Positions 1 through 64,000 of a stretch of 64,000 bases of DNA are shown piece after piece. Source of the stretch: Chloroflexota bacterium (GTDB taxonomy: Bacteria > Chloroflexota > Dormibacteria > Dormibacterales > Dormibacteraceae). The stretch spans positions 1-64,000 of the forward strand of contig VBEG01000033.1 in the NCBI GenBank assembly GCA_005882115.1, read 5' to 3'. The notes below the pieces were generated by a model. It searched no databases. It was not told the origin of the DNA and was given only the letters and a program-made list of their open reading frames with translations. Numbering within the stretch: the first letter of the stretch is position 1; each line of letters begins with the position of its first letter. Made by a program: the position numbers and the translations under genes.

Positions 1-1
1 C

Positions 2-727
2 GCGGTCAACGCATCTCAGATCGGCCTCAGCTGGACGGCCTCCAGCGGAGCCACCTCCTACAAGATCCAGCGTTCACCCGACGGCAGCACCGGCTGGACC
101 CAGGTCGGCACCAGCGGCACCACCACCTTCACCGACTCCGGGCTCATCCCTTCGACTACTTACTTCTATCGGGTGCTGGCCAGCAACGGAACGGGCATCT
201 CTGCCCCCTCCAACGTGGCTTCCGCCACGACCTCGGCCGGCCTCTCTTACAGCCAATCGCCCCAGGGCAGCTGGGTGGGCGTCTACGGCGCCGACGGCTA
301 CGCCCTGCTGGGCTGGAATGGCGGCGATCTGGTTTCGATGCCCAAATGCAGCCTGGTCGTCGATCAGGGCAGTCGCTATGTCTGGAACAATGTCACGGGG
401 GTTCAGGCCTTGCAGAGCCCGGACACCTCGACCCGCCAGGCCGCCACCATCTACGATGCCAACCAGGTCCGCATCCACCTCACTTTCTCGACCGCGTACA
501 CCGGCACCATCCATCTCTATGCCCTCGACGGAGATGGCCTGGGTCGGCGGGAGACCATCACCGTCGATGACGGCTCCGGTCCGCAGACCGCCAACCTCAC
601 CACCGATTTCTCACAGGGCGCCTGGGTCAACGTCCCCATCAATGTCACCGCAGGCCGCACGGTGACGGTGACGGTGACTCGCACCGCGGGACTCAACGCT
701 GTCCTGTCTGGAGTCTTCCTGGGCTGA
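2..727 (+). CDS. Fibronectin type III surface protein, 5'-truncated
   Basis: The reading frame is open from the window edge, so the N-terminus is missing and 241 residues remain. Residues 1 to about 75 look like a fibronectin type III domain: a GLSWTAS strand near the start, then TYFYRVLASN and a terminal SNVASATT strand. The remaining ~165 residues form a beta-rich domain beginning SQSPQGSWVGVYGADGY, rich in Thr/Val strands, that ends at the stop. Such modules are typical of secreted or wall-bound glycan-binding proteins. I do not recognise the C-terminal domain by name. The function is unknown, probably extracellular adhesion or polysaccharide binding. Confidence 0.75.
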   Translation, partial: AVNASQIGLSWTASSGATSYKIQRSPDGSTGWTQVGTSGTTTFTDSGLIPSTTYFYRVLASNGTGISAPSNVASATTSAGLSYSQSPQGSWVGVYGADGYALLGWNGGDLVSMPKCSLVVDQGSRYVWNNVTGVQALQSPDTSTRQAATIYDANQVRIHLTFSTAYTGTIHLYALDGDGLGRRETITVDDGSGPQTANLTTDFSQGAWVNVPINVTAGRTVTVTVTRTAGLNAVLSGVFLG

Positions 728-761
728 AGTTGCCCCGACTCTTGAGCTCGGTAAGTCGCGG

Positions 762-1172
762 CTAGGAGAGGTGAACGGTCCCGTCGGCAGCCAATTCCCA
801 GTCCGGATTGTGAGCGACTTCCCAAACGTGACCGTCCGGATCCGCGAACGCGCCCGTGTAGCCACCCCACTCGGCGTGAGCCGCCGGACGAGCGATGGTG
901 CCCCCGGCGTGCACCGCTTCGGCGAGCACAGCGTCGACCTCGCTCGGCGAGCGGACGTTATGGGCAAGCTCGATGCCAGGCGCTGCGTGTCCGCCCAGCG
1001 CGGTCCAGAGGCCAAGGATCATTCCGCCGGCTTGAAAGAAGGCGACCTCGTCATCAGGCTGATGTGCGTCGTGCCACCCCATCGCTTCGTAGAAGGCGCG
1101 GGCGCGCGCGAGGTCTGTCACGCCAAGCGTCACAAGGCTGATCCGCTGCTCCACTTGGCGTAAGTATGTCAA
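762..1172 (-). CDS. VOC (glyoxalase/bleomycin-resistance fold) family protein
   Basis: This 136-residue protein has the paired beta-alpha-beta-beta-beta halves of the vicinal oxygen chelate fold. The first half starts ISLVTLGVTDLARARAFYEA and the second carries the hallmark FADPDGHVWEV near the C-terminus. The usual metal ligand of the second half (the E of VWEV) is present. Proteins of this size are dioxygenases, isomerases or drug-binding proteins, and the substrate cannot be read from sequence. It is a single gene, convergent with the upstream surface protein and divergent from the kelch lipoprotein. A start at the Val/Met just before EQRISL is also possible. Confidence 0.85.
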   Translation of the reverse strand: MTYLRQVEQRISLVTLGVTDLARARAFYEAMGWHDAHQPDDEVAFFQAGGMILGLWTALGGHAAPGIELAHNVRSPSEVDAVLAEAVHAGGTIARPAAHAEWGGYTGAFADPDGHVWEVAHNPDWELAADGTVHLS

Positions 1173-1224
1173 CGCATCGTTCTGCAGACCGCAGCTTCGA
1201 AACCAAGTCGAGCGTTACAGGCAT

Positions 1225-3549
1225 ATGCGTCCCGCGCCTCGCGCATGGTTGGTTCTGGGCACTTGCTGCGCCGTCCTCAGCGCCTCGGCAGCCTGTTCCC
1301 CCGCGCCGCAGGCCGGCAGGTCTTCTTCCTCACCAGCAGTCTCCGGATCTCCGTCGGCCCCGCCCGCGACCTTGCCGGGAGGATGGAACGCCGGCGGCGA
1401 CCTCAGCACCACGCGTTGGGGGCAGATGGTTGGCGTGCTGCTGCAGGGTGGGCGCGTACTCGTGACGGGGACCTCAAGCGATGGCCGCGGAGTCGGCAAC
1501 GTCGACATCTACGACCCCGCCGGCGGGTGGTCGGTGGGGCCAAAGCTGCCGAACGACCGCATCGGAGCAGTGGCCGCGCCGCTGCCGGGCGGCCGTTCAC
1601 TGCTGGCCGGCGGTAGGCCCGATTTTCGGGGCGACTGCTGCCCGCCAGGTCCTCTCGCCACCGCGATGACATACAACCCGAGCACCGGCACCTGGACCAA
1701 GGCACCAAACATGAGTGTCGCTCGCGCCTACGCGACGGCAACGCCGCTCCCCGACGGTCGCGTCCTGATTGCGGGTGGCTACGATGCCCAGATTCGGCCC
1801 CTGGCCAGCAGCCAGTTCTTCAATCCGACCTCCTCGACCTGGACGACCGGCCCGACGCTCACGCATGGCCGGTTCCGTCAGTCCGCCGTGCTGCTCAAGG
1901 GTGGTGGGGTCCTAGTCGTCGGTGGGGCTGACCAGGAGAACCCCGATCGGCTGCTCAGCAGCGCTGAGTTGTTCGACCCGGCGACCGCACGATGGCTCGG
2001 CGCCGGCACCATCGGCACTCCTAGAGCACAGTTCACTCTCACCGCCCTGGCCGATGGCCGCGCGCTTCTCGCGGGTGGTCTCGGTGCGGACGGATCGACC
2101 ATCCTCCGTTCCACAGTTCTCTACGACCCCGCCAAGAACGAGTGGTCGCAGGGCCCCGACCTGGCAAGCGCTCGCACCTCGCACGCGGCAGGGGTCCTCA
2201 CCGACGGCAGAGTGCTTGTCTCCGGCGGCGCCGACCAGGCCGGCCGGCTCGCCTCATCTGAGTTGTTCGATCCCACGACCAACTCCTGGTCCGCCACCGG
2301 CGCCCTGGCCACCGCGCGCAGCAACCACCTCGCAATCTCACTCCCGAACGGGCATGTCCTGGTGGCCGGCGGCAGCGGGTCGCGGGATGCGTTGGCGAGC
2401 TCTGAGCTGTACGACCCGTCGGCGAAGGGAATGCCCGCCGCGCCCCGGTCGCCCGCGGGGCCCGGACGCTGGCAGCTGGCCGCCACCAAACCAATCCCCA
2501 TCGACTCCTATACCGGCTCGGCGCAGCTCCTGTCTGATGGCCGCGTGTTGCTTGTGCCCAAGTACGGCAACGCAGACTTCCAGGTCTACGACCCCAAATC
2601 CGATGCTTGGAGTACGCCGTTCAGCCGCAAGGTTCCACCGTGCAACACCTGCACGATCGGCTCACCAAGCCCACCGGAATTCCTAGCCGCCCCTCTTGGC
2701 AACGGCAAGGTTTTCCTTCTCACCGTCGACCCGCAGCGCGCCATCGCGGCCAAGACTGAGGTAATCGACCTGAAGACTGGCACCGCGACGCTGGTGACTT
2801 CGCCAGGCAAGATCGGCCAGTCGCGTCTCGAACTCCTCCCGGACGGCAGGATCTGGGTGACAGCCTTGCAGCAGTTGGACAGGCACGCATTGCTCTACAA
2901 CGTGACCACAGACCACTGGACAACCACTTCCAATGTTCCGCTCGGCCTGGCTGAGAGTGGGGCCGATATGCAAACCGTCACCGCGATTCCGGGCGGTCGA
3001 GTGCTTGTGGTCGGCTCTCGGAAGGCGATGGTTTACGACCCTGCCTCGGGAGGCTGGACCGATGCCGGTTCGTTCCCCAGCGCGTGGTCGCAGTTCTCGG
3101 CCACCGGACTCGCGTCAGGCGACGTACTTGTCGCCGGAGGCACAATGCTGACCGGCACGACGCCAGAAGGCGCGCCGATATTCGCGGTCAACTCTCAGAC
3201 GATGCTTTGGGAACGCACCACCGGGCAGGTCAGACCAGGGCAGAGCATGCCGGTGGGCCTGTACTACCACTCCGCCGCGCTGCTTGGGGACGGACGGGTG
3301 CTCCTCGCGGGCGGATCCGACGCGGTTGGAATGCACACCAGCGCCGACCCCGTGACACGAGCCGAGATCTACGATCCCGTGGCACGTAGCTGGTCGCTGG
3401 CCGCCTCGCTTCCCGTGGCGAGGTATCAGGCGATCGCGGTCCCGCTCAATGACGGACGGGTATTCCTCGTCGGAGGATCCGGGATGTGGCTGGGCGCTTT
3501 GCTCCCAAGCGAAGGTCAGCCATCACTTATCTTCACGCCTCAGCCGTAA
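1225..3549 (+). CDS. Secreted kelch-repeat lipoprotein
   Basis: A 774-residue protein with a basic N-terminus, a hydrophobic stretch and a cysteine at residue 23 (LSASAACSP), read as a somewhat weak lipobox. A linker rich in Ser/Pro follows. The rest is made of about a dozen kelch-type units of ~50 residues, each with an LPDGRVLxAGG turn, an ASSELFDP-like strand and a W of the sort STWTTGP. This gives one or two beta-propellers related to the galactose-oxidase central domain. No copper-ligand Tyr/Cys pair is obvious, so an enzymatic role is not supported. It is likely an extracellular binding protein. The ATG at 1225 places the signal peptide correctly. Confidence 0.8.
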   Translation: MRPAPRAWLVLGTCCAVLSASAACSPAPQAGRSSSSPAVSGSPSAPPATLPGGWNAGGDLSTTRWGQMVGVLLQGGRVLVTGTSSDGRGVGNVDIYDPAGGWSVGPKLPNDRIGAVAAPLPGGRSLLAGGRPDFRGDCCPPGPLATAMTYNPSTGTWTKAPNMSVARAYATATPLPDGRVLIAGGYDAQIRPLASSQFFNPTSSTWTTGPTLTHGRFRQSAVLLKGGGVLVVGGADQENPDRLLSSAELFDPATARWLGAGTIGTPRAQFTLTALADGRALLAGGLGADGSTILRSTVLYDPAKNEWSQGPDLASARTSHAAGVLTDGRVLVSGGADQAGRLASSELFDPTTNSWSATGALATARSNHLAISLPNGHVLVAGGSGSRDALASSELYDPSAKGMPAAPRSPAGPGRWQLAATKPIPIDSYTGSAQLLSDGRVLLVPKYGNADFQVYDPKSDAWSTPFSRKVPPCNTCTIGSPSPPEFLAAPLGNGKVFLLTVDPQRAIAAKTEVIDLKTGTATLVTSPGKIGQSRLELLPDGRIWVTALQQLDRHALLYNVTTDHWTTTSNVPLGLAESGADMQTVTAIPGGRVLVVGSRKAMVYDPASGGWTDAGSFPSAWSQFSATGLASGDVLVAGGTMLTGTTPEGAPIFAVNSQTMLWERTTGQVRPGQSMPVGLYYHSAALLGDGRVLLAGGSDAVGMHTSADPVTRAEIYDPVARSWSLAASLPVARYQAIAVPLNDGRVFLVGGSGMWLGALLPSEGQPSLIFTPQP

Positions 3550-3568
3550 CGCTGGCCGGTAATCACGG

Positions 3569-4747
3569 CTACAGCAGGCTGGTGTACAGCTCGACGGTCC
3601 GCGATGCGATCGCGGGCCACCCGAAGCGCTCCAACACGCGTTGTCGTCCAGCTTTCCCCATCTTCGCAGCCTCGTCCGGATCGCTCAACAATTCCTGGAT
3701 CCGGGCGGCCAGCGTGGTGGTGAATGCCGTCGGATTGTGTGCCTCGTAATCGACCAGGTGACCCGTCTCGCCCTCGACGACGATTTCCGGAATTCCGCCT
3801 ACGCGCGACGCAACCACCGCCGTCTCGCAGGCCATCGCTTCGAGGATCACCAGACCGAACGGCTCGTAGATCGACGGGCACACGAAGACCGTGGCGCCCG
3901 AATGGATGCGGATCAGATCCTCGCGAGGCAGGAAGCGATTGATCCAGACCAGGTTCCCCCGCTCGGTGCGAACCCGTTCCGCCAGGGCGTCCACCTCGGC
4001 TCCGATCTCGGCGGTGTCGGGTGAGCTCGCGGCTATGACCAGCTGATGTTGCGGATCGAGGTCGAGTGCCGCGGCCAAAAGCAGCGGCAACCCTTTCTGT
4101 CTCGTGATCCGGCCGTTGAAGAACGCGTACGGCCGACTTGGGTCAATGCCGTAGCGCTCGAGCGTCTCCGGCGACGGTTCCGGCCTGTAGATCTGAGGAT
4201 CGATCCCGTTGTGAATGACGTGGATGCGCTTCGGATCGACTTTGGGATAGCACTCGATCACGTCCTGGCGCACCGCGCCCGACACCGCGATCACGCCGTC
4301 GACCGCTTCGATGGCGGTTCGCTCGCAGAACATCGACAAGGCGTAGCCACCCCCGAGCTGCTCTGCCTTCCAGGGCCTGAGCGGCTCGAGGCTGTGCACG
4401 GTCAGCACGTGCGGAATCGACCACATGAGCTTGGCCAGGTGGCCGCCGAAGTTTGCGTACCACGTATGGCTGTGCACGATGCCTGCGTCTTTGACCCCAG
4501 CGGCCATGGCGAGGTTGATCGACATCGCCTGCAGCGCGGCTGACTCCGGCTTTGGTTCCGCGAGGTCGGCCCACGGTTGATGGCTGACGACGTCCAGTTC
4601 GTCTCGCTTCGGGCCCCAACAATGGACCGAGACGTCGGTCAGCATGCGAACCTCACGGACGAGGTACTCGACGTGCGTTCCCGCACCTCCGTAGACCTCG
4701 GGCGGATACTCACGCGTCAGCACGGCGACTCGGGGCCTTGCCACCAC
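3569..4747 (-). CDS. glgA: Glycogen/maltose-1-phosphate synthase, GT4, Corynebacterium type
   Basis: This 392-residue GT-B glycosyltransferase makes alpha-1,4-glucan or maltose-1-phosphate from ADP-glucose. The N-terminal acceptor loop reads PPEVYGGAGTHVEYL, the phosphate-binding segment is FNGRITRQKG, and the E-x7-E motif is in YEPFGLVILEAMA. Length and motifs match the short actinobacterial family (glgA/glgM) rather than the ~480-residue E. coli type. In mycobacteria this family (GlgM) makes maltose-1-phosphate for GlgE, and no glgE is visible here. It stands alone, but glgX, treZ and treY lie 10 kb downstream and would use the polymer. It is convergent with the kelch gene (19 bases apart). 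Confidence 0.88.
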   Translation of the reverse strand: MVARPRVAVLTREYPPEVYGGAGTHVEYLVREVRMLTDVSVHCWGPKRDELDVVSHQPWADLAEPKPESAALQAMSINLAMAAGVKDAGIVHSHTWYANFGGHLAKLMWSIPHVLTVHSLEPLRPWKAEQLGGGYALSMFCERTAIEAVDGVIAVSGAVRQDVIECYPKVDPKRIHVIHNGIDPQIYRPEPSPETLERYGIDPSRPYAFFNGRITRQKGLPLLLAAALDLDPQHQLVIAASSPDTAEIGAEVDALAERVRTERGNLVWINRFLPREDLIRIHSGATVFVCPSIYEPFGLVILEAMACETAVVASRVGGIPEIVVEGETGHLVDYEAHNPTAFTTTLAARIQELLSDPDEAAKMGKAGRQRVLERFGWPAIASRTVELYTSLL

Positions 4748-4895
4748 CGCCAGTTTGGCGCAGACGACCAGGTTGATCCTGATCGTGCAAGCCGCCCCGG
4801 CCGCAATCGGCGGGATGTTGTTGTGGCTGGCCTAGCGGCACCGAGCCGCCCAAAGCATTAACTAATCGATTTCCGCCGTTTAACTCGACAATACT

Positions 4896-7049
4896 GTGCT
4901 CATGTCAGAGGACACGCGCCCAAGCTCAGCCCCGGGTGGTTCGCAGGCGCGACTGGCGGCCGTCACCGAGGCAACCGACGCCTTCATCGACGCGGTCCCC
5001 GACATCGAAGCCCTGCTGGGCATCGTCGCGGAGCAAATTTCCCGTACCACGGGCGACTTCTGCGCCGTGGTGCTCCTGTCTCCGGACGGCAAGACCATTG
5101 AGCCGGTAGCCGCCTATCATCCCGACCCCAGGGTCATGGAAGACGCCCGGCATTTTGTCGGTGCCTCGATCGCGCTCGATTCCGCCGGGCCGTGGAAAAC
5201 CGTCATCCAGGAGCGACGGTCGCTTGTGATATCCATCGATCCGGACCACCTTCCGCCCAACCTTGCGCCGCACCAGAAACGTCACATCGAGAGGTGGCGG
5301 ATGCGCGAGTCGGTCCTGATCCCGATGCTCGCCCAGGACGTCGTTGTCGGCGGTCTGAATCTCAACCGCATGGAGGGTGCCCCTCCATTCGGCGAGGCGG
5401 ACCTGGAGCTGCTGGGAAGCCTCGCGGCACGGGCGGCACGGGCGATCGCCACCGCCCAGCTCTTGCGCAGCCAGAGACTGCTCGCCAGCGAGCTCGAGGC
5501 AATGGTCGCCGAGCGCACCAGGCAGCTGAGCGATGCGCAGGCCGAAGCAGAGCGGGCCAACCATGCCAAGAGCCGGTTCCTGGCCAGCATGAGCCACGAG
5601 CTCAGGACTCCGCTCAACGCGATCATCGGTTTCTCTGAGCTGCTGAGCGATGAGGCGCCCGGGCGTTTTGACACCGCCACTCGTCGTCGTTTTCTGGAGC
5701 AGATCCATGGGAGCGGCAAGCATCTGCTCCAGCTGATCAACGACATCCTCGACCTCTCCAAGGTCGAAGCCGGGCAGATGGACCTGCACCGCCAGCCCGT
5801 TGTGCTAGCCGACATCATCCGCGACGTTGTCGCGACCGCCGATCCGCTGGCGCGCACCAAGGGCCTTGTCCTCGACAGCCGGCTGGAACCGGGTACCGAC
5901 CTCATCGCCGACCCTGTGAAGTTGAAGCAGATGCTGCTCAACCTTGTGTCCAACGCGATCAAGTTCACCGCGAGCGGTGCTGTGACCATTCGCGGCCGCC
6001 CGGTCGATGCTTGGGTCGAGATCGCGGTGAGTGACACGGGTATCGGAATCGCGAAGGCGGACCTGGAGCGACTGTTTGGCGAGTTCCAACAGCTGGACCA
6101 GGGCGGGGGGCGGCGACAGGAAGGCACAGGCCTCGGCCTCGCCCTGACCAAGCGGTTTGCCCAGCTACACGGTGGCGACGTCACGGTCGCCAGCGAGCTC
6201 GGCAAGGGAAGCACCTTCACCATCCGCCTGCCAGCGCACCCGGCCGAGCACGCGCAAGACGCGGGAGTTGACCTCTCGCGGCCCCTCGTCCTCGTCGTCG
6301 ACGACAACCCAGAGGCCGCCGAGATACTTGGCCGCCACCTCGCGGTCGGTGGATTCCGAATGGCAATCGCCCGCAGCGGCACCGACGCGTTGAAGATGGC
6401 AAGAGCGCTCAAGCCAGTCGCTGTCACGCTCGACATACTCCTCCCCGAGATCGATGGCTGGGATGTCCTCACCCGACTCAAAGAGGACGAGGGCACGCGC
6501 AACATTCCCGTCGTGGTGGTATCGGTGGTCGACAATCCCGCGCTTGGCCGGGCGCTCGGCGCCATCGACTACTTCGTCAAGCCGGTGGACGGAAAGGCGC
6601 TCCTCTCGCGCCTCGAGCAGTACACCTTCACCTCGAAGGCGAGAAGCTCGGAGGTGCGTGTGCTGGTCATCGACGACGAGAAGCTCAACCTGGATCTCGT
6701 CCAGGCCATGCTCGAGCCCGCAGGTTTCCGCGTGCTGCGTGCGAATGGTGGCCAGGAGGGGATTGAGATGGCGACCTCGGAGCTCCCGAGCTTGATCCTT
6801 CTCGACCTGATGATGCCAGGCGTCAACGGCTTCGAGGTGGTGGAGAGACTCCGGTCGGAAGAGCGGACCCGAACCATCCCGATCATGATCCTCACCGCCA
6901 AGTCGCTCACTGACGACGACAAGCTGTCGCTGAACGGCCACGTCGCAGGGATCTTTCAACGCAATTCGGTGGCGGGCGCCGAGCTCATCGAGTGGCTCCG
7001 CGGGATCGTGCTCAAGACATCCGCACCGGACACCGGCCGGCTCAACTAG
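4896..7049 (+). CDS. Soluble hybrid histidine kinase GAF-HisKA-HATPase-REC-REC
   Basis: A 717-residue cytoplasmic sensor. A GAF-like domain (about 20-185) is followed by a short coiled coil, then HisKA with the phosphoacceptor His234 in SMSHELRTPLNAIIGFSELL. A HATPase_c domain has the N box NLVSNAIKF, DTGIGI and GTGLGLALTKR. Two receivers follow: REC1 with acidic pair 469-470 and phosphoacceptor Asp513 (TLDILLPEIDGW), and REC2 with Asp593-594 and Asp637 (LLDLMMPG). There are no membrane segments. Start is GTG 4896, or ATG 4902 two codons on. The C-terminal ~480 residues are clearly paralogous to the kinase at 56439-59042. It is monocistronic, divergent from glgA, with no output domain. Confidence 0.9.
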   Translation: MLMSEDTRPSSAPGGSQARLAAVTEATDAFIDAVPDIEALLGIVAEQISRTTGDFCAVVLLSPDGKTIEPVAAYHPDPRVMEDARHFVGASIALDSAGPWKTVIQERRSLVISIDPDHLPPNLAPHQKRHIERWRMRESVLIPMLAQDVVVGGLNLNRMEGAPPFGEADLELLGSLAARAARAIATAQLLRSQRLLASELEAMVAERTRQLSDAQAEAERANHAKSRFLASMSHELRTPLNAIIGFSELLSDEAPGRFDTATRRRFLEQIHGSGKHLLQLINDILDLSKVEAGQMDLHRQPVVLADIIRDVVATADPLARTKGLVLDSRLEPGTDLIADPVKLKQMLLNLVSNAIKFTASGAVTIRGRPVDAWVEIAVSDTGIGIAKADLERLFGEFQQLDQGGGRRQEGTGLGLALTKRFAQLHGGDVTVASELGKGSTFTIRLPAHPAEHAQDAGVDLSRPLVLVVDDNPEAAEILGRHLAVGGFRMAIARSGTDALKMARALKPVAVTLDILLPEIDGWDVLTRLKEDEGTRNIPVVVVSVVDNPALGRALGAIDYFVKPVDGKALLSRLEQYTFTSKARSSEVRVLVIDDEKLNLDLVQAMLEPAGFRVLRANGGQEGIEMATSELPSLILLDLMMPGVNGFEVVERLRSEERTRTIPIMILTAKSLTDDDKLSLNGHVAGIFQRNSVAGAELIEWLRGIVLKTSAPDTGRLN

Positions 7050-7394
7050 CCCTCCGCCCAGAGCCTTCTCGCGCGCGTCCTCAATATGTGTGGGCGCTGC
7101 ACGACGCTAGGGCGGCCCCCGGGCCCTCCTTGAAGATCGCCGGACTCCTCCCGACACACAACCTGATGGGCCTGATGGTGTTGCTCTCGCCGGTTACACG
7201 AATCCGTTGAGCGGAAACCTGCGTGAGCTCGGCCTTCACGCCCGTGTGATCGCCGATCGAATCGCAAGCGCGTCGGAACCCACCACGACAACCCGCCGGT
7301 GCGATCGGCGTGACCCAGTCCTAACCTGTCCCTCTTCGGAACCTTAGGGGGATGCGGCGAGGCTGGCGTTGCGACGAATGAAACCGCGCTCGAG
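7050..7394. other. Intergenic stretch without a recognisable gene
   Basis: About 345 bases separate the 3' ends of the hybrid kinase and the xylulokinase. Frames here show no family resemblance and poor codon usage. The only structure I see is a 9-base inverted repeat, CGCCGATCG at 7251-7259 and CGATCGGCG at 7302-7310, with a 42-base loop. It might act as a bidirectional terminator but has no T tract. No tRNA-like fold was evident. Confidence 0.5.
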
Positions 7395-8900
7395 CTAGTC
7401 GAGCGCAGAGAGCCGGTGCATCGCCCCGGCCGTCGATTCGTAAAGGCTCGCGTAGACCTCGTGTTGCTGCTGGTACAGACCCGATACGTCCGTATCGGGG
7501 CGCGTGACGTCGGCCCTCAACTGGACGAGGGCGGTGGCGTCGGAGACTGATGCGTAAGCGCGGCAGGCAACTCCTGCCAACAAAGCTGCCCCGAAGGCGG
7601 GTCCCTCGTCGACGGTGTTCCGGAAGACCGGCATGCCGAACATATCGGACTGGAGCTGACGCCAAATCGCGCTGCGCGCGCCTCCCCCTGTGGCGCGTAT
7701 CTCGGTGACCGGCAGAGGCAGGCCCGCGATCAGGTCCACGCACTGCTTCAGGCTGTGGACGACGCCCTCCATCACCGCGCGCGTGAGGTGGGCGAGGGTG
7801 TGCGTCATGTTCAAGCCCACGAACGCGCCCCTGGCGGATGGGTCGAGGACGGGCGTCCGCTCCCCGGATAGATAAGGAAGGAAGAGCAGGCCGCCTGAGC
7901 CGGCCGGCGCATGGGCGGCAAGAGAGGCCATGGCCTCAAAGTCGCTACCCGGCGATACGATATCGCGCCACCAGCGCAAAGCTGCCCCGGCCGCAAGCGT
8001 CACTCCCATGACGTGATACGCACCCGGAACCGCGTGGCAGAACGAATGCAGGCGGCCGCGCGGATCGACCATCGGCTCGTCGCTGTGGGCGAAGACGACA
8101 CCGCTCGTGCCGACTGACGAGCTCACGACGCCGGGCCGGACGATGCCATTGCCGACCGCCGCCGCCGCGTTGTCGCCACCGCCCGCTGCCACGGCCAGCC
8201 CTGGCGGCAGCCCGGTCAACTTTGCGGCTGACGCCGTAACCGCGCCCGTGACGTCAGGCCCTTCGTGCATCACAGGCAACCAATCGCGCGGAATCTCCAG
8301 CGCATCCAGGACCTCCTCCGACCACTGACGACGGCGCAGGTCGAGGAGCAGCGTGCCGGACGCGTCAGACACGTCGGTGGCGTGCTCGCCGGTGAGCCGC
8401 AACCGCACGTAGTCCTTCGGAAGCAAGACCCGATGAAGACGCGAGAACGCGGCAGGCTCTTCGTCCCGGAGCCACAGGATTTTCGGAGCCTGAAAGCCTG
8501 TCAGCGCCGGGTTCCCCGTGATCTCGACCAACCGCTGCATGCCGACCTTGTCAGTGATTTCTTGGCATTGCCTATGCGTCCGTTGGTCGTTCCAGAGCAG
8601 GGCCGGACGTATGACGTGATCGCTCTCATCGAGGAAGACGGCCCCATGCATCTGGCCGGTGAGGCCGAGCGCCAGCGGCGGCTGCCCGCACTCTGAGACA
8701 ACCCTTCGCAGGACGGCCTGGCTTGCGGCCCACCAATCCTCAGGCTCCTGCTCCGTCCAGCCAGGCCGCGGCGTGGCCAGCGGATACTCCTCGGTGGCGG
8801 CGACGAGGACGTTGCCTGCGAGGTCGATGGCGATTGCGCGGGCGCCAGAGGTTCCGATGTCAAGACCGAGCAGGGAGCCTTCGCGGGGGTTTGCAGTCAT
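7395..8900 (-). CDS. xylB: Xylulokinase (FGGY family)
   Basis: This 501-residue FGGY carbohydrate kinase phosphorylates D-xylulose with ATP to feed the pentose phosphate pathway. The N-terminal phosphate loop is GLDIGTSGARAIAID and the sugar-binding motif is LTGQMHGAVFLD. Asp243 in GGGDNAAAAVGNG is the expected catalytic base. The C-terminal ATP site shows ATGGGARSAIWRQ. Full length for XylB (~480-510). No xylA or sugar transporter is adjacent, so it may serve pentose salvage or another ketose. Two palindromic repeats lie 50-105 bases upstream and could control it. Confidence 0.9.
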   Translation of the reverse strand: MTANPREGSLLGLDIGTSGARAIAIDLAGNVLVAATEEYPLATPRPGWTEQEPEDWWAASQAVLRRVVSECGQPPLALGLTGQMHGAVFLDESDHVIRPALLWNDQRTHRQCQEITDKVGMQRLVEITGNPALTGFQAPKILWLRDEEPAAFSRLHRVLLPKDYVRLRLTGEHATDVSDASGTLLLDLRRRQWSEEVLDALEIPRDWLPVMHEGPDVTGAVTASAAKLTGLPPGLAVAAGGGDNAAAAVGNGIVRPGVVSSSVGTSGVVFAHSDEPMVDPRGRLHSFCHAVPGAYHVMGVTLAAGAALRWWRDIVSPGSDFEAMASLAAHAPAGSGGLLFLPYLSGERTPVLDPSARGAFVGLNMTHTLAHLTRAVMEGVVHSLKQCVDLIAGLPLPVTEIRATGGGARSAIWRQLQSDMFGMPVFRNTVDEGPAFGAALLAGVACRAYASVSDATALVQLRADVTRPDTDVSGLYQQQHEVYASLYESTAGAMHRLSALD

Positions 8901-8949
8901 CGGCCACCCTGAGCCTACCTACAGCTCAGGTCCCCCGGGACCCCGGATC

Positions 8950-9005
8950 GTCCGGACTGTCCGAGGCTTGCTTCGGGCTCCGGCTCGGTTTGTCCGGACT
9001 GTCCG
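8950..9005. promoter_or_regulatory. Pair of 14-base repeats in the xylB-ftsE divergent region
   Basis: GTCCGGACTGTCCG occurs exactly at 8950-8963 and again at 8992-9005, 42 bases apart (about four helical turns, same face). Each copy contains the near-palindrome CGGAC-T-GTCCG. The repeats fill the space between the starts of xylB (8900, leftward) and ftsE (9081, rightward). This looks like a two-site operator for a dimeric regulator. Which gene it controls is not shown by sequence. Confidence 0.5.
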
Positions 9006-9080
9006 TTGGGGGGGTCGCGCGCGTCCTCATGACTTGCGCGCCGGTTTTCCGCGAGTTCGCCGTTAGCCCTCTGCGGACAA

Positions 9081-9815
9081 GTGCGCCCACACGTAGCCGA
9101 GCGCCCGCCGATCGTCGAGCTCATTGGGGTGAGCCGAGCCTATGGACAGCGCCATGCCGTTGACGGCATCGAGCTGGCTCTACATCCGGGCGAGCTGACC
9201 CTCCTGGTTGGCCCCAGCGGCGCCGGCAAGACGACCCTTCTGAAGCTGATCAACCGCGAGATCCGCCCCACCGCCGGCGAGGTCTGGGTGGCCGGCATCG
9301 CCGCGCATCGGCTGAAGGCGTCCCACGTCGCCGACCTGCGGCGCAGGGTCGGCGTGGTGTTCCAGGACTACAAGCTCCTGCCCCGGCTGAACGCGATCGA
9401 GAACGTCGCCTTTGGACTCCAGGTAGGCGACCTCCGGATCTCGGACGCAGAGGCGCGGGACCGCTCCCTCGACGCCCTCGAAGCGGTCGGCCTCGGTGAC
9501 CGAGGCGGCGCTTTTCCCGACCAGCTGTCGGGTGGCCAGCAGCAGAGGGTGGCGATCGCGCGCGCGGTGGTCGCCCAGCCGCCGCTTCTGATCGCGGACG
9601 AGCCGACCGGCAACCTCGACCAGGAAACGGCGTGGGAGATCATGGACCTCTTCGAGGACATCGCGGCCTCGGGCACGGCCGTGCTGGTGGCCACCCACAA
9701 CGTCGAGATCGTGACCCGCCTGAAACGGCGCGTGGTGACGCTCGTGGACGGCAGGTTGGTGCGCGACCAGCCGGCTGGGCAGACGGGGAGGATGGCGTGG
9801 CTGGCGTCGTCGTAA
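9081..9815 (+). CDS. ftsE: Cell-division ABC ATPase FtsE
   Basis: This 244-residue ATPase powers the FtsEX complex, which transmits ATP hydrolysis across the membrane to a wall hydrolase at the septum. Walker A is GPSGAGKTTLLK (from residue 44), with Q-loop VGVVFQDYKLLPRL, signature LSGGQQQRVAIARAV, Walker B LLIADEPTGNLD and H-loop VATHN. The FQDYKLL segment is typical of FtsE rather than LolD/MacB. Starts at GTG 9081. The 3' end overlaps ftsX by 19 bases, and ftsX overlaps the M23 gene by 4, so the three are translationally coupled. Confidence 0.93.
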   Translation: MRPHVAERPPIVELIGVSRAYGQRHAVDGIELALHPGELTLLVGPSGAGKTTLLKLINREIRPTAGEVWVAGIAAHRLKASHVADLRRRVGVVFQDYKLLPRLNAIENVAFGLQVGDLRISDAEARDRSLDALEAVGLGDRGGAFPDQLSGGQQQRVAIARAVVAQPPLLIADEPTGNLDQETAWEIMDLFEDIAASGTAVLVATHNVEIVTRLKRRVVTLVDGRLVRDQPAGQTGRMAWLASS

Positions 9816-10744
9816 CGGGCCGGTTCCCGCGACGCAGGTTGATCCAGACGGTCGCGGCCAATCTTGTCCGCCTGGTGTTCGGTTCGGCCGCCCGCAACTG
9901 GGGGCGCAACATCGGGAGCACGGCGCCGGCACTGGGTTCGATGACCCTGCTGCTCCTCATGTCGGGCCTTGTCGGCCTCACAGGTTTCGCCCTGCACAAC
10001 CTGGAGGTGGTCCAGGCACGCGAGGCTTCGCTACTGCACGTCTATCTGCGTGACGATGCCGCCGACCCTGACGTCGTCGCGCTGTGGAACCGCCTGTCGA
10101 GCGACCCGCGGATCGCGAGGGTCACTTACGTTTCGAAGGCCGACGCGCTCGCGAGGGCGCACACGATCCCCGGCCTGCCCGAGCTGGCGAACGCCAGCGA
10201 GAGCAATCCCTTCCCGGCGAGCCTTGACGTTCAGGTCAAGAGCCTCAACGATATGGGAGCGATCGACGCCGTCGTCCGCAACGAGAGCGTCGTCGATCCA
10301 CTGAACCCGACCTCGTACGACCGCGGCGCTTATGAACGCATCCAGGCCGTTCTGTTCGGAATCGCGATCGCCGGCCTTGCGTTTGTGGGGCTGCTCGGAT
10401 TCGTCGCCGTGACCGTGACCATGAACAGCATCAAGGCCGCGATCCTATCCCGGCGCGATGAAATCACGATCATGCAGCTGGTCGGGGCGCCGCGCTGGAT
10501 GGTGCGCGGTCCCTTCGTCGTCGAGGGCGCGATCACCGGCACCCTGGCCGGCCTGGTCGCCGGCGGGGTCACGTTCGGTTTGGCGATGTCGGGTATCGCC
10601 GCGGGATCGCAGTCCTTCACGCAGTTCGCGCCCGGGGTCACCACGACCGTGGCCGCGATTGCGGCTGCCATCGTCATCGGCACCGGCCTCGGCCTCGGCT
10701 CAGGCTCGTCCTTGTTGAGCGTGCGGAGGCACATGGAGTCGTGA
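9797..10744 (+). CDS. ftsX: Cell-division membrane protein FtsX
   Basis: A 315-residue four-TM protein. TM1 is near residues 35-58 (SMTLLLLMSGLVGL). An extracytoplasmic loop of ~110 residues contains the FtsX-typical VYLRDDAADPDV and the YVSKADAL segment. Three TM helices follow, with the conserved cytosolic motif LSRRDEITIMQLVGAPRWMVRGPFV split over two parts. GTG 9797 is the most sensible start, because earlier in-frame codons lie inside ftsE and show no homology. It anchors FtsE and contacts the downstream coiled-coil peptidase outside the membrane. Confidence 0.92.
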   Translation: MAGVVVTGRFPRRRLIQTVAANLVRLVFGSAARNWGRNIGSTAPALGSMTLLLLMSGLVGLTGFALHNLEVVQAREASLLHVYLRDDAADPDVVALWNRLSSDPRIARVTYVSKADALARAHTIPGLPELANASESNPFPASLDVQVKSLNDMGAIDAVVRNESVVDPLNPTSYDRGAYERIQAVLFGIAIAGLAFVGLLGFVAVTVTMNSIKAAILSRRDEITIMQLVGAPRWMVRGPFVVEGAITGTLAGLVAGGVTFGLAMSGIAAGSQSFTQFAPGVTTTVAAIAAAIVIGTGLGLGSGSSLLSVRRHMES

Positions 10745-12003
10745 GGCGCGTGGTCGTCGCCATCGCTCTCTCCTTGCTCGTCCTCGGCGCGGCTCCTGGC
10801 GGCGCGACCGCTGACGGCACGCCGGCCAACCCGCAGCAGCAACTGGCGCTCATCCAGCAGATTCGCGCCCAGCTGGGGAGCAACCTCGCTGATGCGCTGG
10901 CTGCGCAGCAGCAGCTGCGCCTGTCGCTGCAGACCAACTCGGCCCAGCAGCAGCAGGTGCAAGGCAAGATCAGCGACATCGAGGCGAAGATCGGCGCGCT
11001 GGATGACCAGATCGCGGCAGCGCAGCTGCGAGAGACGATCCTCGCGCGCCGCATCGAAACCGAGCGCGCCCAGATCCGCCAGCTCGCGCGAAGCGTCTAC
11101 GAGTCACCAGGATCCGTCTTGCTCGTGCTCGCCCAGTCGCAGAGTCTGAGCGATCTCTTCACGCGCGTCGCCGACCTGAATGTGGCCGGCTCGCGGGCCG
11201 CCGATCTCAAGTCCTCGCTCGCCGCCGATCTCGCGCAGCTAGAACAAGAGCGCGAGGCCGAGCAGGCGGCAAGGGATGAGCAGATCACGCAACGCAATGA
11301 GCTCGATTCGCAGCTGTCGCAGCTGAGAGCCCTGCAGGCGCAGCAGGAGAAATCGATGGCGCAGCTGCAGCAGAAGATCGCGCAAACCCGCTCCGAGCTC
11401 GCACGGCTGAGCCGGCAGTCGGCGCAGCTGGCACAGGCCGTGACGGACATGCTCCAGCAGCAGCAGGACGCGATCATCGCGGCGGCGATGCAGTCGGTGT
11501 GGGCGCAGCTGCAGTTCTGGCTGCAGACGAACAACGTCGGCCAGGTTCCAACCAGCGCCGGCCACTCCACCAAGTACCGCTTCATCTGGCCTGAGCCGCA
11601 AGCGCAGATCTCGCAGCCGTTCGGCCCCAGCACGTTCTGGTTCGAACCCGCCTACGGCCACTACGCCCACTTCCATACCGGCATCGACCTGGTGGAGCCC
11701 TTTGGCTCGCCCGTGTACGCGGCCGACGACGGCATCGTGGCCCTGGTCGGAAGCTCGAGCAGCGGGTACGGGAACTACGTGGTCATCGCTCACTCGGGCG
11801 GCTTCGACACGCTCTACGGACACCTCTCGACCACGCTGGTCAAGTCCGGACAGCGCGTGACCCAGGGGACCGCGGTAGGCCTCGAGGGGTCGACCGGCAA
11901 CTCAACGGGGCCGCATGTGCACTTCGAGCTGCGTGTGGCGCAGAAGCCTGTCGACCCGACGCCTTACCTGCCGCCGGGAGCGCCTTCAGCCTATCGCGGC
12001 TGA
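10741..12003 (+). CDS. EnvC/CwlO-like coiled-coil M23 peptidase, FtsEX partner
   Basis: A 420-residue secreted protein: signal peptide (residues 1-24), a Gln-rich coiled coil (about 30-240) and a C-terminal LytM/M23 domain (about 290-415). All four zinc/catalytic residues are visible: His312 and Asp316 (HTGID), His361 (YGHLS) and His394 (GPHVHFE). E. coli EnvC has lost these residues and only activates amidases. This protein therefore probably cuts peptidoglycan cross-links itself, gated by FtsEX. Start GTG 10741 overlaps the ftsX stop (GTGA). The last 18 bases overlap the convergent GMC oxidoreductase. Confidence 0.9.
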   Translation: MRRVVVAIALSLLVLGAAPGGATADGTPANPQQQLALIQQIRAQLGSNLADALAAQQQLRLSLQTNSAQQQQVQGKISDIEAKIGALDDQIAAAQLRETILARRIETERAQIRQLARSVYESPGSVLLVLAQSQSLSDLFTRVADLNVAGSRAADLKSSLAADLAQLEQEREAEQAARDEQITQRNELDSQLSQLRALQAQQEKSMAQLQQKIAQTRSELARLSRQSAQLAQAVTDMLQQQQDAIIAAAMQSVWAQLQFWLQTNNVGQVPTSAGHSTKYRFIWPEPQAQISQPFGPSTFWFEPAYGHYAHFHTGIDLVEPFGSPVYAADDGIVALVGSSSSGYGNYVVIAHSGGFDTLYGHLSTTLVKSGQRVTQGTAVGLEGSTGNSTGPHVHFELRVAQKPVDPTPYLPPGAPSAYRG

Positions 12004-13617
12004 TCCGACGAGGTCTCCAGAGACCTTCGCCGGCACCTGGCTCATGGCGCGCTCGGCCAGCGCGGTGATGGTGAGGGCTGGATTGACGCCTAGGTTGACC
12101 GGGACCGCCGAACCGTCGACGACGTAGAGGTTGGCGTGGCCGAACACTCGATGCCGGTCATCGCAGACCGCGCTTTCGGGATCGCTTCCGATGACCGCGC
12201 CGCCGAGGATGTGCGCGGTCGATGGGATGTCGAGCAACGCCTCGTTGATCGAGCTGACGGGCCAACCACCGATCTTTTTGGCGACCCGGCGGGCCATATC
12301 GTTGGCGACCGGCAGGTAGGTAGGGTTTCGCTCTCCTCTCGGTAGCGGGTTTCTGGAATCAAGTGTCAGGGTGAACGGCCAGAACCACCTGCGTCTCCGG
12401 ACGAGCTCCAGCTGATTCTCCGCGACCTGCATCACCAGCAGCATGATCGAGCGGCGCGCCCACCCAAAAGGAAGCAGCGAACCCAGGAAGTCGCCTGGTT
12501 TGGTGACGCAGTTGACGATGAAACGCAGTCCTCGAGGAATCCCGGGACCGCCGTCGGTCAGTGGTTTGGCAAGCAGGCCGATCAAGTCGGAACCTCGGGG
12601 GTACCGCACCGGTTGGATGTGCGTGACATCGTCTGGGTCAATGCCTGACGTGATCGCGACGCCCTCCGTGAAATCGACCGTCTTGCTGCGCGAGGTTGCC
12701 CCGACGATCGCCTCGCTGTTCGTGCGAACGCGCCGGCCGAGCGCTGGCGAAAGTGCCGGCAGGGACCCGCGTTCGCGTGCACGCAAAAGGAGGTCGACCG
12801 TGCCGAGAACGCCCGCGGCCAGTATGACGATGGGGGCGCTCCACTCTTTCCTGTCGCGGGCCAGGACCGCCGTGCTGCGAACACTCGTAAGGGTGTAATG
12901 ACCGTCGTTTTCCTGCCGGAGCGCGTCCACCCTAGTTTCCGGAAAGATCCGCGCCCCGCGCTTCTCGGCCAGGTAGAGGTAGTTCTTGTCCAGCGTGTTC
13001 TTGGCGTTGTGGCGGCAGCCGACCATGCATCCTCCGCAAAACACACATCCCGACCGCGCAGGACCCTCGCCGCCGAAGTAGGGGTCGGGGACCTCCTTTC
13101 CCGGCTCGCCGAAAAAGACGGCGACGTCGGTTCGCCGGAAAGTTCCGCCCTTGCCGATCTCCTCCGCGCACTCCCTCAAGACTCGATCGGCCTCGGTGAG
13201 CCGTGGATTGGTCGCGGCGCCCAGCATCCGCTTTGCCGTGACGTAGTGCGGTGCGAGCGCCTCTTCCCAGTCCCGGCCTGAAGGCCATTCGGTATGCCTG
13301 AATACGTCGGCTCGGGGAACCGGAAGCGTGTTCGCGTAAACGAGGCTTCCGCCGCCGACGCCGGCACCGGAGCCGACGAGGACGTCACTCAGCAGAGTCA
13401 GACGCAGGATGCCATGGCAAAAGACCTTCGGCATCCACAGCGAGCGCCGAACGTTCCAGTTGGTGAGCGGAAAATCCTCGGTCGCGAAGCGCTTTCCCGC
13501 CTCGAGAACGGCAACTCGATAGCCCTTCTCGGCCAGGCGAAGGGCGGCGACCGAGCCGCCAAACCCAGAGCCGACGATCAATACGTCGTATCCGTCGACC
13601 AACTTCACGGGAGGCAT
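11986..13617 (-). CDS. GMC-family FAD oxidoreductase (cholesterol-oxidase-like)
   Basis: A 543-residue flavoprotein. The dinucleotide-binding motif GSGFGGSVAALRLAEKGYRV stands at the N-terminus. The FAD-clamp segment is GSGAGVGGGSLVYANT, and the C-terminal signature includes HILGGAVIG, LYVVDGSAVP and NPALTITALAERA. A Cys cluster (CVFCGGCMVGC, about residue 190) is typical of the cholesterol-oxidase-like subgroup. It oxidises an alcohol or sterol-like substrate that cannot be specified. No Tat signal is seen. ATG 13617 has a GGAG-like site before it, and a TTG nine codons upstream is less likely. It stands alone on its strand. Confidence 0.85.
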   Translation of the reverse strand: MPPVKLVDGYDVLIVGSGFGGSVAALRLAEKGYRVAVLEAGKRFATEDFPLTNWNVRRSLWMPKVFCHGILRLTLLSDVLVGSGAGVGGGSLVYANTLPVPRADVFRHTEWPSGRDWEEALAPHYVTAKRMLGAATNPRLTEADRVLRECAEEIGKGGTFRRTDVAVFFGEPGKEVPDPYFGGEGPARSGCVFCGGCMVGCRHNAKNTLDKNYLYLAEKRGARIFPETRVDALRQENDGHYTLTSVRSTAVLARDRKEWSAPIVILAAGVLGTVDLLLRARERGSLPALSPALGRRVRTNSEAIVGATSRSKTVDFTEGVAITSGIDPDDVTHIQPVRYPRGSDLIGLLAKPLTDGGPGIPRGLRFIVNCVTKPGDFLGSLLPFGWARRSIMLLVMQVAENQLELVRRRRWFWPFTLTLDSRNPLPRGERNPTYLPVANDMARRVAKKIGGWPVSSINEALLDIPSTAHILGGAVIGSDPESAVCDDRHRVFGHANLYVVDGSAVPVNLGVNPALTITALAERAMSQVPAKVSGDLVGSAAIG

Positions 13618-13693
13618 GCTCCGCCGACCGCCCAACCATGTCAATCAGCAGTCAGGGTGCGTGGTTCTGTGATCTGTCGTAAATTCCGATGCG

Positions 13694-14011
13694 ATGTCAA
13701 CTTCGGTGCAGACCAAGCGATATCGCGCCTCGTGGAACGGCGCTGTCATTGCGGAGAGCTCTAACACCACCGTTGTCGAGGGCAACCAGTACTTTCCGGT
13801 CGATGACGTGAGGAGCGAGCACCTGAGGCCGAGCGAGACGCACACCACCTGTCACTGGAAGGGTGTCGCCAGCTACTACGACGTGGTCGTCGGCGACACC
13901 GTCAATCGCGACGCCGCCTGGTACTACCCAGAGCCCAGCAAGGCGGCGGAGCGCGTGCGAGACCGGATCGCCTTCTGGAGGGGCGTCAAGGTCGTTCAGG
14001 TCGCGGGGTAA
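13694..14011 (+). CDS. DUF427 family protein
   Basis: This 105-residue protein matches the DUF427 family in length and pattern: RYRASWNGAVIAES near the start, YFPVDDV, HTTCHWKGVASYYDVVVGD in the centre and the end block AAWYYPEPSKAA. The central Thr-x-Cys-x-Trp-Lys-Gly and the Tyr/Asp positions are the conserved core. The family is small and of unknown enzymatic function, common in actinobacteria and proteobacteria. It is divergent from the GMC gene, with only ~75 bases between starts. Confidence 0.88.
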   Translation: MSTSVQTKRYRASWNGAVIAESSNTTVVEGNQYFPVDDVRSEHLRPSETHTTCHWKGVASYYDVVVGDTVNRDAAWYYPEPSKAAERVRDRIAFWRGVKVVQVAG

Positions 14012-14077
14012 GGCCTCGCACCAGGCCGGCGGCGGCCGGCGGCCCGGGAGAGAAACCACCCCGGCCACCGATGATTG

Positions 14078-16169
<2,092 letters not shown>

Positions 16170-16177
<8 letters not shown>

Positions 16178-17900
16178 CGGAGGGTTCAGTTTCCACGATC
16201 GCGACGCTCGAGGGCGGCAGGCACAGCGTCCCCCCGTCTTGTCGGATGGACGGGTCAGAGGCCATCGCGAGCCGATCGTGCTCGGCGATCTCGAGCTGCC
16301 AGTCGCTCTGGCCCAGGTTGACGCGGACCATCAGACCGTCACGGGCGAACGAGATTCTGCCCGCGCTATCGTCTACCTCGACGGCCACGGTCTTGGCCGG
16401 CGGCAGGCCACGCCGCAGCGCAATCAGGGAGCGGTACCAGTCGAGCATGTCGGCGTGCGCATGCTCGTCGACCTCCTCCCACCTGAGCCTCGATCGCTCG
16501 AACGTCGCACGGTCCTGTGGATCGGGGATGAGCTCGGACCGCCAGCCGAACGCCTCGAACTCGCGGCGGCGTCCCTCTGACACCGCCCGGCCGAGCTCCG
16601 GGTCGGCGTGGTCGGTGAAGTACTGAAACGGAGTGCTCGCGGCCCATTCCTCGCCCTGGAATACCAGCGGGGTGAAGGGCGAGGTCAGCAGGAGGGCGGC
16701 CGCGATCTTCAAGCGGGCATGGTCGACCAGCGCCGCCAGGCGATCCCCGACGGCGCGATTGCCGACCTGATCGTGATTCTGGACGGCGACCACGAAGGTG
16801 TGCGGGGCAAGCCCGGCCGGCGACCGGCCGCGGAACTTCTTGCGCCGTTCCGACCACGCTCCGTCGAAGACCCAGGCCTGGCGGAGCGCCTTGCCGAGCT
16901 GCTCCCACGAGCCGAAGTCGGCGTAGTAGCCTGCCCGCTCGCCGGTCAGCACGGCGTGCACGGCGTGATGCCAGTCGTCCGCCCAGGCCGCGTCGAGACC
17001 ATAACCACCCTCATCGCCGCCGCGGACCAATCGCGGCTCGTTTAGGTTTGACTCCGCGATCACGACGGTGGACCGCCCGAGCTCGGCCCCCAACCGGTGG
17101 ACCTCCTCCGGGATCGCCTCCAGAATGTGGACCGACGATTCGTCGGCGATGGCTTGGATCGCGTCGAGCCGGAGCCCGTCGGTGTGGTAGTCGCGAATCC
17201 ACATCGCCGCGTTGTCGAGCACGAAGGCGCGAACTTCCTCGCTCGCGTCGCCGTCGAAGTTGAGCGTCTCGCCCCAGAAAGTGCGGTGGCGCTCGCTGAA
17301 GTAGGGCCCGAACTCCGACAGGAAGTTGCCGGCCGGTCCGAGATGGTTGTAGACGACGTCCAGGATCACAGCCAGCCCAGACTGGTGGCTAGCGTCGACA
17401 AAGCGCTTCAAGCCGTCTGGCCCTCCGTACGCATGATGCGGCGCAAAGAGGTCGACGCCGTCATATCCCCAGCCACGGCTGCCTGAGAACTCGGCGACCG
17501 GCATCAGCTCGACCATGTCGACGCCGAGCTCGACAAGGTGCGGCAGCCGTTCGACTGCTCCGTCGAACGTCCCCTGCGGCGAGAAGGTGCCGACGTGCAG
17601 CTCGTAGATGACCGACCCCGCGAGCGGCCGTCCCGTCCAGCCAGAGTCGGCCCATCGGTAGACCTGGTGATCGACGACCGCGGAAAGCCCGAAGACACCG
17701 TCAGGCTGGAAGGCGGAACGAGGATCAGGGCGGGTCTCCCCGCCGTCGAGCGCGAAGCCGTAGCGCGCTCCCGGGGCGGCATCGACGTCAGGCGCCGTCC
17801 ACCAGCCGCCTTCGCCCCGCGTCATCGCGGTGCGTAGGCTCCCGAGGACGAGATCCAAGCGTTGCGTGTCGGGCGCCCACACGGCGAAGCGATGCGTCAC
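16170..17900 (-). CDS. treZ: Malto-oligosyltrehalose trehalohydrolase
   Basis: A 576-residue GH13 enzyme that releases trehalose from maltooligosyl-trehalose made by TreY. The N-terminal beta domain starts [18 protein letters not shown]. Barrel motifs include [16 protein letters not shown], Asp246 (GLRLDAIQ), Glu283 ([10 protein letters not shown]) and Asp377 (QNHDQVGNR). The start GTG 17900 overlaps the treY stop as GTGA. Longer in-frame upstream codons lie inside treY and lack homology. Third gene of the trehalose run. Confidence 0.93.
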
Positions 17901-20353
17901 AAGTCTTCGCGAGTCATCACTGCGACTGGGAAGTCTTCGAGCAGGTCGCGGATTGCGGTGGCGCGTCCGCCCTGGACGTGTTGCTCGGTGAAGATGTTCG
18001 TCCACGACCCGTCTGGCAGATCCAGCTCGGTGTCTGCCCAGTCGCCGCTGAGCGACGCCACCAGGCGCGGCACCACGACGAGCAGCGACTCGCGCGCGAA
18101 GCAGACGGCATGGCGGGCCTTCGCACCGCTCGCGTCGAGGGGCGTGTATACGCGGCTTGCGAACACATCAGGTCGGCGCGCACGCTCGCGGAGAAGCCGA
18201 CCGATCAGCCACAGCTTGGGCGCGCCTTCGTCGGCCATAGCCTGCACTCCGGCGGCGTCGAGACCGACAACCGTTTCCAGCAGGCTCTGTCTGATCTCGT
18301 AGTCAACTGGCTCTCGATTGTCGGGGTCGACCAGGGTGAGGTTCCACAGCTCGGTTCCCTGGTAGAGATCCGGTATTCCCGGGCATGTGAGCAGCAGCGC
18401 CGTCTGGGCCAGCGAGGTGATGCGTCCCCTCGCGACGAGCTGGTTCCGGCCCAGGAACGACTCGAGGTCGCTGGTGAACTCCGCGTCCGAGAGGATGCTC
18501 GCAGCGAACTGCGCGACGGCGTCCTCGTAGGTCGTCACGGGATCCACCCAGGAGGTGTGCACCTTGGCCTCGCGCGCCGCCTTCTGGAGAAATTGCACGA
18601 GGCGCTCAGCGTGGAGCGGCCAGGCGCCGACCAGCGTCTGGTAGCTGAGGTACTCGAGGTTGCGGTCCGGGTACCCCTGCGTTCGGTAACGATCATTGTG
18701 CTCGGCCCACCTGCGCACGGCAGCCTCCCACTCGCCGGGGATCTCCGAGAGCACATCGAGCCGTGCTCGAACATCACCGCTTCGCTTGGTGTCGTGGGTG
18801 GAGAGGGTCAGCATCGTGGCCGGCCAGGCACGCGCAGTCCGATCGCACCACGCGTGAAACTTTTCGGTCGACCAGCCGAATGTCCCTGGGTCGCCGCCGA
18901 CCTCGTTCAGCGAGATGAGGCGGTGATAGCGATAGAACGCAGTATCCTCGACGCCCTTTGCCATCACGGACGGGGTGAACTGCTGAAATCGCGCGGTGAA
19001 CTCGGCATGCCGCTCGCTCGCGGGCTTGGTCAGCAGCAGGTCTCGGATCAGGTTGAGCAGATCGGGATCGATGTCCGGCCGCCGGCGGGCCGCCTCGTCA
19101 ATGGCGAGCCCCACCTCGCGCACATCGGCCTCGCCGGCGGGCGATTCGGGACCTGCGTAGGTCCGGTAAACGCGAAAGGCCGTCGCCAGTTCACGAATCG
19201 CGTTGGAAAGCTCGCGCCGGGTCCGGTCGCGGTGCTTCCAATCGGCGTCGCATATCTCGACCAGCAAAGTGGCAAGTCGCTCTAGATCGGGGGCGAGCTC
19301 GGTGTGCGTGATCTCGAGCTTGCAGGTCCGGACGACGTCAGTGTAGGGCTGGGTCTCGCCGCTGAAGGCGTGGTAGAGGGCGGTCATTGCAGGCTCGTGG
19401 TCGGGGTCGACGAACAGTCCGTCGACGGCAGCGATGAACTCATAGCCGGTCGTGCCCTGAACCTCGAACGATGCCGGCAGCTGCTCGTCGGGAGCAAGGA
19501 TCTTCTCGACCACGATGTACGCGTCCGGCGCCGCGCGGCGAAGTCGCCGTAGGTAACCCACCGGGTCGCGGAGACCGTCGATGTGGTCGACGCGCAACCC
19601 GTCCACGAGCCCTTTCGCGACCAGGTCGAGGATCAGCCGGTGGCTGTCATCGAACACGTGCTGCCGCTCCATGCGCAGGCCGATGAGGCTGTCGACGGTG
19701 AAGAATCGCCTGTAGTTGAGCTCTTCCTGCGCGCTGCGCCAGTATTCGAGCCGGTAGTGCTGGCGCTCCAGCAGCAGGTCGAACGCGTCTGGGTCCTTCT
19801 GGATCCCGTCCAGGTCGAGGTTCTCGACCGAGTCGGGTGAGATGGGGAAGAGCACGTCCTGGTAGCGGACGACAAGGCCCTCGTCGCGGCGCTCGAGGCT
19901 CAGCTCGCGGTCGGCCAGTTCGCGGCCATAGCGGTCGTTGAGCACGCCCAGCACGACCTTGTCCCTGATGGTGGAGGACGACGGCTTCCAGTCGACGTCG
20001 AAGTAGCCGGCGTAGGGGCTCGACCGGCCGCGGAGCAAGAGGTCCCACCACCATGGGTTGCCCGGCGTTGCGGTTGCCATGTGGTTGGGCACGATGTCGA
20101 CCACGATCCCCATCGAGCGTGGCTTCAGCGCTTCGCCGAGGCGATCGAGTCCTTTTGAGCCTCCCAGCTCCGCGCTGATCCGAGTCGGATCCACGATGTC
20201 GTAACCGTGCCGGCTGCCGGGTGCGGCCTGCAGCAGCGGCGAGGCGTAGAGGTGGGAGACGCCCACCGCGGCCAGGTAGCCGGCGAGCCCGGCGGCGCCG
20301 GCGAGGTCGAAGCCGGCAGAGAGCTGGACCCGGTAGGTTGCGCGAGGCGTCAC
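17897..20353 (-). CDS. treY: Malto-oligosyltrehalose synthase
   Basis: An 818-residue GH13 enzyme that isomerises the reducing-end alpha-1,4 bond of malto-oligosaccharides into alpha,alpha-1,1. The start at GTG 20353 gives the family N-terminus PRATYRVQLSAGFDLAGA. The barrel continues with LYASPLLQAAPGSRHGYDI and IVDIVPNHMA, and the probable nucleophile is Asp256 (GLRVDHIDGLRDP). VEKILAPDEQLP and GVEDTAFYRYHRL are TreY signatures. The length is within the family range. It follows a small membrane-protein gene by 10 bases and overlaps treZ by 4. Confidence 0.93.
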   Translation of the reverse strand: MTPRATYRVQLSAGFDLAGAAGLAGYLAAVGVSHLYASPLLQAAPGSRHGYDIVDPTRISAELGGSKGLDRLGEALKPRSMGIVVDIVPNHMATATPGNPWWWDLLLRGRSSPYAGYFDVDWKPSSSTIRDKVVLGVLNDRYGRELADRELSLERRDEGLVVRYQDVLFPISPDSVENLDLDGIQKDPDAFDLLLERQHYRLEYWRSAQEELNYRRFFTVDSLIGLRMERQHVFDDSHRLILDLVAKGLVDGLRVDHIDGLRDPVGYLRRLRRAAPDAYIVVEKILAPDEQLPASFEVQGTTGYEFIAAVDGLFVDPDHEPAMTALYHAFSGETQPYTDVVRTCKLEITHTELAPDLERLATLLVEICDADWKHRDRTRRELSNAIRELATAFRVYRTYAGPESPAGEADVREVGLAIDEAARRRPDIDPDLLNLIRDLLLTKPASERHAEFTARFQQFTPSVMAKGVEDTAFYRYHRLISLNEVGGDPGTFGWSTEKFHAWCDRTARAWPATMLTLSTHDTKRSGDVRARLDVLSEIPGEWEAAVRRWAEHNDRYRTQGYPDRNLEYLSYQTLVGAWPLHAERLVQFLQKAAREAKVHTSWVDPVTTYEDAVAQFAASILSDAEFTSDLESFLGRNQLVARGRITSLAQTALLLTCPGIPDLYQGTELWNLTLVDPDNREPVDYEIRQSLLETVVGLDAAGVQAMADEGAPKLWLIGRLLRERARRPDVFASRVYTPLDASGAKARHAVCFARESLLVVVPRLVASLSGDWADTELDLPDGSWTNIFTEQHVQGGRATAIRDLLEDFPVAVMTREDL

Positions 20354-20363
20354 GAGTTCGGCC

Positions 20364-20651
20364 CTAACGCTCGCCCGCGCGCGGACTGTCGTCAGGGTCG
20401 CGGCCGGCGACCAGGAACACGATGAGCAAGGCCACAGCGACTGCGGGAGGGCCGTATTCCGCCATCGGCCCGTTGGGAAACAGCAGACCGACAACCGTCG
20501 AAAAGGCGACGTAGACACCGCCGAGGATGAGCACGATGCGAAGCCTGCGCGCCGCGAAGCGAAGCTGCCTGCGGAGTCCTCCCGGCCGCAGCGACAGCAC
20601 AGAAACGCTCAGGGCGACGAGCAGCAGGAGGCCGAGGACGAAGGCTCGCAC
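20364..20651 (-). CDS. Small two-TM membrane protein ahead of treY
   Basis: A 95-residue reading frame with a hydrophobic helix at residues 1-20 (FVLGLLLLVALSVSVL) and a second region near 35-60 (IVLILGGVYVAFSTVVGLLF). A third apolar stretch is near 68-84, and the tail is acidic/basic. It starts at GTG 20651, 36 bases after the sensor kinase stop, and ends 10 bases before treY, so it probably belongs to the same transcript. No family is recognised. It could equally be a chance frame, but the hydrophobic pattern and position favour a gene. Confidence 0.55.
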   Translation of the reverse strand: MRAFVLGLLLLVALSVSVLSLRPGGLRRQLRFAARRLRIVLILGGVYVAFSTVVGLLFPNGPMAEYGPPAVAVALLIVFLVAGRDPDDSPRAGER

Positions 20652-20687
20652 AGCGCGAGGGTAACGCCATCGGCAAAAGGCGGCAGG

Positions 20688-22136
20688 CTAGGCTCGGGTG
20701 ACGGCCCGCAGCTTGCGCGAAGGCCTGAGCCTCATAGGCAACGTGAAATAGAAGTTGGATCCGCGCGCGGTCGCGCTATCGAACCAGATGCGCCCCCCAT
20801 GCATCTCGACGATCTGGCGCGCGATCGGCAAACCGAGACCGGTGCCACCGTTGCTGCCATGAGTGCCGTTGCGAGCGTCGCCGGGGTTGGGGTAGGACTC
20901 GAGGAGGCCGCTGGCAGAGCCGGCGGGCATGCCGGGGCCGTGGTCCTTGACCGTCACCATGATGTGATCGCCAGTGCTCTCGCTCGTCACCGCGATGTCT
21001 GTGCCCGGCGGCGAGTACTTGAACGCGTTGTCGAGGAGGATCGTCAGGACCTGGGACAGCTTGTCCGGATCGCCCGAGACGGTAGGTAGCGCCGGGTCGA
21101 GGCTGACATCGATGTTGTGTCGCGGGTTTTGGTCGCGGGCTCCATCGACCACGCCGGAGATGAGCTGGTTGACGTCCACCTGACCGATCTTGAGGACGGC
21201 TCGACCGCCTTCCATGCGATCCAGCTCGAGCATATCGTCGAACGCGTGGTCGAGCCGTTCGGCATCCCGATAGATGTCGCTGGCGAACGCCCTCACCTTG
21301 GGTAGGTCGAGGTCCTCCGAATCGCGGATGAGCTCGCTGAAACCTTGAATGCCGACGAGCGCGGTGCGGAACTGGTGGCTGATCCGGGTGAGAAATTCGC
21401 CTTTCATCTTGTTGAGTCGTTCGACGACAGCGAGGTTGGCGAGCGCTGTCGTCTCCGCCTCCCTGATCAGTCGACGGCGCCACCGATCCGCCAGCAAGAC
21501 GACCGGGAACATGGACGCGTAAAAGAGGGTCAGTCCCGCGGCCAGAATGATGTACAGCTGCCGCGCCTCGCTGTCGATGGCCGCCTGAACCGGGGCGTAG
21601 GGCAGGTAGAGCTCGAACGCCCCGCTGGGCGAAGAGTTGCCATCGAATACCAACGGTACGTAGATCTCGATCAGTGGGCCCTGCAGATCGTCGCCGGAGT
21701 TCTCCGGCGCGTGACCATCCGTGACCCCAGCATGTGGGTGGCCGGCGAACGCGCCGGCGAGGTCGTCCTCGATCTCGAACGTTCGCCCGATGATCGAGTG
21801 GTTGTCCGAGTACACGACTGTGCCGCTGCGGTTCCAAACCTTGATCCGCCGTACGTCCTGGTGCACCGCCGCGCCTTGCAGTTTGTCATCGACGTCCGCA
21901 ATCTGCACCGCGGTCAGCCCCTCGCTCAGCTCCCGGGGATTGAGAAGCGGCCGAACCGCCACCTGAGTGATCAGGGTGGCGCTGCTCTGGGCTGTATCCA
22001 GGTAGCGCTGCTGGAGGTCGACGTTCAGCTCGTGGCCGAGGATGGCGCCGAGCGCAACGACTGGCACCAAGGCCAGCAAACCGAAGCGCGCCAGCGCTCC
22101 CAGCGAGTTAGGTCCGAGGTGTTTCGTGGCGGGCAT
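20688..22136 (-). CDS. Membrane sensor histidine kinase
   Basis: A 482-residue kinase. TM1 is near residues 13-32 and an extracytoplasmic sensor of ~170 residues contains RIKVWNRSGTVVYSDN, a Cache-like signature. TM2 (LYIILAAGLTLFYASMFPVVLL) is followed by HisKA with His254 in RISHQFRTALVGIQGFSEL. The H box reads HQFR instead of the usual HELR. HATPase has the N box LLDNAFKYSPPG, DHGPGMP and GTGLGLPIARQIV. No response regulator is adjacent. It lies just upstream of the small membrane gene and treY-treZ-glgX on the same strand. ATG 22136 has a GGGGTG-like site, and an ATG ten codons upstream is the alternative. Confidence 0.86.
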   Translation of the reverse strand: MPATKHLGPNSLGALARFGLLALVPVVALGAILGHELNVDLQQRYLDTAQSSATLITQVAVRPLLNPRELSEGLTAVQIADVDDKLQGAAVHQDVRRIKVWNRSGTVVYSDNHSIIGRTFEIEDDLAGAFAGHPHAGVTDGHAPENSGDDLQGPLIEIYVPLVFDGNSSPSGAFELYLPYAPVQAAIDSEARQLYIILAAGLTLFYASMFPVVLLADRWRRRLIREAETTALANLAVVERLNKMKGEFLTRISHQFRTALVGIQGFSELIRDSEDLDLPKVRAFASDIYRDAERLDHAFDDMLELDRMEGGRAVLKIGQVDVNQLISGVVDGARDQNPRHNIDVSLDPALPTVSGDPDKLSQVLTILLDNAFKYSPPGTDIAVTSESTGDHIMVTVKDHGPGMPAGSASGLLESYPNPGDARNGTHGSNGGTGLGLPIARQIVEMHGGRIWFDSATARGSNFYFTLPMRLRPSRKLRAVTRA

Positions 22137-22217
22137 TGTGGCACCCCGCGAGGTGCGTTCAGCCATTGTTAAGCAATGGCTTGGCCGCCTCGCCGGCGGG
22201 GGGCCTAAGCTGGAGTG

Positions 22218-22448
22218 ATGAGCAGGGGCTTCCGGGATGCAGACGCGACCCAGGCGCTGAGCGAGCAGGCGGTCGCGGAAGCGATCGACAAGATCGTCCA
22301 TCGCGAGGATTCAGCCGTCCAGGCGGCTGGGGACGGGCTATGCGTCGACTGTGGACGCAAGATCGGGTCGGAGCGACTGGCGGCCGTGCCGAACGCGGTT
22401 CGCTGCATCCGATGCCAGGGCGCCTGGGAGCAGGCGAACCGCTACTGA
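22218..22448 (+). CDS. DksA/TraR-type C4 zinc-finger protein
   Basis: A 76-residue protein with a helical N-terminal half (RDADATQALSEQAVAEAIDK) and a C-terminal four-cysteine zinc finger, CVDCGRKIGSERL then RCIRCQGAW. This is the short TraR-like arrangement: a helical rod entering the RNA polymerase secondary channel, with the zinc finger at the base. The two acidic residues at the DksA coiled-coil tip are not recognisable, so polymerase regulation is only suggested. ATG 22218 follows a GTG one codon earlier. It is divergent from the sensor kinase. Confidence 0.75.
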   Translation: MSRGFRDADATQALSEQAVAEAIDKIVHREDSAVQAAGDGLCVDCGRKIGSERLAAVPNAVRCIRCQGAWEQANRY

Positions 22449-22619
22449 ACGCCAAGCCGGCGCGCGCTGATCAGGCCGGCGTCGCGCCAGGCCAGATGTA
22501 AATCAATGTGAGGGGATCTATCTTCTTGAGTCTCAATACTCAGTCTGCGACGGGCGTTTTTCGCTTCATGGGCGAAGTGATCAACCAACCCACAAAACCA
22601 GATCGGCCTGGGACGGACG

Positions 22620-24725
22620 TTGGAGATCGAGCGGGCTCGTAATCCGGTTCCCGATCCCGAGCACGCCGGACAGGCGGCGGGCACTGCAAGCAAGAGGCGA
22701 CGAAGAAGGCGGCGTCGACGACTGGACGTTCGAATCGCCCTCTTGCTTGTCCTCGCTGTGCCCGCTCTCCTGATGGGGCCGTGGTACGTCGCGTACGCGT
22801 CGTCGCTGCCGGATGTGTCGCAGCTCTCGAACGACGTGCCGGGCGACACCGTCGTCTACGCGGCCGATAAGACCACCGTGCTCGCCGACCTGCACCCTGC
22901 GGGATACCAGCACTACTACGAACCGCTCAGTGCGATGGGCACGGCTTTGCCAGACGCGATCGTCGCGATCGAAGATCGCAACTTCTACTCCGAGCCGGGC
23001 ATCGATCCGGCGGGGATCGCGCGAGCCGCCTTCGTGGACGTCAAAGCTCACGACACTGTCCAGGGCGCATCGACGATCACACAGCAGCTGGTCAAGGTGC
23101 GTCTCCTCGGGGGTGAGCCGACCATCCAGCGAAAGATGAGCGAGGCGTTGCTGGCGTTCTCAGTCGAGCGGCGGTACTCGAAGACGGGAATCCTGGAGAT
23201 GTATCTCAACAGCGTGTCGTTTGGCAACAGTGCCGTCGGCACCGCCGCAGCTTCGCAAATCTACTTCCACAAGAAGACCAGCGATGTGGACCTCGCGCAA
23301 GCCTCGATGCTGGCGGGCCTCGTTCGCGGGCCAACCCTCTACAGCCCGTTTGCCGACTGGAAGGCGGCGAGGACGCGACAGCATGAGGTCCTGGCGGCGA
23401 TGGTCGATGTCGGCAAGATCACGCAGGCCCAGGCCGACAAGGCATTCGCGGAGGACATCAGCCCTCCGTCGCACATGTTCAAACCCTCCAACAACGTGCT
23501 CGCGCCTGGATTCGTGAGCTACGTGACGCAGCAGCTGGTGCAGAAGTACGGCAACGGGGCAACGTACGGCGGCGCGCTGCGCGTCTACACGACGCTGAAC
23601 ATGAAGCTGCAGCACATCGGTCAGGACGCGATCACGGGCACGCAGGCGAAGCTCGCGTGGCGCAACGTGCAGCAGGGAGCGCTGGTTGCCCTCGACCCGA
23701 CCTCGGGAGCGATCATCGCGATGGTCTCCTCGGCCAACCCGAAGGCCAATGGCGGCCAGTACAACCTGGCAGTGTGGCCTCCGCGCAACCCGGGCTCGTC
23801 GATGAAGATCTTCACGTATACCGCCGCGATCGAGAGCGGGCGCTTCACGATGACGACCCCGATCACCGATTCACCGGTTCGGATCACCGACCCCGGCTCG
23901 CAGACCGTGTACTCGCCGCAGAACTACGACGGCCTGTACCACGGGACCTGCCAGCTCCAGGTGTGTCTGGGCAGCTCGCTGAACATCCCGGCGGTCAAGG
24001 TCGAGCTGGGCGTCGGAGTGCCTGACGTCGTTCAGATGGCCCGAATCATGGGGGCCCCTCCATGGCAGCAGCAGGCGAACGGCTCCTTCACCAACAACAA
24101 CGACCTGAATAGCTTCGGCCCATCTTTGACCCTCGGCGGCTATGGCGAGACGCCGCTCCAGATGGCGACCGGCGCTTCAGTGCTTGCGGCGCAGGGTGTG
24201 CTCCATCAGCCGTTTGCGATCACGCACATCGAACAGGGGCAGAAAACGATCTACCAGCACGCCGACAGCGCGAAGAAGGTGCTCGACCCGAAGGTCGCCT
24301 ACATCATGAGCACGATGATGTCGAAGGACTCGAACCGCTACCTGATCTTCGGCGCGAACTCGCTGCTCACGATGCCCGGCTACAAGGTCGCGGTCAAGAC
24401 CGGCACCTCGGACAGCTTCGCCGACGCGTGGACGGTCGGGTTCACGCCGCAGATCGCGGTCGCCGTCTGGATGGGCAACCCCGACTGGCGCGTCAAGATG
24501 ACGGAAGGCTCGGACAGCTACTACGTCGCAGTCCCAGCATGGCACTCGTTCCTGTCCGAGGCCCTGCCACTGCTTGGCCACGAAACCTGGTACTCGCCTC
24601 CCGCAGGCCTGGTTTTCGCGTGGGACAACTACTACCTACCGGGCACGGCGCCGTCCACGCCGCCGGAGGCGCAGAGCTCTCCCGCGCCAAGCAGCGGCGG
24701 ACACCACAGAAAGAAGAAGCACTAG
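22620..24725 (+). CDS. Class A penicillin-binding protein (PBP1A type)
   Basis: A 701-residue bifunctional peptidoglycan synthase. A cytosolic tail with an uninterrupted run of nine basic residues precedes one TM helix (about 40-60). The GT51 domain has Glu118 in IEDRNFYSEPGID and GASTITQQLVK. The transpeptidase has Ser393 in PGSSMKIF (SxxK), SLN in GSSLNIPAVK and KTGTSDSFADAW. A Pro/Ser tail ends in HHRKKKH. The best in-frame start is TTG 22620; no ATG or GTG suits. All catalytic motifs are intact. It is monocistronic, or leads the next gene 31 bases downstream. Confidence 0.92.
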   Translation: MEIERARNPVPDPEHAGQAAGTASKRRRRRRRRRLDVRIALLLVLAVPALLMGPWYVAYASSLPDVSQLSNDVPGDTVVYAADKTTVLADLHPAGYQHYYEPLSAMGTALPDAIVAIEDRNFYSEPGIDPAGIARAAFVDVKAHDTVQGASTITQQLVKVRLLGGEPTIQRKMSEALLAFSVERRYSKTGILEMYLNSVSFGNSAVGTAAASQIYFHKKTSDVDLAQASMLAGLVRGPTLYSPFADWKAARTRQHEVLAAMVDVGKITQAQADKAFAEDISPPSHMFKPSNNVLAPGFVSYVTQQLVQKYGNGATYGGALRVYTTLNMKLQHIGQDAITGTQAKLAWRNVQQGALVALDPTSGAIIAMVSSANPKANGGQYNLAVWPPRNPGSSMKIFTYTAAIESGRFTMTTPITDSPVRITDPGSQTVYSPQNYDGLYHGTCQLQVCLGSSLNIPAVKVELGVGVPDVVQMARIMGAPPWQQQANGSFTNNNDLNSFGPSLTLGGYGETPLQMATGASVLAAQGVLHQPFAITHIEQGQKTIYQHADSAKKVLDPKVAYIMSTMMSKDSNRYLIFGANSLLTMPGYKVAVKTGTSDSFADAWTVGFTPQIAVAVWMGNPDWRVKMTEGSDSYYVAVPAWHSFLSEALPLLGHETWYSPPAGLVFAWDNYYLPGTAPSTPPEAQSSPAPSSGGHHRKKKH

Positions 24726-24756
24726 AAGGGTCCGGCCGAGCGACACTGGCAGCGTC

Positions 24757-26223
24757 ATGGCGCGTGCCACAGCTCCCCGGCGCAAGGGCCTGGTCGTCAT
24801 CCACGTCGACGGCCTCAGCCACGCGCAGCTAAGCACCGCAGTCGCCCGGGGCCACATGCCGTTTGTTGCGCGACTGTTGCAAACGGAAGGCTACGCAGCG
24901 CTTCCATACCGATGCGGTGTGCCCTCGACGACGCCATTTGCGCAGGCCGGAATCCTGTTCGGCGATAACAGCGAAATCCCTTCCTATCGTTGGTGGGATA
25001 AGAAGGCAAATCTTCTGGTGGTGTTCGGATCAGGCTCGACGTTCGCTCAGGTCGCGCACCGCTACTTCACCGGCCGTGTGCCGCTGACGCAAGGTGGGGC
25101 TTGCATCGCAGCCCTCTACCGGGCGGGGGCCACCGACCGGTTCGGTCCGGCATACGAAGAACGCCACACGCCGGATCAGCGTGACGCGGGAGGCCGCACC
25201 ATCGCGGCCTTCCTGCTGAACCCCGTCGCATTGTATTTCTGGATTCGGCATAGCGGGCTTGCCCTGTTCAGGATCGCGTCCGAATATGCCCGGGCTCGGC
25301 TGGCGCGTCGCCGCACCGCCGATGTCTATGTGATCGCGGACATCTACCACGAGGTGGTGGTCCACCACCTCACCCGTTTTGCCCTCCTCCAGGCGATGGA
25401 CGAAGGCCTGCAGACGATCTACGCCTGCTTCTACACCTATGACGAAGCGGCGCACGCCTTCGGTCCTGCCGATCCGAACACACTGAGTGTTCTGCGCCAT
25501 ATCGACAGCACGATCCGGCTCGCCTCAGAGCGCCGTCTGACCAATCGTGGAGGTGTTGACTACGAGATCGCCGTGCTCTCTGACCACGGACAGGTGGAAA
25601 CGACTCCATTCAGCGCCAAGCACGGGCGGAGCCTCGGGAGCTATCTATCGGAGTGGCTGCCCGACCACGTCATCACGGAGCATCGAGGCCAGGTGTTCGC
25701 GGGAAACGGGCAGGCAAGGGGCCGCGTCGAGGTCACGTACTCGGGCGGCCTGGCGCACATTTACTTCGCCGATTTGCCCGGCAGGCTCGATGCCGGCGCC
25801 GTCGAGTCGAGATATCCGGGTCTGATCTCGCGCGTGGCGCGCCTTGATGGAATCGGCCTCGTGATGTTGAAGGATGCTGGGGACGGGATGCTCGCGACCG
25901 TAGACGGCCGGCGCTCGCTCCATCTGCCTCTGGTCGACGACACGAGATCGCTCCTCGAGCGGTTCGACTCGCCCGACATACTTGCCAAGCAGCTGACACG
26001 CCTGAACACCTTTGACACGGCGGGCGACCTGGTCGTGTTCGGCACCTATGACGGCCACAAGCAGGTCAATTTCGAAGACCAGGTTGGGGGGCATGGGTCG
26101 ATCGGAGGCGATCAGCTCCGTCCATTTCTGCTGGCCAAAAAGACCTGGAACTTCGAGATGTCGGCAGTCACCAACTCGTCAGACCTTTACCCGATGCTGG
26201 TCGCCCTGCGCGACCGCGCTTAG
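24757..26223 (+). CDS. Alkaline-phosphatase-fold phosphodiesterase-like protein
   Basis: A 488-residue protein with the start of the type I phosphodiesterase/alkaline phosphatase fold, GLVVIHVDGLSHAQL, whose Asp is the first metal ligand. The nucleophile region is GVPSTTPFAQAGILFGDN. Later metal-ligand motifs are CFYTYDEAAHAFGP and IAVLSDHGQVETTPF. The C-terminus has GGHGSIGGDQLRPFLLA. A hydrophobic patch near residue 155 (FLLNPVALYFWI) may touch the membrane. Proteins of this class cut phosphodiesters or transfer phospho-groups on lipids or glycans, and the substrate is unknown. ATG 24757 fits the fold start. It overlaps the convergent MFS gene by 4 bases. Confidence 0.78.
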   Translation: MARATAPRRKGLVVIHVDGLSHAQLSTAVARGHMPFVARLLQTEGYAALPYRCGVPSTTPFAQAGILFGDNSEIPSYRWWDKKANLLVVFGSGSTFAQVAHRYFTGRVPLTQGGACIAALYRAGATDRFGPAYEERHTPDQRDAGGRTIAAFLLNPVALYFWIRHSGLALFRIASEYARARLARRRTADVYVIADIYHEVVVHHLTRFALLQAMDEGLQTIYACFYTYDEAAHAFGPADPNTLSVLRHIDSTIRLASERRLTNRGGVDYEIAVLSDHGQVETTPFSAKHGRSLGSYLSEWLPDHVITEHRGQVFAGNGQARGRVEVTYSGGLAHIYFADLPGRLDAGAVESRYPGLISRVARLDGIGLVMLKDAGDGMLATVDGRRSLHLPLVDDTRSLLERFDSPDILAKQLTRLNTFDTAGDLVVFGTYDGHKQVNFEDQVGGHGSIGGDQLRPFLLAKKTWNFEMSAVTNSSDLYPMLVALRDRA

Positions 26224-27497
26224 CGGACCGACCGAATCCTCGAGACGAAGATGGTTCCCAGCAGGAAGAAGAGGATCACGCTGCCGAAGGCCACCCGATA
26301 GCCGGAGTTCACGGCCACGTGCTTGTTGAAGTGGTCGATCAACCCGCCCTCGAGGGCCGGGATGATGCTGTTGGGCAGCGTCTGCGCGACGTGGAACAAG
26401 CCCATGTCCTTGGCGGCCTTGGCGCGGTCGGGGATGGTGTCGCAGGCAAGCGCCCAGTCGACGGCGAGGTAGAGCCCATAGCCGATCCCGTACAGCGCAC
26501 CCAACCCGAGCACGATCCCCTGCTGCGTGGGATAGAAGGCGATGAAGTACAGGGCAACGGTGATTTGCATCACGCCCGCCGCGTAGACGAAGCGCTTGCG
26601 CCCGTAGCGGTCTGACGCCGAGCCTCCCCAGATACCGGGCACGATCATCGCGGCAAACGAGACCGCGAGCCAGATCGAAGTGAACTGGTCGGTGTTGGCA
26701 ACGTGGACGACGTCCTTGAAGAACGACGACAGGAAGAAGACAACCGCCGCCACTCCGGCCGTGACCATCATCCGGGTGAAGATCACCCACCCGAAATCGC
26801 CGGTCCAGAGCGGGCGCACGAACTCGATCGCCGACGCGAGCACCGGTGCGCGCGGTCGCCGCTCGATCGGCCGCCTGCCCTCGCCCCGCGACGCCCAGAG
26901 CACCGGGACCAGCGACAGGAGCAGCACCGCCGCCATGACGAGCAGGCTGAGCCGCACCTGGTGGATGGTCGAGAACAAGAAGGTGAGAACGAAACCGAGC
27001 AACGCGCCGCCCTGCTGCATCCCGGCGAGAAAGCCGCTGGCCTTCCCAAACTCGGCGTCCGGGACGATGTCGGGGATGATCGCGTAGTACGCGGCGGCGG
27101 CCCCGTTGAGGAACAGCTGCGCGATGACGTGGCCGATCACGAACTGCGTGTAGCTGTGAGCGGTCATCATCACCATGAGGCCTACGATGCCGAGGAGCAC
27201 GCCGGCGACCATGAACGGCCGCCGCCGGCCGAACCGCGTCGTGATCCGGTCCGACCAGGCGCCCACGATCGGCGGCACCGTGATCGCAAAGATGGCGCCG
27301 ATCCCAGTCGCGTAGCCGATGAACGTGTTGAAGTCGGTGGGATAGAACTCCCGGATTTCGCTGGGCAGGACGACCAGGGGGTAGGGCAGCCACGTGAACG
27401 AGAGGCCCAGATAGAGGCTGGCGAGCGCGGCGTGGCGGAGGTTGTTGAAGCGGATCACAGGTAAGAGCTCGCCGCCCACCGCCGTCGCTTCAGCCAT
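26220..27497 (-). CDS. MFS transporter
   Basis: A 425-residue integral membrane protein with about 12 TM helices in two halves. The loop 2-3 motif is AWSDRITTRFGRRRPFMVAG and the equivalent in the second half is SASDRYGRKRFVYAAG. An early PTDFNTFIGYATGIGAI and the overall arrangement resemble the glycoside/sucrose-like MFS group (SLC45/GPH-like). Substrate is unknown, possibly a disaccharide or its efflux. It stands alone, convergent with the phosphodiesterase-like gene (4-base overlap). Confidence 0.82.
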   Translation of the reverse strand: MAEATAVGGELLPVIRFNNLRHAALASLYLGLSFTWLPYPLVVLPSEIREFYPTDFNTFIGYATGIGAIFAITVPPIVGAWSDRITTRFGRRRPFMVAGVLLGIVGLMVMMTAHSYTQFVIGHVIAQLFLNGAAAAYYAIIPDIVPDAEFGKASGFLAGMQQGGALLGFVLTFLFSTIHQVRLSLLVMAAVLLLSLVPVLWASRGEGRRPIERRPRAPVLASAIEFVRPLWTGDFGWVIFTRMMVTAGVAAVVFFLSSFFKDVVHVANTDQFTSIWLAVSFAAMIVPGIWGGSASDRYGRKRFVYAAGVMQITVALYFIAFYPTQQGIVLGLGALYGIGYGLYLAVDWALACDTIPDRAKAAKDMGLFHVAQTLPNSIIPALEGGLIDHFNKHVAVNSGYRVAFGSVILFFLLGTIFVSRIRSVR

Positions 27498-27634
27498 CGC
27501 TAGCGAGCGTGATTGTCAACGAATTCGCCCCGGTGTGGCGAGCAGCCTTCACAGGCAGGGAGCCTGCGATGCTTCTATCTCGGCGCCCCGGACCCTCGCT
27601 ATCCGGTGCGCACCCTCCGGATATAGTGCCCGGC

Positions 27635-28219
27635 ATGCGCCGCCCTCTTGCGTTGCTGCTGACCTTCGGCGCCGGCGGCGCGCTCTTCGGCGCCGCCATA
27701 TCGCATATCCCCTCGCCCGAAGACCCGGCGCTCTTCTGGATCGGCAACTTCTCCGCGCCGTGGGCGGTGCTGCCGTTCCTGACGGGGCGCGCGCAGGGTT
27801 CGTGGTCATGGGCCGCGGCCGCCGGCCTTGCCGCGGATGTTGCCTGCGTCGCCGGCTTCTACGCGGGCTTCATCACAGCCGATGCGAGCCGTCTCGGGAT
27901 GCCAGCCTCGACGCCCACGGTCGAGCTGGCGATCACGGGCCTCGCCGACTGGTTGGGCTTCGTCGCTCCATGGGTCATACTCGCCACCGCGACTGGCCTC
28001 GGCTACGGCCTGCTCGGCTGGTGGTGGCGCTGGTCGCGCTCGCTGGTCGCGGGCGTGGCCGTCGTGGCGCCGTTCATCGTCGAGCCGCTCGCCTGGCGCC
28101 TCTATCGAGGATTCCTACCCGGACCGTTCTATGTGTGGCTCGTCGAGCTGGCCGTCGGGGCGGGTGCCCTCGTGTGGATGATCAGCCGGCTCCGGCTACC
28201 CGCCAGGCAGCGCTTGTAG
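27635..28219 (+). CDS. DUF6518-like membrane protein
   Basis: A 194-residue protein with about six hydrophobic helices. The first runs RRPLALLLTFGAGGALFGAA. Family-like features are FSAPWAVLPFLTGRAQGSW, a GLAADVACVAGFYAGF helix and a GLGYGLLGWWWRWS turn. DUF6518 has no known function. ATG 27635 opens directly into TM1. The 3' end overlaps the convergent GH3 gene by 24 bases. Confidence 0.68.
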   Translation: MRRPLALLLTFGAGGALFGAAISHIPSPEDPALFWIGNFSAPWAVLPFLTGRAQGSWSWAAAAGLAADVACVAGFYAGFITADASRLGMPASTPTVELAITGLADWLGFVAPWVILATATGLGYGLLGWWWRWSRSLVAGVAVVAPFIVEPLAWRLYRGFLPGPFYVWLVELAVGAGALVWMISRLRLPARQRL

Positions 28220-29266
28220 CGTCCTCACCGCATCGTCCAGCCTCGAGCGGGGCAGGCGTCCGGATGCAGCGGCGCTCTTGATCGCGTCGTAGGTCGCGTC
28301 GGCGACCGAGAGGTGGTGGGCGACCATGACCATGTCGCCGCCCGCGACCAGGAACTCGACCGCGGCTTCCGGAGTGGGGGTGCTGGCCGTGATCGCGCCC
28401 ATCTCCATATCGTCGGAGAGGATCGCGCCCTTGAACCCCAGCTCTGTGCGAAGCAGGTGAAAGGTCGCCGGAGAGAGGTCGGCGGACCGATGTGGATCCA
28501 GGGCTGGGTAGAAGAGATGCCCGAGCAGGACGAAGTCGGTGTGGTGGGCGATTGCGCTCTCGAAAGGCGGCAGCTCGCGCGCGCGCAGCGTGCCGAGGCT
28601 CTCGTCGATCCGGGGAAGTCGAGCCTCCGAGCTGACCGTGGTGTCGCCGTGGCCGGGAAAGTGTTTGGCCGCGGAGAGCATGCCCGCCGCATGGATCCCA
28701 TCCACCACCGCGCCGACGGACGACGCGACCTGCGCCGGCGAGGTGCCGTAGCAGCGTCCCCACATGATCGAGGCCGTGCCGGAGCAGACATCGGAGACCG
28801 GGCCGAGGTCGAGGTCAAAACCGAGGGCCTTGAGCGCGGTCGCCATCGCGGTCGTGTCCTGCTGCCCGACCGGCATGGGCTTACACGGAACAGAGCCGAT
28901 CGCGATGCAAACCCCACCGCCCTCCTGGTCTGTGGCGACCAACAATCGATGCCGCTCGATCGCGCGGAGCTGTTGGATGAGGGGGCTCAGATCGTAAGCC
29001 GATGCTCCGTTGTGGTTGAGGTTGACGATCAGCAGGCCGCCGTACTGGTGCCTCGTCCAGTCGGCGAGCACTGAATTTGTGAGTGGTCCAACAAACCCCA
29101 CCATCATCACCGCACCGATCTCTTCATCCAGCGTCAGCCCTCCCGGGCCAAGCTGCTGCGCCGGGGACGCGCTCGCTTGCGGCGAGGGGGAGACCTGGGC
29201 CACGGGCAGTCCGCCGCAGGCGGTCAATCCCACGAGCACGAGCAATGACGCGAGTCTGCTTTTCAT
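28196..29266 (-). CDS. Lipoprotein GH3 beta-N-acetylhexosaminidase
   Basis: A 356-residue GH3 enzyme anchored outside the cell: the signal peptide ends in a good lipobox, VGLTACGG, followed by a Ser/Pro/Ala linker. The GH3 hallmarks are ATDQEGGG, the His-Asp motif AKHFPGHGDT and the nucleophile region ILSDDMEMGAI. The KHFPGHGDT loop marks the NagZ-type N-acetylglucosaminidase subgroup. It would release GlcNAc from muropeptides or chitin outside the membrane. A second, cytoplasmic GH3 sits at 49990-51426. Overlaps DUF6518 by 24 bases. Confidence 0.88.
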   Translation of the reverse strand: MKSRLASLLVLVGLTACGGLPVAQVSPSPQASASPAQQLGPGGLTLDEEIGAVMMVGFVGPLTNSVLADWTRHQYGGLLIVNLNHNGASAYDLSPLIQQLRAIERHRLLVATDQEGGGVCIAIGSVPCKPMPVGQQDTTAMATALKALGFDLDLGPVSDVCSGTASIMWGRCYGTSPAQVASSVGAVVDGIHAAGMLSAAKHFPGHGDTTVSSEARLPRIDESLGTLRARELPPFESAIAHHTDFVLLGHLFYPALDPHRSADLSPATFHLLRTELGFKGAILSDDMEMGAITASTPTPEAAVEFLVAGGDMVMVAHHLSVADATYDAIKSAAASGRLPRSRLDDAVRTLQALPGG

Positions 29267-29304
29267 CGACCCAGCGAATAACGGGACCCGCGCGACGAAG
29301 GTTC

Positions 29305-30666
29305 CTAAACGGCCGCCCAGTGCATCTTCTGCTCGGCGACGACGTCATCGACGGCGTCGATGAACTCCTGAACGTCGTCCTCTCCCATCGGGGTGGACAA
29401 AGCGCCCATCGCCCGTGGCGCCATCAGAACGCCGTGGTTGACGAGCCCGAGAAAGAGATCGCGGGTCTTCTTCTTGTCAGCGGCCGCCATCGACCTGTAG
29501 TCGACGACAGGTTGGTCCGTGAAATGCAAGGCGAACATCGATCCGGCGCTGTTGACCTGCACGGCGACATCGTGCGAGGCGAACACCTCCGCCAGCTGCT
29601 CCGACACCCGAGCGCCTTTGCGATTCAGGGCTTCGTACACGTCGGGCGTCAGCTCCGTCATCGCGGCGAGGCCGGCGGCCATGCCGAGCGGGTTGCCGTT
29701 GTACGTGCCGCCCTGCGCGATGCTTGGATCGCGCCGCGGGTCGAGGAGCTCCATCACGTCAGCGCGGCCACCGAATGCCGCGACGGGCAGCCCGCCCCCG
29801 ATGATCTTGCCCAGGGTGGTCAGGTCGGGCGTCACTCCGTAAAGCTGCTGGGCTCCGCCGGGCGCCACCCGCAGCGAGATCACCTCGTCGAAGATCAGGA
29901 GGATGCCGAGCTCCTGCGTGACGCGCCGCAAAACCTCAAGGAACTCGACCGTCGCCGGAATCACGCCGCCGGCACCGATGATCGGCTCGAGGATCACGGC
30001 AGCCAGGTTGGCGGCCTCTTTCCGGATGATCGCCTCGCACGCGGCTGGGTTGTTGAAGGGCAGGACGACCGTCTGCTCGAGGGCCCATCCCGGCGTGCCC
30101 ATGGAATCCGGCCGGGCGATCGGCGCGTCGGGAGGCCCGGCCTCGGCCAGGCCGGGATGAGTACTTACCTCGGCGTGGTCGTGAGTGCCGTGGTAGCCGC
30201 CCTCCATGCGGGCGATCTTGGGGCGGCCTGTGAATGCTCTCGCGAGCCGCATCGCGAACATCGTGGCCTCGGTGCCGGAGTTGCAAAAGCGGACGGCGTC
30301 GAGGCTGGGAACGCGCTCGCATAGCAGCGCCGCCAGCTTGACCTCGACGGGGTTGGCGGCCGCAAAGCCCGTGCCGCGCGCGGCCTGCGCACGCACCGCC
30401 TCCACGATCTTCGGGTGCGCGTGGCCCAGGATCATGGCCGTGTAGTTGCCGAGCATGTCGATCCGCTCGGTGCCGTCGACGTCCCAGACGCGGCAGCCTT
30501 CTCCGCGATCGATGTAGAGGGGATACGGATCGAAGTAGGTGGTCGTGCGCGTGGTGCCGCCCGGCATCACCTTCACGGCCTGCTCGTGGATGGCTCTCGA
30601 ACCCGGCGTCGCCTGCCGGTAGACCGCTTCCTGGTCGCCGCCCGTGGTCCTGGCCGCGTCCGTCAC
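29305..30666 (-). CDS. Class III PLP aminotransferase (GSA-aminomutase-like)
   Basis: A 453-residue fold-type I PLP enzyme. It has MPGGTTRTTTYFDPYPLYI, the phosphate region CNSGTEATMFAMRLARAFT, GGYHGTHDHAEVS, Asp in LLIFDEVIS and the PLP lysine in TLGKIIGGGLPVAAFGG. The closest well-known enzyme is glutamate-1-semialdehyde 2,1-aminomutase, but no heme genes are nearby. Many relatives act on other omega-amino acids, so the exact reaction is open. GTG 30666 places the family N-terminus. It is divergent from the hydrolase. Confidence 0.85.
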   Translation of the reverse strand: MTDAARTTGGDQEAVYRQATPGSRAIHEQAVKVMPGGTTRTTTYFDPYPLYIDRGEGCRVWDVDGTERIDMLGNYTAMILGHAHPKIVEAVRAQAARGTGFAAANPVEVKLAALLCERVPSLDAVRFCNSGTEATMFAMRLARAFTGRPKIARMEGGYHGTHDHAEVSTHPGLAEAGPPDAPIARPDSMGTPGWALEQTVVLPFNNPAACEAIIRKEAANLAAVILEPIIGAGGVIPATVEFLEVLRRVTQELGILLIFDEVISLRVAPGGAQQLYGVTPDLTTLGKIIGGGLPVAAFGGRADVMELLDPRRDPSIAQGGTYNGNPLGMAAGLAAMTELTPDVYEALNRKGARVSEQLAEVFASHDVAVQVNSAGSMFALHFTDQPVVDYRSMAAADKKKTRDLFLGLVNHGVLMAPRAMGALSTPMGEDDVQEFIDAVDDVVAEQKMHWAAV

Positions 30667-30731
30667 ACCGCTACGATACTTTCGCGGCGCCGTCCGGAGT
30701 GGGGGTGGAAACCAGCTGGAAGGAGCCCGCA

Positions 30732-31598
30732 ATGAGCACTGCCCTCGACCACGCGAGCGGTATCACCGAGCACGAAGCTGAGCAGGTCGAGCGCGCCAAC
30801 GCGTCAGGTCGCACGCCTGTCGTCTTCATCCATGGCCTATGGCTGCTCCCGAGCAGCTGGGACCGCTGGACGACGGTGTTCGAGGAATCCGGATTCTCGG
30901 CGGTGGCTCCAGGCTGGCCCGACGACCCCGAGACGGTGGCTGAGGCCAAGGCGCATCCGGAGGTTTTTGCCGGCAAGTCGGTCGGCCACGTCGCGGACCA
31001 CATCGACGCGGTCGTACGCGGGCTACGCAAGAAGCCCGCCGTGATCGGCCACTCGTTTGGTGGCTTGCTGGCGCAGATCATCGCTGGGCGCGGGCTCGCC
31101 GCCGTGTCGGTCGCGATCGATCCCGCCCCATTTCGCGGGGTGCTACCGCTGCCGATCTCGGCCCTGAAGGCGGCGTCGCCGGCTTTGAGCAACCCGGCCA
31201 ACCGCAACAAAGCAATTCCGCTCACTTACGAGCAGTTTCGTTTCGCCTTTGCCAACGCCGTCAGCGAGTCCGAGGCCAAAGAGCTTTATGAGCAGTACGC
31301 GGTGCCGGCCCCCGGGCTCCCGCTCTTCCAGGCGGCCGCGGCGAACCTCAACCCATGGACCGAGGTGAAAGTCGACACCACCAACCCGGACCGAGGACCG
31401 CTCTTGATCCTGGACGGCGAGAAGGACAACACGGTGCCGTGGGCGATCGCGAACGCTTCCTACAAGCGCCAGAAGCGGAACCCAGGCGTGACCGAGATCA
31501 AGAAGATCGCCGGTCGGGGGCACGCGCTGACGATCGACAGTGGCTGGAGGGAGGTCGCCGATGTGGCGCTCGCTTTTGTCAGGCGGTTTGTGAGCTAG
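30732..31598 (+). CDS. Alpha/beta hydrolase
   Basis: A 288-residue alpha/beta hydrolase. The oxyanion strand is PVVFIHGLWLLPSSWDRW, the nucleophile elbow GHSFGGLLAQII, the acid probably in ILDGEKDNTVPW, and the catalytic His in IAGRGHALTID. ATG 30732 has a GGAAGGAG-type site and no secretion signal. Esterase or related activity on an unknown substrate. The 3' end overlaps the convergent methyltransferase by 20 bases. Confidence 0.87.
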   Translation: MSTALDHASGITEHEAEQVERANASGRTPVVFIHGLWLLPSSWDRWTTVFEESGFSAVAPGWPDDPETVAEAKAHPEVFAGKSVGHVADHIDAVVRGLRKKPAVIGHSFGGLLAQIIAGRGLAAVSVAIDPAPFRGVLPLPISALKAASPALSNPANRNKAIPLTYEQFRFAFANAVSESEAKELYEQYAVPAPGLPLFQAAAANLNPWTEVKVDTTNPDRGPLLILDGEKDNTVPWAIANASYKRQKRNPGVTEIKKIAGRGHALTIDSGWREVADVALAFVRRFVS

Positions 31599-32238
31599 CG
31601 CGACCCAGCGCGGCGACCGTCCAGAGCACGCCCGTCTGCTCGAGCACGGGCTCGAGTCCGTGTTGGCGCGCGGTCGCCGCGATCTCCTGCGGCGGATGCA
31701 CGAAGATGTGGAACTCGCGTCTCATGAGCGCGAGGACCCCATTGCTCACTCCGAGCCCAAGGCGCGTCCACCACGTTCGGCGCGGGTAGCTCATGACCAG
31801 AAGCCGGCGCGCGTGCCCGGCGGCGGCGCCGGCGAGCTTCGGCATATCCGGGTAGCAGCAGATGACGCGATTCAGGACGACGATGTCGGCGCCGTCTACC
31901 TCTGCGGCCGCCTCGGCAAAATCCATCACGCGCCGCTCCACACGATCGGCCAGGCCTGCTTCCCGCAGGAGCCCGGCGGCCACGTCTTCGTAGGTCGGCG
32001 TCAGCTCGATGCTGAGGGCCCGGCTCGCACCGGCTTTCAGCAGCTCGATCTGGATCGCGCCGATGCCGCCTCCCACCTCGAGCACCGTTCTGCCCTCGAC
32101 GCCTTGCGCCTTCAAGAAGTCCACGATGCGACGTGACGTCCCGTCGAGGCCCTTGCGCCGGTAGCGCCGCGCCTCACCGCGTGCGCTGCGCTCGCTGAAC
32201 ACCCATCGGTAGCCCTTGGGTGAGCAGCAGTCGGGCAT
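31579..32238 (-). CDS. SAM-dependent methyltransferase
   Basis: A 219-residue class I methyltransferase. Motif I is TVLEVGGGIGAIQIELL, with acidic residue and loop LSIELTPTYEDVA, and motif IV DIVVLNRVICCYPDMP. The N-terminus MPDCCSPKGYRWVFSERSA carries a Cys pair typical of a small group of actinobacterial methyltransferases of unknown substrate. It begins 2 bases after the corA stop, so LysE, CorA and this protein form one operon. Confidence 0.83.
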   Translation of the reverse strand: MPDCCSPKGYRWVFSERSARGEARRYRRKGLDGTSRRIVDFLKAQGVEGRTVLEVGGGIGAIQIELLKAGASRALSIELTPTYEDVAAGLLREAGLADRVERRVMDFAEAAAEVDGADIVVLNRVICCYPDMPKLAGAAAGHARRLLVMSYPRRTWWTRLGLGVSNGVLALMRREFHIFVHPPQEIAATARQHGLEPVLEQTGVLWTVAALGRASSQTA

Positions 32239-32240
32239 TG

Positions 32241-33203
32241 TCAGATCCAGCCGCGGCGGCGGAAGAAGTAGAGCTGGATCAGGGTCGCCACCACCATCGT
32301 CGCCACTCCAATCGCGAAGGCCAGGTACGGCGATTCGAGCACGTTGACGAGGTACGAGAAGTTCATGCCGAAAAAGCCGGTGAGGAAGCTCAGGGGAAGA
32401 AACAGGCTGGCGATCACCGTCAGGGCTTTGGTGGTCTCGTTCAGCCGGTTGGACACCGTCGAAAGGTACACATCCATCGCGCCGGTGAGCAGGTCGCGCA
32501 GGGAGTCCGCGGTCTCGTACTGGCGCACCATGTGGTCGTACACGTCGCGGTAGTACAGCGTCATGTCCTGCTGCTGCAGGTGGATCCCATGAGTGATCAG
32601 TCGCTGAAAGACGTCCCGCTGCGCGCCCAGGAATCTGCGCAGCTCGCTCACCGTGTGCTTCATGTGGTAGATGCGGTTCAGCGCAAGCTGGGTCGCTTTC
32701 GCGGTGATCTCGTCCTCCAGCGCGTCGACCTCGTCGTCCAGCTTGTCGAGCACCGGAAAGGTGGCATCGACCAGCGTGTCGATTGCGAGGTACGTGAGGA
32801 ACGACGGCTTGCCATGAGCAAGCTCGGGGCTCTTGTGGATGCGCTCCTGGAGCTCTTTCAGTTGCGGTGATGTTTCCTGGTGGACCGTGATCAGATAGTG
32901 GGCGCCGACGAACATGTGGTGCTCGAGCAGCCTGATATCGTCGCCCGCCAGCTCGGCGACGAACAACACCGCGAAGTTGTAGTCGTTGTACTCGTCGACC
33001 TTCGGTCGCTGGTCCTGGTGGCGGATGTCCTCAATCGTCAGCGGGTGAAACTTGAACGTGTGCTCGAGCAGCTCGTAGTCCGCATCGTCGGGCGCCTCGA
33101 TGTCGAGCCAGAACCCAAGCTCGTGTGCGTCGTTGAAGCAGCGCGTGATCTCTTCGATCTTGGTCGATGCATTCAGGCCGTTAACCGTGAGCAAGGTTCT
33201 CAT
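32241..33203 (-). CDS. corA: CorA-family divalent-metal channel
   Basis: A 320-residue member of the CorA Mg2+/Co2+ channel family. A long cytosolic funnel domain precedes two C-terminal TM helices. The selectivity motif GMN stands at the end of TM1 (LTGFFGMNFSYL), and the basic tail YFFRRRGWI follows TM2. ATG 33203 overlaps the LysE stop as ATGA. The companions do not indicate which metal is carried. Confidence 0.92.
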   Translation of the reverse strand: MRTLLTVNGLNASTKIEEITRCFNDAHELGFWLDIEAPDDADYELLEHTFKFHPLTIEDIRHQDQRPKVDEYNDYNFAVLFVAELAGDDIRLLEHHMFVGAHYLITVHQETSPQLKELQERIHKSPELAHGKPSFLTYLAIDTLVDATFPVLDKLDDEVDALEDEITAKATQLALNRIYHMKHTVSELRRFLGAQRDVFQRLITHGIHLQQQDMTLYYRDVYDHMVRQYETADSLRDLLTGAMDVYLSTVSNRLNETTKALTVIASLFLPLSFLTGFFGMNFSYLVNVLESPYLAFAIGVATMVVATLIQLYFFRRRGWI

Positions 33204-33823
33204 GGTCTTTTGAACCCGGACGCCGCGGCGGCGACGCCAAGGGCGACATAGGTGCCCGCGGCGATCCTGCCCGAGCGGCGCTGGGCGACGGTGCTCCGCA
33301 GGAACCGCGCTCCCACCGCCGACGCGGCGAGCACGTAGGAGACGTCCACGGCGACCGCGACGGAGATGTAGACCGCGCCCAGGACAAGCACCTGCAGCGC
33401 GATCGGCGCTGTCGGGTTGAGAAACTGCGGCAAGAAGGCGACGAAGAAGACGGCCACCTTCGGGTTGACGAGCTGGGTGGCGAAGCCCTGGACGAAGACG
33501 CGGCCGAGCCGCGCCGGCGCCGGCGTCACGGGTCGGTCGACCTCCCGCCAGCGCTGGACGCCGAGGTAGATCAGGTACGCGGCTCCCGCGAAGCGAAGGA
33601 CGTCGAGCGCCTGCGTCGATGCCGAGAGCAACGCGCCGACGCCAGTCGCCGCCGCCGCGAGCCAGACGACCTCGCCGGATTCGATCCCGATCATGGAGGC
33701 GAACCCAGCAGGGCGTCCCTGGGACACGCTGCGCGCCGTGACGTAGAGCACGCCAGGACCCGGAGTGACGGTCAACAGGAAGGTTGCCAGCGCGAAGAGC
33801 AGCAGCGTCGTCGGGCCGGGCAT
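33200..33823 (-). CDS. LysE/RhtB-family exporter
   Basis: A 207-residue six-TM exporter. The N-terminal signature is FLLTVTPGPGVLYVTARSVSQG. Helix 3 has AGAAYLIYLGVQRWR and the central loop QGFATQLVNPKVAVFFVAFLPQF is split over two helices, all as in LysE/RhtB amino-acid exporters. ATG 33823 is preferred over the ATG six codons upstream because it opens at the family start. First gene of the LysE-CorA-methyltransferase operon. Substrate unknown. Confidence 0.9.
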   Translation of the reverse strand: MPGPTTLLLFALATFLLTVTPGPGVLYVTARSVSQGRPAGFASMIGIESGEVVWLAAAATGVGALLSASTQALDVLRFAGAAYLIYLGVQRWREVDRPVTPAPARLGRVFVQGFATQLVNPKVAVFFVAFLPQFLNPTAPIALQVLVLGAVYISVAVAVDVSYVLAASAVGARFLRSTVAQRRSGRIAAGTYVALGVAAAASGFKRP

Positions 33824-33862
33824 GGCGAGATCATGATGCAACGCCCGGGCGGCGGATCGGCT

Positions 33863-34375
33863 TTATCCCGGCGTCTCCGCCATCTCGTCGATGCAGATCG
33901 CTGCGCACAGAAGCAGGACCTCGTCCTGGCCTGGAGCCAACGCGATGCCATACGTGTCGTCGAGGCTGAACCACTGCTTGGAGATCGTGGCCACCGGCTT
34001 CCCGCCCGACGTGATCTGGTACTCGTGCTTCAGGACATTGCCCTGCGCCTCGAGCTCCGCGCCGCCTTCGACCTTGATCGAGAACTTCTGCTTGAACAAG
34101 GCTATCGCCTTCTTGACCGTGGCCGACAGCTTGCCGCCGCGCAGGATCTTCATGGTCGGCTGGAGCGAAAGCAGCTTGGCTTCGATCGTCGCGAGCTCGT
34201 TGTCATTCACGTCCGCGACGACGAACGTCTCGCGAAGGCTCATGGCCTTGCTGTCCGCCTTGTAGACGTTCTCGCCACCGGCGTTCTGGATCCAGAAGTC
34301 CTCGCCCAAAGAGAACAGCTGATGTCGCAGCTGAAAGGTCGTCCAACCGTTTTCGAGCGACTTGCTTTCGGTCAA
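33863..34375 (-). CDS. LURP-one-related/YxjI-like protein
   Basis: A 170-residue beta-rich protein. Repeating strands such as QLFSLGEDFWIQNAGGENVY, SLRETFVVADVNDNEL and LKHEYQITSGGKPVATISKQ match the Tubby-like LURP-one-related family. These proteins are thought to bind lipids or nucleotides and have no catalytic residues. The start is TTG 34375 and no better codon is seen. A single gene between LysE and the DUF222 gene. Confidence 0.78.
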   Translation of the reverse strand: MTESKSLENGWTTFQLRHQLFSLGEDFWIQNAGGENVYKADSKAMSLRETFVVADVNDNELATIEAKLLSLQPTMKILRGGKLSATVKKAIALFKQKFSIKVEGGAELEAQGNVLKHEYQITSGGKPVATISKQWFSLDDTYGIALAPGQDEVLLLCAAICIDEMAETPG

Positions 34376-34417
34376 CGCGCCGGAAGTCTATCGCTCCGTC
34401 TGCCGAATTTCGTGGCC

Positions 34418-35605
34418 TTACGCCGCCCAGCGCCTTCCAGGTCCCCGGACCCTTCGCGGAATCACTCTTTCCGGCGGGATGAACTTCACGCCTTCCCCAG
34501 CCCTGATCACCTGCCAGCGACCTTCGTGAACCAACCGATGGTGGTAGTAGCAAAGAGGAAGCAGGTTGGGCAGGTCGCTTCGCCCGCCATGCGCCCAGAA
34601 CTCGAGGTGATGCGGGCTCGTCATGTTGACCGGCCGGTCGCAGCCGGGGCCTGCGCAGCTGGAATGCCGCGCCTTGAGTGCTCGCCATTGCGAGGGCGAG
34701 ACCGAGCGCGTCGCCCGACCGACGTCGACCACGACTGAACCGGCCTTCAGGATCCGATGCAAGGCGCCATCGCACGCCAGGCGCTGTACGGTCTTGCTCG
34801 AGATCGGCATCCCGCTCTCGAGCTTGGAGGCTGCTGCGCCGAGCTCGCCTTTCAGACCTTCGATGGTGGTGCTGATGCTGATGTGCGGCCGCACGCCGTT
34901 TCGCCGCGGCAAGGTGCCGGCGCCCATCGCATGATGCATCGCCTCGACCAGCGCGTCAGCGCGCCGCTGCTTGGCCGTCCTCCGATCGTGAGCGCCGAGC
35001 GGCTGGGACAAGGAGTCGATCGCCGTCTTGAAAGCCGCCCCGCCCGCGGGATCAAGCCAAGCGTCGAGGCGGTATATGCCGCCAGAGGTTTGGCTGATAT
35101 CGAGGGAACGCAGCTCGTAGTCCTGTTCGACCTTGCCCTCGAAGCCCTCGACGTCCCAAAGGACGCGAGCCTCATAGGTGAGGTAGCGCAGGTCCTTGAT
35201 CGAAAAGCGTTGGGCGAACCCGATCCAGTCGTTCTCGTCGATGTACTCCCGCTTCTCGCCCACCTGCTCGCTCAGATGACAGATCACCGCCGTCGCCTGA
35301 TAGCCGATCTGGCCTGAGCTAAGGGCCTCAGCGATCTTGGGCAGGTTGCTCAGCTGGTCGCCGACGCAGAGGCGATCGGCCGCCGTCGTCTTCGACATCT
35401 GGCACTGATTGGCCACCCACGAGCACGCACTTTGGCCGGCAAGAAGGTGATCGCCCCGCTTTCTGCCCCGGCTGACGACCGTGCACAAAGCGCCCTGGAG
35501 ACGGTCGATCACCGCAGACAGACGCCGAGGATCTACGAAATCGAGGTCGGCATCACGTTCGAAATCGCGGGCCGCATCTTCGAGCGCTTGTAGGTCAGCC
35601 GACAT
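34418..35605 (-). CDS. DUF222/HNH nuclease (13E12-repeat type), SOS-type promoter
   Basis: A 395-residue protein. The DUF222 domain (residues ~15-300) is helical with CSWVANQCQMSKTTAADRL and GQIGYQATAVICHLSEQVG. A C-terminal HNH nuclease domain carries CAGPGCDRPV and HHLEFWAHGGRSDLPNLLPL, then CYYHHRLVHEG. Cys, His and Asn of HNH are intact. In M. tuberculosis several members of this 13E12 family are LexA-regulated. Here a near-perfect LexA box lies 12 bases before the ATG. These genes are often multi-copy and mobile, but no flanking element is visible. Confidence 0.88.
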   Translation of the reverse strand: MSADLQALEDAARDFERDADLDFVDPRRLSAVIDRLQGALCTVVSRGRKRGDHLLAGQSACSWVANQCQMSKTTAADRLCVGDQLSNLPKIAEALSSGQIGYQATAVICHLSEQVGEKREYIDENDWIGFAQRFSIKDLRYLTYEARVLWDVEGFEGKVEQDYELRSLDISQTSGGIYRLDAWLDPAGGAAFKTAIDSLSQPLGAHDRRTAKQRRADALVEAMHHAMGAGTLPRRNGVRPHISISTTIEGLKGELGAAASKLESGMPISSKTVQRLACDGALHRILKAGSVVVDVGRATRSVSPSQWRALKARHSSCAGPGCDRPVNMTSPHHLEFWAHGGRSDLPNLLPLCYYHHRLVHEGRWQVIRAGEGVKFIPPERVIPRRVRGPGRRWAA

Positions 35606-35611
35606 GCTAAT

Positions 35612-35640
35612 ATAATACGAACTTTCGTTCGAGAGAGCAA
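35612..35640 (-). promoter_or_regulatory. LexA-box promoter of the DUF222/HNH gene
   Basis: On the minus strand TTGCTC (35640-35635) is followed after exactly 17 bases by TATTAT (35617-35612). The spacer holds TCGAACGAAAGTTCG, completed by T at 35617. This matches the mycobacterial LexA consensus TCGAAC-N4-GTTCGA at 11 of 12 positions. The expected transcription start, ~7 bases past the -10, is at or within a base of the ATG at 35605, so the mRNA is probably leaderless. LexA binding would block the promoter. Confidence 0.75.
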
Positions 35641-35705
35641 GTGTTGCGCTGTAAATTTATATTGAAAGGACCCGCCCAACCCTCGTGCCCGGCCCATTCT
35701 AAATC

Positions 35706-35930
35706 CTCACTCCGGGTGGGTTTCTGGGTCGCCGGACCTCGCCCTGACTCCCCTCACCGCCCTCACTCCGGACTGGCTCCGGGTCGCCCGACCTGGCCCT
35801 GACACCCCCTTTCACCGTCCAACTCGCGTCTCCCTGCGTCGCCGGGCTCCACGCGCACACCCCTTCACTGCCCTAACTCCGTGTGGGTCAGAGTCGCCGG
35901 ACCTGCCCGTGACTCCAGTTCACGGGCCCC
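35706..35930. repeat. Four degenerate ~56-base tandem repeats
   Basis: Units begin at about 35706, 35762, 35820 and 35873. Each reads roughly CTCACTCCG, then GGGTCGCCGGACCT, then CCCTGACTCC, then TTCACCGCC. Units 1 and 2 are the most alike; 3 and 4 are diverged and slightly different in length (periods 56, 58, 53). The block is strongly pyrimidine-biased on the plus strand and has no open frame of note. It fills the gap between the SOS promoter and the terminator of the small hydrophobic gene. Confidence 0.7.
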
Positions 35931-35940
35931 AGAAACACGA

Positions 35941-35962
35941 CGAGCGCCCCGCAGGGCGCTCG
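35941..35962 (-). terminator. Rho-independent terminator after the small hydrophobic gene
   Basis: A perfect 9-base stem, CGAGCGCCC at 35941-35949 and GGGCGCTCG at 35954-35962, with a CGCA loop. Read on the minus strand it is followed by TCGTGTTTCT, a modest T-rich tail. It lies 22 bases after the stop of the 56-residue membrane protein and shields the tandem repeats and the DUF222 gene from read-through. Confidence 0.7.
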
Positions 35963-35983
35963 CCTAAGAGTCTTGACTACCCG

Positions 35984-36154
35984 TTACCAGCGGTACCAGC
36001 GCCCGCCGCCAGAGCCGCGGAACACGAACCCGAGGGCCCAAAGGATGAGCCCGATCAGAAGGATGATCCACAGAATCTGCAACCCGGATGCGAGCAGTCC
36101 GCCACCACCGAAGATGAGCAGCAGCAGGACCAAGACGATCAGAGCAGCAACCAT
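35984..36154 (-). CDS. 56-residue hydrophobic protein, lmo0937 family-like
   Basis: Start ATG 36154, preceded on its strand by AAGGAGG twelve bases away, and stop TAA at 35984. The protein starts MVAALIVLVLLLLIFGGGG and continues LQILWIILLIGLILWALGF, ending GGGRWYRW. The Gly-rich turn between two short hydrophobic helices and the aromatic/Arg tail match the lmo0937-type hydrophobic stress proteins. Function unknown, membrane-located. It is followed by a good terminator and preceded by the GlsB-like gene on the same strand. Confidence 0.82.
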   Translation of the reverse strand: MVAALIVLVLLLLIFGGGGLLASGLQILWIILLIGLILWALGFVFRGSGGGRWYRW

Positions 36155-36240
36155 CTCGGTTGTCCACCTCCTTTCCTTGATTGGCGGCCCGGATGGGGCC
36201 GGCCCTCGCCGGCACCCGAACGCCTGTGCGAAAAGAACTC

Positions 36241-36501
36241 TCAGACGGTGCGAATCGGCTCTCGCTTCATCATGTGGACGAGGGCGACCAGGACGACCGC
36301 GCCGATCAACGCGACGATGAACGAGATGACCAGGCCGGTCGGCGCCGTGCCGAAGATCAGCGAGAAGACGAAGCCCCCGACGAATGAGCCCACGATCCCC
36401 AGGACGACGTCCCAGATGATCCCATAGCCGTGGCCGCTCATGATCTTGCCCGCCAGCCAGCCGACGATGGCCCCCATGATCAGAAACCCGATCAGTTGCA
36501 T
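36241..36501 (-). CDS. GlsB/YeaQ/YmgE-type stress membrane protein
   Basis: An 86-residue protein with three TM helices: MQLIGFLIMGAIVGWLAGKI, then DVVLGIVGSFVGGFVFSLIF, then a helix around VISFIVALIGAVVLVALVH. This is the transglycosylase-associated (YeaQ/YmgE/GlsB) family, which has no transglycosylase activity of its own and is induced by stress in several bacteria. ATG 36501 opens exactly at the family start. It lies 86 bases upstream of the 56-residue hydrophobic protein, and the two may be co-transcribed. Confidence 0.9.
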   Translation of the reverse strand: MQLIGFLIMGAIVGWLAGKIMSGHGYGIIWDVVLGIVGSFVGGFVFSLIFGTAPTGLVISFIVALIGAVVLVALVHMMKREPIRTV

Positions 36502-36612
36502 CTCCCGAACCCCCAGGTAGGTTTGTAGATCGCCAGGTGGCGCTCTCATCTGATTAACCCGGCGCCACCGCCTACTACCTGACCGCCGTCGCGCGCCTCC
36601 TCTACTTATGGG

Positions 36613-37579
36613 CTATATATGGGCGGGCCGGGCGAACTCCTGGCTGCCGCCGAGGTCAGAGGTGGCCACGTGGCACGCGGCCTCGTGCTCGGGCCGGAGC
36701 AGGCGCAGCAGCGGGGTGACGCGCGAGCACTCCTCGATCGCGTAAGGGCAGCGGGCGCGGAAACGGCATCCTTCCCCCGGGTTGATCACCCGCGGCGGCT
36801 CCTGGACCTCCGTCTTCTCCGGCAGCGAGATCGGCGCCCGCGGGTCCGGCACGGCCGAAAGCAAGACGGTCTGCGACGTAGCGCGCGCTCGCGATGTCAT
36901 GTGTGATGTACAGGAACGAGATGCGCTCTCTCCGGCGGAGGGTGGCCATCAGGTTCAGCACGCCGATGCGGACCGAGACGTCGAGCATGGATACCGGCTC
37001 GTCGGCCAGGATCAGCTCGGGCCGGCATGCGAGCGCCTGCGCGAATCCGATCCTCTGCCGCTGCCCCCCGCTCAGCTGGTAGGGATATTTGCTAAGAAAG
37101 TCGCGCGCGGGCACAAGGCCGACCGCTTCGAGCAGGCGCTCCGCCTCGTCTTGACGGCCCCGCCGGCTGAGGTCCGGCCGGTGCAGCTTCAGGGCCCGCA
37201 TGATGCCGTGCGAGACCTGATAGACGGGGCTCAGCGACCCGTAGGGGTCCTGGAAAACCATCGGCACCCGGCCGCGGTACTCCAGCACCTCGCGCCTCGA
37301 GCGCAAGCCCTTCACCGACTGGCCCCGGTGCAGGACGTCGCCGGCCGTCGGTTTGTAGACCCCGGCGATCAGACGCGCGATCGTGCTCTTGCCGCTGCCA
37401 CTCTCGCCGACCAGGGCGACGATCTCGTCCTCGTGGATCGAGAGGTTGATGCCGTCGACGCCGTGCAGGTAGCGACTCGAAAGGAACCCGCCAAGACGGA
37501 AATGCTTGGTGAGGTCGACAGTGCGCAGGAGCTCCCTTGCATCCTCGCGGGGCCGCAGCGGCAGATCGGCGACCGTCAT
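36613..37579 (-). pseudogene. Peptide-type ABC ATPase DppF/OppF, interrupted
   Basis: Translation from 37579 gives a good OppF-like ATPase: GESGSGKSTIARL, FQDPYGSLSPVYQV, LSGGQRQRIGFAQALA, LILADEPVSMLDVS and the H-loop YITHDIASARYVADR. After YVADR (near 36866-36870) the frame turns to low-complexity Ala/Gly sequence. The missing C-terminus resumes at the same point in another frame as LLSAVPDPRAPISLPEKTEV, with the Cys-containing OppF tail GCRFRARCPYAIEECSRV. By comparison with the DppD partner about 29 residues between ADR and LLSAVP are absent. So there was a deletion of roughly 85-90 bases not divisible by three. The gene overlaps dppD by 4 bases. Confidence 0.8.
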
Positions 37580-38547
37580 CGGTCGAAAAGAAAGCAGCGC
37601 ACGAGGTCCTGCTCGCGCGTGTAGAAGTCAGGCTCTTCTTTGGAACATCGCTCGAAAACCTGCGGGCAACGTGGGTGGAAGCGGCACCCGGATGGCGGAT
37701 GCCCGAGGTCGGGCGGGCTGCCGGCGATCCCCGCCAGCGGCTGGCGAGGTCCGCTGATGGATGGGAACGAGCGCATCAGCCCGACCGTGTAGGGATGCTT
37801 GGGAGCGGCGAATACGTCGCGCGTCGGGCCGATCTCGACCACCTGGCCGGCGTACATCACGGCGAGCCGGTCCGAGAAGTGGCTGACCAGCGACATATCG
37901 TGGGTCACGAAGATCGTCGCGAAGCCGAACTCGCGCTGCAGCTGCTTGATCTTCAGCATCAGCGAGCGCTGGGCGACGACGTCGAGGGCCGACGTCGGCT
38001 CGTCCATGATCACGAGGTCAGGAGTCAGGGCGAGCGCCATCGCGATCATTGCGCGCTGTCGCATCCCGCCGCTCAGCTGGTGCGGATAGCTGTGCAGGTG
38101 CTCGGGGTCGATGCCAACGAGCCGCATCAGCTCCTTGGATCGAGCGCGGAGCTGGCTGGGCGGCATGCGCTGGTGCGCTCCGACCGCATCGGCCAGTTGC
38201 TCCGCGATCGTCATCACGGGATTGAGGGCGTTCATCGCGCTCTGCATCACGACGGAGTAATCCCGCCAGCGCAGATGGCGCAGCTCGTCTTCGTCCATCG
38301 ACACCATGTCGTGACCGGTGAACCAAACCTCGCCCGAGCTGATCTCCGCGGGCGCGCTGAGCAACCTTGCGATGGCGAACAGAAGCGTCGACTTGCCGCA
38401 GCCCGACTCCCCGACGATGCCGAGGAACTCGCCCTTGTTGACCTCGAGCGACACGCGATCCACGGCGCGGACCGGGCCGCGGTCGGTCAGGTAGTCGACG
38501 CACAGATCTTTGACCTGGAGCAGGGGTCGCGTGGAAGTTGCGATCAC
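37576..38547 (-). CDS. Peptide/oligosaccharide ABC ATPase DppD/OppD
   Basis: A 323-residue ATPase with Walker A GESGCGKSTLLFAI, Q-loop VVMQSAMNALNP, signature LSGGMRQRAMIAMALA, Walker B LVIMDEPTSALDV and the C-terminal oligopeptide-transporter domain with GCRFHPRCPQVFERCSKEEP. Intact and full length. In the PepT class DppD pairs with DppF, so with the latter broken the complex may be inactive or use this subunit as a homodimer. Coupled by ATGA-type overlaps to dppC and dppF. Confidence 0.92.
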   Translation of the reverse strand: MIATSTRPLLQVKDLCVDYLTDRGPVRAVDRVSLEVNKGEFLGIVGESGCGKSTLLFAIARLLSAPAEISSGEVWFTGHDMVSMDEDELRHLRWRDYSVVMQSAMNALNPVMTIAEQLADAVGAHQRMPPSQLRARSKELMRLVGIDPEHLHSYPHQLSGGMRQRAMIAMALALTPDLVIMDEPTSALDVVAQRSLMLKIKQLQREFGFATIFVTHDMSLVSHFSDRLAVMYAGQVVEIGPTRDVFAAPKHPYTVGLMRSFPSISGPRQPLAGIAGSPPDLGHPPSGCRFHPRCPQVFERCSKEEPDFYTREQDLVRCFLFDR

Positions 38548-39461
38548 TTGCGCCGCCTCACGGGCCGGAGCGCGGGATTGCTGATCTCATCGAACGCGTA
38601 GTTGATCAGCGCGAAGGCAGCGCCCAGCGCCGCGATGCAGAACCCTGGCGCGAGCACCCAGACCGGCGAGCCGGCGAGCAGAGCGCCGTTCGCCTGTGCC
38701 CAGTAGAGCATCGTCCCCCAGCTCAGGGAGTTCGGGTCGCCGAGGCCGATGAACTGCAGGCCGGCCGCCGCCAGCACCGCATAGAGCGCCGCGCCGAAGA
38801 AGATCGCGACGATCAGCGAGGTCATGTTGGGCAGGACCTCGAAGACGATGATGTAAAGGCTCCGCTCGCCTCGGGCGCGCGCCGCCTCGAGGAACTCCCG
38901 GTTGCGCAGCGACAGCGCCTGGGACCTCAGCTGTCGCGCGCCGTATGACCAGCCGGTGATCACGATGACGGCGACCAGCACCAGGAGGCCGCGGTTGTTC
39001 AGGTATGTGCCGACGATGATCATCAGCGGCAGCGTCGGCAGCACCAAAAACACGTCCGTGAAGAGGTTCAGGATGTGGTCCCACAAGCCGCCCATGTAGG
39101 CCGCGGATACACCGACGACGACCGAGATCACGGTCGCTCCGAGTCCTGCCGCGAGCGCGATCAGGAGAGACTCCCGGGTGCCGAAGACGAGCTGGGAGAA
39201 GATGTCCTGCCCCGTTCCCGTGGTTCCAAGCAGGTGGGCGCCCGAAGGCTGAACCATCTGGCCGAACTGGAGCGCGTGCGGATCGTACGGGGCGATGACC
39301 GGCGCGAGGATGGCGACCACGAGGAAGAGGCCGAACAGGACAAGGCCCGCCATGGCCTTGCGGTTGGCCGTCAGCCCGCGAGCGATGGTGCCCGCAATTC
39401 CGCGGCGGCTGACGACTGCGGTCTCGACCGAAACCTGGTCGGTGACGACGCGGACAGCCAC
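38544..39461 (-). CDS. Peptide-type ABC permease DppC
   Basis: A 305-residue permease. The N-terminal OppC_N segment has TM1 followed by LAPVIAPYDPHALQF, LLGTTGTGQDIFSQLVFGTR and five further helices. The EAA loop is REFLEAARARGERSLYIIV and then FEVLPN. C-terminal part: AAGLQFIGLGDPNSLSWG. Standard for the DppC/OppC family. It forms the channel with DppB. The start lies 6 bases after the dppB stop. Confidence 0.92.
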   Translation of the reverse strand: MAVRVVTDQVSVETAVVSRRGIAGTIARGLTANRKAMAGLVLFGLFLVVAILAPVIAPYDPHALQFGQMVQPSGAHLLGTTGTGQDIFSQLVFGTRESLLIALAAGLGATVISVVVGVSAAYMGGLWDHILNLFTDVFLVLPTLPLMIIVGTYLNNRGLLVLVAVIVITGWSYGARQLRSQALSLRNREFLEAARARGERSLYIIVFEVLPNMTSLIVAIFFGAALYAVLAAAGLQFIGLGDPNSLSWGTMLYWAQANGALLAGSPVWVLAPGFCIAALGAAFALINYAFDEISNPALRPVRRRK

Positions 39462-39467
39462 CGCCCG

Positions 39468-40451
39468 CTACCCCTGCTCCCGCGTTCGGGGGTCGAGCAA
39501 CGCGGTCAGCAGGTCTGCTGCCAGGACCGCCACGAGGACAGCGCTGGTGAGCATCAGGAACAGCGTCTGCATCAGCGCGTAGTCCTCGCTGTGCACCGCC
39601 TGTAGCAGCGTGAAGCCGAGGCCCGGGTAGTTGAAAACGATCTCCACCAGGATCGCGCCGCTGATCACAAAACCGAGCGACATCGCGAAGCCTGTCAGGT
39701 TGGGGAGGATCGCGTTGCGCCCTGCGTACATGAGCATGATCCGGATCGGCGAGAGCCCCTTCGCCCTGGCCATCTTCACGTAGTCCTCGGCGAGCGTCGT
39801 GATCATCGTGTTGCGCATGGTCAGGATCCAGCCGCCGATCGAGGTGACGACGATGGTCAGCGCCGGGAGGAACCCATGCCAGATCACCTGGCCGACGAAG
39901 GACCAGGAGAGGTTGATCGAATCGGTCAGGTCGTACGCGAAGCCCAGGGGGAACCAACCGAGCGTCAGTGCGAAGGCGAGAAGGACGAGCAGGCCGAGCC
40001 AGAAATAGGGGAAAGCCGAGATGACGATGAACACGGGCGGCAACACGGCGTCGAAAAATCCCCCTCGACGCCAGGCGCTCAGCATCCCGAGCAGCGTGCC
40101 GAGGACGAACGCGATGATTGTTGCCATCCCGACCAGGCCAAGGGTCCACGGCAACCCCTGCTTGATGACGTCGCCGACCGGTACCGGGAAAAAGGTGACT
40201 GACGTGCCAAAGTTTCCCGTGAGGGTGTTGCGCAGGTACTCCAGGTACTGCTGAAAGATGCTCTCGTGGGAGTGGAGCCCGAAGGCGACCTCGATCGCTT
40301 TCACTGCTTCCGGGCTGACGCGCCCGTGAAAACGCACGATCATGGCCTGCGCGGGGTTGCCCGGCATGATCCGCGGCAGGATGAAGTTGATCGTGAGCGC
40401 GGCCCACAGCGTGATCACGAAGAATTCAAGGCGACGCACCAAGTAGCTCAT
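39468..40451 (-). CDS. Peptide-type ABC permease DppB
   Basis: A 327-residue six-TM permease. The N-terminus MSYLVRRLEFFVITLWAAL is followed by the typical PRIMPGNPAQAM loop. The conserved LTIVVTSIGGWILTMRNTMI and EAA-type loop LAEDYVKMARAKGLSPIRIM are visible. The end block is FNYPGLGFTLLQAVHSEDY. Complete. Peptide-type permeases also carry oligosaccharides (for example the Vibrio chitin-oligosaccharide importer). The setting beside amino-sugar genes makes a sugar or muropeptide cargo plausible. Confidence 0.92.
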   Translation of the reverse strand: MSYLVRRLEFFVITLWAALTINFILPRIMPGNPAQAMIVRFHGRVSPEAVKAIEVAFGLHSHESIFQQYLEYLRNTLTGNFGTSVTFFPVPVGDVIKQGLPWTLGLVGMATIIAFVLGTLLGMLSAWRRGGFFDAVLPPVFIVISAFPYFWLGLLVLLAFALTLGWFPLGFAYDLTDSINLSWSFVGQVIWHGFLPALTIVVTSIGGWILTMRNTMITTLAEDYVKMARAKGLSPIRIMLMYAGRNAILPNLTGFAMSLGFVISGAILVEIVFNYPGLGFTLLQAVHSEDYALMQTLFLMLTSAVLVAVLAADLLTALLDPRTREQG

Positions 40452-40517
40452 CCCGTGCCTACCGTAGTTGCCTCCATGGAAAAAAGGGCGGCGCGAATCA
40501 CGCCGCCCAATTCGTCG

Positions 40518-42194
40518 CTAGCTCTTCTTGTAGACGTGTAGGAGGGTAACCTCCCAGTCGGGCAGGTTCCACGGCGCCGGCGCCGCGAATGGATCGTCCT
40601 TGGTCGGCCATCCAGCGAAGTCCTTCGTCGAGTACTGGTACCAGGCGACGCCCTCCGTCACCGGGATGACGGGCACGTCTTCGAGCATGATCTTCTCGAC
40701 CTGCTTGATGAGGTCGTGCTGCTTGGCTGGATCGGTGGTGCCCCCGTACTGGTCGAACAGCGCGTCGAGCGCCGGATTCTTGTACCGGCCATAGTCGCCC
40801 GCCGCGGTCTGCCCGATCGCCGCCGTGGTCGCGCTGTGCAGAGTGTTGCGGAGCTCGTAGTAGGGGCTCGGTCCAGGTGAGGTGTTTACCGATCCGTAGG
40901 CGAGCTCGAAGTTGCCGGTGAACAGCTTGTCGAAGTAGGCCGTCGCCTCGAGGTTGACCGGTTTGAGCTCAATGCCCACCTGCTTGAGGTTGTCCTGGAT
41001 GACCTGGACCGAAGCCACCCAGTCGGTATAGCCGGCGATGTTGATGATCGACAGGGACAGCTTCTTGCCGGACGAGTCCTGGAAGATGCCCGAGCTGCCC
41101 TTTGTGAACCCCGCCTGCTGCAGGAGGCCCTGCGCCTTGGCCACGTCGAACTTGTAGCCGTACGTGTCCGCCTGGGCTTTGTCGATCCAGCTGTCGAACG
41201 TCGGCGACAGGACACCGGTCTGGTTGCCTGGGGGCTCGTAGCCGAACTCGCCCTTCTGAGACACCGAGGGGCGGTCGATGCTGTAGGCGATCGCCTGCCG
41301 CACGGCTTTGTTGTTCAGTGGCGCGAGCGTTGTGTTGAACCAGACGTTGATGTTGTCGATCGGCGGGAACCAGTAGTGATTGTTCTTCGGGTCCTTGGCG
41401 ACGTAGTAGGTGTCGATGTTCGGGATGAACTGGCCGCCCCACTGCGCCTGGCCCGCGGCGAGGAACGCGTTGGCCGGGTCATTGTCGAGGAACGCCGGGT
41501 AGTTGACGGTGTCCAGGTAGGGCAGCCCTTTCTGCCAGTAGTTGGGGTTGCGCTTGTAGGTGATGTTCTGCCCTGTGCAGGCGCTCATCGTGAACGGGCC
41601 CGTGCCGACGGGGTCCTTGACCACCTGCGCGGCCGGGTCCTTGAACGCCGACCAGATGTGCTGGGGCACGATCGCGGTTTGTCCGGCGATCTGGTAGAAG
41701 TTCGGCACCGCCGACTGGTTGAAGGTGAAGGCGACCTTGTCGTCGCCTTGCTGGATGACGCTCTGGATGACCTGCCAGTCCGACTGCAGGTCGGCCTCCG
41801 GGTGCTGCTTCAACAGCGCGAAGCTGAACACGACATCGGCGGCGGTGAAAGGCTGCCCGTCCGTCCATTTCACGCCCGACCGGATGGTGAACGTCAGCGT
41901 CTTGTTGTCCGTGCTCCACTGGTAGTCGCTCGCGAGCCAGGGCGTCTTCTTGTCGTTCAGGAGGTTGTCGTAGACGAGCGGCTCGTACAGGACGCCGAAG
42001 GACTGGCCGTTCACCGAGCCGTTGTACGGATTGAAGTCGCACTGCCACAGCGCACCGCTCTCGTTGTCGATCGTCAGCACGCCCCCGACTGTCTTCTGGG
42101 CGTTGTTGTTGTTGCCCGACGAACCACCTCCGCAGGCGCCCGCCAGCAGCGCGAGCGCCGCCAGGGAGCTGATGAAAAGGTCGCGTCGTCTCAT
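40518..42194 (-). CDS. Peptide-type ABC substrate-binding lipoprotein (SBP_bac_5)
   Basis: A 558-residue lipoprotein: RRRDLFISSLAALALLAGAC with a clear lipobox (LAGAC), then a Gly/Asn linker. SBP_bac_5 features include YEPLVYDNLLND, FTIRSGVKWTDGQPFTAADV, VKDPVGTGPFT, NPNYWQKGLPYLDTV and KAVRQAIAYSIDR. A strong AGGAGG site precedes ATG 42194, so the frame extending 23 codons further upstream is not used. It delivers ligand to DppBC. Ligand unknown: oligopeptide, chito-oligosaccharide or muropeptide. Confidence 0.9.
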   Translation of the reverse strand: MRRRDLFISSLAALALLAGACGGGSSGNNNNAQKTVGGVLTIDNESGALWQCDFNPYNGSVNGQSFGVLYEPLVYDNLLNDKKTPWLASDYQWSTDNKTLTFTIRSGVKWTDGQPFTAADVVFSFALLKQHPEADLQSDWQVIQSVIQQGDDKVAFTFNQSAVPNFYQIAGQTAIVPQHIWSAFKDPAAQVVKDPVGTGPFTMSACTGQNITYKRNPNYWQKGLPYLDTVNYPAFLDNDPANAFLAAGQAQWGGQFIPNIDTYYVAKDPKNNHYWFPPIDNINVWFNTTLAPLNNKAVRQAIAYSIDRPSVSQKGEFGYEPPGNQTGVLSPTFDSWIDKAQADTYGYKFDVAKAQGLLQQAGFTKGSSGIFQDSSGKKLSLSIINIAGYTDWVASVQVIQDNLKQVGIELKPVNLEATAYFDKLFTGNFELAYGSVNTSPGPSPYYELRNTLHSATTAAIGQTAAGDYGRYKNPALDALFDQYGGTTDPAKQHDLIKQVEKIMLEDVPVIPVTEGVAWYQYSTKDFAGWPTKDDPFAAPAPWNLPDWEVTLLHVYKKS

Positions 42195-42259
42195 AGCTTT
42201 CCTCCTGAATGTCCAATCATTCCGCGCGTCCGTGATGTCCAGCCCAGATCGGCGTGCCT

Positions 42260-43519
42260 TCATACGGCCGCCTTTTGCGCGTGCCGCGCGGGTTGCCGCG
42301 CAAACACGTGGTCGCGAGCAATCTCGAGCGCGGTCGCAACCGCTCCACGCAGAACAGCGTCCTCGCCCAGCGCGGACACCGCGATCCTGGGTCGGAATGG
42401 CATCAGCTGTCGGAGCTCGCGTTCGATCGGTTCCACCAGCAGGTCGCCGTTCCTTCCGATGCCGCCGCCGAGGATCACCAGCTCCGGGTCCAGGACCGGT
42501 GTGACCGTGGCGATGGCGAGGCTCAGCATCGCCGCCTCGCTCTGGACGACCCGCGCGGCGACTCCGTTACCGCGTCGGGCCGCGATGAAGATCCGCTCGG
42601 GCGTCAGCGGAGGGCGCATGCCCAGGCGGCGTGCGGTACGCACGATCCCCGCGGCGGCGGCCGCTTCCTCGAACGCGCCGCGTCTCCGGTTCGAGGGGTC
42701 GCGCGGATCGCCTTTGCCGATCGGCATGTAGGCGACCTCGCCGGCGGCGCCGTGCGCGCCTCGGTAGAGGTGGCCGTCGATCATCAAGGCCATGCCGATC
42801 CCCGTTCCGATCGACAGGAAGACGAAGTTGTGCACGTTGCGGCCGAGACCATGGGTACGCTCGGCGAGCGCCGCGAGGTTGACGTCGTTTTCGAAGCTGA
42901 CGTTGGTCCCCAGTTCCTCGCGGACGGCCTGGACGAGGCCCGTGCGGCCCCACCCGGGAAGGTTGGGCGCCATCGCTACGTAGCCGTGCGCCGGGTCGAA
43001 GACTCCGGGGCTGCCGAGCGTCGCGTGTGTCACCTGCGACCACTGCACGCCAGCCTCGGTCGCGAGCCGGCGGGCGATGGCGCCGACCTGGCCGATCAGG
43101 CTTTTCGCGCTGCTGACCCTGGCGTGCTCGTCGCGCCGGGCGACTATGGTCCCCGCGATGTCCGCGATCGCGGCGCGGACCCACTTCCGTCCGATGTCGA
43201 CTCCGACGACCCAACCCGCCATCGGATTGAGCTCGTACAAGAGCGCGCTCGGCCCGCGCTCGCCGCGGGACCTGCCGACCTCTCGGACGAGGTCGGCTTC
43301 GAGCAGCCCGGTCAGCGCCAGGGAGACCGTCGGCTTGGACAGTCCGCTGACCCGAGCGACCTGTGCACGCGAGAGAGGACCCTGGCGGTGGATCAGGTCC
43401 AGCACGGTGCGTTCGTTGATCGCCCGCAGCAGGCTTGGTGTGCCGACAGTGATTGGCGACGTGCCGCGCAGGACTCCCTGATGCGGTTGGCGAGCGGTTG
43501 CGGCCGGGAAGGCATCCAT
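42260..43519 (-). CDS. ROK-family transcriptional repressor (NagC/XylR type)
   Basis: A 419-residue ROK regulator. The N-terminal winged helix is INERTVLDLIHRQGPLSRAQ followed by VARVSGLSKPTVSLALTGLL. The sugar-kinase-like domain starts GVDIGRKWVRAAIAD, with FENDVNLAALAE and LSIGTGIGMALMIDG. The usual ROK zinc motif CxCGxxGCxE after the HGAAGE segment is missing; here the sequence runs GEVAYMPIGKGDPRDPS. It sits between GH4 and the importer, with an inverted repeat touching its start codon. The ligand is probably an amino sugar or glucoside. Confidence 0.88.
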   Translation of the reverse strand: MDAFPAATARQPHQGVLRGTSPITVGTPSLLRAINERTVLDLIHRQGPLSRAQVARVSGLSKPTVSLALTGLLEADLVREVGRSRGERGPSALLYELNPMAGWVVGVDIGRKWVRAAIADIAGTIVARRDEHARVSSAKSLIGQVGAIARRLATEAGVQWSQVTHATLGSPGVFDPAHGYVAMAPNLPGWGRTGLVQAVREELGTNVSFENDVNLAALAERTHGLGRNVHNFVFLSIGTGIGMALMIDGHLYRGAHGAAGEVAYMPIGKGDPRDPSNRRRGAFEEAAAAAGIVRTARRLGMRPPLTPERIFIAARRGNGVAARVVQSEAAMLSLAIATVTPVLDPELVILGGGIGRNGDLLVEPIERELRQLMPFRPRIAVSALGEDAVLRGAVATALEIARDHVFARQPARHAQKAAV

Positions 43520-43520
43520 A

Positions 43521-43539
43521 GTTAGGAAGAATTCCTTAC
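43521..43539. promoter_or_regulatory. Inverted repeat at the ROK gene start (probable operator)
   Basis: GTTAGGAA-GAA-TTCCTTAC, arms of 8 bases with one mismatch around a 3-base centre, ends one base before the ROK start codon. A related sequence, GTTAGGGATGTTTCCTGAT, lies at 44894-44912 in front of the divergent kinase/GH4 pair. Thirteen of 19 positions agree, including GTTAGG and TTCCT. This fits autoregulation by the ROK protein. Confidence 0.6.
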
Positions 43540-43581
43540 CGAAACCTTAACCACGCCGGGCGTCCGCGTCAAGAAGCCCCT

Positions 43582-44859
43582 TCAATCCTTGAAAAAGCGG
43601 GGAAGATGAGCGCGGTTCGCCTCGAGCAGCGCGTTGAGAAGAGGCTTGGCAATCTTGTACTGGCCGACCAGGGGATTCGCCAGCAGCGCCTTCAGCGCGG
43701 CCGCGCGATCGCCGTCTACCGCAGCCCTGACCGCGAGCCGCTCGTACGCCTTCACCTGCTGGACCAGCCCGAGCATCTCCGGCGCGAGCGCGGCGAGAGA
43801 GTCCGCCTGCGCGCCTCCCGCGCCAACGCGCGCCGGGATCTCGACCACCGCGTCGTCGGGAAGATCTGGCAGCGCGCCGTCGTTGCGGATGTCGACGACT
43901 TGCTGATCTCCGGTATCTGCCTGCAGCGAGGCGATCAGCTGGGCCGCCGCCTCGCTGTAGTAAGCCCCGCCCCGGCGCTCCAGCAGCGCCGGCTTTTCGG
44001 TGAGGCCTGGATCGCGATACATCTCGAGCAGCCCGCGTTCGATCTCCATCACCTCTTCCGCCCGCGAGCGCTTGCCACCCGAAACCTGCTCTCGGAGCAC
44101 CTCATCGGTCGCGTAGAAGTAGCGCAGGTAGTAGGAAGGGACCGCGTGCAGCAGGCGGATCAGGTCCACCGGGAGCCCGATGTCCGAGGCGATCTCGCCT
44201 GCGGCTCGCTCGATGAGCTCTGGGAGGCGGTCTTCGCCGTCCACGTGCACCGCCCGCTCCCAGGTCAGATGGTTCAGCCCGACGTGGTCGAGGGAGACGC
44301 GCTCCGGCCCGACGTCCAGAAGCTGCGCGAACTTGCGCTGGAATCCCATCGCCGAGTTGCACAGGCCGATCGCCCGATGGCCGTGGTCGAGCAGGGCCTG
44401 CATCACGATGCCGACCGGGTTGGTGAAGTCGATCAGCCACGCGCCGCGAGCGCCGCGCCGCTCGGTCTCCTCGGCGATGTCGAGCACTACGGGGACCGTG
44501 CGCAGGGCTTTGGCGAATCCTCCCGGGCCGGTTGTCTCCTGTCCGATGCAGCCGAACTCGAGTGGCAACGTCTCGTCAACAAGGCGGGCGGCCTGGCCGC
44601 CGACCCGGAGCTGGACGATGACGAAGCTGGCGCCGTCCAACGCCCGCTCACGGTCCCTCGTGACGACGAGCGTGCCCGGCCATTCGTGCTTCTGGAGAAT
44701 GCGCCGCGCCAGCCCCCCGACCACCTCGAGCCGCTCATCGTCGACGTCGTGCAGGACGAGCTCGTCGACCGGCAGGCGGCCGCGCCGCGAGTGGAATCCT
44801 TCGATCAGCTCCGGCGTGTATGTGCTGCCGCCGCCGACGACTGCAATCTTGACGCCCAC
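43582..44859 (-). CDS. GH4 NAD-dependent 6-phospho-glycosidase-like enzyme
   Basis: A 425-residue family 4 glycosidase, which cleaves by NAD-assisted oxidation/elimination rather than classical hydrolysis. The NAD motif is KIAVVGGGSTYTPELIEG. Further signatures are GQETTGPGGFAKALRTVPV, IDFTNPVGIVMQALL, the metal ligand Cys in IGLCNSAMG and His in LDHVGLNHLTWE. GTG 44859 fits the family N-terminus; earlier codons overlap the divergent kinase. Most relatives act on 6-phospho-beta-glucosides, but no PTS is nearby, so the true substrate may be an unphosphorylated or kinase-made disaccharide. It leads the ROK-importer strand. Confidence 0.9.
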   Translation of the reverse strand: MGVKIAVVGGGSTYTPELIEGFHSRRGRLPVDELVLHDVDDERLEVVGGLARRILQKHEWPGTLVVTRDRERALDGASFVIVQLRVGGQAARLVDETLPLEFGCIGQETTGPGGFAKALRTVPVVLDIAEETERRGARGAWLIDFTNPVGIVMQALLDHGHRAIGLCNSAMGFQRKFAQLLDVGPERVSLDHVGLNHLTWERAVHVDGEDRLPELIERAAGEIASDIGLPVDLIRLLHAVPSYYLRYFYATDEVLREQVSGGKRSRAEEVMEIERGLLEMYRDPGLTEKPALLERRGGAYYSEAAAQLIASLQADTGDQQVVDIRNDGALPDLPDDAVVEIPARVGAGGAQADSLAALAPEMLGLVQQVKAYERLAVRAAVDGDRAAALKALLANPLVGQYKIAKPLLNALLEANRAHLPRFFKD

Positions 44860-44882
44860 TCCGCGGCATCGTACGCGAGAAT

Positions 44883-45911
44883 ATGCGGAAATTGTTAGGG
44901 ATGTTTCCTGATAAGACGGTGTTGGCGGTCGATGGCGGCGCGTCGAAAGCCGACCTGGCGCTGGTCGACGTGAAGGGTACCGTGCTCGCGGCCATGCGCC
45001 GCCGGGGCAGCTTCCACTTTGGCCTCGGATACAACGGCTCACTCAATTCGCTGACGGACGCGATCAAGGCGATCCCTCGCCGCCGGGGAGTCGACAGCTC
45101 ACCGGCGATCGCCGCGCTCGGCGTGTTCTGCCTCGCCGGGGCCGACATTCCGATCGACGACCGCCGGATCGCGGCCGAGCTCGAGGGCCAGGGATGGACG
45201 CGCAAGACAATCGTCCGTAACGACACGTTCGCGGTCCTCCGTGCTGGGACCGATCGGAAGTGGGGCGTCGCCGTCGTGTGCGGCACCGGCATGAATTGCG
45301 CGGGCGTCGGCCCGGACGGGCGCTCGGTGCGCTTCCCGTCGTTCGGAGAGCTTTCCGGGGATCGCGCTCACGGCGGCGGCTGGCTGGGGCGCAGCGCCCT
45401 CGGTGCCGCGATCCGCGCCCGCGATGGCCGCGGCCCGCGGACGCTGCTCGAACAGCTCGTGCCTGCGCACTTCGGGATGTCGCGGCCCACCGCGGTCATG
45501 GAGGCGGTCTACACCGGGAAGCTGGACAGTTACAGGCTGAGCGAGAGCGCCCCACTGGTTTTCCAGGCGGCCGGCGCCGGGGACCGTGTGGCGCAAGGGC
45601 TGATCGATGAGATGACGCAGGAGATCGTGGTCACCGCCAACGCGGCGATCAAGCGGCTCCACCTGAGCGACCACGATGTCCACGTCGTGCTGGGCGGCGG
45701 CGTCCTGCGCGCGGCGGACGACAAGCTGATCGCCAGGATCACCGCCGGGATTCGCCGCCAGGCTCCGCAGGCGCAGATCCTCCACCTGGAGGCGCCGCCC
45801 GTGCTGGGCGCGGCGCTGATCGGGCTCGATGAGCTGGACGCGACCGCCGGCGCACGTGCCAGGCTGCGCTCAAATCTGACCCACAAGAGGCTCGCCGCCC
45901 GCCCGAGCTAA
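44883..45911 (+). CDS. BadF-family N-acetylhexosamine kinase
   Basis: A 342-residue ASKHA kinase of the BadF/BadG group. The phosphate-1 loop is LAVDGGASKADLALVD, the adenosine region CGTGMNCAGVGPDG, then GGGWLGRSALGAAI and VVLGGGVLRAADDK. Relatives include human N-acetylglucosamine kinase and clostridial MurK, which phosphorylates GlcNAc and MurNAc and is encoded beside murQ and nagZ. It would supply GlcNAc-6P or MurNAc-6P here. ATG 44883 and ATG 44901 are both possible; the later one leaves the operator outside the coding frame. It ends 76 bases before the GntR gene. Confidence 0.85.
   Translation: MRKLLGMFPDKTVLAVDGGASKADLALVDVKGTVLAAMRRRGSFHFGLGYNGSLNSLTDAIKAIPRRRGVDSSPAIAALGVFCLAGADIPIDDRRIAAELEGQGWTRKTIVRNDTFAVLRAGTDRKWGVAVVCGTGMNCAGVGPDGRSVRFPSFGELSGDRAHGGGWLGRSALGAAIRARDGRGPRTLLEQLVPAHFGMSRPTAVMEAVYTGKLDSYRLSESAPLVFQAAGAGDRVAQGLIDEMTQEIVVTANAAIKRLHLSDHDVHVVLGGGVLRAADDKLIARITAGIRRQAPQAQILHLEAPPVLGAALIGLDELDATAGARARLRSNLTHKRLAARPS
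44894..44912. promoter_or_regulatory. Second ROK-type operator between GH4 and the BadF kinase
   Basis: GTTAGGGATGTTTCCTGAT resembles the inverted repeat at 43521-43539. It lies in the divergent GH4/kinase region and covers the upstream ATG context of the kinase, so a shared repressor could control both directions. On the minus strand a TATTCT -10 candidate (44884-44879) lies just downstream of it toward GH4. Confidence 0.5.
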
Positions 45912-45929
45912 AAGTGGTATTGACCACTT
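45912..45929. promoter_or_regulatory. NagR/DasR-like palindromic operator before the GntR gene
   Basis: AAGTGGT-ATTG-ACCACTT is a perfect 7-base-arm palindrome. Its core AGTGGTNNNNACCACT closely resembles the dre/NagR operators of HutC-type GntR regulators, typically ACTGGTCTAGACCAGT. It starts directly at the kinase stop codon and overlaps a possible -35 (TTGACC, 45920-45925), with TTTACT 17 bases later. A further half-site ACCACTT lies at 45978-45984, just before the GTG start. Confidence 0.7.
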
Positions 45930-45986
45930 GCCGGTTCTGTGCTTTACTACCGCCGTGGCGCAGGGCTGGAGGGTAGTACCACTTCC

Positions 45987-46805
45987 GTGAGCAAGCAGGA
46001 GGAGACGCGCGACCGCGTGCTCGACCTGGTCGAGTCGATCGCGGTGGGCCAGCCCATCCCGGCGGAGCGGCAGCTCGCCATCGACCTCGGCGTCTCCCGG
46101 CTGACCCTCCGTGCCGCGCTCGATGAGCTGGTGCGCGACGGCCACCTCGACCGCCGCCACGGCAGCGGCACCTACGTGACCGAGCCGAAGATCGCCCAGC
46201 CGCTCACCCTCACGTCGTTCAGCGACGATATGCGCCGCCGCGGCATGACGCCGGGCAGCAGGACGCTCGAGCTCACGACCACGGTTGCTGGCGCACGCCT
46301 CGCCCACCGCCTCGAGGTTTCCCCCGAGACGCGGCTGATCCGTGTCAAGCGTCTCCGCCTGGCGGACTCGAAGCCGATGGCGATGGAGGTCCTGCACGTA
46401 CCCGAGGCGTTCGTGCCCGGCCTCACCCGCGCCGACTTCGAAGACCACTCCTTTTATGAGCTGCTCCGCGAGCGCTACGGGATCACGATCGCGTCCGGCA
46501 CTCAGTCCATCGAGCCGACCGTGACAAGCGACGAGGAATCCGAGGTGCTCGGAGTCCCGCTGCACACGCCTGCATTCCTTTTCGAGCGGACGACCGTCTC
46601 CGCGTCAGGGCGGATCGTCGAGTTCGTCCGCTCCATCTATCGCGGCGACCGTTATCGCCTGGTCGCCGAGCTTGTTCCGCAGCGAAGCCGCAACGGGCGC
46701 TCGGCCGGCGCCTCGCGTGGTAAGGCGGGGAGCGAATCGAGAGGCGACCAGGACAACGGCGCCCCGGCGCCACATTCAAGAAATAAGGGGAAAGTGCCTA
46801 GATGA
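45987..46805 (+). CDS. GntR/HutC-family repressor (NagR/DasR-like)
   Basis: A 272-residue regulator. The winged helix has PIPAERQLAIDLGVSRLTL, ALDELVRDGHLDRRHGSGTY and V; the UTRA effector domain runs from about residue 80, with HRLEVSPETRLIRVKRLRLA, MAMEVLHVPEAFVPGL and a late FLFERTTVSASGRIVEFVRS. This pattern matches NagR/DasR, which bind GlcN-6P or GlcNAc-6P. The C-terminal tail is Arg/Ser-rich. Start GTG 45987 follows a GntR half-site. Its stop overlaps the binding-protein start (ATGA), so the repressor heads the uptake and salvage operon. Confidence 0.9.
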   Translation: MSKQEETRDRVLDLVESIAVGQPIPAERQLAIDLGVSRLTLRAALDELVRDGHLDRRHGSGTYVTEPKIAQPLTLTSFSDDMRRRGMTPGSRTLELTTTVAGARLAHRLEVSPETRLIRVKRLRLADSKPMAMEVLHVPEAFVPGLTRADFEDHSFYELLRERYGITIASGTQSIEPTVTSDEESEVLGVPLHTPAFLFERTTVSASGRIVEFVRSIYRGDRYRLVAELVPQRSRNGRSAGASRGKAGSESRGDQDNGAPAPHSRNKGKVPR

Positions 46806-48088
46806 AATTGACAAGGACATGGTTAAGCGTGGTCACAGTCGCCGTGGCTGTCATCGCGACCGCCTGCGGCGGAAGCACAGGGACAACGACAAACCCGGCT
46901 GACCAGACCGGGACCCTGACGGTATGGCTGATGAACGGCAGCGCGCCTCAGAGCGTGATCGACAGTGTCAACGCCGACTTCAACGCCAAGTATCCGAAGG
47001 TGACCGTGAAGGTCGAGATCCAGCAATGGGGCGACATCGGGACCAAGCTCGACACCGCGTTTGGCGGAAGCAACCCGCCGGATGTCATCGAGCTGGGCAA
47101 CACGCTGGTGGCCAAGTACGCGGCGGCCGACGCGCTCGAGAACATCAGCGGCAAGAAGTCGAGCTTTGACAACTCCAACACCTGGCTGCAGTCCCTGACG
47201 GACTCCTGCACGGTGAACAGCAAGCTGTACTGCGTCCCTTACTATGCGGGCAGCCGGGCCATCATCTACCGCAAGGACTTTTTCACGGCGGCCAACGTCC
47301 AGGTTCCGACGAGCATGGACGACCTGCTCACCGTGGGCCAAAAGCTGATGACAGCGCACAGCTCCGACCCGAACTTTTCCGCTCTGTACTTCCCTGGCAA
47401 GTACTGGTACGCGGCGCTTCCTTTCGTCTGGGACTTCGGCGGGAACATCGCCACCCAGTCAGGCGACAAGTGGCAGGGCAGCCTGAACGCCGACGGCTCG
47501 CAGCAGGGCCTAGTCAAGTTGCAGAACCTCGTCAACGCACTCTCGCGCGCCGACAAGACGGGCGATGAGGCGAAGCAGGACGCGGCGTTTGCCCAGGGTC
47601 ACATCGCGATGATCATCGCCAACGGCTGGGAAGTCGGCGTGATCACAGACCCCGAGGCCGGCAATCCGGCCCTCAAGGACAAGCTGGGCGCGTTCCCGAT
47701 CCCGAGCCACAACTCGGGCCAGACCGCCCCCGTATTCCTCGGCGGTTCCGACCTCGCGGTCGCGGCCAGGAGCAAGCACACCGACCTCGCCAACGCGTGG
47801 ATCGGGATGCTCACGGGCCAGAAACACATGACGGACATGGCGACCGTCGGCGGAGTCATCCCGAACACGACCTCGCTGCTGGGTCTTGGCACCGGGCTCA
47901 ACCAGGTGTTCTTCGGCGCGGCCAAGAACAGCCGGTTCGTCCCCAACTCGAAGAACTGGGCCAGCGTCGAGAACGCCAACGTGCTTCCCGACATGCTCGT
48001 CAAGATATTCACCAAGCAGCAGACGATTCCCGAGGCGACAGGTTCGGCCAGCAGCCGGATCACGTCCATCCTCAACGGCGGCGGCTAG
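46802..48088 (+). CDS. Sugar-type ABC substrate-binding lipoprotein
   Basis: A 428-residue family 1 solute-binding protein. Signal peptide and lipobox (VIATACGG), then LTVWLMNGSAPQSVIDSVN. Family features are PPDVIELGNTLVAKYAA, VPYYAGSRAIIYRKDFF and VWDFGGNIAT. It resembles DasA/NgcE-type proteins that bind chitobiose or GlcNAc. A GGGG site stands before ATG 46802. It is coupled to the GntR stop, and the two permeases follow after 40 bases. No dedicated MsiK-type ATPase is seen here. Confidence 0.9.
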   Translation: MKLTRTWLSVVTVAVAVIATACGGSTGTTTNPADQTGTLTVWLMNGSAPQSVIDSVNADFNAKYPKVTVKVEIQQWGDIGTKLDTAFGGSNPPDVIELGNTLVAKYAAADALENISGKKSSFDNSNTWLQSLTDSCTVNSKLYCVPYYAGSRAIIYRKDFFTAANVQVPTSMDDLLTVGQKLMTAHSSDPNFSALYFPGKYWYAALPFVWDFGGNIATQSGDKWQGSLNADGSQQGLVKLQNLVNALSRADKTGDEAKQDAAFAQGHIAMIIANGWEVGVITDPEAGNPALKDKLGAFPIPSHNSGQTAPVFLGGSDLAVAARSKHTDLANAWIGMLTGQKHMTDMATVGGVIPNTTSLLGLGTGLNQVFFGAAKNSRFVPNSKNWASVENANVLPDMLVKIFTKQQTIPEATGSASSRITSILNGGG

Positions 48089-48128
48089 CGCCGCTCTGAC
48101 GAACCACAAGTAAAAGGGGGCTGGCTCG

Positions 48129-49091
48129 ATGGGTATGGCGGTCGCGGCGCCTGACCTCGAGCCGGTCCCTCCATTTTCTCCGTCACCCCCGTACCGCGCC
48201 TGGCTGCGGGCCAACATCCTTCCGTACGCGTTGATCAGCCCGAGCGTGCTCGTGATCGCCGGCATCCTCGCCTTCCCGCTCGGCATGCTGGTCTGGCTCT
48301 CGCTCCAGCACTACGGGCTGCGTGAGCTCATCCACCACGCGGGCGATTGGGTGGGGCTGGACAACTACCGGGCGATCCTCGTCGACCCGCTGTTTCACCA
48401 GGTGATCGTCCGCTCCCTGCTCTTCACGTTCGCGTGCGTCGCCCTGACCGTCGTCCTGAGCACCCTGATCGCCCTCTTGCTGCTCAAGGTGCGGTCGGCC
48501 GTACGCATCCTGGTCATGAGCTCGCTCGTCTTCGTCTGGGCGACGCCTGTGATCGTCAGCGTCGACATCTGGCAGTGGATGTTCGACTACGAGTTCGGCG
48601 TCATCAACTACCTGCTCACCCAGCTACACCTCGGCAACTTCATCCACCACAACTGGTTCGACAACCCTGTGCAGGGGCTGGGCGTTCTGGTGGTGGTCGT
48701 CGTCTGGGGCGCGATCCCCTTCGTCACGATCACGGTCTTCGCCGGCCTGCTGCAGGTTCCGAATGACGTGATCGACGCGGCCAAGGTCGACGGCGCCTCG
48801 GCGTGGCACACCTTCTGGTATGTCACGGCGCCGCTGCTCAAGCCCATCTTCCTGATCGTCACCTGCCTTTCGACGATCTGGGACTTCGGGGTCTTCAACC
48901 AGATCTACGTGATGCTCAACCAGCGGCCCAGCTCCGACTACTTCACGATCGCGATCTACTCCTACCGGGAGTCGTTCGGCGTGACCCAATACGGATTGGG
49001 CGCGGCGATCGCAGTCCTTATGGTCCTGGTGCTGGTGTTCGTCACCTTCTTCTACGTGCGCGAAACCGTGAAGGTGGCGGAGATCGCATGA
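48129..49091 (+). CDS. Sugar ABC permease, MalF/DasB-like
   Basis: A 320-residue six-TM permease with the N-terminal ANILPYALISPSVLVIAGIL helix, FVWATPVIVSVDIWQWMFDY, and the EAA loop DVIDAAKVDGASAWHTFWYV followed by TAPLLKP. Typical of the first permease of CUT1 importers for di/oligosaccharides. It overlaps the second permease gene as ATGA. Confidence 0.92.
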   Translation: MGMAVAAPDLEPVPPFSPSPPYRAWLRANILPYALISPSVLVIAGILAFPLGMLVWLSLQHYGLRELIHHAGDWVGLDNYRAILVDPLFHQVIVRSLLFTFACVALTVVLSTLIALLLLKVRSAVRILVMSSLVFVWATPVIVSVDIWQWMFDYEFGVINYLLTQLHLGNFIHHNWFDNPVQGLGVLVVVVVWGAIPFVTITVFAGLLQVPNDVIDAAKVDGASAWHTFWYVTAPLLKPIFLIVTCLSTIWDFGVFNQIYVMLNQRPSSDYFTIAIYSYRESFGVTQYGLGAAIAVLMVLVLVFVTFFYVRETVKVAEIA

Positions 49092-49993
49092 TCGCGCCGG
49101 GCACCGCGCAGGGAATCCGCTCCGGCCGCGCGCGCGCGGCGACCGAGGTCAACCTTCAGGTCCACGTGCGGCAGCGTGTGACGCAGGTGCTCTACGACGC
49201 GATCGGGGTCGGGGTCGCGGTCGTGATGTTGTTCCCGATCTACTGGATGGTGGCGACGTCCTTCAAGCCCGGCCGTGACATCCTGACCCTGGTGCCGAAG
49301 TGGTTCCCGGCACCCTTCACGCTGCAGAACTTCCAGGACGCCATCGCGCGGCCCTTCTTCCTCGACGACGTCAAGAACAGCCTGCTCGTCGTCGGCGTGA
49401 TGCTGGCCCTCGCGCTTGCGATCTCGTTTCTCGCCGCGGTGGCGACGGCTCGCTTCGGCTTCAAAGGCCGTACCGCGTTCCTCGTGATGATCATCGGCGT
49501 CCAAATGGTGCCGCTCAACGCCTTGATCATCCCGCTGTACCTGATGCTGGACAGCGTCGGCCAGACCGACGCGCTGCCAGGCGTGATCGCGGTCTATCTC
49601 GCCGTGGTCCTTCCGTTCATGGTGTGGACGCTGCGTGGGTTCGTCGCGAACATCCCAGCGGAGCTCGAGGAGTCGGCGATGATCGACGGCTGCACTCGAG
49701 TCGGCGCGTTCCTGCGGATCACTTTTCCGCTCGTTGGACCCGGCCTGGTTGCCACCGCGATCTTCGGGTTCATCCAGGCGTGGAACGAATACATCGTGGC
49801 GTACGTCCTCCTGTCGAGCCCCGGCAACCAGACCCTCACGGTGTGGCTCGCGTCGTTCACCACGAACCACGGCCCAGAGTGGGGGCCGCTCATGGCCGCC
49901 GCGACGTTGACCGGTTTGCCGGTCGTGGCCTTCTTCCTCATCCTGCAGCGCTACCTGGCCGGTGGCCTCACAGCGGGCGCGGTGAAGGGATGA
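49088..49993 (+). CDS. Sugar ABC permease, MalG/DasC-like
   Basis: A 301-residue six-TM permease: VVMLFPIYWMVATSFKPGRD at the N-terminus, VPLNALIIPLYLMLDSVGQT, and the EAA loop ELEESAMIDGCTRVGAFLRI followed by TFPLVGPG. ATG 49088 is the right start; a much longer frame in phase begins inside the preceding permease and is not real. It ends in an ATGA overlap with the nagZ-like gene. The ATPase must come from elsewhere, as with MsiK-energised importers of actinobacteria. Confidence 0.92.
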   Translation: MIAPGTAQGIRSGRARAATEVNLQVHVRQRVTQVLYDAIGVGVAVVMLFPIYWMVATSFKPGRDILTLVPKWFPAPFTLQNFQDAIARPFFLDDVKNSLLVVGVMLALALAISFLAAVATARFGFKGRTAFLVMIIGVQMVPLNALIIPLYLMLDSVGQTDALPGVIAVYLAVVLPFMVWTLRGFVANIPAELEESAMIDGCTRVGAFLRITFPLVGPGLVATAIFGFIQAWNEYIVAYVLLSSPGNQTLTVWLASFTTNHGPEWGPLMAAATLTGLPVVAFFLILQRYLAGGLTAGAVKG

Positions 49994-51426
49994 CGTCCAT
50001 CGAGGCTGTCGCGCTGCGATGCATCCTGCCTGGTTTTGAAGGTATGCGGGCCCCGGATTGGGTGCTCCGCCGCGCCGCCGAAGGACTGGGCGGCGTGATC
50101 CTCTTCGCCCGCAACTTCGAGAGCAAGGCGCAATTGACCGGCCTGGCGGCCGAGCTGCATGGCGCGCGCCCCGGATTGCTTGTCTGCATCGACGAAGAAG
50201 GAGGCGATGTGACGCGGCTGGAGGCCCGGACCGGAAGCTCGTACCCGGGCAACCTTGCTCTCGGGGTCGCGGACGACGTCTCGCTCACACGCGACGTGGC
50301 GGCCGCGATCGGCGCCGAGCTGGCGGCCTGCGGGATCGATCTCAACCTGGCTCCCGTAGCCGACGTCAACAGCAATCCGCAGAACCCGGTGATCGGGGTG
50401 CGGTCCTTCGGATCCAACGCGGCGGCCGTCGCCCGCCATACAGCCGCCTATATAGAAGGAATGCAGGACGCCGGCGTCGCGTCTTGCGCCAAGCATTTCC
50501 CGGGGCACGGCGACACAGCCATCGACTCGCACCTCGACCTTCCGGTCGTCGCCGAGGATCCGCATCTGCGAGCTCCGGGGCCGTTCGCATCCGCGATCGA
50601 GCGCGGGGTCCAATCGATCATGAGCGCGCACGTCGTGGTGTCCGCGTTCGACGATGCTCCCGCGACGCTCAGCCCACGGATCATGACCGGCCTCCTTCGC
50701 GACGAGCTTGGATTCCAGGGCCTTGCCATCACCGACGGCCTCGAGATGCAGGGCCTGAGCCGTGGGATCGGGATCGCCGAGGGGGCTGTCCAGGCTCTCA
50801 TCGCGGGCTGCGACGCGCTCTGCATCGGAGGCGGATGTGCTGACGAGGGGGTGGTCGACGAGATCGTCGACGCTGTGGCAGCCGCGGTTGCGCGGGGCCG
50901 CCTCGGCGAGAGCCGTCTTCGGGAGGCCGCGTCGCGTGTGGACGCCGTGGCCGCCTGGAGGGCAGCTCGTGTAGGCGGAGTTGCCCCGCGAGGCGATGCC
51001 GGCGCCGTCGCGGCGAGGCTGGCGATCCGCGCGCATGGAGCCGTCAAAGTCGGCCCGAACGCCGCGGTGCTGCGATTCGAATCGACCGCCTCCATCGCAG
51101 CGGGCGATGTGCCATGGGGCGTCGGCGGCGCGCTCGCGGCCAGGGGCGTGAGGGTAACGGCGGTCGACGTTGATCCCGCGGCGCATGATCTGGCCGTGCT
51201 CCTGGACGAGTCGAATGGCAGGAGCCTCGTGCTCGTCGTCCGCGATCTTCACCGCCGGCCGGAACAGGCCGTGATGGTCGACGCGCTGCTCGCGCGCCGG
51301 CCTGACGCCATCCTCGTCGAGATGGGGGTTCCCATCTGCAGGCCGCGAGGGGCAATTGCATACATCGCGACTCACGGCTCGGCTCGGGTCTGCGCAGAAG
51401 CCGCCGCCGAGGTGCTCACAAGATGA
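49990..51426 (+). CDS. nagZ: Cytoplasmic GH3 beta-N-acetylglucosaminidase, NagZ type
   Basis: A 478-residue GH3 enzyme without signal peptide. The first ~330 residues are the catalytic barrel: CIDEEGGDVTRLEA, Asn/Pro region DLNLAPVADVN, His-Asp loop CAKHFPGHGDTAIDSHLDL and nucleophile region AITDGLEMQGLS. A second domain of ~130 residues follows, which short Gram-negative NagZ lacks but YbbC-like enzymes have. It would release GlcNAc from GlcNAc-MurNAc or chitobiose inside the cell. Its product fits the downstream murQ and nagA. Coupled by ATGA to the permease gene. Confidence 0.9.
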   Translation: MTSIEAVALRCILPGFEGMRAPDWVLRRAAEGLGGVILFARNFESKAQLTGLAAELHGARPGLLVCIDEEGGDVTRLEARTGSSYPGNLALGVADDVSLTRDVAAAIGAELAACGIDLNLAPVADVNSNPQNPVIGVRSFGSNAAAVARHTAAYIEGMQDAGVASCAKHFPGHGDTAIDSHLDLPVVAEDPHLRAPGPFASAIERGVQSIMSAHVVVSAFDDAPATLSPRIMTGLLRDELGFQGLAITDGLEMQGLSRGIGIAEGAVQALIAGCDALCIGGGCADEGVVDEIVDAVAAAVARGRLGESRLREAASRVDAVAAWRAARVGGVAPRGDAGAVAARLAIRAHGAVKVGPNAAVLRFESTASIAAGDVPWGVGGALAARGVRVTAVDVDPAAHDLAVLLDESNGRSLVLVVRDLHRRPEQAVMVDALLARRPDAILVEMGVPICRPRGAIAYIATHGSARVCAEAAAEVLTR

Positions 51427-51605
51427 CCGCCCCGTCGAGCCCAGCGGATCCTCGGCGCCCATGCGGCCCACCTGCGTCGTTGCCTCCTGCGCTCCTCGCT
51501 CGCGAATGGAGAATGCGCTCGCTGCGGTGCTCGTCGGCGCCTAGCATCTGGGCCACCTGGCTCGCCGAATCTCTCGCTGTTCCCGACGGGTCGGCCATCG
51601 CGTGA
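51423..51605 (+). CDS. Possible 60-residue frame bridging nagZ and murQ
   Basis: An open frame starts with ATGA over the nagZ stop and ends with GTGA over the murQ start, exactly filling the 175-base gap. The protein (MTAPSSPADPRRPCGPPASL...) is Pro/Ser/Arg-rich without recognisable family or hydrophobic helix, and its codon use is poor. It may be a real coupling peptide or simply the out-of-phase start of a longer murQ leader. I keep it because of the double overlap only. Confidence 0.25.
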   Translation: MTAPSSPADPRRPCGPPASLPPALLAREWRMRSLRCSSAPSIWATWLAESLAVPDGSAIA

Positions 51606-52471
51606 GCGAAAACCTTCACCCGCGCGCGGACGAGCTCGACGACCTCACCCCCCGCGACTTCGTAGGGCTCATGCACGCCGAAGACGTCGAAGCCGTCCGC
51701 TCGATCGCGCCGGAGCTCGACGTGATCGCTCGTGCGGTCGACGAGATTGCCGCGCGGCTGCGTGGCGGGGGGCGTCTGCACTACTTCGGCGCCGGGACGA
51801 GCGGACTCATCGCCAGGCTGGACGCCGCCGAGTGCCCCGCCACGTTCGGTGTCGACGCGGATGTCGTGCAGGCCCATGCGGCGGAAGCGCCTGCGGACGA
51901 GGACGATCGCGATCTTGGCCAGGATGTCGCGCGCAACGCTCAGCTGGGCGAACGCGACGTGGCCGTCGGCATCAGCGCGAGCGGGCGGACGGCGTTCGCG
52001 CTCGGCGTGTTCGATCAAGCGGCCGCGGCGGGCGCGCTGCGGGTGGCGATCAGCTGCAATCCGGGATCGCCTCTGGGCCGAGCCTCGGACATCGCGATCG
52101 AGGTCGAGACCGGGCCCGAGGTCATCGCCGGCTCGACGCGCCTCAAGGCAGGCACGGTGCAGAAGCTCGTCCTCAACATGCTCAGCACCGCAGTCTTCAC
52201 GCGCCTAGCCCACACGCACCGGGGCCGCATGGTTGGCGTCGTCTCGGGCAATGACAAGCTGCGGGCGCGCGCCACCCTGGTGGTCGCGGGCCTCGGCGGG
52301 GCAACGCGCGAGGACTCGTTACACGCGCTGGAGGCGGCGGACGGAAACCCCAAGGTCGCGATCGTCATGCTGCGGCGCGGCGTGCACGCCGAAGAGGCGC
52401 GCGCGCTGCTCAACAGCGCGGAGGGCGACTTGAAGGCGGTGCTTGCCGCCGGTCGCGTGCAGGGATCATGA
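51602..52471 (+). CDS. murQ: N-acetylmuramic acid 6-phosphate etherase
   Basis: A 289-residue SIS-fold lyase that splits D-lactate from MurNAc-6P to give GlcNAc-6P. N-terminal LTPRDFVGLMHAEDVEAVRS, the SIS loop YFGAGTSGLIARLDAAECPA, AEAPADEDDRDLGQDVARN with the catalytic acids, GISASGRTAFALG, and NMLSTAVFTRLAHTHRGRM match MurQ closely. Slightly short, but complete. The start is GTG 51602. Its presence shows that the locus handles muramic acid, not only chitin. It overlaps nagA by 4 bases. Confidence 0.94.
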   Translation: MSENLHPRADELDDLTPRDFVGLMHAEDVEAVRSIAPELDVIARAVDEIAARLRGGGRLHYFGAGTSGLIARLDAAECPATFGVDADVVQAHAAEAPADEDDRDLGQDVARNAQLGERDVAVGISASGRTAFALGVFDQAAAAGALRVAISCNPGSPLGRASDIAIEVETGPEVIAGSTRLKAGTVQKLVLNMLSTAVFTRLAHTHRGRMVGVVSGNDKLRARATLVVAGLGGATREDSLHALEAADGNPKVAIVMLRRGVHAEEARALLNSAEGDLKAVLAAGRVQGS

Positions 52472-53598
52472 GGACCCTGTTCCGCGGCGCCCTCCACGGC
52501 GCCGGCGCGGCGGACAGCGTTCTGGTGGAAGGCGAGGTCATCACCTGGGTCGGGCGAGGCGACCCCCCGAGCCGCCCCGACGAAGAGGTGGTGGCGGCTC
52601 CGGGCGAGATCATCGCCCCGGGATTCATCGACCTCCAGGTCAACGGTTACGCCGGTCACGACGCGGCCGCGGGCGCGGATTCGATCGCGGCCCTGTCGGA
52701 TGCCCTGCCGGCAACTGGCGTCACAGCGTTCCTCCCCACCCTGATCTCGGCGCCGGTAGAGGTCGGCGCCGACTTTGCCGCGACCGTCGGTGCGGCCTCT
52801 GAAGCGCAAGGGGCCCGCGTCCTTGGCGCGCACATCGAAGGGCCGTTTCTCAACCCCTCCTTCAGGGGCGCCCACCTCCGCGCGCACCTCGCCGAGCCGA
52901 CGCCCGAAAACGTCGATGTGATCGAGGCGGCGCGGCCGCGGCTGGTGACGCTCGCTCCTGAGCTGCCGGGCGCCCTCGCGGCGGCGGAGCGACTGCATCG
53001 GTCCGGCATCGTGGTCGCGGCAGGACACACTGGTGCAGATTTCGAGCAGGGACGCAAGGCGATCGCGGCCGGAGTTCGGTTTGCGACCCACATCTACAAC
53101 GCGATGCCGCCTGTGCACCACCGTCGGCCAGGGATCGCGCTCGCTCTGCTGCTTGACCCTCGCGTCACGGTGGGTCTGATCGCCGACGGTGAGCACGTCC
53201 ATGCGTCTGTCTGCGAGCAACTGTTGCGCGTCAAGGGTGGCGGGCGCGTCGCCCTGACCACCGACCAGACATCGGCGGCGGGCGCGCCGCCAGGCACATA
53301 TGCCCTGTCCGGCCGTCCGGTCGTGAGCGACGGCAGGGTCGTGCGGCTGAAGGACGGAACCCTTGCCGGCAGCGCCGCGAGCATGCCGGACCTCGTCCGG
53401 TTGATGGCGCGACTCCCGGGGATGAGCCTCTCGCGCGCGATCAGCCTGGCCTCGGCCGTGCCCGCGAGGGTGCTGGGCGAGCGAGGCCTGGGCCGCATTG
53501 CCGAGGGCGCCTGCGCAGACCTGGTCGTGATGGATGTGGAGATGCGCATCAGGCTGACGATGATTCGAGGAGTGGTGAAATTCCGCCAACCCTCCTAG
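52468..53598 (+). CDS. nagA: N-acetylglucosamine-6-phosphate deacetylase
   Basis: A 376-residue amidohydrolase that converts GlcNAc-6P to GlcN-6P and acetate. Motifs: APGFIDLQVNGYAGHD, the metal Glu in LGAHIEGPFLNP, His in VAAGHTGADFEQG and FATHIYNAMPP, and the catalytic Asp in ALTTDQTSAAGAPPG. Late block: ASAVPARVLGERGLGRIAEG. It starts with ATGA on murQ. The C-terminus overlaps the probable start of the second kinase frame. Confidence 0.94.
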   Translation: MRTLFRGALHGAGAADSVLVEGEVITWVGRGDPPSRPDEEVVAAPGEIIAPGFIDLQVNGYAGHDAAAGADSIAALSDALPATGVTAFLPTLISAPVEVGADFAATVGAASEAQGARVLGAHIEGPFLNPSFRGAHLRAHLAEPTPENVDVIEAARPRLVTLAPELPGALAAAERLHRSGIVVAAGHTGADFEQGRKAIAAGVRFATHIYNAMPPVHHRRPGIALALLLDPRVTVGLIADGEHVHASVCEQLLRVKGGGRVALTTDQTSAAGAPPGTYALSGRPVVSDGRVVRLKDGTLAGSAASMPDLVRLMARLPGMSLSRAISLASAVPARVLGERGLGRIAEGACADLVVMDVEMRIRLTMIRGVVKFRQPS

Positions 53599-54452
53599 GC
53601 CTCGACATCGGCGGATCCTCGAGCCGCGCGAGGCTGCGCGCGAACGGACACGCCTCGGTCGACGTCGAAGGGCCGGGCGCCAACGTCGCCACTCTCGAGT
53701 GGAGCCTCGTCGACGATCGCGTGACGGCGCTGCTGGGGCGGCTTGGCGACGCGCACCCGCAGGCATGCTGCGCGGGCGCCGCGGGCGCCGAGATACCGGC
53801 CGCCCGCGCCCGGCTCGAGGAGTTGCTCGGGCGCATGCTTCCGGACTGCCGGCTTGCGGTGGTCCACGACACGCGCCTGGTCCTCGCCGCCGCCGGCATC
53901 GCCGCCGGCATCGCACTGGTCGCGGGCACAGGGTCGGTCGCGTATGGTCGCCGCGCCGACGGTGGTGAGGCGCAACGAGGCGGATGGGGATGGATGCTCG
54001 GCGACGATGGAAGCGGGGTATGGATCACGCGCGAAGCTGCGCGTGAGGTGACCGCGCGCGCCGACGATCGCCGGCCAATGGGAGCGCTTGGTCACGCGCT
54101 GCTCGCGGCATGCCGCGCCACCGATGCCCGCGAGCTCACGGCGAACCTTCATGCCATGCGGGAACCCATGCAGTGGGCCGCGGCCGCGTCGGCGGTCTTC
54201 GACACGTACGACACGGACGGGGCATCGCGAGAGATCGTCAGTGGTGCCGCGGACGCGTTGACGAAGCTGGTCCGCGATTTGCGCGAGGCGCTCGGCGTGG
54301 ACGGCCCAGTCGTGCTGGCGGGAGGTCTGTTGCTCAACCAGCCCCGCCTGGAGGCCGCTCTCCGCGAGCGCCTGACGTCGCCGTGCATCAGGCTGGTCGA
54401 GCCTCCGGTCGAGGGGGCGCTGCGGCTGGCCGAGGAGCTGCTCCGGGCGTGA
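53580..54452 (+). CDS. Second BadF-family kinase, start codon uncertain
   Basis: A ~290-residue ASKHA kinase. The phosphate-1 loop LLGLDIGGSSSRARL is encoded at 53592-53636, and VAGTGSVAYGRRADGG, GWGWMLGDDGSGVWI and VVLAGGLLLNQPRLE follow. No in-frame ATG, GTG or TTG exists between the upstream gene and GTG 53721, which would delete the ATP loop. An ATT at 53580 is the nearest rare start candidate, and a frameshift out of nagA is the alternative. It is diverged from the kinase at 44883, so one may prefer MurNAc and the other GlcNAc. Stop overlaps the next gene (GTGA). Confidence 0.72.
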   Translation: MPPTLLGLDIGGSSSRARLRANGHASVDVEGPGANVATLEWSLVDDRVTALLGRLGDAHPQACCAGAAGAEIPAARARLEELLGRMLPDCRLAVVHDTRLVLAAAGIAAGIALVAGTGSVAYGRRADGGEAQRGGWGWMLGDDGSGVWITREAAREVTARADDRRPMGALGHALLAACRATDARELTANLHAMREPMQWAAAASAVFDTYDTDGASREIVSGAADALTKLVRDLREALGVDGPVVLAGGLLLNQPRLEAALRERLTSPCIRLVEPPVEGALRLAEELLRA

Positions 54453-55441
54453 GCAAGTTTCGGACCGAGATCGCGGAGCAGCCGGAGGTCGTGGCGCGTC
54501 TGCTCGCGCGCGGCGCCGCGGCGGCGAGCATGATCGGCGAAAGAATCAGGGCCGCCGCCCCTCGCGGATTCGTCATCGCGGCGCGCGGAAGCTCCGACCA
54601 CGCGGCGCTGTACGCCAAATATCTCTTCGGAGTGCGCAACCAAAAGTTGGTCGCGCTCGCCGCGCCTTCGCTGTTCACTCACTACGCCCGTCCGCCGCGA
54701 CTGGACGGGCAGTCTGTGATCGGGATCTCGCAATCGGGCGAATCACCCGATGTGGTCGCGGTCGTCGAGGAAGCCAGGCGGCAGGGTTCGCTGACCATCG
54801 CGATCACCAACGTCGCCGAGTCCAGGCTAGCCCGCGCGGCCGAGCTGGTTCTGCCCCTCGAAGCTGGCGAGGAGGTCAGCGTTCCAGCGTCGAAGACCTA
54901 CACGGCGAGCCTCGTCGCCCTCGCGCTGATCTCGCAGGCTCTCGACCCCGACGCTTTGTTTGAGTCGGCGCTGCAACGCGTGCCCCAGGCGATCGCGCGT
55001 GCCCTCGAGAGCGAGAACGACATCGAAGCTCTCGTCCCTCCGTTGCTCGGTCCACGCGCGATCGTCCTTGGCCGCGGCTTCAACTTCTCGACCGCGGAAG
55101 AGGTGGCGCTGAAGCTGAGCGAGACGAGCTACGTGCTGGCGCGCGCCTGGTCGGTGGCGGACTTCGAGCACGGCCCGATCGCGATCGTCGAGGCGGGGCT
55201 GCCGGTGGTCGTCATCGACGGCGGAGGTCCTGTGGCGTCAGATCTCGAGTCGATCCGCTCGAGGCTCGAGGCGAAGGGATGCCACGTCCTGGAGCTGCAC
55301 GATGTGTCAGGCCTCCCTGAGGCGCTGACCCCCGTTCCCCTCGCCGTGCTCGGCCAGCTGCTGGCCCACCGCGTCGCCGTCGCCCGCGGCTTCGACCCCG
55401 ACCGTCCGCGAACGATCCAGAAGGTTACCCGCACCTGGTAA
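54449..55441 (+). CDS. SIS-domain glucosamine-6-phosphate deaminase/isomerase (NagB-II-like)
   Basis: A 330-residue protein with two SIS domains and no glutaminase domain. Domain 1 has IAARGSSDHAALYAKYLFG, ISQSGESPDVVAVVEEARRQ and VPASKTYTASLVAL. Domain 2 has LGRGFNFSTAEEVALKLSET and WSVADFEHGPIAIVEAG. This is the GlmS-isomerase-like NagB-II class, which turns GlcN-6P into fructose-6P and ammonia. It ends the plus-strand salvage operon and completes the route to glycolysis. Start GTG 54449. Confidence 0.9.
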   Translation: MSKFRTEIAEQPEVVARLLARGAAAASMIGERIRAAAPRGFVIAARGSSDHAALYAKYLFGVRNQKLVALAAPSLFTHYARPPRLDGQSVIGISQSGESPDVVAVVEEARRQGSLTIAITNVAESRLARAAELVLPLEAGEEVSVPASKTYTASLVALALISQALDPDALFESALQRVPQAIARALESENDIEALVPPLLGPRAIVLGRGFNFSTAEEVALKLSETSYVLARAWSVADFEHGPIAIVEAGLPVVVIDGGGPVASDLESIRSRLEAKGCHVLELHDVSGLPEALTPVPLAVLGQLLAHRVAVARGFDPDRPRTIQKVTRTW

Positions 55442-55663
55442 GGCCACCGGCGGGTCAAAGACGATCACCGCCGGTGTCATCACCGAGATCAAAAGCAGTG
55501 CCTCATCAACGGTTTGAGCGACCTCGACGGCAAACCCTGCCCGCTGGAACCGCTTGCGCGCTGCGCGCCGCCTCCGCGCGTTGGTGATGATGAGCAGCAC
55601 CCACGGTGTGAGGAACTCGGTCGGCACCGCGGTGGGCATTGCCGGCGGTGACAGCGCCAACAA
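55307..55663 (-). pseudogene. Degenerate/truncated receiver domain
   Basis: The N-terminal ~75 residues have the receiver pattern: strand 1 WVLLIITNARRRRAARKRFQ, then AGFAVEVAQTVDEALLLI and the strand-3 region AVIVFDPPVALPG. The acidic pocket after strand 1 is replaced by TN. The frame then runs into the 3' end of the convergent SIS gene and loses all resemblance before the second half of the fold. It follows the receiver at 55670 by 6 bases on the same strand. It is either a decaying receiver or a very short pseudo-receiver. Confidence 0.5.
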
Positions 55664-55669
55664 TTCGAT

Positions 55670-56044
55670 TTAGGCCGCCATCAGGCGGTCCACTTCCTTT
55701 CGCAGCAGCGCGAGGTCGACCGGTTTGGTGAGAAAGCTGTCGATTCCGGACAGCTCGAGCGCCTGTCGTACCTCGTCCGAGAGATCGCCGGTGAGCCCGA
55801 TCACCTTGATCGGATGCAGTACATGCCGCTTGCGTAACAGCTGCAGGACCTCCACGCCGTCGTACATGGGCATATGCACGTCCAGGATGACCACCTTGAA
55901 GTCGCCGCTAGCGCCTAGCTCCAGTGCGCGGTTGCCGTCGAGCGCGGTGGAGACGGTGAAGCCATGCGATTGCAAGAAATAGAGGACGAGCTCCGCGCTC
56001 GCCTGATCGTCGTCCGCGACGAGAATCCGATCGCGGCCGCTCAC
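55670..56044 (-). CDS. Stand-alone response regulator receiver
   Basis: A 124-residue single receiver. DRILVADDDQASAELVLYFL gives the acidic pocket, VVILDVHMPMYDG the phosphoacceptor, VIGLTGDLSD the Thr switch and FLTKPVDL the Lys. No output domain, like CheY/Spo0F. Start GTG 56044 overlaps the stop of the next upstream receiver (GTGA). It likely serves as phosphotransfer intermediate or output by protein contact. Confidence 0.88.
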   Translation of the reverse strand: MSGRDRILVADDDQASAELVLYFLQSHGFTVSTALDGNRALELGASGDFKVVILDVHMPMYDGVEVLQLLRKRHVLHPIKVIGLTGDLSDEVRQALELSGIDSFLTKPVDLALLRKEVDRLMAA

Positions 56045-56442
56045 GAGGCCACCCTCGGCCGGTCGTCCTTCACGTCGGTGCCCAGGTACCTGCGCACCTG
56101 CGCGCCGAGGGTCCTCGTGTCGATCGGCTTGGAGATGTAGCCGGCGCAGCCCGCCCCCAACGCGGTGGCACGATCCCCTGACATCGCGTGCGCGGTGAGG
56201 GCGACGATCGGAATCGCCGCCATGGCCGGGTCGGTCTTCAGCTGGCGCGTAAGCGAGAGCCCATCCTGTCCCGGCAGCTGGACATCCATCAGGATCAGGT
56301 CGGGCATCCGCACCGTGATCTGATCGAGAGCCTCCACCGCTGACCCCGCAACGTGGACCTCGAAACCCTCGAGCTCCAGCACCGCGCTGGCCAGCATCTG
56401 ATTGGCCTCGTTGTCCTCGACCAGCAGGATGAGGTTGCTCAC
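56041..56442 (-). CDS. Stand-alone response regulator receiver
   Basis: A 133-residue receiver: NLILLVEDNEANQMLASAVL, phosphoacceptor LILMDVQLPGQDGLSL, IVALTAHAMSGDR and YISKPIDTR. The VEDNEANQ/DVQLPGQDG style is that of receivers found with hybrid kinases. Its GTG start overlaps the stop of the hybrid kinase, so kinase and receiver are made in step. Confidence 0.9.
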   Translation of the reverse strand: MSNLILLVEDNEANQMLASAVLELEGFEVHVAGSAVEALDQITVRMPDLILMDVQLPGQDGLSLTRQLKTDPAMAAIPIVALTAHAMSGDRATALGAGCAGYISKPIDTRTLGAQVRRYLGTDVKDDRPRVAS

Positions 56443-59042
56443 GTGGATCCGTTTCCGTTCCGGTGAGCGACGATGCGGCGCAGGAGCCCGACCACGTCAG
56501 CCGACCCGACCGACTGGCGACTGAGGATTTCCGAGACGCGGCCGCTGAGCTGGCGCTTGTCGGCGTCGGTGAGGTTGGCAGCGGTGAGGACCATGATCGG
56601 CATCTCGCGCGTCGAGGGGTCGGCACGCAGCGCTTCCACCACGTCGAAGCCCGTGACCTCGGGCATCATCAGGTCAAGGAGCACAAGGTCAGGCTGTAGC
56701 GATTTTGCCATGTCGATGGCCTCGCGGCCGCCGGAGGCCGGCAGCACGGTGAAGCCGGCGGGTTCCAGCGCCTTGATCAGCCAGTGCCGGTTGGCGGCCT
56801 CGTCGTCCACGATGAGCACGCGCACCTCGCCGTCGCGGTTCGGATTCTTGATTTTCAGGAGGTTGAGGCGAGCGATCAGCTCTTTCGCCTCTACAGGCTT
56901 GACGAAGTAGTCGATGGCGCCCAGGGCGAGGCCGAGCTCCGCGTTGTCGACGATGCTCACCACCACGACCGGGATCGCGCTGGTCGCCGCGTCGCTCTTG
57001 AGCTGGGTCATGACCTCCCAGCCGTCGACCTCGGGCAGGATGATGTCGAGCGTGATCGCGGCCGGGTGGAGCTCTCGCGCTTTGGCGATGGCTTCACTCC
57101 CCGTGCGCGCGATCTCGGTCCGGTAGCCCGCACCGATAAGCTGCCGGGTGAGCAGCTCCGCCGCCGCCGGATCGTCCTCCACCACGAGCACCAACGGGGC
57201 CGAGCCGTGTCCATTCGCCGGCATGGCTTCCGCATGGTCGGCAGCCGGCGCAACGGCCCGAATGGGAAGGCTCAAGGTGAACGTGCTGCCCTTCTCGACG
57301 CTGCTCACGACGCGCACGTCGCCGCCGTGGAGAGCCGCGAAGCGCTTGGTCAGGGCGAGTCCTAGGCCAGTTCCCTCGTGCTTGCGCCCTGGTCCATGGT
57401 CGACCTGATGAAACTCGCGGAAGATCTGCTTCAGGTCGGCTTCGGCGATGCCGATCCCGGTGTCGGTGACGGAGATCTCCACGGTTTCCTTAACGCGGGC
57501 CGCCGCGAGGCTCACCGCGCCACCCTCCGGCGTGAACTTGATCGCGTTGGAGACGAGATTGAGCAGCATCTGCTTGAGCTTGCCCGCGTCGGCGAGGAGC
57601 TCGCCCGAGCCGTTGACGTCGGCTTGGAGCTGGATGTTCTTCTTGGCCACGAGCGGCTCCACGGTTTTGACGACCTGGTCGACGACCTCGGCGACCGATA
57701 CGACCTGCAGCCGCAGCTCCATCTGGCCGGCCTCGACCTTCGAGAGGTCGAGGATATCGTTGATCAAGCCGAGCAGGTGCTTGCCGCTGGTGAGGATCTG
57801 GTTCAGGAATCGTGTGCGGGTTGGAGCGTCGAACTGGCCGTCACTCGCATCCGTGAGCAGCTCGGAGAATCCGATGATCGCGTTGAGGGGCGTGCGAAGC
57901 TCGTGGCTCATGTTGGCGAGGAAGACGCTCTTGTGGCGATTTGCTTCCTGCAGCGCCTTGTTGCTCTGCTCGAGCTGGACGATCAGATGGCGCCTGTCGA
58001 GCGCGGTCACGAACGCGCTCAGGATCTGCTGGGCGCGTGTCATCTCGTCATTGCCGAATGCGGGGGTGAAACGTCCGGCGAGGATGATGAGCGTCCCTGG
58101 CGCGGTCAGGCCGCGCGCGGGCAGTTTGATTACGCTCGTCTCGACGTCATCGATGTTGATCCGGCTCACGCCGTCGTGCAGACTCCCGAGCTGCCGGCCG
58201 AGAACGGCGATCTGCGCCGTGTCCACGCCGATGCTGGTGCTTGGCTTACCTGACGAATCGAAAAGCACCGCTGCGCCGCCACCGACCAGCCGCATCGCCC
58301 ACTCGAGCGCGCGGCGGGCAAGGGCGTCGCGATCCTCGCTCAGCAGCAGCTCCTCCATGAAGGCGCGCAAACCCTCCTCTTCCTCTGCGCGCCACTGCCG
58401 TCGCAGCCAGGCGGGAGGTGAGAAGCTGGCGTAAAGCAGCGGCACGATGGTGAGGACCACGACCTCGATCGCAACCTGGACCACCACCTGCCTGACGAAA
58501 ACCCCGATCGAGATCGCAAGCAGCAGGACCAGGACCAATCCGCCGAAGCCAAGGCTGAGCGAGCGCAGCCTCCAGCCCTGGACCGCGGGAAGCCGGCGCG
58601 CGACGAGCCAGAAACGCACGATCGGCTCGCCGACACAGACGCACCACACCAGGATCCACGCGACGGCTATGGCGAGCACCACGGCTCTGTTCGCCGTGAC
58701 GGCCTGCGCCGCTAGGAGGGTGACGCTGGCAGCCGCCAATGACGCGACCGCGGCGACATGCCAGCGCCGAGGGAGGGGGATGAGGCTGTCCCGGTAGCGA
58801 AGCAGCGCGTAAGCCGAACCCGCAAAGCCGGCGAGCGAGAGCTGTGCGAGCAGCGGGACCGTGAATGGGAGGTGGGCCTGCAGCCTGCCTTCGCCGACCA
58901 CCGCGGCGAGCAGGATGATGGCGAGCGCCAGGAACCCCAGCGACGGGTCGCGGCGGCGGAGCCACCCGGCCGCGGTGACGATGCCGAGCAGGACGAACGC
59001 GATCGCGACCGCGTCCATCAGGTAGCCGAGGATGGGGTTCAC
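56439..59042 (-). CDS. Membrane hybrid histidine kinase 7TM-GAF-HisKA-HATPase-REC-REC
   Basis: An 867-residue kinase. The N-terminal ~210 residues hold about six to seven TM helices (for example AVAIAFVLLGIVTAAGWL). A GAF-like region (about 215-355) follows. HisKA carries His380 in ANMSHELRTPLNAIIGFSEL; HATPase has NLVSNAIKFTPEGG and GTGLGLALTKRFAALHGG. REC1 has Asp666 (TLDIILPEVDGW) and REC2 Asp790 (LLDLMMPEVTGF). The kinase and receivers are paralogous to 4896-7049 but the sensor differs. GTG 59042, 10 bases after the STK stop, is the preferred start. Confidence 0.9.
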   Translation of the reverse strand: MNPILGYLMDAVAIAFVLLGIVTAAGWLRRRDPSLGFLALAIILLAAVVGEGRLQAHLPFTVPLLAQLSLAGFAGSAYALLRYRDSLIPLPRRWHVAAVASLAAASVTLLAAQAVTANRAVVLAIAVAWILVWCVCVGEPIVRFWLVARRLPAVQGWRLRSLSLGFGGLVLVLLLAISIGVFVRQVVVQVAIEVVVLTIVPLLYASFSPPAWLRRQWRAEEEEGLRAFMEELLLSEDRDALARRALEWAMRLVGGGAAVLFDSSGKPSTSIGVDTAQIAVLGRQLGSLHDGVSRINIDDVETSVIKLPARGLTAPGTLIILAGRFTPAFGNDEMTRAQQILSAFVTALDRRHLIVQLEQSNKALQEANRHKSVFLANMSHELRTPLNAIIGFSELLTDASDGQFDAPTRTRFLNQILTSGKHLLGLINDILDLSKVEAGQMELRLQVVSVAEVVDQVVKTVEPLVAKKNIQLQADVNGSGELLADAGKLKQMLLNLVSNAIKFTPEGGAVSLAAARVKETVEISVTDTGIGIAEADLKQIFREFHQVDHGPGRKHEGTGLGLALTKRFAALHGGDVRVVSSVEKGSTFTLSLPIRAVAPAADHAEAMPANGHGSAPLVLVVEDDPAAAELLTRQLIGAGYRTEIARTGSEAIAKARELHPAAITLDIILPEVDGWEVMTQLKSDAATSAIPVVVVSIVDNAELGLALGAIDYFVKPVEAKELIARLNLLKIKNPNRDGEVRVLIVDDEAANRHWLIKALEPAGFTVLPASGGREAIDMAKSLQPDLVLLDLMMPEVTGFDVVEALRADPSTREMPIMVLTAANLTDADKRQLSGRVSEILSRQSVGSADVVGLLRRIVAHRNGNGST

Positions 59043-59052
59043 AGTCTGGTGC

Positions 59053-60891
59053 TCACGCAGCCCCTTGGCGGGCGCAGCTCGGGACATCGCTCGCAAACAG
59101 GGAGACGACCTCGGGATCCCATTGTGTACCGGCGCCCGTCCTCAGCGTCGCGACCGCCTCGTCCAGCGTCTTGCGAGCCCGATAGGGCCGGTCGTTGACG
59201 AGAGCGTCGAACGCATCGCACACCGCAACCACGCGCGCCAACCGCGGGATGCCGGCGCCGGAAAGCCGGTCGGGATACCCGGTGCCGTCGAAGCGCTCGT
59301 GATGGTGGCGGATGATCGGCAGAAGGCTTGCTCCCGACCGCAACGGGGCCACGATGTTCTCGCCGATCATCGGGTGCTGTTGCATGATGGCCAGCTCGCG
59401 GGGATCGAGCGGGCCCGGCTTGAGGAGGATCGCGTCGGGGATGCCGATCTTGCCGATGTCGTGGATCAGGCCGCCGCGATAAAGCGCGTCGAGGTCTGAC
59501 ATCGGCAAGCTCATGCGGGAGCCGATCGCGCGCGCAGCGTCGGCGACCCGCTGGGTGTGCGCCTCCGTGTACGGGTCCTTGGCCTCGACCGCGGCCGCGA
59601 GCGCGAAGATGACGTGCTCCGCGCTGTCGAGGGAGTCGTAGACGCCCTTCAGCCTCAGTGCGGAGCGGACCCGGGCGACCAGCTCGACACGATCCACCGG
59701 CTTGGTCATGTAGTCGTCGGCGCCGGCCTCGAGGGCTCGCACCCGGTCGTTCGTCTGATCGAGCGAGGTGATCATGACCACCGGCACGAGTCGCGTGGCA
59801 GGGATGCCCTTGATGCGCCGGCAGACCTCGTAACCGTCCATTCCAGGCATCTGCACATCGAGGAGCACGAGGTCGGGCGGCGAGGCCTGGACCGACTTGA
59901 GCGCGGCAGGACCATCCTCGGCGGTGCGGACATGACACTCGACGCCGGCCAGACAGGCTTCGATCAACTCACGGTTCGCCGCCCCGTCGTCGACGACGAG
60001 CACGACGGGCCTTCGGTCAGGAAGCGCGAGGCGGCGTGTCGGGAGGGCGGACGGCTCGTCCAGGTGCCGGCTCGGCCAGGCCGCGGGCTTGAGTGCGGCG
60101 ACAAAAGCGGCGGCCGACGGGTAACGCTCTTCGGGCCGCTTGTCAAGCCCCCGCCGAAGCACGTCCTCGACGTGAGCCGAGAGCTCGCCACGGAGCTCGC
60201 GCGTCGCCGGCATTGCTTTGGTCACGTGGGACAGCAATACCGCCGCCGGGGTGTCGCCGAGGAACGGCACCCGGCCCGTGAGCATCTCGTAGGCGACTAC
60301 CGCGAGCGAATACACATCCGAGGCCGGCCCGACCAGCTCATCGGCTGCCTGCTCCGGCGACATGTATTCCGGCGTGCCCATGACCGTGCCCGAGCTGGTG
60401 AGCCGGTGCATCGCGCCCGTCATCTTGGCCAGCCCGAAGTCGGCGAGCACGGGCGTCCCATCCTGCTGGAGCAGGATGTTGGACGGCTTGATGTCGCGGT
60501 GGAGGACGCCGTGGGCGTGGGCGTGGTCGAGCGCGCTCCCGAGCGGCTCGAGCAGGTGCACGACATCGCGTAGGTCCATCGGCTTGCCTACCCGTTCGGC
60601 CAGGGTCCCGCCCTCGACCAGCTCGAGCACCAGGTAGGCGGTGCCGTCGTCATAGCCGTAGTCGAAGATCTCCAGGATGTTCGGATGCTTCAGCCGGGCG
60701 ACGGAGCGCGCTTCCTGCTGGAAACGCTCGCGGTAGTCGGGCTCGTCGGCGAAGAAGTCGGGCAGGACCTTGATGGCCACGAACCGGTCGAGGGCGGGGT
60801 GGTAGGCCCTGAAGACGGTCGCCATGCCACCGCGGCCGATCCGTTCCATGACGCGATAGGCGCCGAGGGTCGTCCCCTCCTGGACGTTCAC
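59053..60891 (-). CDS. Ser/Thr kinase - receiver - HD-GYP fusion protein
   Basis: A 612-residue three-domain protein. Residues ~12-275 are a Hanks-type kinase: GRGGMATVFRAYHP, VAIKVLP, HRDIKPSN with Asp133, ADFGLAK with Asp151 and GTPEYMSPEQAADE. Residues ~299-415 are a receiver with VVLVVDDGAANRELI, Asp345 (LLDVQMPGMDGYEV) and YMTKPVD. Residues ~430-600 are an HD-GYP domain with His477-Asp478 (GLIHDIGKIGIPD), HPMIGENI, HHHERFDGTGYPDRLSG. All catalytic sites look intact. It thus joins Ser/Thr phosphorylation, His-Asp relay input and probable c-di-GMP breakdown. No TM or PASTA domains. GTG start overlaps the small gene upstream. Confidence 0.92.
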   Translation of the reverse strand: MNVQEGTTLGAYRVMERIGRGGMATVFRAYHPALDRFVAIKVLPDFFADEPDYRERFQQEARSVARLKHPNILEIFDYGYDDGTAYLVLELVEGGTLAERVGKPMDLRDVVHLLEPLGSALDHAHAHGVLHRDIKPSNILLQQDGTPVLADFGLAKMTGAMHRLTSSGTVMGTPEYMSPEQAADELVGPASDVYSLAVVAYEMLTGRVPFLGDTPAAVLLSHVTKAMPATRELRGELSAHVEDVLRRGLDKRPEERYPSAAAFVAALKPAAWPSRHLDEPSALPTRRLALPDRRPVVLVVDDGAANRELIEACLAGVECHVRTAEDGPAALKSVQASPPDLVLLDVQMPGMDGYEVCRRIKGIPATRLVPVVMITSLDQTNDRVRALEAGADDYMTKPVDRVELVARVRSALRLKGVYDSLDSAEHVIFALAAAVEAKDPYTEAHTQRVADAARAIGSRMSLPMSDLDALYRGGLIHDIGKIGIPDAILLKPGPLDPRELAIMQQHPMIGENIVAPLRSGASLLPIIRHHHERFDGTGYPDRLSGAGIPRLARVVAVCDAFDALVNDRPYRARKTLDEAVATLRTGAGTQWDPEVVSLFASDVPSCARQGAA

Positions 60892-61052
60892 GGCAGGAGC
60901 CCGGCGATCACGAGGACGCCAATGACGGGCGGAAGGGCCACCAGGCCGAAGGTCGAAGCCAGGAGCGCGATCGTCAGAAAGACGGCATGCCTCGATCCGC
61001 GAACCTCAATCGGGTCCGCCACATCTCCCACCCGGCTGGCTGCAACGGCCAT
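60888..61052 (-). CDS. 54-residue membrane protein coupled to the Ser/Thr kinase fusion
   Basis: Start ATG 61052, stop TGA at 60888, overlapping the STK GTG start as GTGA. The polar N-terminus MAVAASRVGDVADPIEVRGS is followed by HAVFLTIALLASTFGLVALP and PVIGVLVIAGLLP, one long or two short TM helices. No family is recognised. The exact stop/start overlap and hydrophobic design support a real gene. It could tether or tune the soluble kinase at the membrane. Confidence 0.65.
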   Translation of the reverse strand: MAVAASRVGDVADPIEVRGSRHAVFLTIALLASTFGLVALPPVIGVLVIAGLLP

Positions 61053-61088
61053 ATAAAGCGACGCGCTCCCTACGCCGCACAGGTTAAG

Positions 61089-61145
61089 AAGCGATTGCTT
61101 AGCGAGAGACGTCCCTAAGGACGATTTACCTACCCACCTGGGTAG
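61089..61145. promoter_or_regulatory. Three successive inverted repeats upstream of the signalling operon
   Basis: Within 57 bases lie AAGC-GATT-GCTT (61089-61100), CGTCC-CTAA-GGACG (61110-61123) and CTACCCA-CC-TGGGTAG (61130-61145). They fill the space between the LuxR-type gene's 3' end and the small-membrane-protein/STK operon. They may be regulator sites for that operon, and the first two could also form hairpins ending the LuxR transcript. No T tract follows. Confidence 0.5.
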
Positions 61146-61174
61146 TTGTGTTAATCCAGAAGACTAAAGGGCCG

Positions 61175-62866
61175 TTAGAGCCAGCCTTCTTTCGCGACCT
61201 GGTGCGCCAGCTCGGTCCGGTTGGAGGTCCCCGTCTTCTGAAAGATCTGGCGCATGTGGAACTTCACCGTGTTCTGGCTGAGGTGCACTTCGGAGGCGAT
61301 CTCGCGGTTGGTCCGGCCCTCTACGACGAAGCGGATGATCTGGAGCTCGAGGCGGCTGAGATCGCGCGGCGGCGCGGGGGCGCGTCTGGCGATCCCAACG
61401 ACCTGGACTCGGCGGAGCCGGTCCTGCATCGCCGCGTTGTCGATGGCGATCGCCGCGACGCTGCCGAGTGCGTCCAGGAAGGAGAGCCACTCCTGGTCCG
61501 GGGCAAGCGGGCTGCGGTGATAGACCTCGAGCGCGCCGAGAAGCTTGCCGCGCGTGATGAGCGGCACGGCGCCGTAAGCCTTGAACCCTTCCCGCGCGAA
61601 CAGCGATCTGCGCCGGAACTGCGAGAAGGCGCTCAACGCGGTCACGGTCTCGATCCGCCTGCTGTTGATGGCACGCCCCGGCCAGCCTTCATCCACCGGC
61701 AGCCGATAGTCGGGGACCGCGGTCGCCTGGAAGCCTGAGCTTGCCGCCAGGGTGAGCATGTTGTCGGTCTCGTCGAGCAGCAGCACGTCCGCCGCGTCGA
61801 CCCGCAATTGGGACGCGACCTGGTCGAGGATGACTTTGAGTGTGAGTCGAAGGTCCGGGCTGGCGCTGAGGGCCAGGCTCAGGCTCTGCAGCGAGCCCAG
61901 GCGCTCGAGGCGGCGGATCGCATCCTCGTAAAGCTGGGCGTTTTCGATCGCGAGCGCGGTCCGATCGGCCACGGCCTGCATCCATAGGGTGTCCTTCTCG
62001 GTCAGCGGGTTCGAGCCCGGGAGCTCGTAGATGGACAGGGTGCCGACGATGCCGCCCCGAGCGCGCATCGGAACCGCAAGCAGGTCTGCCTTGTCCACGG
62101 CGACGGGCAGTGGATGCTCGGCGGCATAAGCTTGGACCTCCGGCCCGGTCATCTCGATGAGCTTCGCGAGCGGCATATCCTTCAGCAGCAGGGGCTTGGC
62201 GTTCTCGATGACGCGCTGCGAGACCCCGGTTGTGGGGCCATGGCCCGGTCGGTCTAGCTTGGCCCCCCAACGATTGATGTATTCGGCGATCTCAGGTTGC
62301 TCGAAGTTTGCCGCGAAGGTTTGCGAGGTGCTCGGGTCCTTGTCGAGCAGCTCCGCGACCCACGTGGCCGGCCGCATCCGGCTCAAGGCACTGGTGACCG
62401 CGACCAGGATCGCGCGTGTCTCGAGGTGCACGTCAGCCAGCTGGTTGACCACCTCACTCACGATGTGGTCGCCCGCCCCGCGGCTTGTCAGCCGGCTGCG
62501 GGCGAAAAGGTGGGTGACGTCGGCGATCGAGGCGACCACCAGCGTCGGTTCGCCGGCGGGTGATACCTCCGGGATGGCATCCACCTGGATCCATACGTCG
62601 GAACCGTCACGGCGGTGGACTCGGGCGAGCACGCCTCGGACGGGTTGCACGCTCTTGAGGGCCGCGGTGACCGGGTGCACCGACATCGGCCCGTCCGCCG
62701 ACTCGAGGACGAGCCAGTCAGCGTCTTCGGCGAACGATCCGACCAGCTGGCGGCGGGTTGAGCCGAGCACCTCGAGCGCGGCCTCGTTGGCGTCTGTGAC
62801 CCGTCCATTCGGGTCATAGGCGACGAGCGCCCCTGGGATGTTGTCCCAGCTTGATTTGACGGCCAA
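61175..62866 (-). CDS. PAS-GAF-GAF-LuxR transcriptional regulator
   Basis: A 563-residue sensor-regulator. An N-terminal PAS domain (about 5-120: GALVAYDPNGRVTDANEAAL) is followed by two GAF-like domains (about 165-325 and 335-490), with LAVPMRARGGIVGTLSIYEL and AVPLITRGKLLGALEVYHRS. The C-terminal LuxR helix-turn-helix includes RLELQIIRFVVEGRTNREIA and VHLSQNTVKFHMRQIFQKTG. No receiver, so signals are likely sensed directly. The start is TTG 62866. It sits upstream of, and on the same strand as, the STK-hybrid-kinase operon, and may control it through the palindromes in between. Confidence 0.88.
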   Translation of the reverse strand: MAVKSSWDNIPGALVAYDPNGRVTDANEAALEVLGSTRRQLVGSFAEDADWLVLESADGPMSVHPVTAALKSVQPVRGVLARVHRRDGSDVWIQVDAIPEVSPAGEPTLVVASIADVTHLFARSRLTSRGAGDHIVSEVVNQLADVHLETRAILVAVTSALSRMRPATWVAELLDKDPSTSQTFAANFEQPEIAEYINRWGAKLDRPGHGPTTGVSQRVIENAKPLLLKDMPLAKLIEMTGPEVQAYAAEHPLPVAVDKADLLAVPMRARGGIVGTLSIYELPGSNPLTEKDTLWMQAVADRTALAIENAQLYEDAIRRLERLGSLQSLSLALSASPDLRLTLKVILDQVASQLRVDAADVLLLDETDNMLTLAASSGFQATAVPDYRLPVDEGWPGRAINSRRIETVTALSAFSQFRRRSLFAREGFKAYGAVPLITRGKLLGALEVYHRSPLAPDQEWLSFLDALGSVAAIAIDNAAMQDRLRRVQVVGIARRAPAPPRDLSRLELQIIRFVVEGRTNREIASEVHLSQNTVKFHMRQIFQKTGTSNRTELAHQVAKEGWL

Positions 62867-62943
62867 GATCTTCGAATTATCGGCAGAGCCGACGCCCCAA
62901 TGTTAAGTAAAAGGGCCAAAAAGCCTCGCGCTAGGCTTTCTGG

Positions 62944-63219
62944 ATGGTCGCGGTGCGTGTTGAGGAAGAGCGGGATGGCTGGGTCTGCGACGTCTCCGTC
63001 GAGCACGGCGGTCAAACGTCGACGCACGTCGTGGCGCTGTCCCGCCGCGACCTTGCCCGCTGGGGCAGAGGCGATGACGCAGCCGCGGTCGAGGACCTGG
63101 TCTCGCGCAGCTTCCTCTTCTTGCTCGACCGTGAACCACCGAGTTCGATCCTCCCGCGCTTCGACCTCTCCGTGATCCCGCGTTACTTCCCGGATTACGA
63201 TCTGCAGTTCAAGCGATGA
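62944..63219 (+). CDS. Small conserved hypothetical protein
   Basis: A 91-residue soluble protein: a beta-strand start VAVRVEEERDGWVCDVSVEH, a DLARWGRGDDAAAVEDLV helix and a C-terminal FLLDREPPSSILPRFDLSVI followed by PRYFPDY. The EP-x-SIL-x-FDLSVI-x-RYFPDY ending is one I associate with small actinobacterial-type proteins of unknown function. It overlaps the MOSC gene by 4 bases (ATGA). Confidence 0.72.
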   Translation: MVAVRVEEERDGWVCDVSVEHGGQTSTHVVALSRRDLARWGRGDDAAAVEDLVSRSFLFLLDREPPSSILPRFDLSVIPRYFPDYDLQFKR

Positions 63220-63683
63220 GTCGAGCGACCGAAGCCCACGTCGAGCACATCCACATCGCCGAGACCCGGGGCGGTCCGGTGCAAGCGCTCGCGTCGGTCG
63301 ACGCGCTGCCTGGGCTTGGCCTGTCCGGGGACCGGAACGCGACGGAACATGACGCGGACAGCTGCGACGTCACGCTGATCGAGGCGGAAGCCGTCGAAGG
63401 CCTCGCCGCATCGGGCATCACGCTTGATCCGGGCGAGAGCCGGCGCAACCTGACCACCAGGGGCGTTCGTCTCAACGATTTGGTCGGCAAGGAGTTCTGG
63501 ATCGGCGATGTGCTCGCGCTGGGCGTCGAGCTGTGCGAGCCGTGCACCCACCTTGTCGCCTTGACCGGAAAGCCGCTCATCAAGCCGCTCACCCATCGTG
63601 CCGGCCTTCGCGCGGACCTCCTCACGGGCGGACGGATCAGCGTCGGCGACAGGGTCGCCGTCAAGGAACCTTCGACCGTCTGA
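63216..63683 (+). CDS. MOSC-domain protein
   Basis: A 155-residue MOSC domain: VEHIHIAETRGGPVQALASV, GLGLSGDRNATE, DVTLIEAEAVEGLA, SRRNLTTRGVRLNDLVGKEF and the invariant Cys in LCEPCTHL. Stand-alone MOSC proteins (YiiM/YuaD-like) bind molybdenum cofactor and transfer or reduce sulfur/N-hydroxyl groups. Complete in length. Coupled to the small gene upstream. Confidence 0.9.
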   Translation: MSRATEAHVEHIHIAETRGGPVQALASVDALPGLGLSGDRNATEHDADSCDVTLIEAEAVEGLAASGITLDPGESRRNLTTRGVRLNDLVGKEFWIGDVLALGVELCEPCTHLVALTGKPLIKPLTHRAGLRADLLTGGRISVGDRVAVKEPSTV

Positions 63684-63686
63684 TCG

Positions 63687-63989
63687 CTACTTCCGGCCCG
63701 AGGCCAACCATTCCTTGAGGTCGTCGATCACCGGAGCAATGAACAACAGCGCCAGCAGAGGCGCGCCTATGAGGTTGATCACCTGCCAAGCCTCGAGGTT
63801 CAGGCTGCCTGAACCATCGCCTGGGTGCGGTCCGGCGAACGTGCTGGCGATCGCGACGATTGCGGCGAGTGTCAGAAGGCCACCTCTCCCGACCTCGTGA
63901 TCGGCATAGTCGTTCCCCCCTTGGGTGTTGGGTCCTACTAGTGCAACGTCGCGAATCCGCTCGATACCGAGGAGGCACAAGCCGACCAC
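63687..63989 (-). CDS. Small membrane protein at the window edge
   Basis: A 100-residue frame with two hydrophobic segments: GLLTLAAIVAIASTFAGPHP and INLIGAPLLALLFIAPVIDD, ending LKEWLASGRK. The N-terminal ~35 residues are less convincing, and the start (GTG 63989 after a GGAAGGGA stretch) is close to the window edge, so the true 5' end is uncertain. No family recognised. Convergent with the MOSC gene (3 bases apart). Confidence 0.5.
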   Translation of the reverse strand: MVGLCLLGIERIRDVALVGPNTQGGNDYADHEVGRGGLLTLAAIVAIASTFAGPHPGDGSGSLNLEAWQVINLIGAPLLALLFIAPVIDDLKEWLASGRK

Positions 63990-64000
63990 TCCCTTCCTTA

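Follow-up and report, generated by a model that had tools for sequence, protein, structure and literature searches.

A predicted LexA operator within the core promoter of a DUF222/HNH gene, probably leaderless, in a soil Dormibacterota genome

A 13E12-type DUF222/HNH gene, located in a 64,000-nucleotide stretch of DNA (the window) from a Dormibacterota soil MAG, appears to carry a LexA operator inside its core promoter and to be expressed as a damage-induced, leaderless nuclease gene. We give this reading a probability of roughly 87%. The operator, its geometry, the LexA encoded in the same genome and the conservation of the arrangement are read directly from sequence; that the gene is repressed and induced, that transcription starts precisely on the ATG and that the protein is an active nuclease are inferred. 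LexA bound in the promoter spacer would block RNA polymerase, and DNA damage would free the promoter through RecA-stimulated self-cleavage of LexA. Transcription would then start on the A of the ATG, and translation of the resulting leaderless mRNA would yield an HNH nuclease acting on DNA during the SOS response.

The minus strand from 35663 to 35603 reads AATATAAATTTA-CAGCGCAACAC-TTGCTC-TCTCGAACGAAAGTTCG-TATTAT-ATTAGC-ATG (features in Table 1). Within it, TCGAACGAAAGTTCGT matches the mycobacterial SOS box TCGAACN4GTTCGA at 11 of 12 positions, fills the 17-bp spacer between TTGCTC and TATTAT and shares one base with the latter, the first of the -10 hexamer. An earlier note on this DNA had described such a box filling the 17-base spacer of the DUF222/HNH promoter, and the sequence bears this out. 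The operator thus overlaps the core promoter, at a position conserved in the family, which is the arrangement taken here to mark a member of the LexA/SOS regulon. Six base pairs separate TATTAT from the ATG, placing the first base of the start codon 7 nt past the -10 hexamer. Relatives carry TTGACA/CTTGAC or TGGAC near the position of the -35 hexamer. A simple sigma-70 scan did not call this promoter.

Table 1. Coordinates of the DUF222/HNH locus in the window and of the lexA locus in the same genome
Feature	Position	Strand	Basis or remark
DUF222/HNH (13E12-type) gene, 395 aa	34418..35605	-	ORF; Pfam PF02720, E 5.2e-34
Predicted HNH nuclease region, residues 313-364: Cys pair / HH / N / CXXHH / H	34514..34669	-	Alignment, profile matches
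ATG, also the predicted start of a leaderless transcript	35603..35605	-	-10 register, rarity of Shine-Dalgarno sequences in relatives
-10 hexamer TATTAT	35612..35617	-	5/6; TANNNT register in relatives
Putative LexA/SOS box TCGAACGAAAGTTCGT	35617..35632	-	Sequence, family conservation, same box type at lexA promoter
-35 hexamer TTGCTC	35635..35640	-	Sequence; weak, 3/6
AT-rich element AATATAAATTTA at -58 to -47	35652..35663	-	6 genomic copies; distal UP-element position or second operator
Divergent gene pair of lexA and a LysM/YneA-like gene	L014 1173..1484 and 1610..2224	- and +	Several LexA boxes between

Six copies of the AT-rich element AATATAAATTTA were counted in the 3.36-Mb genome, against none of its reversed control, and each stands exactly 58 bp upstream of an ATG. 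In five cases this ATG begins a complete or partial DUF222 gene; the remaining copy belongs to the same promoter, repeated at a contig end. With the ATG taken as +1, the element lies at the distal UP-element position, and as an UP element it may compensate for the weak -35 hexamer. Congeners have palindromic AATGTAAATTTACATT forms of the element, so that a second regulator could also act there. Further upstream, imperfect repeats of roughly 80 bp were seen by eye at 35690..35960 of the window; a DNA search found no other detectable copy of this repeat-rich stretch in the genome. Stretches resembling CGGTGAAGNGGGTG precede other DUF222 promoters.

As a motif alone, the box is unremarkable. In the window, where another 11/12 match lies at 21238, one-mismatch matches to the SOS box are slightly more numerous than in shuffled sequence, and exact CGAACN4GTTCG sites number 9 in the 3.36-Mb genome vs. 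13 for the reversed control, with no genome-wide enrichment. The site is non-random because its position and spacing are conserved across the family, not because of motif counts. Two of the nine exact sites share the 14-mer CGAACGAAAGTTCG, and each precedes the ATG of a DUF222 gene by exactly 26 bp; others fall in the divergent promoter of lexA and a LysM (YneA-like) gene, where a Y-family polymerase gene begins, and near a gene of ImuA/RecA-like type. When the genome was searched for the operator followed by a start after 12/13 bp, five matches were obtained, and the -10 was in register only in two, both of them DUF222 genes. The comparison was extended to the DUF222 genes of 61 genomes (137 genes with a 5' region), scoring a box when at least 8 of 10 positions matched and its distance to a start codon in frame was one of those fixed by the layouts, with the reversed palindrome as control. 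A box was present at 35/36 genes in the window's genus (control 2/36), at 39/40 in the other genera of its family (control 0/40) and at 14/59 in other families (control 0/59), most genes outside f1 having none. The layout is therefore nearly invariant in the window's family, with fixed spacing in 74 of 76 members vs. 2 of 76 for controls, and these comparative data refute a chance palindrome match in an AT-rich promoter, a reading that the second window match and the lack of enrichment might have invited and to which we give virtually no credence. Each of the two closest groups has a single member without a recognisable box in register. In the genus, this is L004 of the window's own genome, a disrupted copy with TGAACATTCGTTCG just upstream of the likely ATG. 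The L004 copy (1240..2247) has an in-frame TGA and is probably broken, and the LexA-type box is still there.

Genes with the LexA-type box in the promoter spacer (layout A) also share the register of the -10 element. TANNNT starts exactly at -12 from the start codon in 45/58 genes and at -13 in 8 more, while a Shine-Dalgarno-like sequence was found in only one of the 58. This register and the near absence of Shine-Dalgarno sequences make leaderless initiation the best reading, and the proposal that transcription of the window gene starts on the ATG is thereby well supported as a prediction for DUF222 genes. The layout can also serve as a rule for predicting the start sites of these genes by computation. 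Genes whose proteins are about 35% identical share the promoter, and many of its boxes have an asymmetric GTTTG right half.

A search for lexA in the window's genome was successful. The encoded protein matches TIGR00498 with 220 bits and has LexA_DNA_bind and Peptidase_S24 domains, and the promoter of the gene carries CGAACGGCCGTTCG, a box of the same type. The divergent orientation to the LysM (YneA-like) gene is the arrangement seen in Bacillus. Among 30 lexA promoters sampled across the window's and related genomes, 29 carry a box scoring 9/10 or better, and in many cases more than one; these include GTTTG half-site variants (CGAACAAAGGTTTG) that are common at DUF222 genes. The same palindrome before lexA, GTTTG form included, points to LexA, and not to a repressor specific to DUF222 genes, as the protein that reads the operator. 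That the palindrome could instead be read by such a dedicated regulator, or by the DUF222 protein itself, is suggested by the association of the layout with DUF222 genes and by the asymmetric right half of many copies; given the lexA promoters, the box at the Y-family polymerase gene and the experimental link of M. tuberculosis family members to LexA/RecA (PMC4181829, PMC8151990), we regard this as very improbable.

LexA control of the 13E12/DUF222-HNH family is already known from M. tuberculosis. The 13E12 HNH genes are discussed within the LexA-controlled set of that species (PMC4181829), and five putative HNH endonucleases show RecA-dependent induction by mitomycin C (PMC8151990), in agreement with the earlier note. 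The window gene belongs to the same DUF222 plus HNH family and has the same operator class, TCGAACN4GTTCGA (PMC4181829; PMC8151990). The Dormibacterota family differs from the M. tuberculosis genes in having the box at nearly every member, at a fixed distance and with a predicted leaderless start. The host belongs to Dormibacterota and not to Actinomycetota, so that the mycobacterial examples come from a different phylum as well as a different genus. The lexA promoters of the same genomes likewise have CGAACN4GTTCG boxes, but several per promoter vs. one per DUF222 promoter. The lexA gene of M. tuberculosis has a leaderless SOS transcript (PMC2897130), in which transcription and translation start coincide as predicted for the DUF222 genes; it is, however, a different gene, and in some DUF222 genes the operator itself includes the ATG. 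Outside Dormibacterota, 20/46 DUF222 genes score at least 9/10 vs. 0 for the control. The Prescottella and Rhodococcus genes have a TTGACT-box arrangement with 29 bp from box to start codon, Actinoplanes and Catellatospora genes have 25 bp, and some Actinomycetota members have no box. LexA-type control of DUF222/HNH genes outside Mycobacterium, as predicted from these promoters, is thus strongly supported and wider than first proposed. Of the conserved DNA-damage role suggested for the family outside that genus, the part that stands is conserved, apparently damage-responsive regulation; a conserved function in repair would be an inference beyond it.

In several other genera, the operator contains the start codon (CGAAC-ATG-CGTTCG) and the -10 lies just upstream of the box. 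In this layout B, the operator is about two helical turns further downstream than in layout A, and its counts at d=7 are upper limits, as some of the 'ATG' matches at this distance arise from the NNATGTTCG half-site itself. A tree built from 77 proteins largely separates the layout B genes from those of layout A, which come from both phyla, with 19 changes of layout label vs. a shuffled mean of 34.

The sister family f3 has DUF222 genes that mostly have no LexA box and instead carry a different palindrome, GACAGACAGCTGTC, in most cases 38 bp upstream of the ATG. Its form GACANACAGCTGTC was carried by 31 non-f1 DUF222 genes, 28 of them with the palindrome 38 bp before an in-frame start codon. 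All f3 genomes have 6-14 copies of it and two other genomes have one apiece, whereas the control gave none. The f3 palindrome is also found at genes for RmuC and YajQ-like proteins. At one f3 locus, an HTH-WYL-WCX gene at L309:5212-6174 lies between SbcC-like and rmuC genes, with the palindrome upstream of the cluster on either side. This may resemble the WYL-type DNA-damage regulation of PafBC and DriD (PMC6789036, PMC11804915, PMC12340889), in that GACAGACAGCTGTC is shared by DUF222, rmuC and SbcC-like clusters around an HTH-WYL-WCX gene. If the start codon is +1, the CTGTC of the f3 palindrome lies near -26, a region contacted by PafB in PafBC promoters (PMC11804915). By contrast, the PafBC motif is non-palindromic, whereas the f3 motif is palindromic; that the WYL protein reads it is our hypothesis. 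A PafC-like regulator as the sole explanation of the palindrome was rejected, because PafC-like matches of similar length are also present in f2 genomes without the motif and are therefore not exclusive to f3. The GACANACAGCTGTC copies (L265-L294; examples L309 773(-) and 8996(+)) may mark a second DNA-damage regulon.

These variants raise the tentative idea, whose odds we place slightly short of even, that DNA-damage control of DUF222/HNH genes is fixed across phyla while the control itself changes hands or place. It would be exerted by a LexA operator in the spacer, by a LexA operator containing the start codon or, in f3, by a WYL-type activator that would sense ssDNA, recognise GACAGACAGCTGTC and also drive rmuC and SbcC-like genes. 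The family seems to have switched between two regulators of the DNA-damage response, and so offers a natural series. As far as the literature searched shows, three features appear new: the rigid cross-phylum geometry, operators that include the start codon, and what looks like a transfer of control to another palindrome.

The product of the window gene is a predicted HNH nuclease. The match to PF02720 reaches 118 bits (cut-off 24.4), and both the DUF222 domain and the conserved His/Asn/Cys motif are present, with an intact HNH-type C-terminus. In an alignment of 12 relatives, C317, C322, H332, H333, C352, H355, H356 and H360 are invariant and N347 nearly so. The alignment profile matches the HNH domains of IscB, Cas8f-HNH and McrA, and the C-terminus also matches PHROG HNH families. 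The structure model is of low confidence (pTM 0.42), and a Foldseek search with the whole chain of this weak model gave no significant match, only a short HNH-like local one (4h9d). A role in anti-phage defence was considered and dropped, since PADLOC gave no match, as was an operon with the downstream LURP-one gene, which is found without DUF222 in relatives.

DUF222 copies number 0-14 per genome, and some are broken or at contig ends. The window interval 34376..36240 corresponds to a syntenic empty site: in relatives, the transglycosylase-associated and LURP-one-like genes adjoin without DUF222 between them. These empty sites and the variable copy number indicate that DUF222 genes are accessory. 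Comparison of the empty sites in relatives revealed no target-site duplication or conserved ends, and the DUF222 protein has almost no phage or plasmid relatives; on these grounds, and because the upstream repeats have no other genomic copy, the idea of a mobile element was rejected. It could still be argued that the SOS box is real and the gene mainly a selfish, homing-like element that spreads via SOS-induced recombinational repair and has no role in host repair. Copy number, empty sites, broken copies and the HNH domain all speak for this; the missing ends and duplications and the scarcity of phage or plasmid relatives speak against it, as does the retention of the promoter across such divergent proteins, and we consider it the less likely account, with perhaps one chance in three. 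A damage-induced nuclease encoded by accessory, multicopy genes may serve DNA processing in repair, its own spread, or both, and we rank DNA processing during repair first and SOS-timed self-spread second. In this large, multicopy family, damage control appears nearly obligatory and would work through a rigid, predicted leaderless promoter in two phyla, which suggests that the activity is wanted only when DNA is broken. Its function is thereby narrowed to repair, DNA processing or SOS-timed spread, and so made testable.

Elsewhere in the window, an oligopeptide-type ABC ATPase ORF (36656..37579, minus strand) has a C-terminus that departs from its family after 'DIASARYVADRLA', possibly through a frameshift or an assembly error.
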